63,642 bases of DNA from Alphaproteobacteria bacterium (GTDB lineage Bacteria; Pseudomonadota; Alphaproteobacteria; Thalassobaculales; Thalassobaculaceae), in NCBI GenBank assembly GCA_024742605.1, contig JANSYC010000016.1, positions 1 to 63,642 of the forward strand. Direction: 5' to 3'. Both the position numbers and the translations under genes were made by a program. Under the pieces are notes generated by a model. The model had not been told where the DNA came from. It made no database searches and worked only from the letters and a program-made list of their open reading frames with translations. The first letter of the stretch is position 1. Every line of letters begins with the position of its first letter. Shown here piece after piece: positions 1 through 63,642 of the stretch.

Positions 1-706
1 AATCAGATGCCCAGCATCGGTGAAGTCTTCACGCCGGACATTCGGGATGCGGCCCATAAGTTCGTTCACATCCTCCGGCACCAGGAAAACCCGGTCGTGC
101 AGACCAACCTGAACCAGCACCGGAACATCCAGACTCTCCCAAGGGAAATCCCAGTCGGTCGATCGGCTCGAACGGGGCACCGGTGATCACGCTGGGCCGC
201 ATCTCGGCCAGCTTTTCCGGGTTCACAAGCATCGGCAGGCTCAAAGACATGATCAGCCGGAAACCGCCCGCCGCAACCCCGTCCGCCATGGCGGTGTTGA
301 TCCAGTTCAGGCGCTCGGAGGGTTTGCGCAGGGTGTTGATCAGAACGATACCCTCCGCGGGTGCCCCGGCATGATGGGCTTGGGCCGCGAAGAGCCCGCC
401 GATCGACAGCCCGACGAGGATCGGCCTCGGCGGCTTCACATGATCGATGACCCGGCCGAGATCTTCCACGATCTGGTTCGGGGTCGGCTTGCTATCCGGG
501 GCGGTCTTACTCTCGATCTGACCGCGAAAGTTATAGCAAAGCGTGCCATAGCCCGCCGCCCGCAGCTTTGGCCCGATTGAGTCCGCCTGCCACATACCGG
601 TGTTGCCGGTCAGCGCATTCACGAACACGAAGGTCTGCCCGGTCGCGCCGGGAGCATCGTATTCGTAGTAGAGGCTTTCGCCGGTTGCGATCTCCAGATG
701 TGGCAT
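1..706 (-). pseudogene. alpha/beta hydrolase, frameshifted and cut by window edge
   Basis: Alpha/beta-fold hydrolase of unknown substrate. The first ~170 codons show the fold: a nucleophile elbow G-L-S-I-G-G with Ser at residue 101 and an N-F-R-G-Q segment at about 59-63 after strand 4. Around positions 150-166 the frame breaks: after E-P-I-D-R the reading continues as low-complexity Gly/Ser-rich sequence, whereas the next frame gives W-D-F-P-W-E-S-L-D-V-P-V-L-V-Q and then G-L-H-D-R-V-F-L-V-P, typical of the strand carrying the catalytic Asp, and stays open to position 1. So the gene seems to continue past the window with a one-base shift. Start is the ATG at 706 behind GGGAGA. It could be a true pseudogene or a sequencing error; the family call is firm, the substrate is not known. 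Confidence 0.7.
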
Positions 707-784
707 GACGTTCTCCCAAGATTGTTTGGTTAAGCGGTACGATGCCCATCCGATCTCGTCAATGCGCTCCCGCCGCCTTCCCCG

Positions 785-813
785 CTTGATCCTAAGGCCT
801 CGGCCCCCTACAT
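785..813 (+). promoter_or_regulatory. candidate heat-shock (RpoH-type) promoter of hslVU
   Basis: CTTGAT at 785-790 and CCTACAT at 807-813 are separated by 16 bases, resembling the alphaproteobacterial sigma-32 pattern (CTTG at -35, C-rich/CAT-like -10). It lies about 35 bases before the hslV start, and hslVU is classically heat-shock controlled. The -10 match is loose, so this is inference. Confidence 0.4.
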
Positions 814-846
814 CGGGCTGAACAAACTTTTCCCAATCGGGGTTTT

Positions 847-1413
847 ATGAACGACTCACAGAATGGCCATGCGAGCGGTGGACCGATCTGGCACGGCACC
901 ACCATCCTTTCGGTCCGTAAGGGCGGCAAGGTTGTGGTGGCAGGCGATGGGCAGGTCACGTTCGGCAATACCGTTATGAAGGCGACCGCCCGCAAGGTGC
1001 GCCCCCTGGCGGACGGCAGGGTGATCGCCGGGTTCGCGGGTGCCACCGCAGACGCGTTTACCTTGTTCGAGCGGCTGGAAGCGAAGCTGGAGCAGCATCC
1101 CGGCCAGTTGACCCGTGCCTGTGTCGAGCTTGCCAAGGATTGGCGGACTGACAGGTATCTGCGCCGACTGGAAGCGATGATGGCCGTCGCGGACAAGGAT
1201 GTCAGCCTGGTTCTGACAGGCACCGGCGATGTCCTGGAGCCGGAGGACGGCCTGATCGGCATCGGGTCGGGTGGCTCGTTCGCGCTGTCGGCCGCCCGCG
1301 CCCTGATCGACATTGAGGATATGGATGCCGAGGCCGTTGCCCGCAAATCCATGAAGATCGCCGCCGATATTTGCATTTACACGAACGATCAGGTCGTTCT
1401 GGAGTCCTTATGA
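847..1413 (+). CDS. hslV: HslV, peptidase subunit of the HslUV ATP-dependent protease
   Basis: Proteasome-beta-like threonine peptidase forming a double hexamer that degrades proteins unfolded by HslU in the cytosol. The protein has a 17-residue propeptide ending in W-H-G; the mature N-terminus would be Thr18 in H-G-T-T-I-L-S-V-R, the catalytic nucleophile. The A-G-D-G-Q-V motif (about residues 32-37) and [10 protein letters not shown] later are family hallmarks, and 188 aa is the usual alphaproteobacterial length. The stop overlaps the start of hslU by four bases (ATGA), implying translational coupling. A heat-shock-like promoter lies upstream at 785-813. Confidence 0.96.
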
Positions 1414-2729
1414 CCGCCTTCTCACCACGCGAAATCGTCTCTGAGCTTGACCGCTTCATCGTTGGACAGGCCGACGCCAAGCGGGCCGTCGCGATCGCCT
1501 TGCGCAACCGCTGGCGCCGCAAACAGCTGGACGAGGCGCTGCGGGAGGAGATTCTGCCCAAGAACATCCTGATGATCGGGCCGACCGGTGTCGGCAAGAC
1601 CGAGATCGCCCGTCGCCTCGCCAAACTCGCGGAGGCGCCGTTCATCAAGATTGAAGCCACCAAATTCACCGAGGTCGGCTATGTCGGTCGGGATGTTGAA
1701 TCAATCGTTCGCGACCTGGTCGAAATCGCGATCGGGATGACCCGGGATAAGATGCGGAAGTCGGTGCACGCTCGGGCGGAACTGGCGGCCGAGGAGCGGG
1801 TGATCGACGCCTTGGTCGGCAACAATGCGGGTGAGAGCACGCGCCAAAGCTTCCGCAAGAAACTGCGCGAGGGCGACTTGGCCGGCAAGCAGATCGAGAT
1901 CGAGGTCTCCGGGAGCGGTCGCCCCGGCGGCATGCCGAACTTCGAGATTCCCGGGATGCCGGGCGCTCAGATGGGTATGATCGATCTCGGCGAAATGCTC
2001 GGAAAGCTGGGCGGCGGGGCCAAGACCAAACGCACCATGTCCGTCGCCGAGAGCTATGATCTGCTGGTTTCGGAAGAAGCCGATAAGCTCTTGGATCAGG
2101 AGAAGATAAATCGCGAAGCAATTGATCTGGTAGAGCAGAATGGAATCGTGTTCCTGGACGAAATCGACAAGATCACCCGCAACGAAGAGCGCCGCTCCGG
2201 TGGAGGAGATGTCAGCCGCGAAGGCGTGCAGCGGGATCTGCTGCCGCTGATAGAGGGCACCACGGTCGCCACCAAGCACGGACCGGTGCGGACCGATTTC
2301 ATTCTGTTCATCGCGTCCGGTGCTTTCCACCTTGCCAAACCGTCCGACCTGCTGCCCGAACTTCAGGGTCGGTTGCCGATCCGGGTCGAACTGCAGGCCC
2401 TCACCCGTGATGATTTCCGCAGGATCCTGACTGAACCGGTGGCCAATTTGGTTCGCCAGTATAAGGCCCTGATCGGCACTGAGGACGTGACACTAGAGAT
2501 CACCGAGGACGCGATCGACGCGCTTGCCGATCTGACGACCGAAATCAACACCGCGGTCGAGAACATCGGTGCCCGGCGCCTGCACACGGTCCTGGAAAAG
2601 CTTCTTGAAGAGATCAGCTATACCGCCTCGGATCGCAGCGGCGAGACCATCACCGTCGATGCGGAGATGGTCCGCAACACGGTCGGTGTCCTGGCGAAGA
2701 ATGCGGATCTGAGCAAGTTCATCCTATAG
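1410..2729 (+). CDS. hslU: HslU, AAA+ ATPase subunit of the HslUV protease
   Basis: Hexameric AAA+ unfoldase that feeds substrates to HslV. At 439 aa it has Walker A G-P-T-G-V-G-K-T (57-64), the G-Y-V-G-R-D pore loop (90-95), an inserted I domain (about 110-235), Walker B V-F-L-D-E-I-D (247-253) and a C-terminal L-S-K-F-I-L tail, the peptide that docks between HslV subunits. An upstream in-frame ATG at 1371 exists, but the ATG at 1410 overlapping the hslV stop gives the conserved N-terminus and is chosen. Two-gene operon with hslV. Confidence 0.97.
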
Positions 2730-2845
2730 TCCCGATCTGGGGCCGCTGCGTTCCGAGTTCGTCTTGAGCAACTATCAACGGGATGCCAACCTCAGAGACT
2801 TTCTTAGGAATCGTCTCGTCCTGGTGAGCCGAGAGGAGCTTTAGC

Positions 2846-3235
2846 ATGGAGCCGTTTTCCGGCGGGTGCCTGTGCGGCGGTGTTAGATTTGTGACGTCCG
2901 GAGAGCCACTTCGGGTAGGCCTCTGCCACTGTCTCGACTGCCGCAAGCATCACGGGGCGCTGTTCCACGCCTCCGCCATTTTTCCGCAGGAGGCGGTAAC
3001 GATCGAGGGCAAGGCACGGGACTATGCCGGACGGTTTTTCTGTCCGCACTGCGGCTCGTCGGTTTTCTCGCGCAGCGATGATGAAATTGAACTGCACCTT
3101 GGGGCGCTGGACGCCCCAAGCCAACTGACGCCGAGCTACGAGCTTTGGACCGTGCGTCGGGAACCCTGGTTGCCAGCGTTTCCGCACATGAGGCAATACG
3201 ACCACAACAAAGACGACGACCGCTCCGAAGGGTAG
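2846..3235 (+). CDS. GFA-family (glutathione-dependent formaldehyde-activating-like) zinc protein
   Basis: Small 129-aa protein of the GFA/CENP-V fold. Zinc-ligand cysteines are in the expected order: C-L-C-G at 8-10, C-H-C-L-D-C at 27-32, and C-P-H-C at 66-69. The family name comes from a proposed formaldehyde-glutathione adduct enzyme, but most members have no proven reaction, so function stays open. The ATG at 2846 follows a GAGAGGAGC ribosome site. It sits alone between hslU and the AEC transporter; the 116-base gap from hslU argues against one operon. Confidence 0.85.
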   Translation: MEPFSGGCLCGGVRFVTSGEPLRVGLCHCLDCRKHHGALFHASAIFPQEAVTIEGKARDYAGRFFCPHCGSSVFSRSDDEIELHLGALDAPSQLTPSYELWTVRREPWLPAFPHMRQYDHNKDDDRSEG

Positions 3236-3337
3236 CAGGCACAAAACCTCAGGACCGCTTAGACCTTGGACCGGCTGAACTCTGCCGTCTTCACAGCAAT
3301 GCTTGCAAGGCCCGAAGCCGCGGGCTAGGGCACTCCC

Positions 3338-4276
3338 GTGCAGATCATTCTCGACATCATTGTCCCGGTCTTCGGGATCGTTGGCCTGGGGTACGTTGCC
3401 GCTCGGCTCGGATGGTTTCCGGCCGAGGCGAACAAGGGGCTGTCGCGGTTCGTTTTCGACTTCGCGATCCCGGCGCTGCTGTTCCGGAGCATGGCCACCA
3501 CTGCCCTGCCCGCAGAGATCGAATGGGGCTATCTGGCGTCCTATTTCGGCGGCGGCTACATCGCCTGGATCACCGGGACTACCTTGGCCTATCTGCTGTT
3601 TCGCAGGACCGGGGCGGAGCCAGCGGTCGCGGGCATGACCGCCGGATTCTCAAATACCGTGCTGCTGGGTGTGCCGCTCATCCTGACGACCTTCGGCGAG
3701 GCCGGGACCCTGCCGATTTTCCTGCTGATCGCCTGTCACTCCTGGCAGTTGCTTTCGGTTGTCACGATTCAGGCTGAAGTCGGTATCGGCGCGCGGGACG
3801 AAATGCGCAAGCTGCCGGCGAATGTGGGCATGGGCCTGGTGCGTAATCCGATCATCTGGGCATTGGCGCTCGGGATCATCGCAAACCTGATCGGCATGCC
3901 GATGCCGAAATTCGCGAACACTCTGCTGGAAACCCTCGGTCGTGCCGCTTTGCCCTGCGCCCTGTTCGCGATGGGCGCCTCTCTGGCAGTATATCGCATC
4001 GTCGGCGCCCTGCCGCAGGCCTCCGTCGGAACCGTCCTAAAGCTGGTTCTGCACCCGGCGGCCACCTATGCCCTGGCGACCCATGTCTTCCAGGTGACGC
4101 CGTTATGGCGGGATGTGGCGGTGATCGTGGCCGCCCTGCCGGTCGGTGTGAACGTCTACATGATGGCTCAGCGATACGGTGCCGGGGTTGCCCCTGCCGC
4201 GACGGCACTGATCCTTTCGACAGCGGGATCGGTCGGGAGTATCGCCGTTGTGCTATGGCTGTTGGGGGTGCGGTGA
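3338..4276 (+). CDS. AEC-family (auxin efflux carrier-type) transporter
   Basis: Integral membrane protein of 312 aa, hydrophobic throughout, with about ten predicted transmembrane segments in two repeats of five. The N-terminal I-V-P-V-F-G-I-V-G-L-G-Y and the A-G-M-T-A-G-F-S-N-T-V-L-L-G-V-P segment are typical of bacterial AEC permeases (malate/malonate-type or unassigned). The substrate cannot be read from sequence. The best start is a GTG at 3338. The crotonase gene begins 58 bases downstream, so both may be cotranscribed, which would hint at an organic-acid substrate (inference). Confidence 0.85.
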   Translation: MQIILDIIVPVFGIVGLGYVAARLGWFPAEANKGLSRFVFDFAIPALLFRSMATTALPAEIEWGYLASYFGGGYIAWITGTTLAYLLFRRTGAEPAVAGMTAGFSNTVLLGVPLILTTFGEAGTLPIFLLIACHSWQLLSVVTIQAEVGIGARDEMRKLPANVGMGLVRNPIIWALALGIIANLIGMPMPKFANTLLETLGRAALPCALFAMGASLAVYRIVGALPQASVGTVLKLVLHPAATYALATHVFQVTPLWRDVAVIVAALPVGVNVYMMAQRYGAGVAPAATALILSTAGSVGSIAVVLWLLGVR

Positions 4277-4334
4277 TCCCTTGCAATCCCGCGCCAGGGA
4301 AGCAAAGTGGAAAGAAGCCGTCTGGGAGGTTGTC

Positions 4335-5138
4335 ATGTCGCTAGCCGAAAAATCCGAAGCCGAGGAGCCGATCCTCCTGCGCGCCGATGCAGCCGGGACT
4401 GCAACACTGACCCTGAACCGGCCTGGGGCGAGAAACGCGCTCTCCATGGCGCTGATGGCGGCTCTTCAGGACGAGTTGGAGGCGATCGCGCTGGATGCGA
4501 CGATCAAGGTTGTGGTGATCGCGGCCAATGGATCCGCGTTCTGTGCGGGACACGACCTGCGGGAGGTCCGGTCCCGCTCTGACGAGCCGTTCTTCCGGGC
4601 CCTGTTCGAGCAATGCTCCGATCTGATGATGACGGTGATGAAGATCCCCCAGATCGTCATCGCGCGGGTGCACGGCATGGCGACCGCGGCCGGCTGCCAA
4701 CTGGTCGGAAGCTGCGATCTGGCGGTGGCGGCGGAGGAGGCCAGGTTCGCCACGCCAGGTGTGAACATCGGGCTGTTCTGTTCGACTCCGATGGTCGCGA
4801 TCAGCCGTAACATCCCGCGCAAGAAGATCATGGAAATGCTGGTCACCGCCGCACCGATGGACGCGGAGTCGGCCGCCGCGTTCGGTCTGGTGAACACGGT
4901 GGTGCCGGCCGATCAACTGGACGCTGCCGTCGCCCATTTTGCCGATGCAATCGCGTCCAAGTCGCCCCTCACCCTCGCGATCGGGAAAGAGGCGTTCTAC
5001 AGGCAGATCGATATGCCGGTTGAGGAGGCCTACGCCTACGCCTCTGCCGTGATGACCCGCAATATGCTGACCACCGATGCCCAGGAAGGCATCGACGCCT
5101 TCATCGAGAAACGCCAGCCGGTCTGGCGGGGGAAGTGA
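4335..5138 (+). CDS. enoyl-CoA hydratase/isomerase family protein, ECHDC3-like
   Basis: Crotonase-fold protein of 267 aa. It has the CoA-binding/oxyanion-hole segments F-C-A-G-H-D-L (69-75) and G-M-A-T-A-A-G-C-Q-L (114-123), and A-T-P-G-V-N-I-G-L-F-C-S-T (139-151). The pattern recalls the ECHDC3 branch rather than true crotonase: the two glutamates that hydrate crotonyl-CoA are replaced, as I align them, by Gln122 and Gly142. Classical hydratase activity is therefore doubtful. The start is the ATG at 4335 behind GGGAGG, although an open frame extends upstream. The stop lies three bases from the next gene, so the two are very likely cotranscribed. Confidence 0.88.
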   Translation: MSLAEKSEAEEPILLRADAAGTATLTLNRPGARNALSMALMAALQDELEAIALDATIKVVVIAANGSAFCAGHDLREVRSRSDEPFFRALFEQCSDLMMTVMKIPQIVIARVHGMATAAGCQLVGSCDLAVAAEEARFATPGVNIGLFCSTPMVAISRNIPRKKIMEMLVTAAPMDAESAAAFGLVNTVVPADQLDAAVAHFADAIASKSPLTLAIGKEAFYRQIDMPVEEAYAYASAVMTRNMLTTDAQEGIDAFIEKRQPVWRGK

Positions 5139-5141
5139 CCA

Positions 5142-6977
5142 ATGGCCGATCTGGACCCTAAGCGCACCGCCGCTCACGACACCTATGACGACGATCACAT
5201 CCGCGGGATCCTGCGGGAGGTGAAAACGATCGCCATGGTGGGCGCATCGGACAATTGGAACCGGCCGTCCTATTTCGCGATGAAGTACCTGCAGCAGAAG
5301 GGCTATCGGGTAATTCCGGTGAACCCGAAAGTCGCGGCGGCGGGTGACAAGATCCTGGGCGAGACGGTTTACGCCAGCCTGGCCGACCTGCCTGAGCGCG
5401 TTGACATGGTCGACATCTTCCGGAACTCCAGCGCCGCCGGGCCGATCACCGACGAAGCCATCGCCCACGGCACCAAGGTCGTCTGGATGCAGTTGGGCGT
5501 GCGGAACGCGGAAGCCGCCGGGCGGGCCGAGGCCGCAGGCCTGACGGTGATCATGAACCGCTGCCCGAAGATTGAGTTCAGCCGTCTGTTCGGCGAACTC
5601 GGATGGCACGGGTTCAACAGCCGGGTCGTCAGCTCCAAGCGCCGTCGGATCGGGACCTCCGATGCGGTCGGCGGAACGGGCAGTGCGGGTGTGGGCGACG
5701 GATTCATTCCTAAAGGCTTCGAAACGCTCGCCGTGCATGCGGGCGCTGCGCCGGACCCGACCACCGGCGCACGCGGCACGCCGATTTACCAGACCACAGC
5801 CTACGTCTTCGACGATGTCGATCACGCGGCGTCGCTGTTCAATCTGCAGACCTTCGGGAACATCTACTCGCGACTGTCGAACCCAACCACGGCGGTTCTG
5901 GAGGAGCGGATCGCGGCACTGGAGGGCGGACTTGGGACCACCTGCACCTCCTCGGGACACGCGGCCCAGATGCTGGCGCTCTTCGCGCTGATGAGCCCCG
6001 GCGACCGGTTCGTCGCCTCCAACAAGCTGTACGGCGGATCGATCACCCAATTCGGACGGACTTTTCAGAAATTCGACTGGCACTGCGACTTCGTCGATGT
6101 CGACGATGTCGAGGCGGTGCGCGCGGTGGCGGCCGACCCGCGCTGCAAGGCGATCTTTGCCGAGAGCCTGGCCAACCCGGGCGGGGTGATCTCCGACATC
6201 GCCGCGCTGTCGCGAGTGGCCAAGGAAGCCGGCGTGCCGCTGATCATCGACAACACGATGGCCACGCCTTACCTGTGCCGACCTTTCGAGCACGGCGCCG
6301 ACATCGTCGTGCATTCGACAACCAAGTTCCTCTCGGGCCACGGCAACGCGATGGGCGGCGCGGTGGTCGACAGCGGCAATTTCGACTGGGCGCAGAACGA
6401 CAAGTTCCCCTCGCTTGCCCGACCGGAGCCGGCGTACCACGGCCTCAACTTTTTCGAGACCTTCGGCGATCTGGCCTTCACGATCTACGGCCACGCGGTA
6501 GGCCTGCGGGATCTGGGACCGACCATGGCGCCGATGAACGCCTATCTGACCCTGACCGGGATCGAGACCCTGCCCCTGCGCATGGCCCAGCACGTCAAGA
6601 CCGCCCAGTCGATCGCCGAATGGCTCGACGCCCATCCCAAGGTCGCCTGGGTGAACTACGCGGGTCTGCCGGGCAATCCCTACAAGGACCTGGCTGAGCG
6701 CTACCTGCCGAAAGGAGCAGGATCGGTCTTCACCTTCGGGGTCGCGGGTGGGTTCGAGGCCGGCGTCCGCACGGTCGAACGCTGCCGATTGCTCTCGCAC
6801 CTGGCCAATATCGGCGACACCCGCTCGCTGATCCTTCACCCCGCAAGCACCACCCACCGGCAGCTCACCACCGAACAGAGATTGGCGGCCGGTGCCGGTG
6901 ACGATGTGCTCCGGATCTCGATCGGCCTGGAAGCCGCCGAGGACATCAAGGCGGATCTCGAAAGCGCGTTCGCGTGA
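5142..6977 (+). CDS. fusion: CoA-binding domain + O-acetylhomoserine sulfhydrylase (PLP, Cys/Met metabolism)
   Basis: One 611-aa chain with two parts. Residues ~15-160 form a Rossmann-type CoA-binding domain of the YccU kind ([14 protein letters not shown] at 30-43, V-I-P-V-N-P at 58-62). After a Gly/Ser-rich linker (~168-188), residues ~190-611 are a Cys/Met-metabolism PLP enzyme: [11 protein letters not shown] (240-250), Asp370 in I-I-D-N-T for the pyridine nitrogen, and the Schiff-base Lys395 in [10 protein letters not shown]. That half matches O-acetylhomoserine sulfhydrylase (MetY), making homocysteine from O-acetylhomoserine and sulfide in the cytosol. Clear GGGGGAAG ribosome site. The stop overlaps a GTG start of the following molybdoenzyme frame. 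No stop or frame problem at the junction. Confidence 0.9.
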
Positions 6978-9322
6978 GCGGGCCAAAGCCCGACCGAATC
7001 GCGTCCTTCTGCACCTAGTGCCGATCGCGCTGCGGCTGCACCGCCCTGGTGGCAGACGGCAAGCTGGTCGGCCTTGAACGCGATCCGAGCCACCCGACCG
7101 GCCAGAAACTATGCCCGAAGGGTATGGCATCGCCGGAACTGGTCCACCATCCCGACCGACTGACGACACCGATGCGAAGGATCTCGCCCAAGGGCGACGC
7201 CGCCCCACGATGGGAACCGATCGGCTGGGATGAGGCATTGTCGGAAATTGCTGGGCACATGGCCCGCATTCGGGAAGAGCACGGCGATGAACAGGTCGCA
7301 TTCTCCGTCACGACCCCCAGCGGCACCCATATCTCGGACGGGATTTCTTGGATCGAGCGATTCATTCGCGCCTTCGGCAGCCCGAACACCATCTACGGCA
7401 CCGAGATCTGCAATTGGCATAAAGACATCGCATCTCGCCTGACCTACGGAACAGATATCGGCACGCCAGACTTCGCGGAAACCGATTGCGTCTTGCTATG
7501 GGGGCACAACCCGGCAGCGACCTGGCTTGCACGCTCGATGGAGGTGCAGAAGGCCCTGCGGCGCGGCGCCAAGCTGATCGTGGTCGATCCGCGCCCGACC
7601 CTCTATGCCCGGCGGGCCGATTGCTGGCTGCGGGTCCGCCCCGGCACCGATCAGGCCCTCGCTCTCGGCCTGCTCCACGTCCTGCTGGAAACCGGTTCTT
7701 TCGATCAGGCGTTCACCCGGGAATGGACCAATGCAGCTTTCCTGATCCGTGAAGATACCGGCGATTTCCTGAAGGACAGCGCGCTCCGCGCGGACGGCCG
7801 TGACGATGTCATTCTGGCGGCCGGGCCCGCAGAGCGCCTGCTGCGCTTCGATACGACCGCTGGAGCTTGGCTGGACGACTGCTCACAGGCGGAGCTCGTC
7901 GCCGAACACACCGCAGACACCACCGACGGTGCCGTTACCTGCAAGACCAGCCTGCGGCTCCTGACGGATGCCGTTGCGGCCTATCCGCCTGCCCGGGTCG
8001 CGGAGATCACCGGCGTCGCGGAAGCGGACCTGCGGGCCGCCGCAGGAACGATCGGGGCCGCCCGCAGCGTGGCCTATTACGCGTGGAACGGCGTTGGACA
8101 GGGCGTCACGGCGACCCAGACCGACCGGGCGATTTCTATTCTGTACGCTCTGACAGGCTCCTACGGATCGGCCGGCGGCAACGTGCCGGGCGGGGCCGCG
8201 TCGTTTAACGATATCGCAGGTCACGACCTGCTCAGCGAGGCGCAGCGGTCAAAGGCACTCGGTTTCAACGAGCGCCCGCTGGGTCCGGGCAACCACGGCT
8301 GGGTGACCGCGCGGGACGTCTATAGCGCCGCTTTGGAGCATGACCCTTACCCGGTCCGGATGCTGGTCTCCTTCGGTGGCAACCTGTTGTCGGCCCAGCC
8401 GGACACGGACCGGGCAAAGGCGGCCTTCGAGGCTCTGGAATTCCACGTTCACGCCGATTTTTTCCTGAATGCCAGTGCCGCCTACGCCGATATCGTGCTG
8501 CCGGTCGCAACGTCCTGGGAACGGGACGGGTTGCGCACCGGTTTCGATGCCAGCCTTGAGGGCCTGCGACGCGTGCAGTTGCGGCCGGCCGTCATAAAGC
8601 CGGTCGGTGAGGCGCGCGGCGACGTCGAGATCGTGCTGGATCTGGCGGCGCGCCTTGGCCTTTCCGCCGACATGTTCGACGGCAACAAGGACGCGGGTCA
8701 TACTCATATCCTCGCCTCATCCGGCGTCACCCTCTCCGAGCTCAAGGCCAATCCGGGCGGCGTCACGGTCAGAGGGCACGCGCCACTGCGGAGCTATGAG
8801 ACCAAGGGCTTCCCGACCCCAACCAAGCGGATCGAGATCTATTCGCAGCAGATTGCGGCCCTGGGACAGCCGGGCGTTCCCAGCCTGCCCCAATCGCCGA
8901 CAGGAGACGATCACCAATCCAACGCTCCCGACGATTTTCCGCTGCGGCTGAGTTGCGCAAAGACCGTTGCCTTCTGCCACAGCCAAGGCCGCAACCTGGC
9001 CACTCTCCGCCGGCTGGCTCCTTACCCCATTCTGGAGTTGGCCCCCGAACTGGCGGCCGCCAGCGGGATCTCGGCCGATGACTGGATCCGGATCAGCACC
9101 CCAGTCAGCGCCTTTCACGCCAAGGCCAAACTTAGGGACGGGCTTGCGCCCGACAGCGTTTTCGCCCAGCACGGCTGGACCATTCCCTTCCCCGACGCAC
9201 CGGACTCTGCCCAGGGCACCATGGCGATGAATATGAACAGCGCAGTCTCAACCGCGATCAGCGATCCGATGAGCGGCTCGATCCCGCTTCGTGCCTCCTG
9301 GTGCAGTATCGAGAAGGTCTAA
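6974..9322 (+). pseudogene. molybdopterin oxidoreductase (DMSO reductase family) with in-frame amber codon
   Basis: Large Mo/W-bis-MGD enzyme. From a GTG at 6974 that overlaps the preceding stop (GTGA), the frame reads S-F-C-T-stop-C-R-S-R-C-G-C-T-A-L-V: the first two cysteines of the [4Fe-4S] motif flank a TAG at 7016-7018. Ignoring it, Cys13, Cys16, Cys20 and Cys47 (L-C-P-K-G) form the normal C-x2-C-x3-C-x26-C cluster, and the chain is ~782 codons, a normal length. From 7049 (GTG) the frame is open for 757 aa through the molybdopterin domain, with G-T-E-I-C-N-W-H-K where a Mo-ligand Cys is expected, and a C-terminal dinucleotide-binding domain. Without readthrough three cluster cysteines are lost. 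Substrate unknown. Frame and context suggest an operon with the sulfhydrylase fusion. Confidence 0.82.
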
Positions 9323-9552
9323 TACAGTAAAAGACTTCGTCAAAAACGTCCAAACCGTCTACATTTGAGTCACGAAAACGATCAGTACTTTACTATTTTC
9401 TTATGAATAATTAATTCGATGAAAAAATTGGGAAAATTATTTGACTCACCCTCCTCCGGTTCGCCGACGAACTTCCCGATATCGGAGATCCTCGGCTGGA
9501 GTTCCTGAGCGCTTTCTGGTTTGAGCGCCGCACCCCGGAGCGCCCGATACCG

Positions 9553-9984
9553 TTGCGCGACGACTTTCAGTTGGAGGCGTTCCTGCCCGCGGTTGGGAAC
9601 ATCCTGATCCTGAGTGCGGAGCGGGACGGACTTGACGCGCGCTATCGGCTCTATGGCTCTAAGGTCGCGGACCATGCCGGCCGAGACTGGACCGGGTTTC
9701 TGGTTTCGGAGATGAATCCGATCACCGGATCCGGCCTCGCACTGATTTACAGAGCGGTCTACCTCGCGGTCCATCAAACCGGCCGCCCGATCTATTGCGG
9801 TCACCGATCACCCGAATGGATGAGCGCCAAGAGTCGGCTCAGACTGATCCTTCCGGTCTCCGAGGATGGAGTGGCCTGTTCCCAATTCGTTGTCGGCAAA
9901 ATTCCAGTGGACATTAAGATGCAAACTCAGTTCGACAAAATTGCCGAACGACGCGTCGTCCGTGGCGCCGACCCGGTCGACTGA
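9553..9984 (+). CDS. PAS-domain protein (PAS_5-like), 5' end uncertain
   Basis: The 143 aa from a TTG at 9553 resemble single-domain PAS proteins common in Rhodospirillales: Y-R-L-Y-G-S-K-V-A-D-H-A-G-R-D-W-T-G is the typical core. The frame upstream also looks coding (D-P-R-L-E-F-L-S-A-F-W-F-E-R-R) back to a TGA at 9442-9444, with no ATG or GTG in it. An ATG at 9419 (M-K-K-L-G-K-L-F) is in another frame. So either TTG is a real but late start or a one-base shift near 9440 has separated the start from the body. Ligand and partner unknown; no output domain is present. Confidence 0.6.
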   Translation: MRDDFQLEAFLPAVGNILILSAERDGLDARYRLYGSKVADHAGRDWTGFLVSEMNPITGSGLALIYRAVYLAVHQTGRPIYCGHRSPEWMSAKSRLRLILPVSEDGVACSQFVVGKIPVDIKMQTQFDKIAERRVVRGADPVD

Positions 9985-10063
9985 TCGTTTTCCGATTTCC
10001 GTTCTGCCTTGTGGTTCCTTCGCGCCATGACGGCCAACCTATCCGACCGGGCAGCGATCGCAT

Positions 10064-10095
10064 GAAAAGAGGCTCCGGACGTATCCGGAGCCTCT
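10064..10095 (-). terminator. intrinsic terminator of hppA
   Basis: Perfect 12-base inverted repeat (10068-10079 and 10084-10095) with a four-base loop. On the minus strand it is followed by a short T run, about 45 bases after the hppA stop. It could also act on the plus strand for the PAS gene, though no T run follows in that direction. Confidence 0.7.
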
Positions 10096-10141
10096 CTCAA
10101 GATCAGTCGCCGAATCACTCCGGCCGTGTCGTCTCAAACCG

Positions 10142-12235
10142 TCAGTGGGCGAGTGCCGCCAACAGCAGGATTGCGACGATGTTGATGATCTTGATCATCG
10201 GATTGATGGCGGGGCCGGCGGTGTCCTTGTAAGGATCACCGACCGTATCACCGGTCACTGCAGCCTTGTGGGCTTCTGAGCCCTTACCGCCGTGGTGACC
10301 GTCCTCGATATACTTCTTCGCGTTGTCCCAGGCCCCGCCACCGGCGGTCATGGAGATCGCAACGAAAATACCGGTGACAATGGTCCCCAGCAGCATGGCA
10401 CCGATCGTCGTAAAGGCCTCGGCCTGACCGGCAATTGCCACGACCACAAAATAGACGACCGGAGGCGCCAGCACGGGCAACATCGACGGCAGGATCATCT
10501 CCTTGATCGCCGCCTTGGTCAGCATGTCGACGCAGGTGCCGTATTCGGGCTTCTCCGTCCCTTCCATGATGCCCGGCTTCTCCCGGAACTGGCGACGGAC
10601 TTCCTCGACCACCGCTCCACCGGCACGACCAACCGCCTGCATGCCCATCGAGCCGAAGAGGTACGGCAACATGCCGCCGATGAACAGGCCAACCACCACG
10701 AACGGATCCTGCAGGACAAATGTGACCTCAAGATCCGGGAAGTAGTATTTCAGGTCTTCGGTATAGGCCGCGAACAGAACAAGTGCCGCCAAACCGGCGG
10801 ACCCGATGGCATATCCCTTGGTGACCGCCTTCGTGGTGTTGCCCACCGCATCCAGCGCGTCGGTGATGGTCCGAACGTCCTCTGGCAGTTCCGCCATTTC
10901 GGCGATACCACCCGCATTGTCGGTCACAGGCCCGTACGCATCGAGCGCCACCACCATACCGGCCAGCGCCAGCATCGTGGTCGCCGCGATGCCAATGCCG
11001 TAGACCCCGGCGAAAAGCGAAGCGGCGATGATACCGCCGGCGATGATCAGTGCCGGCAAGGCACAGGCTTCCATGGAGACAGCGAGGCCCTGGATCACGT
11101 TTGTGCCATGACCTGTTTCAGAGGATTTTGCCACCGAGCGGACCGGGCGATACTCGGTCGAGGTATAGTACTCGGTCACCCAGACGATGAGACCGGTCAC
11201 AATCAGACCGGTCAAAGCACAGGCGATCATGGAAGGTGCCGTGATAACCCGGCCACTGTCCATGATGAGGGGTTCGGGGATCATCACCAGGGTGGTGATC
11301 GCGATCAGGATGCCCGAAAGACCGGCGGAGACGATGAATCCCTTGTAGAGGGCGGCCATCACCTTGCCCGAGGCGCCCAGCTTCACAGCAAAGGTGCCCA
11401 CGATCGAAGCCAGGATACACACGGCACAGATGGCCAAGGGATAGGCCATCATCTGAGCGGTCGCCTCTCCCGTAAAGAAGATAGCGGCCAGCAGCATGGT
11501 GGCGACGACGGTCACCGCGTAGGTCTCGAACAAATCGGCGGCCATACCGGCACAATCACCGACGTTGTCGCCCACATTGTCGGCAATCACAGCTGGATTT
11601 CTGGGATCATCCTCCGGAATACCGGCTTCAACCTTGCCGACCAGATCTGCGCCGACATCTGCACCCTTGGTGAAAATTCCTCCACCAAGCCGGGCGAAGA
11701 TCGAAATCAGCGAGGCACCGAAACTGAGAGCCACCAGCGCCTCCAGCACGCTGCGGAGACCTTCCGGTGTCGCCGCGTCGAACACCCCGAGCAGGATCAC
11801 GTAGTAGACGGCGACCCCCAACAGGCCCAGGCCGACCACCAGCATACCGGTGATCGCACCGGACTTGAACGCAACATCCAGGGCCTCCGGCATGCCGACC
11901 GTCGCGGCCTGGGTGGTCCGGACATTGGCGCGCACCGAAACATACATGCCGATGTAACCCGCCAGCCCGGAGAGCACGGCACCAATCACAAAACCAATCG
12001 CCACGGCCAAGCCGAGGCTAACCGCCAAGATGACGGTCACGACAGCGCCCACGACAGCGATCGTCGTGTACTGTCTGTTGAGATAGGCCTGCGCGCCTTC
12101 TTGAATTGCGGCAGCGATCTCTTGCATACGCTCCGAGCCTGCGCTGGCGGCGAGGATCGACTTGCCGGCCCACGCTCCGTAGGCCAGTGCCGCCAGCCCG
12201 CAGGCGATGACGATAACGAACAAAACTCCACTCAT
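10142..12235 (-). CDS. hppA: membrane-bound proton-translocating pyrophosphatase (K+-independent type)
   Basis: Integral membrane enzyme that couples pyrophosphate hydrolysis to proton pumping across the inner membrane. At 697 aa it has about 16 membrane helices and the catalytic segment [13 protein letters not shown] at 219-231. The diagnostic G-N-T-T-K-A-V-T (465-472) has Lys469 and Thr472, the pair that marks K+-independent H+-pyrophosphatases; K+-dependent forms have Ala there. Start ATG at 12235. It lies at the end of the minus-strand rib/nusB/thiL cluster with a 226-base leader (12236-12460) that probably carries its own promoter, and a strong terminator follows. Confidence 0.97.
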
Positions 12236-12460
12236 CCTGGAAATCCTTAGCTAGACGTTTCCTGAACTGTACGGGCTTGTTTTCGTGTGGAAATTGCGGG
12301 CTGCAACAGCCCGGTATTCCTCCCCCCGATCACAGACGGTGGGACCTTACCAAAAGGCACAGCAAAGGGAAACAATCCTAGATCTGGCCAGGTATTCTCA
12401 AAATAAAATTGCTTTTGCTTTATCATCTGGCGTCGGCTTGAAGGGCTTCGACGCTCGAGC

Positions 12461-13663
12461 CTAGGACACCTGAGAACGGCGGTGCGACCGGAACCACAGC
12501 AAAGCTCCGACCACGATCACGATAAGTGGTAGCACACCGAAATTCAGGATCTGCCAGCCGAACGCATTCTGGATCGCTCCTGACGAAAACGACCCTGCCG
12601 CGACCGTCGAGAACACCAGGAAATCTCCCAGACCCTGAACTTTTGCACGCTCTTCCGGACGATACGCCTCGGTCATCAGCGTGGTGCCACCGACAAACAG
12701 GAAGTTCCAACCGATCCCTAAAAGCACAAGACCGGAGAAGAACTGCAGCATCTCAATGCCGGAGGTGTTGATGATGACACACAGGAGATATGCGAAGGCG
12801 CCTGTCAGCATGATTCGCAGCACACCGAACTTCTGAATCAGCCAACCGGTGAAGAACGACGGCGCGAACATCGCAAACGCATGCCATTGAATCACAAAGG
12901 CCGCATCCGGAAAGGCGAAGCCACAATCGATCATGGCGAGCGGAGTCGCGGTCATCAGGAAGGACATGGTGCCGTACCCGATCATCGACCCGACGGCGGC
13001 GATGATGAACACCGGTTGCCGGACAATTTCGGACAACGGTCGGCCGCTCGACTTGCGCTCTTCGTCAGTCGGCTTGGGAATACGCACCATCGCAAGGAAG
13101 ATCAGGCTGCTGCCTTGGACCAGTGCGATCACAATGAAGCTGCCCGCGAACATGACCGGCTCGAACAGATCAAAGGACAGCTTCGACAGCTCCGGGCCGA
13201 CCAGGGCTGCCACCACGCCACCAGCAAGAACCAGAGAGATCGCCCGTGGACGGAAATTTTCGCTCGCAGTGTCCGCTGCCGCATAGCGGTACAGGACCGC
13301 AAAGCCCTGAAAGGAGCCGATCAGCATCGAGCCCAGGATGAACAGACCGAAGCTGCGCTCAAAAATGGCGAACGCAGCAATCAACGCGCCGGTCACCCCG
13401 ATCAGCACGCCGGTGGAGAATCCCAACTGGCGTCCGACCCGTCGCATATAGAGCGAGGCTGGTAGCGTTGTGCACATGGTGGCCGTCATCTGCAGCGCCA
13501 ACGGCAGAGTCGCAAGCGCCGGGTCCACCGTCAGGGTCGCACCGGTGAGCGCCGTGACCGTCATATTCATGGTCATGCCGGTCATGGCCAAGGCCTGACA
13601 CAGGGTCAGCAACGCAACATTTCGCACCGAGGGATCGGACCAAACCACGACGGATCTCCGCAA
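12461..13663 (-). CDS. MFS transporter
   Basis: Polytopic 400-aa protein with about 12 predicted transmembrane helices and the cytosolic loop Y-M-R-R-V-G-R-Q-L-G-F after helix 2, matching the D/R-x-G-R-R-like loop of the major facilitator superfamily. A charged mid loop (I-P-K-P-T-D-E-E-R-K-S-S-G-R) separates the two halves. Substrate not recognisable; the gene belongs to a run between a FliL-like gene and hppA, which gives no clear hint. Start ATG at 13663. Confidence 0.85.
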   Translation of the reverse strand: MRRSVVVWSDPSVRNVALLTLCQALAMTGMTMNMTVTALTGATLTVDPALATLPLALQMTATMCTTLPASLYMRRVGRQLGFSTGVLIGVTGALIAAFAIFERSFGLFILGSMLIGSFQGFAVLYRYAAADTASENFRPRAISLVLAGGVVAALVGPELSKLSFDLFEPVMFAGSFIVIALVQGSSLIFLAMVRIPKPTDEERKSSGRPLSEIVRQPVFIIAAVGSMIGYGTMSFLMTATPLAMIDCGFAFPDAAFVIQWHAFAMFAPSFFTGWLIQKFGVLRIMLTGAFAYLLCVIINTSGIEMLQFFSGLVLLGIGWNFLFVGGTTLMTEAYRPEERAKVQGLGDFLVFSTVAAGSFSSGAIQNAFGWQILNFGVLPLIVIVVGALLWFRSHRRSQVS

Positions 13664-13765
13664 AAAACCGGGCAGACTGAACGGGGCGGAGGGGTAGCAT
13701 GTGGATCTGCGGCTGTCTCCCTCCGCATCCGCCCGTCAGACATGCGCGTTCGCGACGGATCAGCC

Positions 13766-14254
13766 TCAGCCCAGTGGGCGCTCGAACAGATTCTGGAACA
13801 GGATGTCGACCACCAGATCGTCCCCTACCGTCTGATCGATCTTCTCCTGCAGGCGTTCCTTCAGGAAGTTCCGGTCCTTGATTCCGGGATCGATATCCAA
13901 AGCGGCCAAAGCCAGGGTATGAGTGATGATGACATCAACGATGCGTGTCATCAGCTGGTTGACCCTGCCCACGTCCGGACCGGTTCGGACCTCCAGATAA
14001 AGATGAATGATCAGAAACCGATCGACCTCCCCATCTGTGAACAGCGGGATGGTAATCGGCTCGACATTCACCAGGGTGGTGTCCTGAGGGTGAACTTCGG
14101 GCACATCGTCGTGCTCGGCCTCTTCCGAAGGCGGAACCCCCAAGAGGGTCGAGATTGCCGGCGGCAGGACCCCGGGCATGAGGTGGGCAACACCAAAGGC
14201 TCCGCCGCCCAGCAGAACCAGGATCACGACGATGATGATGACCACCCGAACCAT
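13766..14254 (-). CDS. FliL-like single-pass membrane protein
   Basis: A 162-aa protein with an N-terminal membrane anchor (residues ~2-28, nearly all Val/Ile/Leu/Gly), a short Glu/Asp-rich linker and a C-terminal domain that ends N-F-L-K-E-R-L-Q-E-K-I-D-Q-T-V. This layout and the V-E-P-I-T-I-P-L-F segment recall FliL, the stator-associated flagellar basal-body protein, but no other flagellar gene is in the window. A general periplasmic role is equally possible. It lies 66 bases downstream of thiL. An AGGAG lies 11 bases before the ATG at 14254. Confidence 0.6.
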   Translation of the reverse strand: MVRVVIIIVVILVLLGGGAFGVAHLMPGVLPPAISTLLGVPPSEEAEHDDVPEVHPQDTTLVNVEPITIPLFTDGEVDRFLIIHLYLEVRTGPDVGRVNQLMTRIVDVIITHTLALAALDIDPGIKDRNFLKERLQEKIDQTVGDDLVVDILFQNLFERPLG

Positions 14255-14320
14255 TCGAACCGAAACTCCTATTTTTCAAGTATATAGAGCCGATTCTTAA
14301 GAAATCATACTAAAATCAAT

Positions 14321-15358
14321 CTACGCATGGGTCCAACCCCCGCGTTCCAGCCCACCCAGCGTCTCGCCATGCCGGTCAAGCACCTTCACGCCCGCAGTCT
14401 CATCCCGTGCCGTTCCAATCCGGGTCAGGCGCACTCCAAGCCGAGCAGCGATCTCTTCGATTGCAGTCCGCGCCTCCGGTGCCGCCGTGAACAGCAATTC
14501 GTAGTCGTCACCGCCAACCAAGACATGGTGCAGCAGGTCCGGATCACTGTCGATACAAGCGATCATGGCTTGGGAAAGCGGCAAACTTGGGGCCTCGATC
14601 TCGATCGCAACTCCGGAGCGACGGGCAATATGACCCGCGTCCTGCACCAGGCCGTCGGAGATGTCCAATGCGGCGTGGGCCGTCCCGACAAGGGCCGGGC
14701 CGAGGCTCACCCGGGGGTGCGGCAGGTGATAGCGGCCCACCAAGGATTCCGTCACATCGTCCCGAAGGATCTGGCCACGCAGGACCAGCAAACCGAGAGC
14801 CGCATCGCCAAGGGTACCGGACACCCAGATATCGTCGCCCGGTCTGGCCCCCGACCTCCGCAACGGCCGGTCTCCGGAAACGGTTCCAAACGCGGTGATC
14901 GACGCCCAGATCGGGCCGTCAGTCGAAACGCTGTCGCCGCCAAACAAGTGGATACCAAATTCCGCCTGATCCTGCCCGAGACCTATCGCGAACTGCTCGA
15001 TCCAGGGTACCGCGTCCTCCATGCCACGCGGCAGCGCGAGCGCCAGTGTATATCCCGCGGGAACGGCGCCCATGGCGGCAAGGTCCGAAAGATTGCACCG
15101 AAGCGCCTTGCGCGCGATCAGATCTGGCGGATCATCGGCCAAAAAGTGAACGCCGGCCACCAACGCATCGACGGTAACGGTCCAGGCTTGGCCAGGCGGC
15201 AATTCGGGCAGCAGGGCCGCATCGTCCGTCAAACCGAAGGCACCAGGCGCACCAGCGCTCAACGGCGCGAAGATTCGGTCGATGCGCTCGAACTCTCCAA
15301 AAGAGACCGGCCCTGGCGAGGCTGCTGCGTCAGATACGGAATCGGTCGGGCGCACCAT
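14321..15358 (-). CDS. thiL: thiamine-monophosphate kinase
   Basis: Phosphorylates thiamine monophosphate to the active cofactor thiamine pyrophosphate. The 345-aa protein shows the ATP/Mg-binding N-terminal elements L-T-D-D-A-A-L-L, D-A-L-V-A-G-V-H-F, and R-K-A-L-R-C-N-L-S-D-L-A-A-M-G-A, then G-G-D-S-V-S-T-D-G and the C-terminal H-A-A-L-D-I-S-D-G-L and G-G-D-D-Y-E-L-L-F-T blocks. It is three bases downstream of nusB, the usual nusB-thiL pair. Start ATG at 15358. Confidence 0.96.
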   Translation of the reverse strand: MVRPTDSVSDAAASPGPVSFGEFERIDRIFAPLSAGAPGAFGLTDDAALLPELPPGQAWTVTVDALVAGVHFLADDPPDLIARKALRCNLSDLAAMGAVPAGYTLALALPRGMEDAVPWIEQFAIGLGQDQAEFGIHLFGGDSVSTDGPIWASITAFGTVSGDRPLRRSGARPGDDIWVSGTLGDAALGLLVLRGQILRDDVTESLVGRYHLPHPRVSLGPALVGTAHAALDISDGLVQDAGHIARRSGVAIEIEAPSLPLSQAMIACIDSDPDLLHHVLVGGDDYELLFTAAPEARTAIEEIAARLGVRLTRIGTARDETAGVKVLDRHGETLGGLERGGWTHA

Positions 15359-15361
15359 CTC

Positions 15362-15928
15362 TCACCCCCCGCTCCCCTTGGGCAGCCGGCCCTCGTTCTC
15401 GAAATCGCCTTCACGGATATTATGGCCGATCCGATCCAGGACCGCGTTGATCAATGACAGTTCCTTGCCGCCGAAGAACGCGTCGCCGATATCCATATAC
15501 TCCGAGATCACCACTTTGGCCGGCACATCGGACATGGCCAAGAGTTCATAGGCGCCTAGTCGCAGGATCGCTCGGAGAATGACCTCGAGACGCTCGAAAT
15601 GCCCGGGCTGTTGCAGACTTTCGACAATCAGCTGATCTAGGATTCCGCGGTCCTCGAAGGATCCCAGCACAAGCCTCTCGAACAGCTTGGCGTCCGGGCG
15701 GGCGACCTTGATGCTGGAATCCTCCAGCAGGTTGGCGAAACCGCGCCCGACCATATCCGGCACGACCTCATGCACATTGGCCCCCGAGACCTCAATCTCG
15801 TAGAGCGCCTGAACCGCAGCCAGTCGCGCGGTCGTACGAGGGGCGGACCGGCTCTTCTTCGGGGCTTTGGTCGGTCTCGCATTTGCAGAAGCCGGAATGT
15901 CGTCTGAAGAGCCGGTGGTCGGTGTCAT
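15362..15928 (-). CDS. nusB: transcription antitermination factor NusB
   Basis: Part of the rRNA antitermination complex; binds boxA RNA with NusE/S10. The chosen ATG at 15928 overlaps the ribH stop (ATGA) and gives 188 aa: a ~35-residue basic, disordered N-terminal extension (K-A-P-K-K-S-R-S-A-P-R) before the conserved all-helical domain beginning R-L-A-A-V-Q-A-L-Y-E-I. The C-terminal V-V-I-S-E-Y-M-D-I-G and S-L-I-N-A-V-L-D-R-I signatures are intact. Neighbours are ribH upstream and thiL downstream. Confidence 0.95.
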   Translation of the reverse strand: MTPTTGSSDDIPASANARPTKAPKKSRSAPRTTARLAAVQALYEIEVSGANVHEVVPDMVGRGFANLLEDSSIKVARPDAKLFERLVLGSFEDRGILDQLIVESLQQPGHFERLEVILRAILRLGAYELLAMSDVPAKVVISEYMDIGDAFFGGKELSLINAVLDRIGHNIREGDFENEGRLPKGSGG

Positions 15929-16371
15929 GGGCGTCCAAAGCGGTGTTTGATGGAAATCATGGCCAGGCACGCATCCGCGACGTCTCTGCCCTTGTTCTTG
16001 CCCTTGTCGGTCGAGGCGCGCGCCCAAGCCTGGTCGCCATTCTCGACCGTCAAAATCCCGTTGCCCAGCGCCACGCCCTCACGCACCGCCAAATCCTGAA
16101 GTCCTCGCGCGCTCTCGGCACAGACGTAGTCATAATGCGTCGTCTCACCTCGGATAACACAGCCCAAGGCGATGAACCCGTCATATTCGACGCCACCATG
16201 ACTGGCCGCCCGGCTGGCGAACCCGATAGCCGCCGGAATCTCAAGGGCTCCCGGAACCGAGATCCGGTCCCATTCGGCACCGACTTCGTCCAGACGCTGA
16301 ATAGCTCCCTTGGCGAGCTCATCGGCAATGTCTTCGTAGAACCGGGCTTCGACGATCAGCACCCTCGACAT
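15925..16371 (-). CDS. ribH: 6,7-dimethyl-8-ribityllumazine synthase
   Basis: Penultimate riboflavin step: condenses the ribityl-aminouracil with 3,4-dihydroxybutanone 4-phosphate. At 148 aa it has the hallmark V-P-G-A-L-E-I-P (about residues 39-46) and the G-C-V-I-R-G-E-T-T-H-Y-D-Y (70-82) phosphate-binding and catalytic His region. Start ATG at 16371, 23 bases after ribBX; its stop overlaps nusB. Confidence 0.96.
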   Translation of the reverse strand: MSRVLIVEARFYEDIADELAKGAIQRLDEVGAEWDRISVPGALEIPAAIGFASRAASHGGVEYDGFIALGCVIRGETTHYDYVCAESARGLQDLAVREGVALGNGILTVENGDQAWARASTDKGKNKGRDVADACLAMISIKHRFGRP

Positions 16372-16394
16372 GTTCCCTACCTTTCAAACGGCGA

Positions 16395-17561
16395 TCAATC
16401 CGACGGATCAATCGGACGTTGGTCGACCACCGTCAACCCGTAGCCTTCCAGCCCGATGATGGTGCGGTGGGTATTGGAAAGAAGAATCATCCGCGCCACC
16501 CCCAGATCGACCAGGATCTGTGCACCCACACCGTAGTCCCGCAAATCGTTCTCGACCTTGCGTCCTTCGACCTTTGCGGCAAGTTTGTCCCGGACCCGAT
16601 CGCTCAACGAGGTAGCGGTCGGCTCGCGGATCAGGACCACGACGCCGCGGCCTTCCCTGCCGATAGACGTCATCGCGTCCTGCAACTCGGCCCCGGCTCG
16701 CGATCCGCCCTGATCCCCAAGCACGTCTTCCATGACACTGAGGGCATGCATCCGCACCAGAACCGGGTCCGGCGTTGAGATATCCCCCTTCACCAGAGCG
16801 ACGTGCTCGGCGTAGGTCACCTTATTGGTGTAGACGATCATCCGCCAGTCACCGCCATAACGGCTTTCCAGCGTGCTCTCGACAGCCCGCCGCACCACGC
16901 TCTCCGTCGCGCGACGATGGCCGATCAGATCGGCAATGGTTGCGATCTTCATATTGTGGAACTGGGCGAACTGAACCAGATCGGGCAGCCGCGCCATAGT
17001 GCCGTCATCGTTCATGATCTCGCAGATCACGCCTGACGGGTTCATGCCGGCCATTCGCGCAATATCAACCACAGCTTCGGTATGGCCGGCCCGGACCAAT
17101 GTGCCGCCGTCCCGGGCGACCAGCGGAAAGACATGGCCCGGCGTCACAATATCCTCTCGATCCTTCCCTGGATCGATCGCCGTTTGAATCGTATGCGCAC
17201 GATCATGGGCGGAGATACCCGTCGTCACGCCTTCCCGCGCTTCGATCGAGACGGTGAAGGCGGTTTCATGCCGTGTTTCGTTCTTTTTCGACATCAGCGG
17301 CAGACCCAGCCGATCGACCCGATCACGGGTCAGCGCCAGGCAGATTAGCCCGCGGGCATGCTTGGCCATGAAATTGATCACGTCGGGCGTAACCATCTGG
17401 GCCGGGATACACAGATCGCCCTCATTCTCACGGCCTTCATCGTCGACCAGAATAAACATGCGGCCCGCCCGCGCCTCCTCGACGACCTCCTCGATCGACG
17501 ACAGGGCGCCGACATAAACATCCGCCATTGAAGACGGGGCGCCACTTTCTTCCTGAGCCAT
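16395..17561 (-). CDS. ribB: RibBX: 3,4-dihydroxy-2-butanone-4-phosphate synthase with degenerate GTP cyclohydrolase II-like domain
   Basis: The N-terminal half is an intact DHBP synthase that makes the four-carbon riboflavin precursor from ribulose 5-phosphate: [13 protein letters not shown] (37-49), R-A-G-H-T-E-A and P-S-G-V-I-C-E-I. The C-terminal half has the size of GTP cyclohydrolase II, but the zinc motif of RibA (three Cys around G-S-L-R-C-D-C-G) is gone: the aligned stretch reads [15 protein letters not shown]. This is the RibBX variant known in proteobacteria; a separate ribA must supply GTP cyclohydrolase II. Start: ATG 17561 behind GTGAG; a GTG at 17573 overlapping the ribE stop is an alternative. 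Confidence 0.9.
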
Positions 17562-17569
17562 CACCGATC

Positions 17570-18196
17570 TCACTTGCCGCCGTGAACGGCGCTGGTGGTC
17601 ATAAGGCGCGCAACGTATCGCGCAAGCAGGTCGACTTCCATATTCAAAACGTCGCCTTCCACGCGGTTTCGGAAGGTCGTGTTGTCCCAGGTGTGCGGAA
17701 TCAGGTTCACTCCGAAGCGCCGGTCCTCGACTTCGTTGACGGTCAAGGAAACCCCGTCGAGACAGATCGAGCCCTTTTGGGCGACATATCCCTCAAGCCC
17801 CTCCGGCACCTCGATCATGATCCGGTGACTGTCACCTTCGGGGTGGACAGAGATCAAATGGGCGAGACCGTCCACATGACCGGTCACCAGATGTCCCCCG
17901 AGCTCGTCGCCGAAGGCAAGGGCTCGCTCCAGGTTGACCTCGGTTCCCTCGACCCAGGACCCGAGCGTGGTCTTGGAAAGGGTCTCGGCCGAGACATCGA
18001 CGGCAAACCAATGGGGCAGACCGCCGCCGGCGGACACGCCCGTCTCGATCACCGTGAGGCAGGCACCGCCGCAGGCAATCGACGCCCCGAGTGCGATGCC
18101 GTCGCTATCGTAGGACGTGCCGATGGTGAAGCGCGTATCCCCGCGCATCTCGACCGACAGGACACGTCCGATATCCGTGATGATTCCTGTGAACAT
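17570..18196 (-). CDS. ribE: riboflavin synthase (alpha-chain type)
   Basis: Dismutates two lumazines to riboflavin. The protein is an internal duplication of a beta-barrel: repeat 1 starts M-F-T-G-I-I (residues 1-6) with A-C-G-G-A-C-L-T-V, repeat 2 has H-L-V-T-G-H-V-D-G and S-I-C-L-D-G-V-S-L-T-V-N. The near-universal M-F-T-G-I-I opening fixes the start at 18196, giving 208 aa, although the frame is open nine bases further. It is 25 bases downstream of ribD and touches ribBX. Confidence 0.96.
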   Translation of the reverse strand: MFTGIITDIGRVLSVEMRGDTRFTIGTSYDSDGIALGASIACGGACLTVIETGVSAGGGLPHWFAVDVSAETLSKTTLGSWVEGTEVNLERALAFGDELGGHLVTGHVDGLAHLISVHPEGDSHRIMIEVPEGLEGYVAQKGSICLDGVSLTVNEVEDRRFGVNLIPHTWDNTTFRNRVEGDVLNMEVDLLARYVARLMTTSAVHGGK

Positions 18197-18221
18197 GGCG
18201 CGCAACTTAGGCGCACAGAGC

Positions 18222-19355
18222 TCAGGTTTCCAGGCGGAAGGTTTCCAAAACGTCGTGACCGATTGTCTCTACCGAGATCCGCGTCATGCGACGGGCCTGA
18301 TCCACCCGTTCCAGCCCGAGATCCGCCACACTCGCCAACGCGTCCCCGCCCAACACCAAACCCGCACGAAACCAAGCGATTTCATCGACCAAACCGGACT
18401 TGATCAGGCTGGCGACAACCGCGCCGCCACCCTCAACCAGCACCCGGCTGAGGCCCAAACCGCCGAGCGTCGCGAATGCCGCTACAAGATCCACACGGCC
18501 GCCCGCCCCCGTCTCGATAACCAGAACCTCGCAGCCCTTGGCCTTCAAAGCGGCAATGCTAGTCGGGGATGCGGCCTCGGTGGTGAGAATGACCGTGCGT
18601 GCCCCTGCGGCGGTCGTAACCAGATTGCAATCCGCGGGCAGGCGCAGCCTGCTGTCCAGAACAATTCGAGCCGGTGAGCGCTCCTGCAGCCCTGGCAGTC
18701 GGCAGTCCAGCAACGGGTCATCCGCCAGAACCGTGCCGATACCGACCAGAATCGCATCCGAATTGGCGCGCATCAGATGGCCCCGCGCCCGCGCCTCCGG
18801 ACCGGTGATCCATTTGCTGTTACCGCTGGCGGTCGCGATCTTCCCGTCCAGCGACGTCGCGAGCTTGAGGGTCACGTGCGGGCGGCCCGTGCCTTGGCGG
18901 GTCAGGAAGCCGGCCATCAGATGCGCCGCATCTTCCCTTAGGATTTCAGTCATGACCTCTATCCCAGCCTGCCCCAGCAAACGGAATCCACCGCCATCCA
19001 CCCGCGGGTCCGGGTCCCGAACGGCCGCCACCACGCGCGCAACCCCCGCTGCGATCAGCGCTTCCGCGCAGGGCGGAGTCTGGCCGTGGTGGGCGCAGGG
19101 TTCAAGCGTGACATAGGCCGTGGCCCCTCGTGCGGACGCCCCGGCTTGGCGCAAGGCCTCGGTCTCGGCATGCGGCCGTCCGCCGGGTTGGGTATGCCCC
19201 CGTCCCACGGCCACGCCGTCCAGGACAATCACACAGCCGACGGGCGGATTATCCGCGGTGGCCCCGATTGCCCGTCGGGCCATGCCCAATGCGGCGCGCA
19301 TCCAGCGGAGATCATCCGCCCTGGGCCGGCTCCTAGTCCTGGAGATCGTCAGCAT
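18222..19355 (-). CDS. ribD: bifunctional riboflavin deaminase/reductase RibD
   Basis: Second and third riboflavin steps after GTP opening. The N-terminal zinc deaminase has H-A-E (62-64) and [11 protein letters not shown] (86-96); the C-terminal NADPH reductase begins about residue 147 with [15 protein letters not shown] and contains V-E-G-G-G. Total 377 aa. The start at 19355 keeps the conserved [10 protein letters not shown] and overlaps the nrdR 3' end by about 20 bases; ATG 19301 is a shorter alternative. No FMN riboswitch is visible before it, consistent with its place inside the operon. Confidence 0.94.
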
Positions 19356-19809
19356 CGCCGCCGGTCTGAATGGTCTCGACGAAGTTCTCGAAGTCCTTCG
19401 CCTCACGGAAGTTCTTATAGACCGAGGCGAACCGCACATAGGCCACCTGGTCCACATTGCCGAGCGCGTCCATCACCATCTCCCCGATAACGCTGGACGG
19501 AATCTCGGTCTCTCCCATGCTCTCAAGCCGACGCACGATCGCCGTGACCAGACGCTCGATCCGCTCAGGGTCAATCGGCCGCTTGCGCAGCGCGATCTGG
19601 ATGGAGCGCGCCAGCTTGTCGCGATCGAATGGAATCCGTTTGCCGGTTTTCTTGAGAACCGTCAGTTCCCGGAGCTGAACGCGTTCAAACGTTGTGAAGC
19701 GGGCCGCACAGGCCGGACAGAAACGCCGACGCCGGATCGCGGTGTTGTCCTCCGTAGGGCGCGAATCCTTCACCTGAGTGTCGTCATTTCCACAAAACGG
19801 ACAGCGCAT
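19333..19809 (-). CDS. nrdR: transcriptional repressor NrdR
   Basis: Zinc-ribbon plus ATP-cone regulator that represses ribonucleotide reductase genes according to dATP/ATP. The N-terminal ribbon has M-R-C-P-F-C-G with Cys3/Cys6 and C-P-A-C with Cys31/Cys34; the ATP-cone spans about 49-139 ([15 protein letters not shown]). Length 158 aa is standard. The glyA-nrdR-ribD order is common in alphaproteobacteria. Confidence 0.97.
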
Positions 19810-19858
19810 GCCCCTACCCTTTCTTCACGTTCATATCGGCCCCAACCGGGCCGCCGTC

Positions 19859-21178
19859 TCAGTCGGCCCGATAGATCGGGAACCGGCCGCAGAGCGCCTC
19901 GACCCGTTCACGGACCGCAGTCTCGACCTGCGCGTCGCCGTCCGGATTGCGTTCCAGAGCATCCAGCACGTCGCCGATCAGCTCTCCGACCAGCTGGAAC
20001 TCCTCGACACCGAAACCGCGGGTCGTTCCAGCAGGCGTGCCCAGACGTACGCCTGAGGTGACCGTCGGTTTCTCAGGATCGTTCGGCACTCCGTTTTTGT
20101 TACACGTGATTCCGGCCCGATGCAGGGCGACCTCCGTCTGGTTACCCTTCAAACCCTTCGGCCGCAAATCGACCAGCATCACATGGCTGTCGGTGCCGCC
20201 AGAGACGATGTCGACCCCGCGCCTGATCAGCGTCTCGGCCAAGACCTTGGCGTTCGCGACCACCGCCTGGGCATAGTCCTTAAACTCCGGGCGCAGCGCC
20301 TCACCGAACGCGACCGCCTTGGCGGCAATCACGTGCATCAACGGCCCGCCCTGAAGGCCCGGGAAGACGGCCGAGTTGAACTTCTTGCCCAGATCGGGGT
20401 CGTTGGACAGAATCATGCCACCGCGCGGTCCGCGGAGCGTCTTGTGGGTCGTCGTGGTCACCACGTGGGCATGCGGCAGCGGTGTCGGATAGGCTCCGCC
20501 GGCCACAAGGCCCGCGAAATGCGCCATATCGACCATGAAGAACGCACCGACCTTATCCGCGATCGCCCGAAACCGTGCAAAATCGATCTCACGCGGATAG
20601 GCCGAGCCCCCGGTGATGATCAGCTTCGGTTGATGTTCGACGGCCAGACGCTCGACCTCGTCATAGTCGATCCGCGCATCGTCGGCCTTCACCCCATACG
20701 CAACAGGATTGAACCATTTGCCGGAGAGGTTCGGCTTGGCGCCATGGGTCAGGTGACCGCCGGCGTCGAGCGACAGGCCGAGGAAGGTATCCCCAGGCTT
20801 CAGCAGCGCAAGGAACACCGCCTGATTGGCCTGGGCGCCCGAATGGGGCTGTACGTTCGCGTAGTTGCAGTCAAACAGCTTGCACGCCCGTTCGATCGCG
20901 AGCGTTTCCGCCACATCGACCCACTCACAACCGCCATAGTAGCGGCGGCCTGGATACCCTTCGGCATATTTGTTGGTCAGCACCGACCCCTGAGCTTCAA
21001 GAACCGCGCGAGACACGATGTTCTCGGACGCGATAAGCTCAATCTGCTCCCGCTGGCGGCCCATCTCGCCGGCAACCGCCGCCATCAGTTCGGGATCGGA
21101 TTGGGCCAAAGTGGTTCCGAAGAAGCCGACCGCATCGGTGTGCGAGGATACGGCATGGAGTGGGGTGGCAGTGCTCAT
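19859..21178 (-). CDS. glyA: serine hydroxymethyltransferase
   Basis: PLP enzyme that converts serine and tetrahydrofolate to glycine and 5,10-methylene-THF. Hallmarks: [10 protein letters not shown] (47-56), [13 protein letters not shown] (71-83), and PLP Lys246 in [13 protein letters not shown]. The start is ATG 21178, six bases after GAGGTG; in-frame ATGs at 21187 and 21184 lie on top of the ribosome site. 439 aa. It is followed by nrdR after 49 bases and preceded by rpiB. Confidence 0.97.
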
Positions 21179-21230
21179 TCTCATCACCTCATCTGGTGTG
21201 TGATCAACTCGGCGCGCTCTGTTTGAGAAG

Positions 21231-21674
21231 TCAAACCGGCGGCGCCCCTAACTTTCTGACCCGACCCGCATGCCTGTCGCCGCCGAACGGCGTTTCCAGA
21301 AATGCGGTCAGACATTGTTTAGCAACCTCGGTGCCGATCAGCCGGGCGCCGAGAGCCATGACATTTGCGTCGTTATGCTCGCGCGCCAACCGTGCCGTCG
21401 TCACATCGTGACAAAGCGCCGCCCTTATATTCGGATTGCGATTGGCCGCAATACTGATCCCGATACCGGTTCCGCAAACCAGAACACCACATTCGGCCTT
21501 GTTCGAAGATATCGCATCCGCCATCGCATAGCCGAAATCAGGATAGTCGACCGACTCCGTGGACTCGGTTCCAAGGTCGAGAATTTGGTACCCGTCCTCC
21601 AAAATCACGGACTTCAAGAGCGACTTCAACTCGAAGCCAGCGTGATCGGACGCGATTGCGATCGTCTTTACCAT
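21231..21674 (-). CDS. rpiB: ribose-5-phosphate isomerase B
   Basis: Interconverts ribulose 5-phosphate and ribose 5-phosphate; its substrate is also the precursor used by RibBX downstream. The 147-aa protein has the N-terminal [11 protein letters not shown], catalytic Cys in [15 protein letters not shown], and [17 protein letters not shown]. Start ATG 21674. It is the first gene of the minus-strand run with a 52-base gap to glyA. Confidence 0.95.
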
Positions 21675-22074
21675 CTGATGATCATCATCCTTGTAAAATC
21701 ACCCAAGATTTCTAATTCCCCCCGAGTCGGAGGCTCACGTGATTACACCGAGATCGGGTTTTCTTTGGTGGATGTCGAAATTTCAGTTGCCGATCCGACC
21801 CTGCGAGTCGGTTTCTATATACGCGCAATGCTCTTAGACCGCCATATATTGTGTCTCCTTGGTACGAGAAAATAGCCTTCTTGCGTAATGCCGGTTTCCT
21901 TTTCCGAATACCATTTCGGTGCATTTGTATCAGGACGATAATTATACTCGACCCTATCAAACTTTTTCAAAGCCTCTCGAATAAAACGAAACGCAACATA
22001 AGAAAATGGATTGACTTGTGGTGAATCGTATGCGATCTACAGATAAAATTTCCTTCACATGACTGAGCGTTTCG
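21675..22074. other. AT-rich divergent intergenic region between rpiB and mucR
   Basis: About 400 bases noticeably richer in A and T than the flanking genes, with no convincing gene. A weak open frame on the minus strand (21712-21960) has no ribosome site or recognisable motif. The region should hold the rpiB and mucR promoters; T-rich, AT-rich stretches such as those here are typical targets of MucR/Ros proteins, so autoregulation is plausible but not shown. Confidence 0.5.
22011..22040 (+). promoter_or_regulatory. weak sigma-70-like promoter candidate for mucR
   Basis: TTGACT at 22011-22016 is a good -35 hexamer. The downstream -10 is not clean: GATCTA sits at 17-base spacing and TCTACA two bases further. 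It is 35-60 bases before the mucR start. Tentative. Confidence 0.3.
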
Positions 22075-22518
22075 ATGACCGAAGAAAATCAGAAAGACGA
22101 CATGAGCAATTCGATGCTCGTAGATATGACCACAAAAGTGGTCGCTGCATATGTTGGAAATAACTCTGTCGCATCAAGCCAAATTACCGAAGTCATCCAT
22201 GTTGTTTATGCTGCGTTGACTGACCTTTCGAACCACGAAGACGAGGTTGATCCAGAGCCTCAGAAACCTGCGGTTTCGATCCGGAAATCTATCACGCCCG
22301 ACTACATCATTTGTTTGGAAGACGGCAAACAGTTGAAGATGTTGAAGCGTCATTTGCGGACCACTTATGGTCTCAGCCCGGAAGAGTATCGTGTGAAATG
22401 GGGGCTCTCCGCTGATTATCCTATGGTCGCTCCAAATTACGCCAAGCAGCGATCCGAGTTCGCCAAAAAGATCGGGTTGGGCAAACAGAACACACGCCGG
22501 AACGGGCGTAGGAAATAG
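22075..22518 (+). CDS. MucR/Ros-family transcriptional regulator
   Basis: DNA-binding regulator of the alphaproteobacterial Ros/MucR group, 147 aa. N-terminal helices (residues ~12-52) mediate oligomerisation; the DNA-binding region at ~72-135 includes I-C-L-E-D-G-K-Q-L-K-M-L-K-R-H-L and S-P-E-E-Y-R-V-K-W-G-L, ending in a basic tail. Aligned with Ros, the zinc ligands would be Cys80, Asp83, His93 and Tyr98: two of four classical ligands are changed, as in family members reported to fold without zinc. The gene and its flanks are AT-rich compared with neighbours. Start ATG 22075; ATG 22102 is an alternative. Confidence 0.88.
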   Translation: MTEENQKDDMSNSMLVDMTTKVVAAYVGNNSVASSQITEVIHVVYAALTDLSNHEDEVDPEPQKPAVSIRKSITPDYIICLEDGKQLKMLKRHLRTTYGLSPEEYRVKWGLSADYPMVAPNYAKQRSEFAKKIGLGKQNTRRNGRRK

Positions 22519-22592
22519 ACTTGGATCGTATTCTTAGAGTGCTGATAAATCGTATTCCGGCATAGCACTCGAGATGAACAGTTGATTTTTTG

Positions 22593-22624
22593 AAGGCGGT
22601 TGTCAGGGACGGCCGCCTTTTTCC
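22593..22624 (+). terminator. intrinsic terminator downstream of mucR
   Basis: AAGGCGG (22593-22599) pairs with CCGCCTT (22613-22619), followed on the plus strand by a T run. It lies 75 bases after the mucR stop and overlaps the 3' end of the convergent small gene at 22603-22815. Confidence 0.55.
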
Positions 22625-22815
22625 TTGTTCTTTTGCTGAACGTATCGGAGTTTCTTGACGGCGGTTTGTTTCAGGGACATCTCCCCCCGCGCAGGATCAC
22701 CGACAATCGACACCTCATCACCCGTACTGGGATCGATGGCGCTGACCTTTACATACGCTCCTCGTCGGATGAACTCTATGATCACGCGGTCGTCATTGGC
22801 TGGAGCCATGGCCAT
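22603..22815 (-). CDS. small conserved alphaproteobacterial protein (DUF6898-like), function unknown
   Basis: Seventy-residue protein: V-I-I-E-F-I-R-R-G-A-Y-V-K-V-S-A-I-D-P near the start, G-D-E-V-S-I-V-G-D-P in the middle and a basic tail (K-K-L-R-Y-V-Q-Q-K-N-K-E-K). It resembles small proteins I recall as DUF6898 in Rhodospirillales; this was not searched. GAGGAGAG before the ATG at 22815 is a good ribosome site. It converges on mucR. No known role. Confidence 0.65.
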   Translation of the reverse strand: MAMAPANDDRVIIEFIRRGAYVKVSAIDPSTGDEVSIVGDPARGEMSLKQTAVKKLRYVQQKNKEKGGRP

Positions 22816-23082
22816 CTTCTCTCCTCAGAGACGGAACGGTCAGCAACAAGTCACCCAATGCCACGTAGCGCGGTCAAGATCTTGCGACCTTAGTCGTATT
22901 CTTAAGGTATTGACCCAGCCTTAGCATCGGTATCTGGCAGCGGCCCGTGCAGTTGTTAGGATACACTTGTTCGACACTTCAGCACTGAAAATATACCCAC
23001 CGAGGCACCGAAACACTTATCGACTTGACGCTCCCGGGGGTCATCTGAGCCGGTGAACAAACCAGCCAAGGACACTTGCTAC
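22816..23082. other. intergenic region without recognised gene
   Basis: No open frame with coding character, RNA gene or repeat was recognised here; it should contain the promoter of the small gene on the minus strand. Confidence 0.5.
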
Positions 23083-23114
23083 AAAAAACCCGCCGCCCAA
23101 TAGGGGCAGCGGGC
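23083..23114 (-). terminator. intrinsic terminator of the gabD-like gene
   Basis: GC-rich imperfect stem (arms at 23089-23098 and 23103-23112) followed on the minus strand by six T residues, starting about 25 bases after the dehydrogenase stop. Confidence 0.75.
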
Positions 23115-23139
23115 TTCTTCCAGAGGTTGCCTGAAGAGA

Positions 23140-24618
23140 TCAGGTCGTGCCCAAGCCACCCAGCAGGATGTACTTGAGCTCGACGAACTCCTCGGCGCCG
23201 TATTTCGAGCCTTCTCGGCCCAGGCCGCTTTCCTTCATGCCGCCGAACGGCGCGACTTCGGTGGAAAGCACGCCTTCGTTGACCGCGACCATGCCGTATT
23301 CCAGCGCCTCGGCGACCCGCCAGACCCGACCGAGGTCGTTGGCATAAAAGTAAGCTGCCAGACCGTACTCGGTGTCGTTGGCCATCTTGACGACTTCATC
23401 CTCGTCCTTGAACCGGAACAGCGGCGCGACCGGCCCGAAAGTCTCTTCCTTGAAGACCCGCATGCTGGTGGTCGCTCCGGTCAACACGGTGGGGGCGTAC
23501 CAGTTGTCCCCCATCGCGGGTAACCGCTCACCGCCGACCACCAGTTTGGCGCCCTGTGCGATGGCGTCATCAACATGCTCCGAAACCTTGTCGACCGCCC
23601 GCCCCATGATCAGCGGGCCGAGGGTGACGCCATCATCGAAGCCATTGCCCTGTTTCATCTTGCCGACGGCTTCGCCCAGGCGTTTGGCGAACTCGTCATA
23701 AATGCCATCCTGTACGAAGATCCGGTTGGCGCAGACGCAGGTCTGGCCGGTATTGCGGAACTTGCAGATGATGGCGCCCTGAACGGCAGCCTCGATATCG
23801 GCATCGTCGAAGATGATCAGCGGGGCGTTTCCGCCCAACTCCAGGCTGACCTTCTTCACGGTGCCGGCCGCCTGGCGCATCAACTGCTTGCCGACCGCTG
23901 TGGAACCGGTGAAACCGATCTTGCGGACGATCGGGTTCTCGGTCAGTTCAAGACCGATTTCCTGAGCATTCGAGCCGACCACGATGTTGAATACCCCCTT
24001 CGGCATTCCGGCCCGCTCCGCCAGTTCCGCCAGTGCAAGCGCCGAATACGGGGTCGCCTCGGACGGCTTGATCACGACCGGACACCCGACCGCGAGCGCG
24101 GGCGAGCATTTCCGCGTGATCATGGCGTTCGGGAAGTTCCACGGCGTGATGGCCCCAACAACGCCGATCGCCTGCTTGATCACCATGATACGCTTTCCGG
24201 CCGCATGGTGCGGAATGATGTCGCCGTAGACCCTTTTGGCCTCCTCGGAATACCACTCGATGAACGACGCGCCGTAGGCGATCTCGCCGCGGGATTCCGC
24301 CAGCGGCTTACCCTGCTCCGCGGTCATCAGGATCGCCAGATCCTCCTGGTTCGCCATGATGAGTTCGAACCACTTGCGCAGGATTGCCCCACGCTCCTTG
24401 CCGGTCTTCGACCGCCAGGCGGGCCAGGCGGCGTTTGCGGCTTCGATCGCGCGCTTGGTCTCGGCCTTGCCCATGTCGGGAATGGTACCGATGATTTTGC
24501 CGTTCGCCGGATCGTCGACATCGACGGTTTTGCCGCTGTCGGCATCGGCCCACGCCCCGTCGATGTAACCCTGCATGCGCAGCAGCGACGGGTCCTTGAG
24601 ACGGCTTTTGAGATCCAT
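23140..24618 (-). CDS. gabD: NAD(P)-dependent succinate-semialdehyde dehydrogenase-type aldehyde dehydrogenase
   Basis: Aldehyde dehydrogenase superfamily, 492 aa, closest by pattern to GabD, which oxidises succinate semialdehyde to succinate in GABA degradation. Features: T-P-W-N-F-P-N-A-M-I-T-R-K (cofactor domain), F-T-G-S-T-A-V-G-K, general-base Glu in L-E-L-G-G-N-A-P, nucleophile Cys in N-T-G-Q-T-C-V-C-A-N-R (next Cys two residues on, as in redox-switched SSADH), and the C-terminal P-F-G-G-M-K-E-S-G-L-G-R-E-G-S. The start at 24618 follows GGGAGG; an open frame runs 57 bases further upstream. No gabT is adjacent, so substrate assignment rests on motifs only. Confidence 0.88.
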   Translation of the reverse strand: MDLKSRLKDPSLLRMQGYIDGAWADADSGKTVDVDDPANGKIIGTIPDMGKAETKRAIEAANAAWPAWRSKTGKERGAILRKWFELIMANQEDLAILMTAEQGKPLAESRGEIAYGASFIEWYSEEAKRVYGDIIPHHAAGKRIMVIKQAIGVVGAITPWNFPNAMITRKCSPALAVGCPVVIKPSEATPYSALALAELAERAGMPKGVFNIVVGSNAQEIGLELTENPIVRKIGFTGSTAVGKQLMRQAAGTVKKVSLELGGNAPLIIFDDADIEAAVQGAIICKFRNTGQTCVCANRIFVQDGIYDEFAKRLGEAVGKMKQGNGFDDGVTLGPLIMGRAVDKVSEHVDDAIAQGAKLVVGGERLPAMGDNWYAPTVLTGATTSMRVFKEETFGPVAPLFRFKDEDEVVKMANDTEYGLAAYFYANDLGRVWRVAEALEYGMVAVNEGVLSTEVAPFGGMKESGLGREGSKYGAEEFVELKYILLGGLGTT

Positions 24619-24890
24619 GAAGTCCTCCCATTGAAGATGCGCCCGTTGAGCCGGTTCAATAGCGACCCGGTCCAAGGCTTGAACGCACTATAAAGTCGGT
24701 GTCTCGCTTTGGAAGAGACCAAAGCGGATGTGTGTGCCGATGGCCGCAGAACGGCTCAGCACACCTAAGCCTACATCCTACATAGGAACGCCTGTCCGGT
24801 TTCGCGAGAGGGGAACGGTCACGGCAAGGTCCGACAGCGAGGCGTCAGACTCCAACGAGCGATATCAGGCCAACGTCTTGAGACATGACG

Positions 24891-25745
24891 TCACCCAACG
24901 ACTTGAGGAAAGTCGGCCCGGCTGTTGAGGAAGGTCGCGATCCTCTGAAGAACCGGGCGCGCCATCAGAATGCGGGCATGGCCATACCGGTCCGTGATCT
25001 CGATTTCGAGTCCCAGGCACGCCGCCCGAATGCGTTTCGCATCCGAGACGGGAACCTCCTCGTCCCGCTTGTCGCGGAGCACGAGCCAGTGACCGGGCGC
25101 AGATCCGGCCAGGCGGGCCAGGTCGATATCCTCGGCCCGATAGCCGTGGTCCTCCCAGAGCACTTGATGAAGACCGTCCAGATGGCCTTCCGGCAGCGCG
25201 TTCTGCCGGAGGAACCGCTCGGTCATGGTCCGCAGCGACGCCGGGGCCGAGACCGTCACCAGAGCATCGGTCTCGATCGGTTGACCGCGGACCGGCCCCT
25301 TGCAGGTCGCCAGGTATGCGGCCGTGCCTCCGAAGGAATGTCCGATCACCGCGAGAGGTGCCCCCTCCGTCAGCATGTCGGCGACGGCACGCGCTGCCCG
25401 CACGGTCCGGGGCAACGTGTTGATGTTCCCCGGCGACCGTCCATGTGCAGTAAGATCGAAGGCCACACAGCGTAGCCCGGTCGCCTCCAGCGTCTTGATC
25501 AGCGCGCTCATATGCGTCGCCCGACTCCCCCAGCCGTGGATCAGCAGAACCGATGGCACGTCCCCAGGTCCCCAGGCATAGGCCTGAACGAGAACCTCAT
25601 CATCAGGAACCGGGACGAGGTGGAGATCAGCCCGCTCGATCAGTGTCAGATCGGCCGCGGTCTCGAGCGGAGGCGGCGGGGTGCAGAACCGCTCGAACAG
25701 GACCCGGTCCGCCTCGGAGACCGTAACCGGATGCACCGGGCTCAT
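24891..25745 (-). CDS. alpha/beta hydrolase
   Basis: A 284-aa serine hydrolase: oxyanion segment L-L-I-H-G-W-G-S-R, D-L-T-A-H-G-R-S-P-G, nucleophile elbow G-H-S-F-G-G, acid region R-D-K-R-D-E-E-V-P and the catalytic His in Y-G-H-A-R-I-L. The pattern suits an esterase/lipase-like enzyme, substrate unknown. Start ATG 25745 overlaps the glmS stop by four bases (ATGA), implying coupling with glmS; the much longer open frame upstream is glmS read in another frame. Confidence 0.87.
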   Translation of the reverse strand: MSPVHPVTVSEADRVLFERFCTPPPPLETAADLTLIERADLHLVPVPDDEVLVQAYAWGPGDVPSVLLIHGWGSRATHMSALIKTLEATGLRCVAFDLTAHGRSPGNINTLPRTVRAARAVADMLTEGAPLAVIGHSFGGTAAYLATCKGPVRGQPIETDALVTVSAPASLRTMTERFLRQNALPEGHLDGLHQVLWEDHGYRAEDIDLARLAGSAPGHWLVLRDKRDEEVPVSDAKRIRAACLGLEIEITDRYGHARILMARPVLQRIATFLNSRADFPQVVG

Positions 25746-27565
25746 TCTACCGTGACGCTTTTCGCAAGATTGCGCGGCTGGTCCGCGTCTGTGCCCTTCT
25801 CGACCGCCGTCAGATAAGCCAGAAGCTGCACATGAACCGCCTGCAGGATGGGGGTCAGCATCGGGTCGACCGTTGGCAGAACGAGGACATGATCCCCGTC
25901 CACCGCCAGCCTCCCGGCACCCTCCGCATCCGTGATCAGGACCATCCGGCCGCCTCTTGCCCGCGCTTCGGCCAGGTTTGAGACGGTCTTCTCGAACCAT
26001 GGACCGGATGGGGCAAGTCCAATCACCGGGACCGCTTCGTCGATCAGCGCAATCGGGCCGTGCTTCATCTCCCCCGCCGCATAGCCCTCGGCATGGATAT
26101 AGGTGATCTCCTTGAGCTTGAGCGCGCCCTCAAGGGCCATGGGATAGCTGAGACCGCGGCCGAGATAGAGCACGTCCCGCGCCCGCGCCAGCATATGCGT
26201 GACCGGAGCGAAGGCCTGCTGATCCGATACCGCTTCCGCAACCCGTGCCGGGAGCGCGGACAAGGCCGCGATCAACTCCAAAGCCCGCGCCTCCGCCAGA
26301 TGTTCCCGGGCCCGCCCGAGCGCGATCGCCAGTCCAAGAAAGGCGGTCAGCTGCGCGGTAAAAGTCTTGGTCGCGGCAACTCCGAATTCCGGCCCCGCCC
26401 GGGTCAGCAGCACCCCATCGGACTCCCTTGCGATCGTGCTCTCGGGCACATTCACCAGCCCCAAAATCCGCTGCCCTGCCGCCCGGCCGCGCCGCATGGC
26501 CATCAAGGTATCCAGGCTTTCGCCGGACTGGGACACCGCGATCACCACGCCACCCTCTGGCAGCACGACGTCACGGTCCCGAAATTCAGACGCGACCTCC
26601 ACCTCGCAGCCGATCCCGGCCAGAGATTCGAACCAGTACCGCGCCACCAGGCTGGCGTAATAACTGGTGCCGGCAGCCACGATGGTGATCTTGCTCACCT
26701 GGTCCGCTTGCTCCATTGGCGGAGGCAGAGTCGACGCGCCGGTGCCGGGATCGATCACCGCATGCAGGGTATGGGCGATCGCGTCCGGCTGATCGAAGAT
26801 CTCCTTCTCCATGAAGTGCCTGTAGTTGCCCTTGCCGATCAAAGCGCCGGAAACCGTGCTGATCGACATCGCTCGTTCCACCGGCTGTCCGGTCTCGTCG
26901 AACAGGCTGGCGCCGGCGCGCCGCACCACCGCCCAGTCACCGTCTTCCAGATAGATTATCCGCCGTGTCAAAGGAGCCAGCGCCATGGCGTCGGAGCCGA
27001 TAAAGGCCTCTCCCTCCCCCAAGCCTATCGCCAAGGGCGAAGCCCGACGCGCGGCGAGAAGGAGATCCTCCTCGCCCTCGATCAGGATCACCAGCGCGAA
27101 AGCACCCCGCAGGCGCGGCATGGTTTCCGCCATCGCCTGCTCGGCCGTTCGCCCCGTTTCCAGGGCCAGATCGATCAGATGGGCGACCGCTTCGGTGTCG
27201 GTGTCGCTGGTGAAGACCCGCCCATTGGCGATCAGCTCCGCCCGCAAGGCGGCGAAGTTCTCGATGATCCCATTGTGGACCACCGCCACCCGTCCGGCAC
27301 GGTGCGGGTGCGCGTTCTTCAGGGTCGGAGGTCCGTGAGTCGCCCAACGGGTATGTCCGATCCCGCTGGCGCCCGAGAGCGGCTCCCGTTCCAGCAGATC
27401 CGACAGGGCGGAGAGCTTGCCGGGCGCCCGACGGATCGCCATGTGCCCTTCGGTCAGCGTCGCAAGTCCGGCGCTGTCATAGCCGCGATATTCAAGACGC
27501 CGCAGCGCCTCCATCATCAAAGGTGCCACCGGTCGGTTGGCCAGGGCGCCGACAATTCCGCACAT
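25742..27565 (-). CDS. glmS: glutamine-fructose-6-phosphate aminotransferase (isomerizing)
   Basis: First step of UDP-GlcNAc synthesis: makes glucosamine 6-phosphate from fructose 6-phosphate and glutamine. Begins M-C-G-I-V-G-A-L with the amidotransferase nucleophile Cys2; then H-T-R-W-A-T-H-G and H-N-G-I-I-E-N. Two SIS isomerase domains follow (S-Q-S-G-E-S-L-D-T-L; L-G-R-G-L-S-Y-P-M-A-L-E-G-A-L-K-L-K-E) and the C-terminus ends A-K-S-V-T-V-E. 607 aa, full length. It lies 15 bases downstream of glmU. No glmS ribozyme is expected or seen. Confidence 0.97.
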   Translation of the reverse strand: MCGIVGALANRPVAPLMMEALRRLEYRGYDSAGLATLTEGHMAIRRAPGKLSALSDLLEREPLSGASGIGHTRWATHGPPTLKNAHPHRAGRVAVVHNGIIENFAALRAELIANGRVFTSDTDTEAVAHLIDLALETGRTAEQAMAETMPRLRGAFALVILIEGEEDLLLAARRASPLAIGLGEGEAFIGSDAMALAPLTRRIIYLEDGDWAVVRRAGASLFDETGQPVERAMSISTVSGALIGKGNYRHFMEKEIFDQPDAIAHTLHAVIDPGTGASTLPPPMEQADQVSKITIVAAGTSYYASLVARYWFESLAGIGCEVEVASEFRDRDVVLPEGGVVIAVSQSGESLDTLMAMRRGRAAGQRILGLVNVPESTIARESDGVLLTRAGPEFGVAATKTFTAQLTAFLGLAIALGRAREHLAEARALELIAALSALPARVAEAVSDQQAFAPVTHMLARARDVLYLGRGLSYPMALEGALKLKEITYIHAEGYAAGEMKHGPIALIDEAVPVIGLAPSGPWFEKTVSNLAEARARGGRMVLITDAEGAGRLAVDGDHVLVLPTVDPMLTPILQAVHVQLLAYLTAVEKGTDADQPRNLAKSVTVE

Positions 27566-27580
27566 GAAATCTGCCCCTGG

Positions 27581-28957
27581 TCAGGTCTTGGAGGATTTGT
27601 CCGCTTTGGCTTTCGCGGCCTTGCTCCGGAATCGGCTCGCCCCCGCTGGAATGACCCGGGTCTCCGACCGCTCTAACGCGATCGCATCTGCAGGGACGTC
27701 CTTCGTGATGGTGCTGCCGGCGCCGGTAATCGCACCGTCGCCGATCGCCACCGGTGCGACCAAAGCGGTGTTCGAACCGATGAAGGCCCCGGCGCCGATC
27801 ACCGTCTGGTGCTTGTTGAAGCCATCGTAGTTGCACGTGATGGTGCCGGCACCGACATTGGCCTTGGCTCCAACGGAGGCATCGCCGATATAGCTGAGAT
27901 GGTTGATTTTTGCGCCTGGCGCGACCTCGGCATTCTTGATCTCGACATAGTTCCCGATATGGGCGTCAGCTCCGATCTTCGCCCCCGGCCGTAAGCGCGC
28001 AAACGGCCCGATCTGCGCGCCGATTTCGACAGATGCGCCTTCCAGATGACAAAAGCTGCGGATCTCAACCCCGTCCGCGACGCTCACACCCGGCGCGAAC
28101 ACCACATGGGGATGCACCACCACGTCCCGGCCCAGTCGGGTATCGTGCGACAGAAAGATCGTGTCGGCGCCGATCAGCGTCGCCCCGGCGTCCATCGCCG
28201 CCGCCCGAAGCCGGTTCTGCATGGCATCCTCTGCGCGAGCCAGTCCGGCCCGGCTGTCCACGCCCATGGTCTCGATCTCCTGACAGGTCACCACGCGGCA
28301 GGTCCGCCCCGCCGCAACGGCAATCCCCACGAGATCCGTAAGGTAAAACTCCTGTTTCGCGTTGGCATTGCCGATCCGGTCCAACAGATCCATCGCCACA
28401 CGACCATCGATCGCCATCATGCCGCCGTTGCAGAGACCGATCGCCCGCTCCGCCTCATTCGCGTCGCGAGCCTCGACGATGCGCTCCAATCCGCCGTCGG
28501 ACGTCGTCACGAGACGACCGTAGAGCGCGGCATCAACCGGCTCAAAGCCAAGTATCACCGCCGCTGGATCATCCGCGGCCTCTCGGGTCTCCACCAGTCG
28601 GCTCAGGGTCTCGGTCGTGATCAGTGGGGTATCGCCGTAGAGAACCAGGACCGTGCCGCCGCTCTTCGCCAGTGGCGCGATCGCCTCGCGTGCAGCCTTC
28701 ACCGCATGTCCGGTTCCCTGTGCAGTCTCCTGAATCGCGGTTTCCGCGACATCCGATACGGCCTTGCGGACATCGTCCTGGCCGGGCGAGACAACGACGA
28801 TGGTCCGATCCGGCCCAAGCGGCGCGACGGCATCCAGCGACCAGCGGATCATAGGTTTTCCGGCCACCCGGTGCAGGACCTTGGGCAAATTCGATTTCAT
28901 CCGTGTACCGAGTCCGGCGGCAAGGATGACAATGACGAGCGGCGAGGAACGGGTCAT
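27581..28957 (-). CDS. glmU: bifunctional UDP-N-acetylglucosamine pyrophosphorylase / glucosamine-1-phosphate N-acetyltransferase
   Basis: Makes UDP-GlcNAc for peptidoglycan and lipopolysaccharide. N-terminal nucleotidyltransferase: V-I-L-A-A-G-L-G-T-R-M-K-S and P-K-V-L-H (about 8-27), Q-G-T-G-H-A, Y-G-D-T-P-L. C-terminal left-handed beta helix of hexapeptide repeats (from about residue 255) with R-P-G-A and the acetyl-CoA site N-V-G-A-G-T-I-T-C-N-Y-D-G. Basic, Lys/Ala-rich tail. The start at 28957 is set by the conserved N-terminus; an open frame extends 72 bases upstream. 458 aa. Operon glmU-glmS-hydrolase. Confidence 0.97.
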   Translation of the reverse strand: MTRSSPLVIVILAAGLGTRMKSNLPKVLHRVAGKPMIRWSLDAVAPLGPDRTIVVVSPGQDDVRKAVSDVAETAIQETAQGTGHAVKAAREAIAPLAKSGGTVLVLYGDTPLITTETLSRLVETREAADDPAAVILGFEPVDAALYGRLVTTSDGGLERIVEARDANEAERAIGLCNGGMMAIDGRVAMDLLDRIGNANAKQEFYLTDLVGIAVAAGRTCRVVTCQEIETMGVDSRAGLARAEDAMQNRLRAAAMDAGATLIGADTIFLSHDTRLGRDVVVHPHVVFAPGVSVADGVEIRSFCHLEGASVEIGAQIGPFARLRPGAKIGADAHIGNYVEIKNAEVAPGAKINHLSYIGDASVGAKANVGAGTITCNYDGFNKHQTVIGAGAFIGSNTALVAPVAIGDGAITGAGSTITKDVPADAIALERSETRVIPAGASRFRSKAAKAKADKSSKT

Positions 28958-29167
28958 AGGATCTCGGTCGGTTGGATAACGCCTGAAGTCGGCCGAACAT
29001 GCCCGTTCGGCGCCGTGGGACGAAGTCAAAAATTGTTACTCCACATGACGGGATGTCGACCCATACCGGCAATGCCGTCTGAGCCGTTGACAAGCCGCCG
29101 CCACCCTCGTACATCAAGCGCCCTTGTCATCGAACGCTGTCAATGAGCGACACGATCGATCCGGCAC

Positions 29168-29242
29168 GGGCGCGTAGCTCAGCGGGAGAGCACTGCCTTC
29201 ACACGGCAGGGGTCACAGGTTCAATCCCTGTCGCGCCCACCA
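29168..29242 (+). tRNA. tRNA-Val (anticodon CAC)
   Basis: Full cloverleaf of 75 bases: acceptor GGGCGCG pairs with CGCGCCC, anticodon stem CTGCC/GGCAG around CAC at 29200-29202, T loop TTCAATC, and an encoded CCA at 29240-29242. It reads GUG codons. A second tRNA-Val with anticodon TAC lies at 54744-54819. Confidence 0.97.
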
Positions 29243-29687
29243 TTTATCTCATTGACGCAGCTACTCTTTTCTTTTCCATGCTTCGCTGCGTTCGGACTTA
29301 GAACCTTTCTGTCACAGTGAGGTACGCCATGGCGTCGGTTATAAAACGAAGCGACCGCCGGCTGGCTCAAGTTCGGATCGCGGGTCGTCCCCTCGAGGGA
29401 AAGGCATTCGATAGTTGTCGGGATGAACGGCATGGGCTCGAGCCACCGAGACATGGCTTTCAAAACCTCAGATCAGCGAATCCACCCTGAGCGGAGTCCA
29501 TTAGGTGATCCAGTTTTAGAGTTAGAGCCTGGCCACGTTGGCCTTGGTTGCGGTCGCGCTATTCGTGATCGCAGGCGGACTGGTGACGGACGGGACCGGT
29601 GCCGCACCCACAGTTGGTTTGATTTTGTATTTATGGCCCTACCTTATCTGGGCCCCTCAAAGTCCCGGTAAGAGAAGACCGCGCCTC
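29243..29687 (+). other. intergenic region with a short hydrophobic open frame
   Basis: No confident gene. From 29517 to 29687 the frame of the ABC ATPase stays open after a TAG and encodes two hydrophobic stretches (L-A-L-V-A-V-A-L-F-V-I-A-G-G-L-V and G-L-I-L-Y-L-W-P-Y-L-I-W-A-P). TTG at 29538 is the only usual-type start and has no ribosome site. It may be a remnant of a small two-helix membrane protein or a chance open frame. Confidence 0.4.
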
Positions 29688-30368
29688 ATGAACCATGCCC
29701 GCCCGCCCGTCGTCGATTTGACACAGGTTACGCTTGCCTACCCATCACCGGACGGCGACGTTCCCGTTCTGAACGGCGTCGACCTCACAATTGATACCGG
29801 AGAGATCGTCGCGATCACGGGCCCGTCAGGCTCGGGAAAATCGTCTTTGATCGCGATCATCGGGGGGCTTGAGCCGATCTCGGAAGGTACCGCGCATGTC
29901 CTGGGTCTCGATTTGGCGCTCCAGAACGAGCGGGCCCGAACGCTCCTGCGTCGGCGCGATATCGGCATCGTCTTCCAGGCCTATCATCTGGTGCCGTCCA
30001 TGACGGCACTACAGAACGCGGCTCTGCCGCTGATCTTGGCGGGCGAGGACGGCGCCGAAGCAAAAGCTACCGAGATGCTGACGCGGGTCGGCCTCGGCCA
30101 TCGGCTCGGCCACCGGCCCTCGGCGTTGTCGGGTGGCGAGCAGCAGCGTGTTGCCGTCGCCCGTGCCTTCGCGGCAAGGCCCCGGCTCGTGCTCGCCGAC
30201 GAGCCGACGGGGAACCTGGATCAGCAAACCGGCGCCGTGGTGATCGAGACGATGTTCGACCTCGCCCGATCGTCGGGGACGGCCCTGATCCTGGTCACGC
30301 ACGACCCGGCCTTGGCGGCGCGATGCGACCGGACACTCAAGATCGAGACCGGCCGGGTGGTGCCCTGA
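29688..30368 (+). CDS. ABC transporter ATP-binding protein (LolD/YbbA type)
   Basis: ATPase of a MacB/LolD-type exporter, 226 aa: Walker [10 protein letters not shown] loop V-F-Q-A-Y-H-L-V-P, signature [15 protein letters not shown], Walker [13 protein letters not shown], and switch H-D-P. Pairing with a single 848-aa FtsX-like permease one base downstream matches the YbbA-YbbP system; the tesA-like esterase often found with that pair is absent here. Start ATG 29688; a longer in-frame version begins at TTG 29538 but would add an odd hydrophobic leader. Substrate unknown. Confidence 0.92.
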
Positions 30369-30369
30369 C

Positions 30370-32916
30370 ATGGATGGACACGGGACTCCCGCCGCGGGGA
30401 TGAAGGTCTTGATCACCCTACTGAAAGCCGAATTGGCGCACGGCATCCTGGGTCTCCGGTTGTTCATGGCATGTGTGGCGATCGCGGCAGGCATGCTGGG
30501 CCTGGTCTGGCTGATGGGCACCGGATTGTCCGAGGCGATGCGGGATAATGCCACGCGCATCCTCGGAGGCGATGTGGCCGTCACGGTCGTGAACGCGCCC
30601 CTGGACCGCGGGACGTTGGAGGCTCTGGACCGGATCGGCCGAACGTCCAATGTGGTTGAACTCAGATCGACGGCGCACGCCGGATCCTCGCCGGGTTCAT
30701 CGCGCCTTACAGTGGAACTGAAAGCCGTAGACGACGCCTATCCCCTCTATGGCTCCGTCGCACTGGAAAGTGGGGCGGCCATTTCCGACGCCCTCGCCGT
30801 CCGAGACGGTCTTGCGGGGGCGGTCGTCGAGGCGGATGTCCTCACCAGGCTCAATCTCGTGATCGGTGATGTGATTCGGATTGGCGATACGCAGTTTCAG
30901 ATCCGCGATCAGATGACACGCGAGCCGGATCGGCTTTCAGCGGGAACGTTTCTTGTCGGTCCACGCGTTCTGGTTTCGCTCAAGGCGCTCGAAGCGACCG
31001 GCTTGGCCGGACGCGGCTCGTTGGTGGAATATCGGACGCGCGTGCGCTTTCCCGAAGATACAGCAATCGAGCAAGCCATACGCGCCGTTGCCGACGAGGA
31101 ACCAGATCGGGGCTGGGAGATACAGAGCCCGGAACAGGCGGCGGAACGGGTCCGAGAGGTCATGGACCGCACAACCACCTTCCTCGGCGTCGCCGGCCTC
31201 GCGGCGTTCGCGGTCGGCCTGACAGGGGCGTGGGCGGCGGTATCGATGTGGATCGGCCGTCGCAGACGCACCATCGCACAGTACCGATTATCCGGCGCGA
31301 CCACTTCAACGGTGGTTGTCCTACACGCTGTCCTCGTCGCCGTGGCGGGGGTACTGGCCCTTGTCCTGGGCGTCGGTCTGGCCGCTGCGGGCGCAGTTAT
31401 CTTGCTGGGAAACCTGACAGAACGCCTGCATCTTCTTTGGTCGCCGGCCGATATGGCACCGACCGTCATGCTTGTGACTCTCACGCTTGCCTTGGGATTG
31501 GCGGGGGCGTCCGTCGCAGCGCTCTCGGGTGTCGCCAATCTTTCCCCCCTGCGTGCGATGCGGGACGGGGAAACCGGCACAAGACTGCAGCCGCGTACTG
31601 CATGGGGCGCCGGGCTTTGCGTGATCGCAGCAGCGGGGCTTGCGATCCTGGGTCTTCCCAACCCTTCTATGGCCGCGCTTGCCGCTGCTGGGCTGGCGCT
31701 GGTGGCCGGCATACTGGTGCTGCTGGGCGACGGTATCGCGCGGGTGGGTCGACATCTGCCCGCGCGCCGGTTCTTGGCACTCACCATCAAACAAGGTCTT
31801 ATGTCCCCCGGGCCGGTAATGCTCCGGACCCTGGCGTTGGGAATTGGAATCACAGGCATCACGGGCGTGGTCGCAACCCAGCAATCGCTGCAGACGGCCT
31901 TCGAAACCCAGATCCCGGAAAAAGCGCCCGACCTGGTGCTTTTGGACGTCCAGCCATCCCAGGTCGACCTTATCCGCGCGACCGTGTCCGAAACACCAGC
32001 ACTTGACGGCTTGCAGGCAACGCCTTTCATGCGCACTCGAATCCTCGCCGTGAACGGCGTTCCGGCCGAGCAGGCGCTGGTCAATCCGGAAAAGGACTGG
32101 GTCATCGAAGGCGACCGCAGCTTTTCCTGGACGGCGGAGCCAACCGGAGCGGAACTGGTCGCGGGAGAGTGGTGGCCTGCGAACTACGACGGCCCGCCCC
32201 TCGTCTCTGCGGAAGAGGACGTGATGCAGGCGTTCGACCTGAAGCCCGGCGACACGCTGAGGTACAGCGTGCTCGGGCGGGTCTTCACCTCGACTGTTGC
32301 GAATATCCGCAAGGAGTACCACCGGACCATGCGGCCGGAGTTCCTCGTCGTCGCCAGCCCGCAACCGTTCCGGGACGCACCGCATGGCTGGATCGTCTCA
32401 CTTCAAGGTCTAGACGCCGAGAGCCTGAGCACCTTCGTCGCAGACCTCACCCGCTCCGCGCCAAACGTCACAGTGGTCGATGTTCGCCGGCTCGTGCGGG
32501 ACGCTGCGGAAGTGGTCGAAGGTGCGATACTCGGCACACTGCTGATCGCGGCCGTCCTGCTTCTGGCCGGCGCGCTATCGCTTTCCGCGACGATCGTCGC
32601 TGATGTGGATGCCCGCCGAAGGGAGGCGGTGGCTCTGTCGGTCGTGGGCGCAACCCGCCGAGAGATCGCCCTCGCCCGTCTGGCAGAGACGGCAATGACC
32701 GGTCTGGTCGCGGCGTTGGCCGGTGGAGCAGCCGGAATGGTCGCCAGCTTCTGGATTACAACAGCCGCCCTCCGAGTGGACTGGACGCCGGGCCTGAGCG
32801 CCGTTCTGCTCCCGATCGGACTCGGGGTGATCACTTCGATCGCAGCCGGGCTATCGGGCGGTTTGGGCGCATTGCCTCGTGGCCGCGGCCAACTCATGCG
32901 ATTGTTGGCGGGATGA
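30370..32916 (+). CDS. FtsX-like ABC transporter permease (YbbP type)
   Basis: 848-aa inner-membrane permease. One N-terminal helix at ~25-47, then a large periplasmic domain, an FtsX core of three helices at ~275-395, a middle helix group (~400-455 and ~490), a second periplasmic domain, and a C-terminal FtsX core at ~710-845. The duplicated FtsX architecture is typical of YbbP, proposed to move lipid-like or hydrophobic substrates. One base separates it from the ATPase. ATG 30400 (M-K-V-L-I-T-L-L) is a possible shorter start. The 222 bases downstream carry the next promoter. Confidence 0.88.
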   Translation: MDGHGTPAAGMKVLITLLKAELAHGILGLRLFMACVAIAAGMLGLVWLMGTGLSEAMRDNATRILGGDVAVTVVNAPLDRGTLEALDRIGRTSNVVELRSTAHAGSSPGSSRLTVELKAVDDAYPLYGSVALESGAAISDALAVRDGLAGAVVEADVLTRLNLVIGDVIRIGDTQFQIRDQMTREPDRLSAGTFLVGPRVLVSLKALEATGLAGRGSLVEYRTRVRFPEDTAIEQAIRAVADEEPDRGWEIQSPEQAAERVREVMDRTTTFLGVAGLAAFAVGLTGAWAAVSMWIGRRRRTIAQYRLSGATTSTVVVLHAVLVAVAGVLALVLGVGLAAAGAVILLGNLTERLHLLWSPADMAPTVMLVTLTLALGLAGASVAALSGVANLSPLRAMRDGETGTRLQPRTAWGAGLCVIAAAGLAILGLPNPSMAALAAAGLALVAGILVLLGDGIARVGRHLPARRFLALTIKQGLMSPGPVMLRTLALGIGITGITGVVATQQSLQTAFETQIPEKAPDLVLLDVQPSQVDLIRATVSETPALDGLQATPFMRTRILAVNGVPAEQALVNPEKDWVIEGDRSFSWTAEPTGAELVAGEWWPANYDGPPLVSAEEDVMQAFDLKPGDTLRYSVLGRVFTSTVANIRKEYHRTMRPEFLVVASPQPFRDAPHGWIVSLQGLDAESLSTFVADLTRSAPNVTVVDVRRLVRDAAEVVEGAILGTLLIAAVLLLAGALSLSATIVADVDARRREAVALSVVGATRREIALARLAETAMTGLVAALAGGAAGMVASFWITTAALRVDWTPGLSAVLLPIGLGVITSIAAGLSGGLGALPRGRGQLMRLLAG

Positions 32917-33074
32917 AACCCAACTCCGATACCGACAGCATGTCCGTAGAAAATTCTGAAGTGTTTGTACCCATACTTTGGAGACTGAACATCTTGGCTG
33001 GTTTGACACTGCCGGCGGTGCCGTCATCCCCTTTCCCCGCGGTACACCCCGCGTGGCAATTCGGATACGACACG

Positions 33075-33103
33075 TTTGGACGCGCGCGCATCTCACCTAT
33101 ATA
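33075..33103 (+). promoter_or_regulatory. sigma-70-type promoter of gcdH
   Basis: TTTGGA (33075-33080), a 17-base spacer and TATATA (33098-33103) give a good -10 with a moderate -35. Expected transcription start near 33110, leaving a leader of about 30 bases with the GGGAGACG ribosome site before the ATG at 33139. Confidence 0.5.
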
Positions 33104-33138
33104 ACGGCGTAACAACATTCAACGCGAGGGAGACGACA

Positions 33139-34380
33139 ATGACCCCGCCGGACGCATCGACGGCACAGACTTCACCTGCCAGCGCGCCTGCAAAGGCCGG
33201 CAAGCCCAAGTTTTCCTGGGAGGACCCCCTCCTGCTTGACGATCAGCTCACCGAAGATGAGCGGATGGTTCGGGACACCGCGCGGGACTACTGCCAGGAC
33301 AAGCTCATGTCCCGGGTCCAGAACGGCTTTCGCAACGAGGTATTTGACCGCGAGATCATGACCGAGCTGGGTGAGTTGGGGCTGCTCGGGGCCACGGTGG
33401 CGGAAGAGTACGGTGGTGCCGGCGTCAACCATGTCTGTTACGGCTTGGTCGCGCGAGAGGTGGAACGGGTTGATTCGGGCTATCGCTCCGCGATGAGCGT
33501 GCAATCGAGTCTGGTGATGTACCCGATCGAAGCCTACGGATCGGAAGATCAGAAGCTCAAATACCTCCCCAAGCTCGCCACCGGCGAATGGGTCGGCTGT
33601 TTCGGTTTGACGGAGCCGGATCATGGCTCCGATCCTGGCGGCATGAAGACGCGGGCGGTCAAGACCGACGGGGGATATGTCGTCTCCGGTGCCAAAATGT
33701 GGATCACGAACTCGCCCATCGCGGACGTTTTCGTCATCTGGGGCAAGACCGAAGACGGTGTGATCCGCGGTTTCATTCTCGAAAAGGGCATGAAGGGCCT
33801 GTCCGCACCGAAGATCGAAGGAAAGTTCAGCCTGCGCGCCTCGATCACCGGCGAAATCGTCATGGACGAGGTTTTCGTCCCGGACGAGAACCTCCTCCCG
33901 AACGTTCAGGGCCTCAAAGGTCCATTCGGCTGCTTGAACAAGGCCCGCTACGGAATTTCCTGGGGCGCGCTCGGGGCAGCCGAGTTCTGCTGGCATCAGG
34001 CGCGCCAGTACACCCTCGACCGCAAGCAGTTCGGCCGCCCTCTTGCCGCCAACCAGTTGATCCAGAAGAAGCTGGCGGACATGCAGACCGAGATCACCCT
34101 CGGCCTGCAGACCTGCCTCCGGATCGGCCGCTTGCTCGATGACGGGCGCGGTGCGCCGGAAATGATCTCGCTTGCCAAGCGCAACTCCTGCGGCAAGGCG
34201 CTCGACATCGCCCGGACCGCCCGGGACATGCATGGCGGCAACGGGATCTCCGACGAGTATCACGTGATCCGGCACGTTCTAAATCTTGAGGCGGTCAACA
34301 CCTATGAGGGGACCCACGACGTGCACGCGCTGATTCTGGGGCGTGCGCAGACCGGCATACAGGCCTTCTCCGCCGAATAA
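33139..34380 (+). CDS. gcdH: glutaryl-CoA dehydrogenase
   Basis: FAD acyl-CoA dehydrogenase that oxidatively decarboxylates glutaryl-CoA to crotonyl-CoA in lysine/tryptophan degradation. 413 aa with a ~20-residue Ala/Thr/Pro-rich leader, [40 protein letters not shown], and catalytic Glu390 in N-T-Y-E-G-T-H-D, the GCDH-specific pattern ending R-A-Q-T-G-I-Q-A-F. The start at 33139 follows GGGAGACG. It has its own promoter and a terminator-like hairpin downstream. Confidence 0.94.
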
Positions 34381-34406
34381 GCCGACCGACCATCGGCGAA
34401 ACTGAA

Positions 34407-34434
34407 AGAGGCGTCCGAGAAATCGGACGCCTCT
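34407..34434. terminator. bidirectional terminator-like hairpin between gcdH and convergent gene
   Basis: Perfect 12-base arms (34407-34418 and 34423-34434) around a GAAA tetraloop. It lies 26 bases after the gcdH stop and just past the stop of the convergent minus-strand gene. T runs are short on either side, so efficiency is uncertain. Confidence 0.6.
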
Positions 34435-34437
34435 TGG

Positions 34438-34941
34438 CTATTGCAGTGCCTTCCGGCAAGCCGCCGCGAGCACCGCCTGCTCAGGGTCGCCCAGGGGCTC
34501 ACCGTTGAACGTCAGAGCGCCGCTCAGAGTGTCGAATGTCACGGCTCCCAGCTTGGCCTCTCCGATCGGCGAAAGCGGCGAGTCGGCATCAACCCCGTAG
34601 TCCGACAGGACATCAACAGTCAAATCGAATTGGATCTTGTCCGGAAGCTTTAGGAAATTGGTTCCCGGCAGGTCGGCGGCCGCCACCGCATTTCCCCTGA
34701 CGTCAACACCCGGCCTGTAGGCAACGTCCGCATCGGGCACATGACGAACGAGACGTCGACAAACCGCCTCGGAAACAGAAACTTCCGTCGTACCGGTGTT
34801 CTCAATCGATTGCGCAGAGGCCGAAGGGACAGTTCCGCCTATTTGAAGAGCCGCCCCTGCCGATAAAATCACCAGCGCACCGAAGAGCCCTGTCTTCACC
34901 ACGGCGATATATCGGAGGATCCGCCTTGTTGCGACATACAT
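34438..34941 (-). CDS. exported hypothetical protein
   Basis: 167 aa with a typical signal peptide: basic N-terminus (R-R-I-L-R), hydrophobic core (T-G-L-F-G-A-L-V-I-L-S-A-G-A) and A-S-A-Q at about residues 42-45 as a likely cleavage site. The mature part contains V-C-R-R-L-V-R-H-V-P-D-A-D-V-A-Y-R-P-G-V-D-V-R-G and a final C-R-K, hence two Cys. I recall similar proteins of unknown function in Rhodospirillales. The start at 34941 follows GGAGAGAAG; ATG 34956 lies just upstream. No function can be given. Confidence 0.75.
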   Translation of the reverse strand: MYVATRRILRYIAVVKTGLFGALVILSAGAALQIGGTVPSASAQSIENTGTTEVSVSEAVCRRLVRHVPDADVAYRPGVDVRGNAVAAADLPGTNFLKLPDKIQFDLTVDVLSDYGVDADSPLSPIGEAKLGAVTFDTLSGALTFNGEPLGDPEQAVLAAACRKALQ

Positions 34942-35077
34942 CCGGCTTCTCTCCATCCAGATTTGTTAGAACCATATCAATTCGGGTCTTTCAGCGCACA
35001 AAAATTAAGAAAATTTAAAAAATCGGGTGACGTGCCCAGTCCGCTGTCGTATGATCCGTAACGAACAAAAAAAAGAC
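34942..35077. other. AT-rich upstream region without recognised gene
   Basis: Contains runs such as A-rich and T-rich tracts around 35000-35030 and the A runs at 35066-35085. Probably holds the promoter of the exported protein (minus strand); no gene seen. Confidence 0.4.
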
Positions 35078-35223
35078 AAAAAAAACCGCACCAGCACAAA
35101 AACTGGTACGGCCCGAGTTTAGGGAGGAAACGCCAGTAGGCGCTGTTGATCGGCTCACCGATCAACACAAATAAAGTAGGGCCAGACGAGCAGAGCGGCA
35201 AGGAGAAATACTCCTTCCCGCTC
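35078..35223 (-). ncRNA. candidate structured small RNA with anti-Shine-Dalgarno motif
   Basis: A chain of hairpins with no convincing gene. Read on the minus strand: a 13-base-pair stem with one mismatch (35193-35223), a perfect 8-bp stem with a four-base loop (35146-35165), a short stem CGCC/GGCG (35131-35142), a linker TTTCCTCCCTAAA (35118-35130) that would be single-stranded and complements ribosome binding sites, then a stem at 35086-35111 followed by eight T, a good intrinsic terminator. These are the parts of trans-acting sRNAs of alphaproteobacteria. The plus strand also ends in a terminator (35193-35230), so the opposite orientation cannot be excluded. A weak TTG-started peptide frame overlaps on the minus strand. 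Confidence 0.42.
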
Positions 35224-35230
35224 TTTTTTT
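35193..35230 (+). terminator. strong hairpin with T run, plus-strand orientation
   Basis: Arms 35193-35205 and 35211-35223 pair with a single mismatch, followed by seven T (35224-35230). There is no plus-strand gene upstream back to the hairpin after gcdH, so it either ends a plus-strand RNA starting within 34.95-35.1 kb or is the 5' stem of the minus-strand RNA. Confidence 0.5.
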
Positions 35231-35318
35231 GCTCAGAAAATGAATAAACGATTAATACTTATGCGTTTGCCTTTGTTGTGATCGGCATTCTGATTACCAG
35301 AAGAGCAATCACCCACCT

Positions 35319-35570
35319 TCAGAATGGGCCCTTAACAGACTCCCGGAAGGAATACAGGTCCGCTTCGATCAACCCCCAGGCGACACACCAGAGAACCGCC
35401 GCGATCAGAGTGGCGGCGATCAGCTTCTTGACGATCAACGGGTTTGCAGGGGCGCTGCTCGCATGTCCCGCGTCCTGCACATCGGGCACTCGGACGCCAA
35501 TCGGCAGGGCCATAAAGAAAACCAGCCACCACAGCAGCACGTAGACGACGATTCCCGACGCGATATCCAT
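35319..35570 (-). CDS. DUF1467 family membrane protein
   Basis: 83-aa protein with two transmembrane helices (residues ~3-24 and ~48-68) joined by V-R-V-P-D-V-Q-D-A-G-H-A. The W-W-L-V-F-F-M-A-L-P-I-G-V motif is the DUF1467 signature; function unknown. Its position right after mce, with a 2-base gap, is widely conserved in alphaproteobacteria. Last gene of the long minus-strand run that begins at nuoA. Confidence 0.88.
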   Translation of the reverse strand: MDIASGIVVYVLLWWLVFFMALPIGVRVPDVQDAGHASSAPANPLIVKKLIAATLIAAVLWCVAWGLIEADLYSFRESVKGPF

Positions 35571-35572
35571 GC

Positions 35573-35977
35573 TTAGACCTCCTCCAGCTCCACGAGCGTT
35601 CCCGTGAAGTCCTTCGGGTGGAGAAACAGAACCGGCTTCCCGTGGGCGCCGATTTTCGGCTGCCCATCGCCGAGCACCCGCGCACCCTCGGACGCGAGCC
35701 GCGCGCTTGCCGCGGCGATATCGGCGACCTCATAGCAGACATGGTGAATGCCGCCCGATGCGTTCTTATCGAGAAACCCCTGGATCGGACTGCCTTCACC
35801 AAGCGGATGCAGAAGTTCGATCTTCGTGTTCGGCAACTCGACGAATACCACCGTCACGCCATGTTCGGGGAGATCATGCGGTTGGGACACATGCGCGCCC
35901 AGCGTGTCCCTATAGGTACGCACCGCAGCTTCCAGATCCGGAACCGCGATAGCCACATGGTTCAAGCGTCCAATCAT
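35573..35977 (-). CDS. mce: methylmalonyl-CoA epimerase
   Basis: Interconverts (R)- and (S)-methylmalonyl-CoA in propionyl-CoA catabolism. Glyoxalase/VOC fold, 134 aa: I-G-R-L-N-H-V-A-I-A-V-P-D-L at the start (metal-ligand His), L-P-N-T-K-I-E-L-L-H-P, G-G-I-H-H-V-C-Y-E-V and the final G-T-L-V-E-L-E-E. Length and ligands fit Mce. It lies 10 bases downstream of rnj. Confidence 0.93.
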   Translation of the reverse strand: MIGRLNHVAIAVPDLEAAVRTYRDTLGAHVSQPHDLPEHGVTVVFVELPNTKIELLHPLGEGSPIQGFLDKNASGGIHHVCYEVADIAAASARLASEGARVLGDGQPKIGAHGKPVLFLHPKDFTGTLVELEEV

Positions 35978-35987
35978 GTGAAACCTC

Positions 35988-37664
35988 TTACTGAAGCCGG
36001 ACCAGGTGCACGTCGGTCAGCGGCCGCTTGTCGTAATCCGACCGGATCATTTTCCGAATCATCCGGCGGGTCGCCTCGCGCACCACATCATCCTTCGTCT
36101 TGTCCCGAGCCGACAGGTCGTCCAGCAGGTCCCGCACGGCGTCCGCCGCATCGAGCACCAGATCGTCAAGATCGTCGCCATCGGTCACGCCGGTGAAGCT
36201 GACAATCGGATCGGCCTTCAGCGCACCCTTCTTGTCCATCACCAGGGTCACTGACGCCGCTCCATTATAGAGCATCTGGCGCCGCACCGAGAGGGTCTGG
36301 CTTTGGAGGCACACCAGACGACCGCCATCATTCACCAGGGCGCCGGTCTGCACTTCCTCCACTACAGCCGCAGCTCCGGCCCGGAGGCGGATCATGCTGC
36401 CATTCGCCGGGGCGATCACCTCCGGGACCTGGCAGGATTGGGCCAACCGCGCATGCTCCCGAAGGTGCATGGCATCGCCGTGGACCGGCACCGCAATGCT
36501 GGGGCGGATCAACTGATACATCTGGATCATGTCGTCACGGGCCGGATGGCCAGAAACATGGATGCCGGGATGGTCCTCGGTCGTGACGATTTCGACGCCC
36601 TTGTTTGCCAGCCGGTTCTGCACCCGAGCGATGGCGAGCTCATTGCCGGGGATTTGGCGGGAGGAATAAATGCAGACATCCCCTTCCCCAAGGCCGACAT
36701 GCGGGTGCGATCCCTCGGCGATCCGCGACAAGGCAGCCCGCGCCTCACCCTGGCTGCCGGTACAGATCATCACGATCTTGTCCTCCGGAAAGAATCCGGC
36801 TTCGTTTTCAGCCACGAAGGGTGGCAGATCCGAGATATAACCGTTCTCCCGCGCCGCTTCGGTCATCCGCCACAAGGAGCGCCCGACCAGGGCGCAGCTG
36901 CGGTCATTGGCGGCGGCCGCCCGGGCAATGCTGTCGAGACGGGCCACGTTCGACGCGAAACAGGCGACCGCGATCCGGCCCTTCCCATTGTATTGCGCGA
37001 ACAGCTTGGTCATCGCCGCCCTCACGTCCAGCTCGGAGCCGGTCGAACCGGGCACGAAGACATTCGTGCTGTCCCCGATCATCGCGAGCGGCTTCTCCTT
37101 TCCGATCCGAGCCAGCGCCTCCATATCCGACGCCTCGCCCACGACCGGGTTCGGATCGAACTTCCAGTCTCCAGTGTGCACAACGGTTCCCGCGCCGGTC
37201 CGCAGCACCACCAGACTCGGCTCCGGAATCGAATGGGTCATCCGCACCATCTCGATCTCGAACGGACCCACGACGAAATCGGACGATATCGGCACCTCGT
37301 TAACCGTCACCTCGCTCAGCAGCCCCACATCATCGAGCTTGCGGCGTACCAGGGACGCGGTGAACGGGGTACACCAGATCGGACAGCGCAGCTTTTCCCA
37401 GAGATAGGGAATCGCACCGATATGATCTTCGTGGCCATGGGTGATCACCAGCCCGACCAGATCCTTACGCCGCTTCTCGATGAAGGAGATGTCCGGCAGG
37501 ATCACGTCCAGGCCTGGGGTCGAATCATCGCCGAAGGTAATTCCCAGATCAACCATCAACCATTTGCCGGCATAGCCGTAGAGGTTGACGTTCATGCCGA
37601 TTTCGTCGGAACCCCCAAGGGGCAGGAAATAGAGATCGTCGTCGCCATTCACGTTCGAGGTCAT
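35988..37664 (-). CDS. rnj: ribonuclease J
   Basis: Metallo-beta-lactamase/beta-CASP RNase with 5'-exonuclease and endonuclease activity in RNA maturation and decay. 558 aa: zinc motif H-G-H-E-D-H (76-81), G-D-S-T-N-V beta-CASP motif, [17 protein letters not shown] and [10 protein letters not shown]. The ATG at 37664 overlaps the coaX stop by four bases. RNase J after coaX is the usual alphaproteobacterial context. Confidence 0.95.
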
Positions 37665-38485
37665 ACGGTCCGTTTTTCGTTGGATAAGGCGTTCATCTGG
37701 TGGACATAGCGCAGGCCTGCAAGGGTCAAGTCGTCGTCGACCACATCAATCGCCGAGGTCCAGTCCGAAAACAGCGCCGCCAAGCCTCCGGTTCCTATAA
37801 CGGTCATCGGGCTTCCAGTCTCAGCCCGTATGCGGGCGACCAGTCCTTCGATCATGCTCACATAACCCCAGAAGATGCCGGAATGCATAGCCTGCCGCGT
37901 GTTCTTTCCGATCACCGGCATAGTGGAATTGTCGCCCAGGCGCTTCTCGGGTGGTTGGATCGCGATCTTCGGAAGCTGGGCTGCCGCCATATACAGAGCG
38001 TCTAGAGACAGATTGATGCCCGGCGCAATGATGCCGCCGGCGTAACCACCATCAGACTCGACCACGTCAAAGGTGGTGGCGGTTCCGAAATCCACGACGA
38101 TCAAGGGGCCGCCGTAGATCTTGTGCGCGGCAATGGCGTTCACCAAACGGTCGGCGCCCACTTCTTCCGGGCGATCCAAGCGGACCTCCAGTCCGAGTTC
38201 GACCCCGGGCGCGCCGACCACCACCGGGTCGATCCTGAAATGCTTCCGGCATAGGGTCTTCAGATTGAACAGGGTCGCCGGCACCACGGTCGCAAGTACG
38301 ATGGACCCGATCTGCTTGCGATCGATCTCGTTCAGCGCCAAGAGCTGGATCAGCCAGACCGCATACTCATCCGCCGTGCGCCCCGGGGCGGTCGCGGTCC
38401 TCCAAACGCCCAAGGCCGCGCCGCTCTGATCCTCATAGACCGCGAAGACGGTGTTGGTATTGCCGCAATCGATCACCAGTAGCAT
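37661..38485 (-). CDS. coaX: type III pantothenate kinase
   Basis: First step of coenzyme A synthesis. The ASKHA-fold protein starts [13 protein letters not shown] (phosphate loop) and has [24 protein letters not shown] and [11 protein letters not shown]. 274 aa, full length. Start ATG 38485, about 30 bases after birA. Confidence 0.96.
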
Positions 38486-38516
38486 GCGTTTCCCCTCTCA
38501 CCAGGGCTCCCATCGG

Positions 38517-39257
38517 TCATCCGAGCACCTCACCCGCGAGAATCCGCCTTTGGGTACCGTCCGGCTCCAGTATCCGCAAGGCACCATCGTCTCCCAGTCC
38601 CTGGAAGGCACCGTCGATCCGATTATCGCCCAGTTTGACCGACACCGGGCTGCCGATGGCCGGCCCGAGGGCCAGCCAAGCATCCCGCACACGGCTGAAC
38701 CCGTCATCGTCAAGCCAGACATCGCACCACCGATCCAGCGTCCGCAGAATGCGGGTCAGGAGGTCATCCAGGTTCAAGTCCTCGGCCACATAATCGGCAA
38801 GTCGACTTGTCGCACGGTCCGGCAGGTCCGGCTTATGTCCCACATTCACCCCAATGCCCAACAACAAGGCCTTCAAAGCACCAGCGTCGATCACGGCTTC
38901 GGGCAGCAGACCGGCCACCTTTCCACCGGACAGCAGCACATCATTCGGCCATTTCAAGCGAAGCTCCGCGCCGGGTATCAGCGCAGCGAGTGCATCCGCC
39001 AGCACCACGCTCATCAGGAGGGAGCATTCGCCTGCCCGTCGCGCCGGCAGATCCGGGCACAGGACAGCCGTGAAATACAGGTTTCCCGGCGGCGAGGACC
39101 ACGACCGGCCATGACGGCCGTGCCCGCCGATCTGTTCCCGCGCAACAAATACCGTGCGGTCCGCCTCCCCGGTCCGCGCAGCGTCCCGGGCCGGTGTCAT
39201 TGTGCTGCTGACGGAGCCGAGCCGGTGCACGGTCCAGCCGGTGGGATCCAAGGGCAT
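38517..39257 (-). CDS. birA: biotin--[acetyl-CoA-carboxylase] ligase
   Basis: Attaches biotin to carboxylase BCCP. 246 aa of catalytic and SH3-like domains; no N-terminal winged helix, so it is the monofunctional (non-repressor) form. The biotinyl-AMP loop reads G-G-H-G-R-H-G-R-S-W (about 44-53), a variant of G-R-G-R-R-G-R-x-W; W-P-N-D-V-L, K-V-A-G-L-L and G-I-G-V-N-V-G are present. An upstream ATG at 39317 would overlap nuoN by 44 bases; the ATG at 39257 leaves 16 bases and is preferred. Confidence 0.92.
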   Translation of the reverse strand: MPLDPTGWTVHRLGSVSSTMTPARDAARTGEADRTVFVAREQIGGHGRHGRSWSSPPGNLYFTAVLCPDLPARRAGECSLLMSVVLADALAALIPGAELRLKWPNDVLLSGGKVAGLLPEAVIDAGALKALLLGIGVNVGHKPDLPDRATSRLADYVAEDLNLDDLLTRILRTLDRWCDVWLDDDGFSRVRDAWLALGPAIGSPVSVKLGDNRIDGAFQGLGDDGALRILEPDGTQRRILAGEVLG

Positions 39258-39273
39258 CTCGCGCGCGACGCCC

Positions 39274-40728
39274 TCACGCGCCAACGAGACTGATCGCGGC
39301 GACCTTGGCCGCGTCATAGACCGGCGAGATGAACAGCACGAACAGCACCGTCACGACGGCCGAGCCGTACAGGATCACCCTCAGATCCTGTGAGACCGCG
39401 TCGTCCAACGGTTGGGTGGCCTCGTCGAAATACATGATCTTGATGATGCGCAAATAGTAGAAGGCACCAATCACACTGGTCAGGATACCGATCACGGCCA
39501 AGCCGAACAGGCCCGCATCCACTGCAGCCATGAAGACATACCACTTGCCGAAAAAGCCAGCGAGCGGCGGAATGCCCGCCATGGAGAACATGAAGATCAT
39601 CAGGGCGAGAGCCATCATCGGATGGGTCTTAGAGAGCCCCGCCAGATCGCCGATCTCCTCAACCAGGCGGCCGTCCCGCCGCATCGCCAGGATCATCGCG
39701 AAGGTTCCGACATTCATGAAGATATAGGTCGCGAGATACAGCATCACGCCAGTCACACCGGCCTGGTTCCCGGCCGCGATTCCGACCAGCAGGTATCCCA
39801 TGTGCCCGATCGAGCTGTAGGCCATCAGCCGCTTGATATTGGTCTGCACCAAGGCGCCGAGCGCCCCCAGTCCCATCGATGCGATCGACACGAAGACCAA
39901 CACCTGCTGCCAGGATCCGATCAGATCCGCGAACGGGTCCATCATCGCCCGGACGAACAGCGCCAGAGCCGCAATTTTCGGGGCCACCGCGAACAGGGCC
40001 GTGACCGGCGTCGGCGCGCCTTCGTAGACGTCCGGAGTCCACATGTGGAACGGAACCGCCGAGACCTTGAAAGCAAGCCCGGCGATCAGGAACACGATCC
40101 CAATCACCAGCCCCAGCGGAACAACCCCGGTCTGTGCCGCAAACACCGCGGCCAGCCCCGTGAAGCTCGTGGTACCGGCGAAACCGTAGATCATCGAACA
40201 GCCGTAGAGCAGCATGCCGGAGCTCAGTGCGCCCAGGACGAAGTATTTCAGCCCCGCCTCGGTCGCTTTCAGAGTGTCGCGCCGGATCGACGCCATCACA
40301 TAGAGCGACAGGCTCTGCAGTTCGAGCGACATGTAGAGAGACATCAGGTCATTTGCCGACACCATCATCAACATGCCGAGGGTGGCGAACAGGATCAGGA
40401 TCGGAAACTCGAACCGTCCGGCCTGCTCCCGCACCAGATAATCCCGCGACAGCAGAACGGCGAAGGCCGAGCCGATCAGGATCAGGATCTTGGCGAACTG
40501 GGCGAACCCCTCTGACACGAACAGGCCGTAGAACGCCTCTCCGCCGCCGCCCTGGGTGACGACCAGGATCGCGGCAACCGCGAATGTCGCGATCGTCGCG
40601 TAGGACAGGAATCTCAGGCTGCTCTCGCCCCGGAACACGCCGATCATCAGCAGGACCATTCCGGCGATCGCCAGAAAGATCTCGGCCGAGGCCGGCATCA
40701 TCACGGGAAGGCTGGTCACCGCATTCAT
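39274..40728 (-). CDS. nuoN: NADH-quinone oxidoreductase subunit N
   Basis: Antiporter-like proton-pumping membrane subunit of complex I, homologous to NuoL and NuoM. 484 aa with ~14 helices; M-S-L-E-L-Q-S-L-S-L-Y carries the conserved Glu, V-P-F-H-M-W-T-P-D-V-Y-E-G the key helix-7 region, and Y-S-S-I-G-H-M-G-Y the Lys/Ser helix. The start at 40728 follows GGGGGAC, 19 bases from nuoM; an open frame reaches further upstream. Confidence 0.96.
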   Translation of the reverse strand: MNAVTSLPVMMPASAEIFLAIAGMVLLMIGVFRGESSLRFLSYATIATFAVAAILVVTQGGGGEAFYGLFVSEGFAQFAKILILIGSAFAVLLSRDYLVREQAGRFEFPILILFATLGMLMMVSANDLMSLYMSLELQSLSLYVMASIRRDTLKATEAGLKYFVLGALSSGMLLYGCSMIYGFAGTTSFTGLAAVFAAQTGVVPLGLVIGIVFLIAGLAFKVSAVPFHMWTPDVYEGAPTPVTALFAVAPKIAALALFVRAMMDPFADLIGSWQQVLVFVSIASMGLGALGALVQTNIKRLMAYSSIGHMGYLLVGIAAGNQAGVTGVMLYLATYIFMNVGTFAMILAMRRDGRLVEEIGDLAGLSKTHPMMALALMIFMFSMAGIPPLAGFFGKWYVFMAAVDAGLFGLAVIGILTSVIGAFYYLRIIKIMYFDEATQPLDDAVSQDLRVILYGSAVVTVLFVLFISPVYDAAKVAAISLVGA

Positions 40729-40747
40729 ATCCGTATGTCCCCCCAAC

Positions 40748-42265
40748 TCATTTGGCGGCGAGAGCGGGGCCGGCGGCCTCACCCAACGCAACCGTGTAGT
40801 TGGTGATCAGGTTGTCGACCGACACCGCCATCAGGTCGAGGAAGGTGGACGGATAGATCCCCATCCAAAACACCAGAATCAGAAGCGGCGCGAAGATCGC
40901 GATTTCCCGTCGGTTCAAATCCACCAGCGCTTTCAGGCTGTCCTTTTCAAGCGCCCCGAAGATCACCCGGCGGTAGAGATACAGCATGTAGGCCGCACCC
41001 AGGATCAGGCCGGTCGCGGTCAAGGCCGCCAGCCACGTGCTGGCCTGAAACGCACCGACAAGAATCAGGATCTCGCCGACGAACCCGGAGGTGCCCGGCA
41101 GGCCGACCGAGGCCATCATGAAGACCATGAACACCAGCGCATAGCGCGGCATGTTGTTCGCAAGACCTCCATAGGCATCGATCTCACGGGTGTGCATCCG
41201 GTCGTAAACCACGCCCACGCAGAGGAAGAGCGCGCCGGAGACGATGCCGTGCGACAGCATCTGAAAGATCGAGCCCTCGACGCCTTGGGTGGTCATGGTG
41301 AACATGCCGATCGTCACGAAGCCCATATGGGCGATCGAGGAGTAGGCGATCAGCTTCTTCATGTCCTTCTGCACCAGCGCCACCAGCGAGGTGTAGATCA
41401 CCGCGACCACGCTGAGCCCGAAGATCAGCGGCGCGAAATAGGCCGACGCGTCCGGGAACATCGGGATCGAGAACCGCAGGAACCCATAGCCGCCCATCTT
41501 CAGGAGCACGCCCGCCAGGATCACCGACCCCGCCGTCGGTGCCTCCACATGGGCATCCGGCAACCAAGTGTGCACCGGCCACATCGGCACCTTGACGGCA
41601 AAGGATGCGAAGAAGGCGAGCCAGAGCCAGAACTGAAGATCGGGCGAGAAGCCCGCTTCCATCAGCCTCGGAATATCCGTGGTACCGGCGATCCCGTACA
41701 TGGTCAGGATCGCGACCAGCATCAGGACCGAACCTGTCAGCGTGTAGAGGAAAAACTTGAAGGCAGCATAGACCCGGTTCGCCCCGCCCCAGACCCCGAT
41801 GATCAGGAACATCGGGATCAGCACGCCTTCGAAGAAAACGTAGAACAGCAGAATGTCGAGCGACACGAACATGCCGACCATCATGGTCTCGAGGACCAGG
41901 AAGGCGATCATGTATTCCCGGACCCGGGTCTTGATGGCGTCCCAGGACGCCAGAATGCAGATCGGTGTCAGGAAGGTCGACAGCAGCACGAACCACATCG
42001 AAATGCCGTCCACGCCCACATGATACGAGATCGACGAGCCGGGGATCCATTCGATCCGCTTGACCAACTGGAAATCGGCCGTGGTGGCGTCGAAATTCAC
42101 CCAGATCAGCAGCGACAACAGGAATACGCATCCCGTGGTCAGCAGCGCCATCTGTTTGGCTGCCGTGGACGCCTCTTCCTCGTCACCCCGGGTGGTGATC
42201 AGAATAAAGCCAACACCCACTAAAGGCAGGAAGGTGACCAGGGTTAGGAGCCAATCCTCCAACAT
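40748..42265 (-). CDS. nuoM: NADH-quinone oxidoreductase subunit M
   Basis: Proton-pumping antiporter-like subunit of complex I, 505 aa, ~14 helices. Recognised by [14 protein letters not shown] (conserved Glu), [19 protein letters not shown] and [10 protein letters not shown]. Start ATG 42265, six bases after nuoL. Confidence 0.97.
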
Positions 42266-42271
42266 CTCGCG

Positions 42272-44209
42272 TCACCCTCCAAATACGATGTACCAGCTGA
42301 TGAGGGCCGAAACCCCGATCAGCATGGCGAATGCGTAATGATAGACGTAGCCGGACTGCAGGGCGCTGGCCCGTCCCGCCAGGGCCCGCGCCATGGACGC
42401 GATACCATCCGGACCGAACCCGTCAATGAACGACTGGTCGCCGTGGCGCCAGAAAATCTGCCCCAGCTGCCAGGACCGTTTCACGAACAGCCAGTCATAG
42501 GCCTCGTCGAAATACCATTTGTTCAACAGGAACAGATACAGCGGGCGCACGGCCTTGGCGGTTGCCGCCGGAATGCCGGGCCGCAGGACATACGCCAGGG
42601 TCGCAACCCCGATACCGATCAGCCCCATGACAAACGGCAGAAGCTTGACCCAGGTAGGCACGTGGTGGGCCATCTCGAGGATGTTCTCACCGCCTTCTCG
42701 GGCCAGCATCAGGATGCTCGCGCCCCAGAATGCTGCCTCGCCGTCGCCGACGAAATGCTCATAACCGACAAAACCGCTGAAGATCGCACCGATCGCCAGC
42801 ACCACCAGCGGGCCCATCATGACCGGCGGGCTCTCATGGGCGTGGTCGAACGTGTGCTGATCCATCCGCGGTGTGCCGTGGAAGGTCAGGTACAACAGTC
42901 GCCAGCTGTAGAATGCCGTCAGGACAGCAGCCGCGATGCCCATCCAGAACGCGAAGGTTCCCACGGCACTATGCGCGCCGAACGCCGCCTCCAGCATGAT
43001 GTCCTTGGAGTAGTAGCCTGCGAAGAACGGAATACCGGCCAAGGCCAGGCTGCCGATCCACATCATCGCATAGGTGTAGGGTATCTTGCGCCACAGGCCG
43101 CCCATGTTCCGCATGTCCTGCTCGTCATGGATCGCATGGATCACCGAGCCGGCCGAGAGGAACAGCAAGGCCTTGAAGAAGGCGTGGGTCATCAGATGGA
43201 AGATCGCCGCCGGATAAGCCCCCACGCCTAGCGCGAAGAACATGTACCCGAGCTGAGAACAGGTCGAATAGGCGATCACACGTTTGATGTCGGTCTGACA
43301 GACACCGATGGTCGCGGCGAAGAACGCGGTCAGGGCGCCTACCACCGTCACCACTTCAAGGGCGGTCGGCGCGTACTCCATCATCGGCGACATCCGAGCC
43401 ACCAGGAACACCCCGGCGGTCACCATCGTCGCGGCGTGAATGAGGGCCGAGACCGGTGTCGGGCCTTCCATGGCGTCCGGAAGCCAGGTGTGCAGGCCGA
43501 GCTGTGCAGATTTGCCCATGGCGCCGATGAACAGCAGGATCGAGACAATGGTAAGCGCGTCCCACTGAAAGCCCAGGAACTCCATGGTCTGACCGGCGAC
43601 ATCGGGGGCTGCCGCGAAGATCACGTCGAACTGCACGCTGTCGAACAGCATGTAGACGCCGAAAATCCCGAGCGCGAAGCCGAAATCGCCGACCCGGTTC
43701 ACCACGAATGCCTTGATCGAAGCCGCGTTCGCCGTGGGCTTGTGAAACCAGAACCCGATCAGCAGATAGGAGGCCAGACCGACCCCCTCCCAGCCGAAGA
43801 ACAGCTGCACCAGATTGTCAGCGGTGACCAGCATGAGCATCGCGAAGGTGAACAGCGACAGATAGGCCATGAACCGGGGCTTGGAGGCGTCGTGGCTCAT
43901 GTAGCCGACCGAATAGACGTGCACGCAGGTCGACACCACGGTGACCACGATCACCATGACCGCCGTCAGAGTGTCGAACCGCAGCGCCCAGTCCACCTCG
44001 AAGGTCCCGGAACTGATCCAGTTCATCAGACGGACCGTGCGCGGCTCTCCACCCAATGCCACCTCGATGAAGGCGATGACGCCGAGGATCGCCGAGATGC
44101 CCATGGCGCCGCAGGTCACGATCTGCGCTCCACGATCCCCGATCTGGCGCCCAAAGAACCCAGCAATGATCGCGCCCAGCAACGGCAGGAAGACGATGGC
44201 TGTAAGCAT
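42272..44209 (-). CDS. nuoL: NADH-quinone oxidoreductase subunit L
   Basis: Largest antiporter-like subunit of complex I, 645 aa, ~16 helices including the C-terminal lateral helix that runs along NuoM and NuoN. G-W-E-G-V-G-L-A-S-Y-L-L-I-G-F, L-H-T-W-L-P-D-A-M-E-G-P-T-P-V-S-A-L-I-H and A-Y-S-T-C-S-Q-L-G-Y-M are diagnostic. Start ATG 44209, six bases after nuoK. Confidence 0.97.
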   Translation of the reverse strand: MLTAIVFLPLLGAIIAGFFGRQIGDRGAQIVTCGAMGISAILGVIAFIEVALGGEPRTVRLMNWISSGTFEVDWALRFDTLTAVMVIVVTVVSTCVHVYSVGYMSHDASKPRFMAYLSLFTFAMLMLVTADNLVQLFFGWEGVGLASYLLIGFWFHKPTANAASIKAFVVNRVGDFGFALGIFGVYMLFDSVQFDVIFAAAPDVAGQTMEFLGFQWDALTIVSILLFIGAMGKSAQLGLHTWLPDAMEGPTPVSALIHAATMVTAGVFLVARMSPMMEYAPTALEVVTVVGALTAFFAATIGVCQTDIKRVIAYSTCSQLGYMFFALGVGAYPAAIFHLMTHAFFKALLFLSAGSVIHAIHDEQDMRNMGGLWRKIPYTYAMMWIGSLALAGIPFFAGYYSKDIMLEAAFGAHSAVGTFAFWMGIAAAVLTAFYSWRLLYLTFHGTPRMDQHTFDHAHESPPVMMGPLVVLAIGAIFSGFVGYEHFVGDGEAAFWGASILMLAREGGENILEMAHHVPTWVKLLPFVMGLIGIGVATLAYVLRPGIPAATAKAVRPLYLFLLNKWYFDEAYDWLFVKRSWQLGQIFWRHGDQSFIDGFGPDGIASMARALAGRASALQSGYVYHYAFAMLIGVSALISWYIVFGG

Positions 44210-44215
44210 CCTCCC

Positions 44216-44524
44216 TTACCCCTTCATCAGGTTGATGTCCTCAACCGCGATCGAGCCGCGGTTTCGGAAGTAGACGACCAGAATAGCGAGACCGATGGCG
44301 GCCTCGGCGGCGGCGACCGTCAGGATGAACAGAGCGAAGACCTGCCCCGTCAGATCGCCCAGAAAGGACGAAAATGCCACCAGATTGATGTTGACCGCCA
44401 GCAGCATGAGCTCGATCGACATCAGGATGATGATGACGTTCTTGCGGTTCAGGAAGATCCCGAAAATCCCGAGCGTGAACAGGATCGCCGCGACCGTCAG
44501 GTAATGTCCCAGACCGATTTCCAT
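44216..44524 (-). CDS. nuoK: NADH-quinone oxidoreductase subunit K
   Basis: Three-helix membrane subunit of complex I; the start at 44524 gives the canonical 102 aa M-E-I-G-L-G-H-Y-L. Conserved membrane glutamates are in [11 protein letters not shown] and [12 protein letters not shown] codons at 44542 and 44539 (the latter overlapping the nuoJ stop) would add up to six residues. Confidence 0.95.
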
Positions 44525-44538
44525 GGCCCCGATCTCCA

Positions 44539-45150
44539 TCACACGCCTCCCCCGCGGCCGACCTTCACAACTTCGACGACATCTTCGGGACGGCGCGCGT
44601 TCTGCTCATCGACCGACTGCCGCTTCACGTCCGAACGCGAGCGGAGCGTCAGCACGATCGCACCGATCATCGCAACCAGCAGAATCAAGCCTGCCGTCTG
44701 GAACAGGTAGACGTAGTGGGTATAGATCAGAGCGCCCAAGGCGTGGGTGTTGGTGACCTCGTTCATCGGCGGGATTGGGGTGATTGAGCTGTCCGCCGTC
44801 ACCGGAATGACCGTCCAAGCGCCGACCGCCAAGAAAATCTCCGCAAGCAGCACCAAGCCGATCGCCGCACCGATTGGAAGGTACCGTGCGAAGCCTTGCC
44901 GCAATTCGACGAAGTTGATGTCCAGCATCATCACCACGAACAGGAACAGCACGGCGACCGCGCCCACATAGACCACGATCAGGATCATCGCCAGGAACTC
45001 GGCTCCCAAGAGCACGAACAGAGCGGCCGCGTTGAAGAAGGCCAGGATCAGGAACAACACGGAATGCACCGGGTTCCGCGAACTGATCACCATCACGCCG
45101 GAGGCGACGGTCACCGCCGCGAACAGATAGAAGGCCAGCGCTTGTATCAT
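44539..45150 (-). CDS. nuoJ: NADH-quinone oxidoreductase subunit J
   Basis: Five-helix membrane subunit of complex I, 203 aa. The helix-3 pi-bulge segment [17 protein letters not shown] and the N-terminal [19 protein letters not shown] match the family. It starts 83 bases after nuoI, the widest gap inside the operon, where a GC-rich run is followed by the GGGGGAT ribosome site. Confidence 0.96.
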
Positions 45151-45233
45151 TCAATCCCCCCCGGGTTATCCCCGGAATTTCGCACAAAACTCAATTTTAC
45201 TCGTGCGTTCTCTGTCGACCTTAAAGCACAGTT

Positions 45234-45722
45234 TTAGCGATATGGTGCATCCGCCGCCAGATTGTGGCTGATCTCGCCTTCCCACCGGTCTCCGTTCTCG
45301 AGCAGCTTGTCCTTGTTGTAGAACAGCTCCTCCCGGGTCTCGGTCGCGAACTCGAAATTCGGCCCCTCAACAATCGCATCCACCGGACACGCCTCCTGGC
45401 AGAAGCCACAGTAAATGCACTTGGTCATGTCGATATCGTAGCGGGTGGTCCGACGCGAGCCATCGTCCCGGGGCTCCGCCTCGATCGTGATCGCCTGAGC
45501 CGGACAGACCGCCTCACATAGCTTGCAGGCAATGCAGCGCTCTTCCCCATTCGGATACCGCCGCAGGGCATGCTCACCCCGGAACCGGGGGCTGATCGGC
45601 CCCTTCTCATAGGGATAGTTGATCGTCACCTTAGGCTTGAAGAAGTACTTCAAGGTCAGGCTCATTCCCGAAACCAACTCACCCAATAGAAGGCGACGGG
45701 GAGAAAACGCGGACGCAGCCAT
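45234..45722 (-). CDS. nuoI: NADH-quinone oxidoreductase subunit I
   Basis: Peripheral-arm ferredoxin-like subunit with two [4Fe-4S] clusters (N6a, N6b): [12 protein letters not shown] and [12 protein letters not shown]. 162 aa with the amphipathic N-terminal helix. Start ATG 45722, 50 bases after nuoH. Confidence 0.97.
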
Positions 45723-45772
45723 GTCTTACACCTCCAAGGGGGGTTGGTCGGGAAAAGCGGTCGGAAATCGGA

Positions 45773-46780
45773 TCATGCCGGCACCAGACCAAAGGTCACA
45801 AGGACGCCCGCCGTCAGAACCACCCAGAACAGCGACAGCGGCAGAAACACTTTCCAGCCCAGCCGCATGAGCTGGTCATAGCGGTAGCGCGGCATGGTCG
45901 CTCGGACCCACAGGAAGAAGAACAGCACGAACGCGATCTTCAGGAAGAACCAGATCGGCCCCGGAATCCAGTTGAGCGGGGCGATGTCGATCGGCGGCAA
46001 CCAGCCGCCGAGGAACAGGACCGCCGTGATCGCGCTCATCAGGATCATGTTGGCGTATTCGCCCAGGAAGAAGAGCGCGAAGCTCATCGAGGAATACTCG
46101 ACGAAATAGCCTGCCACCAATTCCGACTCACCTTCCGGCAGATCGAACGGCGCCCGGTTGGTCTCCGCCAAGACCGAGATGAAGAACACCACGAACATCG
46201 GGAACAGCGGGATAGCGAACCAGACCGTCTTCTGCGCCATCACGATGTCGGACAGGTTCAGCGAGCCGACACACAGCAGCACCGAGATGATCACGAAGCC
46301 CAACGAGACCTCGTAGGAGACCATCTGCGCGGCGGAGCGGAGCGCCCCCAGGAATGCGTATTTCGAGTTCGACGCCCAGCCGGCCATGATCACGCCGTAG
46401 ACGCCCAGCGAGCTGATCGCGAACAGATACAGCACCCCCACATTGATATCAGCCAGAACCATGCCGTCATCGAATGGGATCACCGCCCAGGCGATCAGGC
46501 TGAGAATGAAGGTCAGCATCGGCGCCAGAATGAAGATCAGCTTGTTCGCGCCGGCCGGCAGGATCGTCTCTTTGGCCAGCAGCTTGATCCCGTCCGCGAA
46601 CGGTTGCAGCAGGCCGAAGGGACCGACCACGTTCGGTCCCTTTCGGAGCTGGATGGCCCCGATCACCTTGCGCTCCGCATAGGTCAGATAAGCGACGGCA
46701 ACCAGCAACGGGACCACAATCGCCAGGATCTGGGCGACGATGATCACGCCGGACAAGATATAGGGATCGATTGCACTCAT
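45773..46780 (-). CDS. nuoH: NADH-quinone oxidoreductase subunit H
   Basis: Membrane subunit forming much of the quinone chamber, 335 aa, ~8 helices. [18 protein letters not shown] and [16 protein letters not shown] are the Q-site signatures. The start at 46780 overlaps the nuoG stop (ATGA); a longer open frame upstream is nuoG out of frame. Confidence 0.97.
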
Positions 46781-48912
46781 GATGCGGCCGCCTTGCGCTT
46801 CGGCACAACGAAGTCCTCTGTGCACGCTGCCATGGTGGCCGAGGACCGGCTGATCGGGTCGGTCATATAGAAGTTTTCGATCGGCGAGGCAAACGGCACC
46901 GTGTCGTCCATCTTGCCGTCCGTTAGGCTCATTTCCACGAACGCGGACCAGTCGGCGGATTCGGTGACGTCGAGCCCGGTGAACACCGGATGCGCCTTGT
47001 TCAGCGCCATCCGCAGATCCTCGAGCGTGTCATAAGGCAAGGTCTGTCCCAGAACATTGGAGAGCGCCCGCAGAATCTTCCAGTCCGCCCGGGCCTCCCC
47101 AGGCGGGAACGCCGCTCCGACACCGAGCTGAACCCGGCCCTCGGTGTTGACGTACAATCCGTCCTTCTCGGTATAGGCGGCGCCGGGCAGGACGACGTCC
47201 GCCGCCTGTGCGCCGATATCGCCATGATGCCCCTGGTAGACCACGAAGCAGTTCGGGAAGGCTTTGGCCTCGATCTCGTCGGCGGCCAGCAGATAGAGAA
47301 ACTTAACCCCACCTGACTTCGCGGCCTTCAGAATAGCCTCCACGTCCTTGCCGCCTTCGCCCGGCACGAAGCCGAGATCCAGACCGGCGACCCGGGCAGC
47401 CGCTGTGTGCAATACATTGAATCCGTTCCACGCCGGTGTGACCGTAACGGTCGGCTCGGCGCCGTCCTCGCCCGGCGTTTCGGTGCGGCTTTCGTCATAG
47501 ACCATGCCGGTCTGCTCTGCGATGGCCTGGCAGGTGGCCAAAACCGCCTCCCCATCCGCCCGGCTCAGCGCCCCCTGTCCGACGATCAGCATCGGAGCCT
47601 TCGCGTCTTTCAGGACCTGGGTAAAGGCATGTTCGCCGGAGGCAATTTCCGCCAGAGTCTGCGGGCCCGCGCCGAGGTAGTCATAGTCGTAGGTCAGATC
47701 CAGACGTTCACCGACGACGCCGATCTTGATCGGCTTGCGCATCCAGGTCTTGCGAATGCGAGCATTGACCAGAGCCGCTTCCCATCGCGGGTTTGATCCG
47801 ACAATCAGCAGCGCATCGGCGCGTTCGATCCCGGCGATGGTGGTGTTGAAAATATAGCCGGCGCGGGCGCCCGCCTGAAGCTTGGTGCCGTCCTGACGGC
47901 AATCCGTATTGGGCGAGCCCAACGCCGTCATCAGCGATTTCAGCGCAAACATCGATTCTGCGTCGACCATGTCCCCCGCGATCGCGGCCATCTGCTTGCC
48001 GCTCACCTCTTTCACGTTCGAGGCGATCGTGGCGAACGCTTGATCCCAGCTTGCCGGCTTTAGCTTGCCATCGGCACCGCGCACGTAGGGTCGATCAAGC
48101 CGCTGACGCTTTAGGCCATCACAGGCGTAGCGGGTCTTGTCCGAGATCCATTCCTCGTTGATGTCCTCATGCAGCCGCGGCAGCACCCGCAGGACTTCGG
48201 AGCCGCGCGCATCGACCCGGATGTTGGAGCCGACCGCGTCCATCACGTCGACGGTCTCGGTCTTCTTCAGCTCCCAGGGGCGCGCCACGAAGGCATAGGG
48301 CTTCGAGGTCAGCGCACCCACCGGACACAGGTCGATGACATTTGCCGACAACTCGCTGTCCAGCGCCTTCTCAAGATAGGTCGTGATCTCGGCGTTCTCG
48401 CCACGGTTCAGCATGCCCATATCGGTCACGCCGGCGATCTCGGTCGAGAACCGGACACAGCGGGTGCAATGAATGCAGCGGGTCATGATGGTCTTGACCA
48501 AGGGCCCCATATGCTTGTCGGCCACCGCGCGCTTGTTCTCGGTGTAGCGCGTCGAGTGATAGCCATAGCCCATCGCCTGGTCCTGGAGATCACACTCGCC
48601 GCCCTGATCGCAGATCGGACAATCCAGCGGGTGATTGATCAGCAGGAACTCCATCGTGCCCTTCTGGGCCTTCCGGGCGAGTTCGGACTTGGTATGCACC
48701 ACCTGACCGTCTCCGGCCGGAAAGGCACAGGAAGCGACCGGCTTCGGCGCCTTCTCGACCTCGACCAGACACATCCGGCAGTTTCCGGCGATGGACAGTC
48801 TGTCATGGTAACAGAACCGCGGAACCTCCGCCCCGGCGGCCTCGCAGGCCTGCAGCAGGGTGGAGCCGGCCGGAACCTCGACCTCAACTCCGTCGACCGT
48901 CAGCTTGGGCAT
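46777..48912 (-). CDS. nuoG: NADH-quinone oxidoreductase subunit G
   Basis: Large iron-sulfur subunit of complex I, 711 aa. N-terminal [2Fe-2S] ([15 protein letters not shown]), His-ligated N5 and [4Fe-4S] N4 regions ([14 protein letters not shown] and [10 protein letters not shown]), then a molybdopterin-oxidoreductase-like domain without cofactor. The start at 48912 gives M-P-K-L-T-V-D-G; 14 bases after nuoF. C-terminal tail is Lys/Ala-rich. Confidence 0.96.
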
Positions 48913-48926
48913 TGTTTCTGCTCCCC

Positions 48927-50237
48927 TTACTCGGCTGCAACGGAGGCGGGCGTCTCGAACACCGGCGCACCCGACTTGCGGGCCGCAATGCGACGCTCCA
49001 TCTCCGGACGGAAATGACGGATCAGCCCCTGGATCGGCCACGCGGCCGCATCGCCCAGCGCGCAGATCGTATGACCTTCAACCTGGCGGGTAACCTCTTC
49101 CAAGGTGTCGATCTCTTCTGGCTCGGCCTCGCCGCGCACCATGCGTTCCATGACGCGCCACATCCAGCCCGTGCCCTCCCGGCATGGCGTGCACTGCCCG
49201 CAGCTCTCGTGCTTGTAGAACGCACTCAGCCGCGCGATCGCCTTCACCACGTCGGTTTCCTTGTTCATCACGATAACCGCCGCAGTTCCCAGGCCCGACC
49301 GGACCTCGCGCAACGAGTCAAAGTCCATCAGGATGTCGTCGCAGGTTGCCTTCGGCATCAATGGAACCGAAGAGCCCCCGGGAATCACGGCCAGCAGATT
49401 GTCCCAACCGCCGATGACGCCTCCACAATGCTTCTCCAGCAGTTCCTTGAGCGGAATGCCGAGTTCTTCCTCCACATTGCAGGGATTGTTCACGTGACCC
49501 GAGATGCAGAACAGCTTGGTGCCCGTGTTCTTCGGACGACCGATGCCCGCGAACCACTCGGCCCCGCGCCGCACAATCGTCGGTGCGACCGCAATCGACT
49601 CGACATTGTTCACCGTGGTCGGACAGCCGTACAGCCCGACACCAGCCGGAAACGGTGGCTTCAGGCGCGGCTGGCCTTTCTTGCCCTCGAGGCTTTCTAA
49701 AAGGGCCGTCTCCTCGCCGCAGATATAGGCGCCGGCGCCGCGGTGCAGGAATACATCAAAGTCGTACCCGGACCCGCAGGCGTTCTTGCCGATCAAACCC
49801 GCCTCATAGGCCTCCTCGATCGCATGCTGCAGGTGCAGGGCCTCGTTATAGAACTCGCCCCGGATGTAGATATAGGCGGCCTCGGCGCGCATCGCGAAAC
49901 CGGCGACCAGACACCCTTCGACGAGCTTATGGGGCTCGTGCCGGATGATTTCACGGTCCTTGCAGGTTCCCGGCTCGGATTCGTCCGCGTTCACCACGAG
50001 ATAATGCGGCTTTCCGGTGTTCTGCTTGGGCATGAACGACCATTTCAGCCCGGTCGGGAAGCCCGCCCCGCCACGGCCGCGCAACCCCGACGCCTTGACG
50101 ATCTCGACCACGTCTTCCGGGGTCTTCGTAAGAATGTCCTTGGTATTGGACCAGTCACCGCGTTTGCGCGCGCCTGCCAGCTTCCAATCGAACCAACCAT
50201 AGAGATTGGTGAAGATACGATCCTCGTCCCTCAGCAT
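48927..50237 (-). CDS. nuoF: NADH-quinone oxidoreductase subunit F
   Basis: NADH- and FMN-binding subunit carrying [4Fe-4S] N3. [13 protein letters not shown] (NADH), [14 protein letters not shown] (FMN), and [12 protein letters not shown] (cluster) are present. 436 aa from the ATG at 50237, which shares one base with the nuoE stop (TGATG). Confidence 0.97.
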
Positions 50238-50905
50238 CAGTCGTCTCCACCGACGCTCGCGGCCTGGTCCTGAAACCATGCCGGAACACCGTCCTTGTCC
50301 TTGAGAGAAACCAGCGAGGTCGGTCCATCCTTCGACATCGAGCCCTGGCGGCCCTTGACCGAACCCACAGATGGCGCCTCGCCCTTCTTCAGACTTTCGA
50401 TCAGGGATACCGTGCTGTCGTAGTCCAGATCCTCGTAGAAATCGTCATTCACCTGAAGAATCGGCGCGTTGCAGCATGCCCCCAGGCACTCCACTTCCAG
50501 CAGTGTGAAGCGGCCGTCTTCGGTCCTCTGATGGTTATCGAGACCGAGCGTGTCCTTGATAGCGCGCATCATCTCGTTCGAGCCGCGCAACCAGCAGGGT
50601 GTCGTCGTACAGGCCTGCAGGTACCAGGCACCGACCGGCTCGAGATTGTACATCGTATAGAAAGTCGCAACCTCAAGGACCCTAATCCGCGCCATACCGA
50701 GCCGCGCCGCGATCACGTCGATCGCCGCCATCGGAATCCAGTTGTCGTGCTGACGCTGCGCCAGATCCAGCAGCGGCATGACGGCGCTTGCCTTCCGCGG
50801 CTCGGGATACTTGGCCAGAATCGTCGTGATCTTCGCCTCGCTCTCGGCCGAGAACTCGAAGCTCTCCGGCTGCAGGCTGTCATCGGCGATATGCTTGCCG
50901 CTCAT
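50237..50905 (-). CDS. nuoE: NADH-quinone oxidoreductase subunit E
   Basis: Thioredoxin-fold subunit with [2Fe-2S] N1a: first pair in C-T-T-T-P-C-W, second in C-L-G-A-C-C-N-A-P. 222 aa; a ~40-residue C-terminal extension beyond the cluster domain is usual in alphaproteobacteria. ATG 50905 overlaps the nuoD stop by four bases. Confidence 0.96.
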
Positions 50906-52092
50906 CGGTCGATCTCTCCAAACACGATGTCGAGGGAACCGATGATCGCAACCGTATCGGCGAGCATGTGGCCCTTCGAGAGGAAATCCATCGCTGCCAG
51001 AAACGCAAAGCCCGGCGCTCGGATCTTACAGCGATACGGTTTGTTGGAGCCGTCGGAGACCAGGTACACACCAAATTCACCCTTCGGCGCCTCGACGGCC
51101 GTGTAGGTCTCGCCCTCGGGGACGTGATAGCCCTCAGTGTACAGCTTGAAGTGGTGGATCAGGGCTTCCATCGAACGCTTCATCTCGCCCCGTTTCGGAG
51201 GCGTGACTTTCTTGTCGTCCGCCTTCACCGGACCGTCCGGCATCGCCTGACAGCACTGGTGGATGATGGAGAGCGACTGACGCATCTCTTCGACCCGCAC
51301 CAGATACCGGGCATAGCAATCGCCGGTCTTGCCAATCGGAACGTCGAAATCGACCGCGTCGTAGGCGTCATAGGGCTGCGACTTGCGCAGATCCCAGGGG
51401 ACGCCGGACGCGCGGATCACCGGCCCGGAGAAGCCATGATCCAACGCCTCTTCCCGCGTCACGATGCCGATATCGACGGTGCGCTGCTTGAAGATCCGGT
51501 TCTCGGTCAGCAGGGTTTCCATGTCGTCGATGAAGGCCGGGAACTGATCAGCCCATGCAGCAATGTCTTCCAGCAGCCCGGCAGGCAGATCCTGATGCAC
51601 CCCGCCCGGACGGAAATAGGCTGCGTGAAGACGCGCACCTGAGACCCGCTCGTAGAAGCCCATCAGTTTCTCGCGCTCCTCAAAGCCCCACAGCAGAGGG
51701 GTCATGGCGCCCACATCGAGGGCAAAGGTCGTGAGATTCAGCAGATGGTTCAGAATGCGGCCGATTTCGGCGTAGAGCACCCGGATGTATTGGCCCCGAC
51801 GCGGGACCTCCAGCCCCAGAAGCTTCTCGACCGCCAGCGCATAAGCATGCTCCTGGTTCATCGGCGAGACATAGTCGAGACGGTCGAAATACGGCACCGC
51901 TTGAAGGTAGGTCTTGTACTCGATCAGCTTCTCGGTGCCCCGATGCAGCAAGCCGATATGCGGATCCGCACGTTCGACGATCTCGCCATCCATTTCCAGC
52001 ACCAGTCGAAGAACCCCGTGGGCCGCCGGATGCTGCGGCCCGAAGTTCATGGTCAGCGGCTTGATCTGATTGAAGTCGATATCAGCAGCCAT
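50902..52092 (-). CDS. nuoD: NADH-quinone oxidoreductase subunit D
   Basis: 49-kDa subunit lining the quinone site, related to NiFe hydrogenase large subunits. [10 protein letters not shown] (Q-site His), [13 protein letters not shown] and the C-terminal [12 protein letters not shown] are diagnostic. 396 aa from ATG 52092 (TGATG junction with nuoC); a GTG one codon upstream is possible. Confidence 0.97.
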
Positions 52093-52745
52093 CACGCTTG
52101 TCCTCCGCCGGCACCGGCCGGCTCATCCGCCTTCTCGTCCCCCGGAAGCAGCGATCGCGCGCCTTCCCAAGGCGAGAGGAAGTCGAAACTCCTGAATTCC
52201 TGCACGAGCGAGACCGGCTCATACACAACCCGCTTCTGCTCGTCGTCGTACCGCACCTCGACATAGCCGGTGAGCGGAAAGTCCTTGCGCATGGGATGCC
52301 CCTCGAACCCATAGTCGGTCAGCAGGCGACGCAGATCCGGATGATCGGCGAAGAAGATCCCGTACATGTCCCAAGCCTCGCGCTCCATCCATTCCGCAGA
52401 ATGGAACAGGGTCGAAGCCGAGGGAACCGGAGTGTTCTCATCGGTGACCACCTTGAGGCGACACCGGGTGTTCTGGCTGATCGAGAGCATATTGTAGACC
52501 ACCTCGAACCGCTCCTCGCGCTCCGGGTAGTCGACACCACAGAGATCCATCAGGGCCTTGAACTGACACTGGCTGTCATCCCGCAGAAAGGTCAGAACCT
52601 TCAGCACGGAGCCAACCGGGCAGCGCAGCATCAGCTCCCCATTGGCGACGCCAATATCGCCCACATCCTGGGATAGGGCCGTACCGATATGCGCCGCCAG
52701 TTCACGCAGCGTTTGGGTGGTCTCGGAGTCCGTCGCGGTCGCCAT
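52092..52745 (-). CDS. nuoC: NADH-quinone oxidoreductase subunit C
   Basis: 30-kDa hydrophilic subunit of complex I, 217 aa, separate from NuoD. Signature [20 protein letters not shown] and [15 protein letters not shown] are present. C-terminal A/G-rich tail. 41 bases after nuoB. Confidence 0.96.
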
Positions 52746-52786
52746 TCTCGGCTGATCCTTTTCCGCTTAAGTCGTCCCGCAGCGCC

Positions 52787-53326
52787 TTAGCGCGCGATCG
52801 TCGAGGTGCGCTTGATCTTCTTCTGCAGCTGCAGGATACCGTACAACAGAGCCTCTGCGGTGGGCGGGCATCCCGGAACGTAGACGTCGACGGGCACAAT
52901 CCGGTCGCAGCCTCGCACCACAGAATAGGAGTAATGGTAATAGCCACCACCATTGGCGCACGACCCCATGGAGATCACCCACCGGGGCTCCGCCATCTGG
53001 TCATAGACCTTGCGCAGGGCCGGAGCCATCTTGTTGGTCAGCGTGCCGGCCACGATCATCACATCCGATTGCCGCGGGCTCGGCCGGAACACCAGACCGA
53101 ACCGATCGATGTCGTAGCGGCTCGCGGCGGTGTGCATCATCTCGACGGCGCAGCAGGCCAGACCAAAGGTCATCGGCCAGAGGGAGCCGGAGCGCGCCCA
53201 ATTGAACAGCTTGTCCGCCTGGGCGATGACAAAGCCCTTCTCCTGGATCTCGTCACCGACCGCCCGAAGGATCGAGTCCTGATCGGTTCCCTCAGGGATC
53301 GGCGCCTTGGGGTCCATTACTCCCAT
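52787..53326 (-). CDS. nuoB: NADH-quinone oxidoreductase subunit B
   Basis: Holds the terminal [4Fe-4S] cluster N2: [22 protein letters not shown] and [11 protein letters not shown] supply the four Cys, two adjacent. 179 aa from ATG 53326, seven bases after GGAG; ATG 53317 (sharing one base with the nuoA stop) is an alternative. Confidence 0.96.
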
Positions 53327-53682
53327 TCGAGAGCTCCCTTGTTCCACTCGTAGATAAACCCGACGGTCAGCACCCCGAGAAACACCATCATCGACCAAAA
53401 CCCAAAGGCCCCAACTTCCCCGAGCGAGATCGCCCACGGAAACAGGAAAGCAACTTCAAGATCGAAGATAATGAAAAGAATGGCGACCAGATAAAACCGC
53501 ACATCGAACTGTCCACGGGAATCGTCGAATGCCTCGAACCCGCACTCGTAAGCCGACAGCTTTTCCGAGTCGGGTCTCTGGGTTCCGACGATCAGCGACG
53601 CGATGACCATGACTGCGGCCAGACCGATCGCGATCATCAGAAAAATCAGGATTGGCAGATACTCGGTCAGCAGCTCGGTCAC
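53317..53682 (-). CDS. nuoA: NADH-quinone oxidoreductase subunit A
   Basis: Three-helix membrane subunit; the Cys loop [20 protein letters not shown] is diagnostic. The GTG at 53682 has GGGAG six bases upstream and yields the usual N-terminus ([11 protein letters not shown]), 121 aa; the ATG at 53721 would add 13 residues without a ribosome site. First gene of the nuo operon. Confidence 0.94.
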
Positions 53683-53742
53683 CGTCCAGCTCCCAAATCT
53701 CGTCGGCACGTGCCCCGACATTCAATCGTCGCAAGTCACGTC

Positions 53743-53771
53743 ACTATAGTGCGCCGCAACACGGACTGCAA
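53743..53771 (-). promoter_or_regulatory. sigma-70-type promoter of the nuo operon
   Basis: On the minus strand TTGCAG (53771-53766), a 17-base spacer, then TATAGT (53748-53743). Expected start near 53736, so a leader of ~50 bases to the GTG of nuoA. The only good match between nuoA and tRNA-Asp. Confidence 0.5.
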
Positions 53772-53883
53772 AGTCCACGCGGTGTGTTTGAACACCGATG
53801 CGGCGTCGGATCAAGGGAAACAGCATCAGTCCGCGACAGACCGCCGCGCATTGTAGTTAAAGGCAGTTCTTGACTGAAGAAAA

Positions 53884-53960
53884 TGGCGGGAGTGACGGGA
53901 CTTGAACCCGCGGCCTCTGGCGTGACAGGCCAGCGCTCTAACCAACTGAGCTACACCCCC
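53884..53960 (-). tRNA. tRNA-Asp (anticodon GTC)
   Basis: Seventy-seven bases: acceptor GGGGGTG pairs with CACTCCC (one G-U), anticodon stem CTGGC/GCCAG around GTC, T loop TTCAAGT, discriminator G and encoded CCA at the 3' end (53884-53886). Confidence 0.97.
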
Positions 53961-54224
53961 GCAAAGATCACGTGGCCGGCAATCCGATCCGCGACCTCCG
54001 CCGCAGCCAGACAGTGGCTCTCGGCGTCGAGGCGCGTGATTTAGCCGGTGGGAGGGTGGGTGTCAACAACCCGAAAGACGGTTTTTCATCTCAATGTCAC
54101 GAACCGGCGCAACACCGTCCCATAAACCCTTGTCCTTCTCCGAACTGAAACAGGCTAGACTGGCTCCAAAGCGCAGCCGGACATACCATTCGGACGCGCC
54201 GACGTTACGAAGTGAGCCAGAAGC

Positions 54225-54641
54225 ATGGAACAAATGTCTGCCCAGGACTATGAGCGCCTGGTCAAACTCATCGCGATGTTATCGAGTGAGAGTGATGGCG
54301 AGGTGCTTAATGCAGTTTCGGCGATCAGCCGGCTACTGAATGGCTACGGTCTCGCCTGGAGCGACCTCCTGCTGCCGCGCAAGCTCCTGCCGGTTCGCGC
54401 CAATGCGACCGAGGGTCTTGTCGAGGATCAAACAGATGGTGGCCGTCCGCCGCCGCTGAACGAGGCGACCCCGGCCATCATGTATCGTCATCTCATAGGA
54501 AGCCGGAACGTCTCGCCAGACGCCAAACGGGATGTCCGACGGCATGCCACCGCTATCAGCGAAGGCAAGGTGACACCGGCGATTCGGGGGGAGCTGCAGA
54601 CCATGTACAGCTACGCAATCCTCAACGGACACAAGATCTGA
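54225..54641 (+). CDS. hypothetical protein between two tRNA genes
   Basis: 138 aa, not recognised with confidence. The first ~45 residues (L-V-K-L-I-A-M-L-S-S-E-S-D-G-E-V-L-N-A-V-S-A-I-S-R-style helix pair ending G-L-A-W-S-D-L-L) look like the small helical module of several phage and chromosomal proteins of unknown function. The C-terminal part is basic (K-R-D-V-R-R-H-A-T-A-I-S-E-G-K). No signal peptide or membrane helix. The only plus-strand gene in a 10-kb minus-strand stretch, flanked by tRNA-Asp and tRNA-Val. ATG 54234 is an alternative start. Confidence 0.65.
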   Translation: MEQMSAQDYERLVKLIAMLSSESDGEVLNAVSAISRLLNGYGLAWSDLLLPRKLLPVRANATEGLVEDQTDGGRPPPLNEATPAIMYRHLIGSRNVSPDAKRDVRRHATAISEGKVTPAIRGELQTMYSYAILNGHKI

Positions 54642-54743
54642 GAGATGCCTTTGGTCGAACTGACGCAACGTGTGTCCGGACTCGCAGCCTTTTGCAGAAT
54701 CTGCGGACCGGTTCACGGGGCCTGAGGAGGGAATTCGTGGGGA

Positions 54744-54819
54744 TGGTGGGCGGTGACGGGATCGAACCGCCGACCCTCTGGGTGTAAACCAGATGCTCTC
54801 CCAGCTGAGCTAACCGCCC
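54744..54819 (-). tRNA. tRNA-Val (anticodon TAC)
   Basis: Seventy-six bases: acceptor GGGCGGT with ACCGCCC, anticodon stem TCTGG/CCAGA with loop TTTACAC giving TAC, T loop TTCGATC, discriminator A and encoded CCA (54744-54746). Confidence 0.97.
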
Positions 54820-54917
54820 ATCCGGCGCCCAGCTTGCGCTGGTGCGTCGTCAGAAATGAGAGGCGCCGACACCCCAGGTCGGATGCCGGCGCTCGCTCAT
54901 AGCGAAGTCTAGGCCAC

Positions 54918-55190
54918 TCAGTTCACGGCGTCCTTCAGACCCTTGCCCGGCTTGAACTTGGGCTGCTTGGACGCGGGAATGTTAATCTTCTCACCGGTGC
55001 GCGGGTTACGGCCTTCAGACGCCGCACGTGCGGCAACGGAGAAGGTACCGAAACCGACCAGGCGGACATCCCCACCCTTCTTCAGTGCATCGGTGATGGT
55101 ATCGAAAACCGAGTCGACGGCCTTGGTGGCATCGGCCTTGGAGATGTCAGCTGCGTCTGCAACAGCGGCAACCAATTCGTTCTTGTTCAC
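54918..55190 (-). CDS. hupB: DNA-binding protein HU
   Basis: Histone-like DNA-bending protein, 90 aa from the GTG at 55190 (V-N-K-N-E-L-V-A-A-V), preceded by GGGGGG. The G-F-G-T-F-S-V core and the DNA-gripping arm R-N-P-R-T-G-E-K-I are intact. It lies downstream of lon, the order often seen in proteobacteria, with 344 bases between. An open frame reaches further upstream but adds no conserved sequence. Confidence 0.95.
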   Translation of the reverse strand: MNKNELVAAVADAADISKADATKAVDSVFDTITDALKKGGDVRLVGFGTFSVAARAASEGRNPRTGEKINIPASKQPKFKPGKGLKDAVN

Positions 55191-55382
55191 GTGAGCCCCC
55201 CAATGTGGCTGTGGCTTAGTTGATATGACAATCGCAGCGCTTTTCGTTCTGCGCATGTGGGCCGACTTTAGACGCCTGCTTTCCCACTCGTCAATCGTCA
55301 GAACGCCCCAAAAGCCTTGATTTCCGCCATTTTCCGATTCTGACAGTTAAAAACCAAACTTTTTAAATGATAAGCTAAACAC

Positions 55383-55427
55383 CACTACCGGTTACAAGAC
55401 ATATTTATTGTCTCAGATCCGGTAGTG
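55383..55427. repeat. nested inverted repeat upstream of hupB
   Basis: Outer arms CACTACCGG (55383-55391) and CCGGTAGTG (55419-55427) are perfect; an inner AGAC/GTCT pair (55397-55400, 55410-55413) closes a nine-base AT-rich loop. No T run follows on either strand, so a simple terminator is less likely than an operator, cruciform or RNA-stabilising element. Confidence 0.55.
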
Positions 55428-55468
55428 AAAGCAGGCCTTTAGCACACTTGCGCAATTTTCGAATATTT

Positions 55469-55506
55469 CGGACCGATCCGGCGACGAAAGCCTCCAAATC
55501 GGTCCG
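55469..55506. repeat. inverted repeat just downstream of lon
   Basis: Perfect nine-base arms CGGACCGAT (55469-55477) and ATCGGTCCG (55498-55506) with a 20-base spacer, 28 bases after the lon stop. May end lon transcription with help, or protect its 3' end. Confidence 0.5.
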
Positions 55507-55534
55507 CTCTAACTCCCAACAATTGGGATTTAGG

Positions 55535-57970
55535 TCAGTGGGTGATCACACCCTCAACCGGTTCACCCTTGCTACGCGGGGGAATCGGCTCCGGCGTCCC
55601 GGTTTTATCGTTCAGCGATTCAGGATCCAAAGGAACCAACTGAGCCGTCAGGGCGTGCGAAAGAACCTCATCGACCGAGGTGACCGGAATGATCTTGAGC
55701 CCCTTCTTCACATTATCCGGGATCTCGACCAGGTCCTTCTCGTTATCCTTCGGGATCAGCACCACTTTCAGACCGCCACGGAGGGCGGCCAAGAGCTTCT
55801 CCTTCAGTCCGCCAATTGGCAGGATTCGGCCACGAAGTGTTACCTCACCGGTCATGGCCACATCCCGCCGAACCGGGATACCTGCCAGCACGGAGACGAT
55901 GGAGGTGACCATGCCGACACCTGCAGAGGGGCCATCCTTCGGCGTCGCCCCCTCGGGCACGTGGACGTGCACGTCTCGTCGGTCGAAAATCTCGGGGTTT
56001 ATGCCGAAGGTATAGCAGCGCGCCTTCACGATGGATTCGGCCGCCTGGACCGATTCCTTCATCACGTCACCCAACTTGCCGGTGGCGTTGACCTTACCTT
56101 TGCCGGGAACCGTCACCGATTCGATCGACAACAGTTCACCGCCAACCTCGGTCCAAGCCAGACCGGTGACGACTCCGACCATGTCGACTTCCTCGACCTC
56201 GCCGTATCGATAGCGCCGGACACCGGCGTATTTGTCGAGATTGCTGACGGTCGACTTCACCTTGTCCTTATCCGAACTCATGATCTCCTTAACCGCCTTG
56301 CGGGCCAAGTTGGCCAGTTCGCGCTCCAGGTTCCGAACCCCCGCCTCGCGGGTGTAATAGCGGATCAGATCGCGCAGCGCCTCGTCGGAAATCGACCACT
56401 CATGCTCCTTGAGGCCGTGCTCCTTGATCTGCTTTGGGATCAGGTGACGTTTTGCAATCTCGATCTTCTCGTCTTCGGTATAGCCGGACAGTCGGATGGT
56501 CTCCATACGGTCCAACAGCGGCTGCGGCATGCGCAGAGTGTTGGCCGTGGTGACGAACATCACGTCGGACAGGTCATAGTCGACCTCAAGATAGTGGTCC
56601 TGGAATGTGCTGTTCTGCTCGGGATCCAACACCTCCAGCAACGCGGAGGACGGATCGCCCCGATAGTCATTCCCAAGCTTGTCGATCTCGTCCAACAGAA
56701 ACAGTGGGTTCGAGGTCTTGGCCTTCTTCATTCCCTGGATCACCTTGCCAGGCAAGGCACCGATATAGGTCCGACGGTGACCGCGGATCTCCGCCTCGTC
56801 GCGCACACCGCCAAGCGACATGCGCACGAAGTTACGGCCGGTGGCCTTGGCCATCGACTTGCCGAGGGAGGTCTTGCCCACACCCGGAGGACCGACCAGG
56901 CACAGGATCGGGCCCTTGATCTTGCCGACGCGGGCCTGGACCGCGAGGTACTCGACAATCCGCTCTTTCACCTTCTCAAGCCCGTAATGATCCGCGTTCA
57001 AGACGTTCTCTGCGTGCTCCAGGTCTTTTCGGACTTTTGACCTCTTCTTCCAGGGTATGCCGAGCATCCAGTCGAGATAGTTCCGGACCACGGTCGCTTC
57101 AGCCGACATCGGCGACATGTTGCGAAGTTTCTTCAGTTCCTGAAGCGACTTCTCCCGTGCCTCCTTGGTCAGCTTCACCTTCTGGATCTGCTCTTCCAGT
57201 TCAGCTAGGTCGTCGCGCGCCTCCTCACCTTCGCCGAGCTCCTTCTGAATGGCCTTCATCTGCTCGTTCAGATAGTACTCGCGCTGGGTCTTCTCCATCT
57301 GGCGTTTGACACGATTGCGGATCCGCTTCTCGACCTGAAGAACGCCGATCTCGCCCTCCATGAAGCCGAAAACCCGCTCCAGGCGGCCGACGACGCCGGC
57401 CGTCTCAAGCAGCTCCTGCTTCTCGGAAATCTTCAGCGCCAGATGCGATGCGATGGTATCCGCAAGTTTGGCCGGTTCTTCGATCTGATTGACCGAAACC
57501 AGGACCTCGGGTGGGATTTTCTTGTTGAGCTTGATGTACTGCTCGAACTGGGTGACCACAGCGCGGGACAGAGCTTCCTGCTCCGGCTCTTCGCCTTCGT
57601 CCTCCTCAATTTCGACGGCTTCGGCCTCAAAGAAGTTATCCGTGGTGACATACCGCGTGATTCGCGCGCGTCGCCCGCCTTCGACCAGCACCTTCACGGT
57701 GCCGTCCGGCAGCTTCAGCAACTGCAGCACGGTCCCGATGGTGCCGACATCGTAGATCTCGTCCGCCGCGGGATCATCGTCGCCCGCGTTCTTCTGGGTC
57801 ACAAGCAGGATCTGCTTGTCGTCCTGCATCACGTCCTCAAGTGCACGAACGGACTTGTCGCGACCGACGAAAAGCGGAACGATCATGTGGGGGAAAACGA
57901 CGATGTCACGCAGTGGCAACACGGGATAGGTCGACGGGGTAGAGATCGATTCTGGATTGCTCACGTTCAC
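55535..57970 (-). CDS. lon: ATP-dependent protease Lon
   Basis: Hexameric AAA+ serine protease for misfolded and regulatory proteins, 811 aa. N-terminal LON domain from [14 protein letters not shown] (about 15-28), a coiled-coil region ~190-280, Walker A G-P-P-G-V-G-K-T, Walker [10 protein letters not shown], and the Ser-Lys dyad Ser682 (K-D-G-P-S-A-G) and Lys723 (G-G-L-K-E-K). Ends in a Pro-rich tail. It follows clpX with a 216-base gap. Confidence 0.97.
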
Positions 57971-58186
57971 TGGCCTCTGAAAGCGCCACCCCCGATATTG
58001 AAAATACGGCGTCGCACAGGACGGGGGACGAGACCCTGCACACGTGAGTTAGGTGGCGGCCCTGAGGGCCAGGATCAAGCCCTTGGCGTAATTCCCGAAA
58101 CGACCGGCAGGAACAATCGGGTGCCCCGCCGGCCAGGATCTTCTCGTCAGCTCCGCCCAGGCCCCCTGTTCGCGCCGAGTCGCGAC

Positions 58187-59458
58187 CTAGGCTCCCTTGC
58201 CGACGTCTTCGCGGCGGTCGGAGTGAACCATCATCGGCAGCGCACCGGATTCAACCACATCGGCGTTAATGATGATCTCTTCGACATCGTCGAGACCCGG
58301 CAGATCGTACATCGGATCCAACAGGATGCTCTCCAGGATTGAGCGCAGACCGCGGGCCCCTGTCTTCCGCTCGATCGCCTTGCGCGATACCGCGCGCAGG
58401 GCATCCTCCCGGAACTCCAGTTTCACATCCTCCATCTCGAAGAGGCGCTGATACTGCTTGACCAGCGCGTTTTTCGGAACGGTCAGAATGTCGACCAGCG
58501 CATCCTCATCCAGATCCTCGAGCGTCGCCAGAACCGGCAGCCGGCCTACGAACTCCGGAATCAGGCCAAACTTCAGCAGATCCTCGGGCTCCACCTCGCG
58601 GAGCACCTCACCGGTGCGGCGATCGTCGGGCGAACGCACATCGGCTCCGAAGCCCATGGACGAGCCCTTTGAGCGATTGGAGATGATCTTCTCCAATCCG
58701 GCGAAGGCGCCGCCGCAAATGAACAGGATATTGGTGGTGTCGACCTGCAGGAACTCCTGCTGCGGATGCTTGCGGCCACCCTGCGGCGGCACGCTCGCCA
58801 CCGTGCCCTCCATGATCTTGAGCAATGCCTGCTGCACGCCCTCACCGGACACATCCCGCGTGATCGACGGATTGTCGGACTTCCGACTGATCTTATCGAC
58901 CTCATCGATGTAGACGATGCCGCGCTGAGCGCGTTCCACATTGTAGTCGGCTGCCTGCAGCAGCTTGAGGATGATGTTCTCCACATCCTCGCCGACATAC
59001 CCCGCCTCGGTCAGCGTGGTCGCGTCCGCCATCGTGAACGGAACGTCGATGATCCGGGCAAGTGTCTGCGCGAGCAAAGTCTTGCCGCAACCGGTGGGGC
59101 CGATCAGCAGAATGTTCGATTTCGCCAATTCAACGTCATTGTTCTTCTGGCCATGCGCCAGGCGCTTGTAGTGGTTATGCACTGCAACGGACAGAATTCT
59201 CTTCGCGAACGGCTGCCCGATCACATAGTCGTCCAAGACATTCGAAATATCGCGCGGTGTCGGTACACCGTCCCGCGATTTGACGAGCGTTGTCTTGTGC
59301 TCTTCCCGGATGATGTCCATGCAGAGCTCGACGCATTCGTCGCAGATGAACACGGTCGGTCCGGCAATAAGCTTGCGGACCTCGTGCTGGCTCTTCCCAC
59401 AGAACGAACAATAGAGCGTGTTCTTTGAATCGCCCCCGCCGGTTCCGGATTTGCTCAT
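58187..59458 (-). CDS. clpX: ATP-dependent Clp protease ATP-binding subunit ClpX
   Basis: AAA+ unfoldase that recruits and feeds substrates to ClpP. 423 aa: N-terminal zinc domain C-S-F-C-G-K and C-D-E-C-V-E-L-C, Walker A G-P-T-G-C-G-K-T, pore G-Y-V-G-E-D, Walker [10 protein letters not shown], ClpP-docking I-G-F loop in S-S-M-G-F-G-A-like position and R-S-I-L-E-S-I-L sensor-2 helix. 263 bases after clpP; this gap has no gene. Confidence 0.97.
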
Positions 59459-59721
59459 GGTCTCGGTCCTGAATCCTCTGGTTTCCCAAATGCATGTTAG
59501 CGCCGCGCTTTCGCAAGCGACAATGCCAAATGCCGATTTAATTCAACCGGTTTACCTCAGATCGCTAAAGATCGGCGGTAAATGGTTGTGAATGCCGTGA
59601 AATCGCCCTGTCACATTCTGGCGATCTCAAACTCAGATTCCCGGGCACAAATCCGAACAGGTGCGGGAGTCCGGCAGATGATTCGCCTGTAAGCCGTCCC
59701 GGACCCGGTTTCTGCACAGAC

Positions 59722-60384
59722 TTACTCGGCACCCTCGCCGTCCGGAAGACGTTTGGAGATCACCTCGTCCACGATCCCAAAGGTCTTGGCCTCCTCGGCG
59801 GTCAGGAACCTGTCCCGATCCATCGCGGTCTCGACTTCCTCAAAACTGCGGCCGGTATGCTGTGCGTAGATCTCGTAGATCCGCTTGCGGGTGGCCAGCA
59901 TCTCGTTGGTATGGATCTCGATATCGATCGCCTTGCCCTGAAACCCCGCCGACGGCTGATGGATCAGAATCTTGCCGTTCGGCAACGAAAAGCGCTTGCC
60001 CTTGGCACCAGCAACCAGCAACAGCGATCCGACAGACGAGGCCTGACCGACACAGACGGTCGCGATATCCGGGCGGATGTATTCCATGGTGTCGTAAATC
60101 GCCAGGCCGGACGTGACGTATCCACCCGGAGAGTTGATGTACATCGAGATATCCTTGGCCGGATTCTCGGCTTCAAGGAACAGCAACTGGGCACATACGA
60201 CGCTGGCGACCGCATCGGTCACGGGGCCCATTACGAAAATGATCCGCTCCTTGAGCAGGCGCGAATAGATGTCGTACGCTCGCTCCCCCCGATTGGTCTG
60301 TTCGACCACCATCGGAACCAGGGCATTCATCGAGATTTCGGATTGGTGGTCCCCGAACTGGGAGATGTCGGAGGAATTGGACAT
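59722..60384 (-). CDS. clpP: ATP-dependent Clp protease proteolytic subunit
   Basis: Serine peptidase forming a 14-mer barrel with ClpX/ClpA. 220 aa: [20 protein letters not shown] (26-44), Y-I-N-S-P-G-G (82-88), Ser117 in G-Q-A-S-S-V-G-S, His142 in I-L-I-H-Q-P and Asp191 in D-R-D-R-F-L. The residue after the catalytic Ser is Val rather than the usual Met. Start ATG 60384 behind AAGGAT. Confidence 0.96.
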
Positions 60385-60512
60385 CGAACTGGATCCTTCG
60401 TGCGGATTGGGCCGGGCGGATAAAGATTAGTGTCACTCAGTTAGGGCGGTAACCGTCCGAGGTCCAGCTTAGCCTGGAACCCCGGGGTGATCACCAGCCC
60501 GAGCGTTGCCAG

Positions 60513-60548
60513 ATATGGGGAGCGGGACACGTCCCGTCACCCCCATAT
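60513..60548. repeat. nested hairpin between tig and clpP
   Basis: Outer arms ATATGGGG (60513-60520) and CCCCATAT (60541-60548), inner CGGGAC (60523-60528) and GTCCCG (60531-60536). It starts 27 bases after the tig stop; no T run, so it is a stability element or partial terminator with clpP on a separate promoter. Confidence 0.55.
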
Positions 60549-60574
60549 CGGAACAACCCTCAAACGGCCGATGA

Positions 60575-62086
60575 TCAGTCGGTCTTGGCCTTCTTCGTGG
60601 ACTTCTTCTTCGGCTTCTCTTCGGTCGACGAGTCGGTTTCAGCTGCAGCCTTTTTCTTGGTCGCCTTCTTCTTCGGCTTCTCATCGGCCTCAGCAGCAGG
60701 CTCGTCGTCGTCCGCGAACAGCTCTTCCGGTGTCACCGTCTTGTCCGTCACCTCGGCCATTTCCAGAACGAAGTCGACGATCTTGTCTTCGAACAGCGGT
60801 CCTCGGATCTGCATCAGGGCCTGCGGGTTCTGCTGGTAATACTCGAAGACGAAGCGTTCCTGGCCCGGGAACTGGGATGCCTGCTCCCGGATCTTGCCCT
60901 GGATTTCCTCCTCGGTAACGTCGATGGCGTTCTGACGTCCCAATTCCGACAACAGAAGCCCCAAGCGAACCCGACGTTCGGCGATCGTGCGGTACTCGGC
61001 CCGCTCCTCTTCGGTCAGCTTCTCGTCTTCTTCCGGCGACCCGCTGTGGTCGTGATGGTCGTGTTCATGCCCGTGATCGTGGTCGTGATCATGCGCGTCT
61101 TCGGCGGCCTTGTTCTGCTCGCCATGAGCAACGACCTGATGCACGATCCCACGGTACTCTTCTTCGACCATGCCGGCCGGCACGGCGAAGCTGTGACGAT
61201 CATTCAGCTGGTCCAGCAGAGCCCGCTTCAGCTTGCCGCGGGTGGCCTCGCTGAACTCACCCTGCATCCGCTCCCGCATGGCATCCTTCAGACCTTCAAG
61301 GTTCTCGAACCCGAACCGGGTCGCGAACGCGTCGTCGATCTCGACCGGCTTGGGCTCGCGCAATTCCTTCGCGGTCACCTCAAAAATGGCCTGCTTGCCT
61401 TTCAGATTCTCAGCCGGGTACTCGTCCGGGAACGTGACCTCGACATTCTTGGTCTCGCCTACAGAGATGCCGACCAACTGCTCCTCGAATCCGGGGATAA
61501 AGCTGTTGGAGCCGAGTTCCAGGTTGTGGTCGGTGGCGGTGCCGCCTTCGAACGCCTCACCGTCGGTCCGGCCGACAAAGTCGATCACGACGATGTCGCC
61601 GGACTTGGCGGGCCGGGCTTCGCTGACCGGCTCGCTCTCCTTCTGCTGTTCAGCCATCCGCTCGATCGCCTCGGTCACCTGCTCGTCGGCGATTGCGGCA
61701 ACCTCGCGCTCCAGCTTCAGCGTCGAGAAATCGATCGTGTCGATTTCCGGAAACAACTCCAGGGAGACCGTGTATTCCAGATCCTGACCCTTCTCGAACG
61801 AGACGATCTCGATCTTCGGCTGGGTCGCCGGGCGCAGGCCCCGCTCATCCAGGGTGGCCTGGGTGCTCTCGGTCACGGTCTTGTCGAGGATCTCGCCAAG
61901 AAGCGCATCGCCGTAGCGCTGACGCAGCAAGCTCGGCGGCACCTTGCCAGGGCGGAAGCCCGGGAGGTTCATTTGCGGTGCGATTTCCTTAAGCCGCGCA
62001 TTCACCTGGTTGTCGATTTCGCTCGCGCTGACGACAATCTTGAATTCACGCTTCAGGTCTTCGTTCAGGGTCTCGGTCACATCCAT
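60575..62086 (-). CDS. tig: trigger factor (ribosome-associated chaperone) with His-rich insert
   Basis: Binds the ribosome exit tunnel and nascent chains. 503 aa, longer than the usual 430-450. Ribosome-binding loop G-F-R-P-G-K-V-P (43-50); FKBP-type isomerase domain about 155-245; C-terminal substrate arms. Two additions: a His/Asp-rich insert at residues 330-348 (13 of 19 positions are His or Asp) followed by an acidic stretch, and a Lys/Ala-rich tail from about 470. The start at 62086 is fixed by M-D-V-T-E-T-L-N; the longer open frame upstream runs into tRNA-Leu. tig-clpP-clpX-lon-hupB is a classical order. Confidence 0.95.
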   Translation of the reverse strand: MDVTETLNEDLKREFKIVVSASEIDNQVNARLKEIAPQMNLPGFRPGKVPPSLLRQRYGDALLGEILDKTVTESTQATLDERGLRPATQPKIEIVSFEKGQDLEYTVSLELFPEIDTIDFSTLKLEREVAAIADEQVTEAIERMAEQQKESEPVSEARPAKSGDIVVIDFVGRTDGEAFEGGTATDHNLELGSNSFIPGFEEQLVGISVGETKNVEVTFPDEYPAENLKGKQAIFEVTAKELREPKPVEIDDAFATRFGFENLEGLKDAMRERMQGEFSEATRGKLKRALLDQLNDRHSFAVPAGMVEEEYRGIVHQVVAHGEQNKAAEDAHDHDHDHGHEHDHHDHSGSPEEDEKLTEEERAEYRTIAERRVRLGLLLSELGRQNAIDVTEEEIQGKIREQASQFPGQERFVFEYYQQNPQALMQIRGPLFEDKIVDFVLEMAEVTDKTVTPEELFADDDEPAAEADEKPKKKATKKKAAAETDSSTEEKPKKKSTKKAKTD

Positions 62087-62138
62087 CGTATCTATCCGGT
62101 CCAGCTCTGGCCGTTCGGTGGAGGAAATCGACCGCATT

Positions 62139-62223
62139 TGGTGCGGGTGGAGGGACTTGAACCCCCATGGCTTGCGCCACTGGAACCTAAATCCAGCGTG
62201 TCTACCAATTCCACCACACCCGC
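62139..62223 (-). tRNA. tRNA-Leu (anticodon TAG)
   Basis: Eighty-five bases with a long variable arm: acceptor GCGGGTG with CACCCGC, anticodon stem CTGGA/TCCAG with loop TTTAGGT giving TAG, variable stem TGGC/GCCA, T loop TTCAAGT, discriminator A, encoded CCA (62139-62141). It lies 53 bases upstream of tig. Confidence 0.97.
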
Positions 62224-62355
62224 GGGAAGATACACCCACCCAACTAGGGAAGGCGCACTGCTATCCGACCCGACGAGGCACGTCAACCGCGCGGAACCCA
62301 GGGCCCCGTCCGGATTGCGATTTTGCCGGACACCGAGGCGGTCGACCGCCTCGGA

Positions 62356-63642
62356 TCAGGCCTTGGCCAAGCCCTTGATGGTCGACGACATCGCCACCTG
62401 CCCGCTGTCCGAATAGGTTTCGTGATTGTTCTCGATATCGGCCAGACGGTAGAGATAATTGATCATCAGGCCGGCCGATTGCTTGATGCCTTTGGGCGAC
62501 CGATCACCTTGCCAGTTCAGCCGCTCCATCCGCGCACCGTTCGCCAGATGGAAATGCGCGACCGGATCCAGTGCGGCGCCGTTTGAGCGCTTGGCCACCG
62601 AGAGATAGCGGGCGGCCAGCCGCTGCAACGGATCCTTCAGTGCCTCGCTCAAAGCGCTGTCCTGCCACCACCACTCGCGCGCCAATGCCTTGTCGATCAG
62701 AACGGTCCCCGACACACCGTCATCGTCCATGTCCAAAGCGGCCAGAAGTGCCTTGCGCTCGCTCGCGGATAGACCAACCCGAAAATCGGGATCCTCCTTG
62801 CGGGAATTGACCCACCTCATAAGGCCCGGAATTGGCGACAAGGTCGCGAAGGTCCTCAGGTTCGGCAGCTCGGCTTGCAGCAGATCAACAACCCGCTTGA
62901 TCAGGAAATTCCCGAAGCTGATTCCCGCCAATCCTGTCTGCGCGTTCGAGATCGAATAGAAGATCGCACTGTCTGCCGTGCGGGGATCGGCGCGCGGAGC
63001 GGCCTCGTCCAGCAGCTCGTGGACATTGCCGGACATGCCCTGCACCAAAGCCACCTCGACGAAGATCAGCGGCTCGTTCGGCATGTTGGGATGGAAAAAC
63101 GCGAAACAGCGACGGTCGTGATCCAGCCGGTTCTTGAGATCATCCCAGGATCGGATCTCGTGCACCGCCTCATACTCGATCAGTTTCTCGAGCAGGCTGG
63201 CCGGCGCGTCCCAGGTTATCTGACGCAATTCCAGAAAACCGATGTCGAACCAAGCCGCAAGCAACTCTTTAAGATCGGCGTCCAGTGCCTTGAGGCTACT
63301 TGATATTTTGGCAAACGGAAGCAGTTCGGCGCGTAGATCGACAAGAAACTTCACGCCTTCCGGCAGCGCGGTAAACCGAGTCAGAAGCCGGCGCCATTCC
63401 GGTTGCAGAGCCAATCTGAGCTTGCGTTCGGCCTCGGCCCGTGCCGGAGCCGTCTCGGCCTGCTGAAGCGCCAAAGTGGCGGCGTTGACCCGATCCGCGT
63501 CGGTTCCGAATTCGTCCGCCAGAAGCGTCAGAAAACGTTCCCGCCCGGTGTTGTTCAAAGCCAGATAGGACCGTCCCAACTCGGCCGCACGCTGACGGGC
63601 CGAGACTTCGCCTCCGCGGGCCTCCAGACAGTCATACATCTG
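62356..63642 (-). CDS. malonyl-CoA decarboxylase, N-terminus cut by window edge
   Basis: Converts malonyl-CoA to acetyl-CoA and CO2. At least 428 codons lie in the window, the frame is still open at the edge and the first in-window ATG (63639) falls inside helical-domain sequence, so the start is beyond 63642. The helical N-terminal domain is followed by a GNAT-like catalytic domain with Y-S-I-S-N-A-Q-T-G-L-A-G-I-S-F-G-N-F-L (putative Ser) and F-H-L-A-N-G-A-R-M-E-R-L-N-W (catalytic His), as in MCD. Substrate and context (no adjacent malonate genes) cannot refine this further. Confidence 0.93.
   Translation of the reverse strand, partial: QMYDCLEARGGEVSARQRAAELGRSYLALNNTGRERFLTLLADEFGTDADRVNAATLALQQAETAPARAEAERKLRLALQPEWRRLLTRFTALPEGVKFLVDLRAELLPFAKISSSLKALDADLKELLAAWFDIGFLELRQITWDAPASLLEKLIEYEAVHEIRSWDDLKNRLDHDRRCFAFFHPNMPNEPLIFVEVALVQGMSGNVHELLDEAAPRADPRTADSAIFYSISNAQTGLAGISFGNFLIKRVVDLLQAELPNLRTFATLSPIPGLMRWVNSRKEDPDFRVGLSASERKALLAALDMDDDGVSGTVLIDKALAREWWWQDSALSEALKDPLQRLAARYLSVAKRSNGAALDPVAHFHLANGARMERLNWQGDRSPKGIKQSAGLMINYLYRLADIENNHETYSDSGQVAMSSTIKGLAKA

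Follow-up and report, generated by a model that had tools for sequence, protein, structure and literature searches.

The stretch of DNA analysed here (the window, 63,642 nucleotides in length) carries, between two protein-coding genes on its minus strand, a locus from which two fully overlapping small RNAs are predicted, one on each strand. The genes neighbouring the locus encode an acyl-CoA dehydrogenase, a 172-residue protein without a Pfam match, a DUF1467 protein, a glyoxalase-family protein and ribonuclease J. The features of the locus and of the genes on its two flanks are as follows:

34438 to 34956, minus strand: neighbour gene for the 172 amino acid protein without a Pfam match, with a relative next to each of the 16 copies of the locus in the DNA that was fetched
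35027 to 35055, plus strand: predicted antisense promoter GTGACG-N17-TATGAT
35063 to 35230, plus strand: predicted antisense RNA of about 168 nt that spans the whole sRNA, with both of its signals, promoter and terminator, retained in 15 of 16 copies and a start placed by convention
35071 to 35148, minus strand: body of an alpha-r8 (suhB/mmgR, RF00519) sRNA, with hairpin, seed and terminator, located by Rfam match
35083 to 35114, minus strand: terminator stem of the sRNA, then U8 at 35085–35078, from the consensus terminator scan and from folding
35110 to 35134, plus strand: GGCCCGAGUUUAGGGAGGAAACGCC, the segment complementary to the seed region in each of the genome's two alpha-r8 copies
35121 to 35130, minus strand: the seed UUUCCUCCCU, an anti-Shine–Dalgarno 10-mer identical to the alpha-r8 10-mer given in the available part of PMC12559287
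35144 to 35167, minus strand: additional hairpin on the 5′ side of the body matched by Rfam, from folding, with a hairpin at this place in all nine copies that have an intact minus-strand sRNA
35173 to 35201, minus strand: probable sRNA promoter TTGCCG-N17-TACTTT; TTGCCR-N17/18-TANNTT is found in 8 of 16 copies
35192 to 35230, plus strand: predicted antisense terminator (stem 35192–35224, T7 35224–35230), from folding and from covariation among relatives
35319 to 35570, minus strand: neighbour gene for DUF1467 (PF07330), beside 15 of 16 copies

The minus-strand RNA is a diverged member of the alpha-r8 family and a second copy besides the normal one found elsewhere in the genome. RF00519 matches the minus strand from 35148 to 35071 over model positions 1–77 of 77, scoring 41.3 bits against a cut-off of 41, and other Rfam families reach 12–17 bits on either strand, far below their own cut-offs. 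The initial annotation described a small regulatory RNA of alphaproteobacterial plan with an anti-Shine–Dalgarno linker and outward terminators on both strands, all of which is supported here, but it left the RNA ‘unassigned’ and ‘not clearly one of’ the known alphaproteobacterial sRNAs. The Rfam search that it proposed corrects this: the family fits the minus strand over its full length, if just above the cut-off, and a new RNA family is ruled out. In the available text of PMC12559287, alpha-r8 RNAs are defined by the single-stranded 10-mer UUUCCUCCCU, a weak hairpin ahead of it and a terminator; in the window the 10-mer (35130–35121) sits after a weak hairpin, as that definition asks, and a Rho-independent terminator is present on the minus-strand RNA.

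The individual elements that had been listed for the locus are all in the sequence, namely the hairpins (among them those at 35130–35143 and 35144–35167), a T8-ending terminator on the minus strand, a T7-ending terminator on the plus strand and a CCTCCC element. Six pieces taken from the two strands were folded, and every one was more stable than all 200 of its dinucleotide shuffles (z −3.6 to −8.0). The CCTCCC linker had been called unpaired, which it is in the centroid fold but not in the minimum-energy fold, where CCC pairs weakly with a nearby GGG. The minus-strand terminator of the window has three G–U pairs when read on the minus strand and none on the plus, with energies of −19.3 versus −10.9 kcal/mol. 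The conservation of stems that it had been proposed to check is seen in nine orthologues, in which all 135 cells of hairpin 2 and the minus terminator stem are paired, although this supports the stems only mildly because 11 of the 15 pairs never vary; the 5′ hairpin stands outside the count, its left arm being misaligned between genera in that alignment. To judge from the promoter, the 5′ end of the predicted minus-strand RNA probably lies near 35166, and the −35 box of that probable promoter falls within the stem of the plus-strand terminator. Dependence on Hfq belongs to the traits of the alpha-r8 family, and the genome has a gene for Hfq. A minus-strand frame of 74 amino acids with a TTG start (34977–35201) also spans the sRNA, probably by chance.

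The other alpha-r8 copy of the genome (C113:33480–33550, 44 bits with RF00519) has a fatty acid desaturase gene and a frame without a Pfam match as its closest examined neighbours. According to the accessible part of PMC12559287, alpha-r8 loci adjoin N-formylglutamate amidohydrolase in most species, a position not required of extra copies; Pfam searches found no N-formylglutamate amidohydrolase among the five neighbours in the window or the four of the C113 copy. Ten weak RF00519 matches (E 0.002–0.1) were also seen in the genomes, and the eight of these that were examined all lack the seed at the match. The 14 normal alpha-r8 copies found among the relatives carry GCCC in the 5′ hairpin loop and GGGC just ahead of the seed in 14 of 14 rows, a pair of motifs that could possibly act as a switch or form a pseudoknot. 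Three genomes of genus g43 have three tandem alpha-r8 copies each within about 600 bases (G067:C7:54432–55030, G176:C4:3801090–3801687 and G256:C1:743793–744391).

Of 36 genomes of the order, 16 showed the seed pattern: 14 in the normal copy, 15 in the studied locus and 13 in both. A sixteenth copy of the studied locus, in genome G006, has a changed seed and adjoins DUF1467; the exception with regard to DUF1467 is the copy of G005, which keeps the other flank only. Three genomes (G022, G023 and G006, 81–88% complete) yielded no normal alpha-r8 copy. In six relatives that lack the studied locus, the loci fetched showed no relative of the 172-residue gene. The N-terminus of this protein resembles a signal peptide by eye, and in the loci of genus g2 the sequence AAATGATAACGATTCTCAT lies upstream of the neighbour gene and has what we take to be a resemblance to a Fur box.

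Alignments of the locus copies reveal two conserved blocks outside the sRNA, one holding the predicted plus-strand promoter, past the sRNA terminator, and the other the plus-strand terminator. The interval first marked out (35078–35230) holds the items described for it but leaves out the promoter block. The pattern xxGACx-N17-TANNNT, a rule framed after the alignment had been seen, is present in 15 of 16 copies with a spacer of 17 each time, and from promoter to the CCGAGTT complementary segment there are 42–46 nt, or 57 in the window, whose U-tract is longer. The exception is G006, which reads GTGGCC-N17-TAACCT at this place. Over the 15 copies similarity is higher in the hexamers (0.82 and 0.84) than in the spacer (0.55) and the flanks (0.58 and 0.65), and in shuffles of four copies (500 each) a match with the same spacer and distance arose in at most 0.2%, any match at all in 3–7%. 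A consensus scan of the window gave three terminators where 1.8 were expected and one promoter where 0.6 was expected; such totals are near chance, so the significance of these elements comes from the relatives.

When one rule is applied to both parts, promoter and terminator are present together in 15 of the 16 locus copies, the 15 genomes concerned representing six genera of one family and not being independent of each other. Neither part was found at the corresponding place in any of the 14 normal alpha-r8 copies, nor in any of 54 other alpha-r8 sites; the latter number derives from 55 distinct seed sites in 58 loci less the locus copy of G022 itself, which was the sole match, and the 58 control loci, some of the 14 normal copies among them, were drawn from the best-scoring matches of their searches. 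With the limit on distance lifted, the scan picked up one match in the 14 normal copies (in G000, 158 nt away and with a spacer of 18).

Counting against an antisense promoter is the fact that it shares its gap with the 172-residue gene at 34438–34956, a relative of which adjoins the locus in all 16 copies; conservation in the first nine copies extends to further short motifs in that gap. The hexamers might then be regulatory sites of that gene and no promoter at all. We regard this as improbable, since the exact 17-base spacer and the near-constant distance to the complementary segment fit a promoter aimed at the plus-strand terminator, and since that terminator itself needs a transcript.

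That terminator had been noticed from the start as an element of the plus strand, but that it is predicted to end a separate conserved antisense unit with a promoter of its own went unrecognised. The consensus scan listed the minus terminator and passed over this one because a C·C mismatch breaks the plus stem. Among 11 distinct rows of relatives, its pairing holds in 89.5% of cells, compared with 38–50% when the arms are slid, and its covariation score of 0.406 (0.254 in shuffles) is reached by none of 500 shuffles; the number of pairs changed on both sides and the number of pair types are not outstanding, being reached by 31 and 85 of 500 shuffles, respectively. G–U pairs in this stem are more numerous on the plus than on the minus reading in 11 of 16 copies, equal in five and fewer in none. 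The hairpin folds better on the plus strand in 12 of the 16 copies and on the minus strand in four (the window, by 3.5 kcal/mol, G031, G027 and G002). We also considered whether the hairpin at 35192–35224 is solely a minus-strand terminator of a DUF1467 operon and rejected this, there being no U-run after it on the minus strand in the window. In g2, where a T-run follows the hairpin on the minus strand too, just after DUF1467 (loci L111–L113, L115 and L116), it may terminate the DUF1467 operon as well as the antisense RNA.

The RNA predicted to run between these two signals is 133–158 nt long in the other copies, somewhat shorter than in the window. No plus-strand frame of at least 50 amino acids crosses it in the window, and across the 16 copies all frames of at least 20 codons that start inside it run past its end. 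A ribosome-site-like sequence precedes such a frame in one copy only (G023), which also has the one complete frame of at least 12 codons inside the RNA. On the basis of this survey, a protein encoded on the plus strand is ruled out.

What the antisense RNA does have is a segment complementary to the alpha-r8 seed. By computation, GGCCCGAGUUUAGGGAGGAAACGCC pairs fully with its own sense strand and at 24 of 25 positions with the normal alpha-r8 copy of the same genome. Wherever both loci are present (13 genomes), the segment pairs with the normal sRNA at 22 to 25 of its 25 bases: 24 in seven genomes, 25 in G005, and 21 plus one G–U pair in the five genomes of g2. In the last of these groups (5/5) the seed on the minus strand reads CUUCCUCCCU instead of UUUCCUCCCU, and the changed base still gives a G–U pair with the normal copy. 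Seed pairing was used for these comparisons in place of full-length duplex energies, which mix in very long-range pairs. The antisense strand of any alpha-r8 copy is bound to be complementary to other copies, so that complementarity alone proves little, and a U in the plus segment faces a U in sRNAs of the normal type in 13 of 15 copies; we count both points against an antagonist role.

The sense sRNA exists in two states. Nine copies (in genera g1, g3, g5 and g12) have a strong minus-strand terminator, with −19 to −24 kcal/mol against −11 to −16 kcal/mol on the plus strand, and in these the wobble pairs of the terminator fall on the minus reading; eight of the nine have TTGCCR-N17/18-TANNTT ahead of the sRNA, the ninth, G005, being without it. 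In the other seven (five of g2 and two of g6), no TTGCCR-N17/18-TANNTT promoter was found, the minus-strand terminator is weak and a search with RF00519 at E up to 1 leaves the minus strand unmatched. The full plus unit is nonetheless kept in six of these seven copies with a degraded sRNA. The seventh is that of G006 (87% complete), with its changed seed, weak plus parts and no normal alpha-r8 copy found; the g6 genome G023 (81% complete) has kept the plus unit although no normal copy was found there either, an observation at odds with a strict coupling of unit and normal copy. A FastTree phylogeny of five genes from 22 genomes (one or two genes are missing from several rows) separates g1, g3, g5 and g12 from the rest with a support of 1.000, but because the tree is unrooted apart from its midpoint, loss of the sRNA in g2 and g6 and gain in the other genera both fit. 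A single-gene tree, built from 22 of 25 loci, lacked the strength to place the genera.

Terminators insulate genes, and it is conceivable, if unlikely, that the minus-strand alpha-r8 sRNA alone matters and that the plus terminator serves to stop stray transcription towards the convergent DUF1467 and glyoxalase-family genes. The match to RF00519, the strong minus terminator in nine of 16 copies and the promoter match in eight would all fit such a reading, whereas the plus promoter is conserved together with the terminator and both stay in six of the seven g2 and g6 copies in which the sRNA is degraded.

We therefore lean, with moderate confidence, towards an antagonist: the sequences predict two fully overlapping sRNAs, the antisense one of which would antagonise alpha-r8 by pairing with the seed. 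From the minus strand an alpha-r8 sRNA would be made whose UUUCCUCCCU seed would block ribosome-binding sites. From the plus strand, transcription would start at its own promoter just past the sRNA terminator and end at its own terminator over the sRNA promoter; it would thereby pass across the minus promoter, whose −35 box falls within the plus terminator. The antisense RNA would pair over the seed of its own sense partner in cis and, the seed regions being nearly identical, over that of the normal alpha-r8 copy as well, so that it would act in cis and probably also in trans, the pairing covering the seed. Computation shows that the minus RNA belongs to the family, that the plus-strand promoter and terminator are conserved and that the segments are complementary; the production of both RNAs, their pairing in the cell and a part for Hfq or RNase III are what we infer.

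A further proposal, which we make tentatively and hold to be possible rather than probable, is that the conserved gene of the locus is the plus-strand RNA and not the minus-strand sRNA. The RNA would then be a dedicated trans-acting sponge of alpha-r8 that was born as the antisense of an alpha-r8 copy and has outlived its decayed sense sRNA in g2 and in one g6 genome. To our knowledge, the origin of RNA sponges is unclear. If the proposal is true, a sponge built separately from CrfA of Caulobacter has arisen for the same problem, and has done so opposite its target sRNA. An antisense unit kept across genera, whether the sense sRNA is intact or worn, would make the birth of a sponge directly testable, and would suggest that the need for an antagonist of alpha-r8 RNAs extends to more than one alphaproteobacterial order.

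Among the closest known systems is CrfA, which in Caulobacter pairs over the seed of SisA–D with Hfq, as determined by probing, mutants and RIL-seq, and which as a sponge lowers the levels or activity of alpha-r8 RNAs in the cell and is induced by carbon starvation (PMC12559287, available sections). Both cases have a second RNA with a G/A-rich segment that pairs with the alpha-r8 seed, but the predicted plus-strand RNA is exactly antisense to an alpha-r8 copy, and those sections do not describe CrfA in this way; the comparison is one of descriptions only. In layout, the locus is like that of CJnc180 and CJnc190 of Campylobacter jejuni, an overlapping pair of sRNAs on opposite strands in which CJnc180 is a cis-encoded antagonist of CJnc190, itself an sRNA targeting a ribosome-binding site (PMC8687705, in the part available). 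Here too one RNA is the predicted cis antagonist of a trans-acting sRNA, although organism and RNAs are unrelated and action in trans, expected here, is left open in that part of the source.

SdsR and RyeA of Escherichia coli are likewise mutually cis-encoded sRNAs, acting through mutual decay and transcriptional interference (PMC6610125, available part), and the overlapping layout with separate promoters raises the idea of an RNA-only toxin–antitoxin pair with the antisense RNA as antitoxin. We give this very little credence: the RNAs are different ones, nothing at the locus points to toxicity, and MmgR and SisA act on carbon storage, transporter and metabolic genes, so far as the available text of PMC12559287 goes.

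With the alpha-r8 RNAs themselves (MmgR of Sinorhizobium meliloti, SisA–D of Caulobacter crescentus), the minus-strand sRNA shares a full-length covariance match, UUUCCUCCCU after a small hairpin and a Rho-independent terminator. It is unlike them in scoring barely above the cut-off, in its strong extra 5′ hairpin and in its conserved antisense unit, which was not found at the 14 normal copies and the 54 other sites. Titles and abstract openings of the open literature on MmgR, suhB RNA, alphaproteobacterial sponges and Thalassobaculum sRNAs mention no antisense RNA of alpha-r8. The sRNA thus belongs to a known family, and what appears to be new, as far as those titles and abstracts show, is the conserved antisense unit, which would make the locus a fresh version of a known arrangement, an sRNA with an RNA antagonist.
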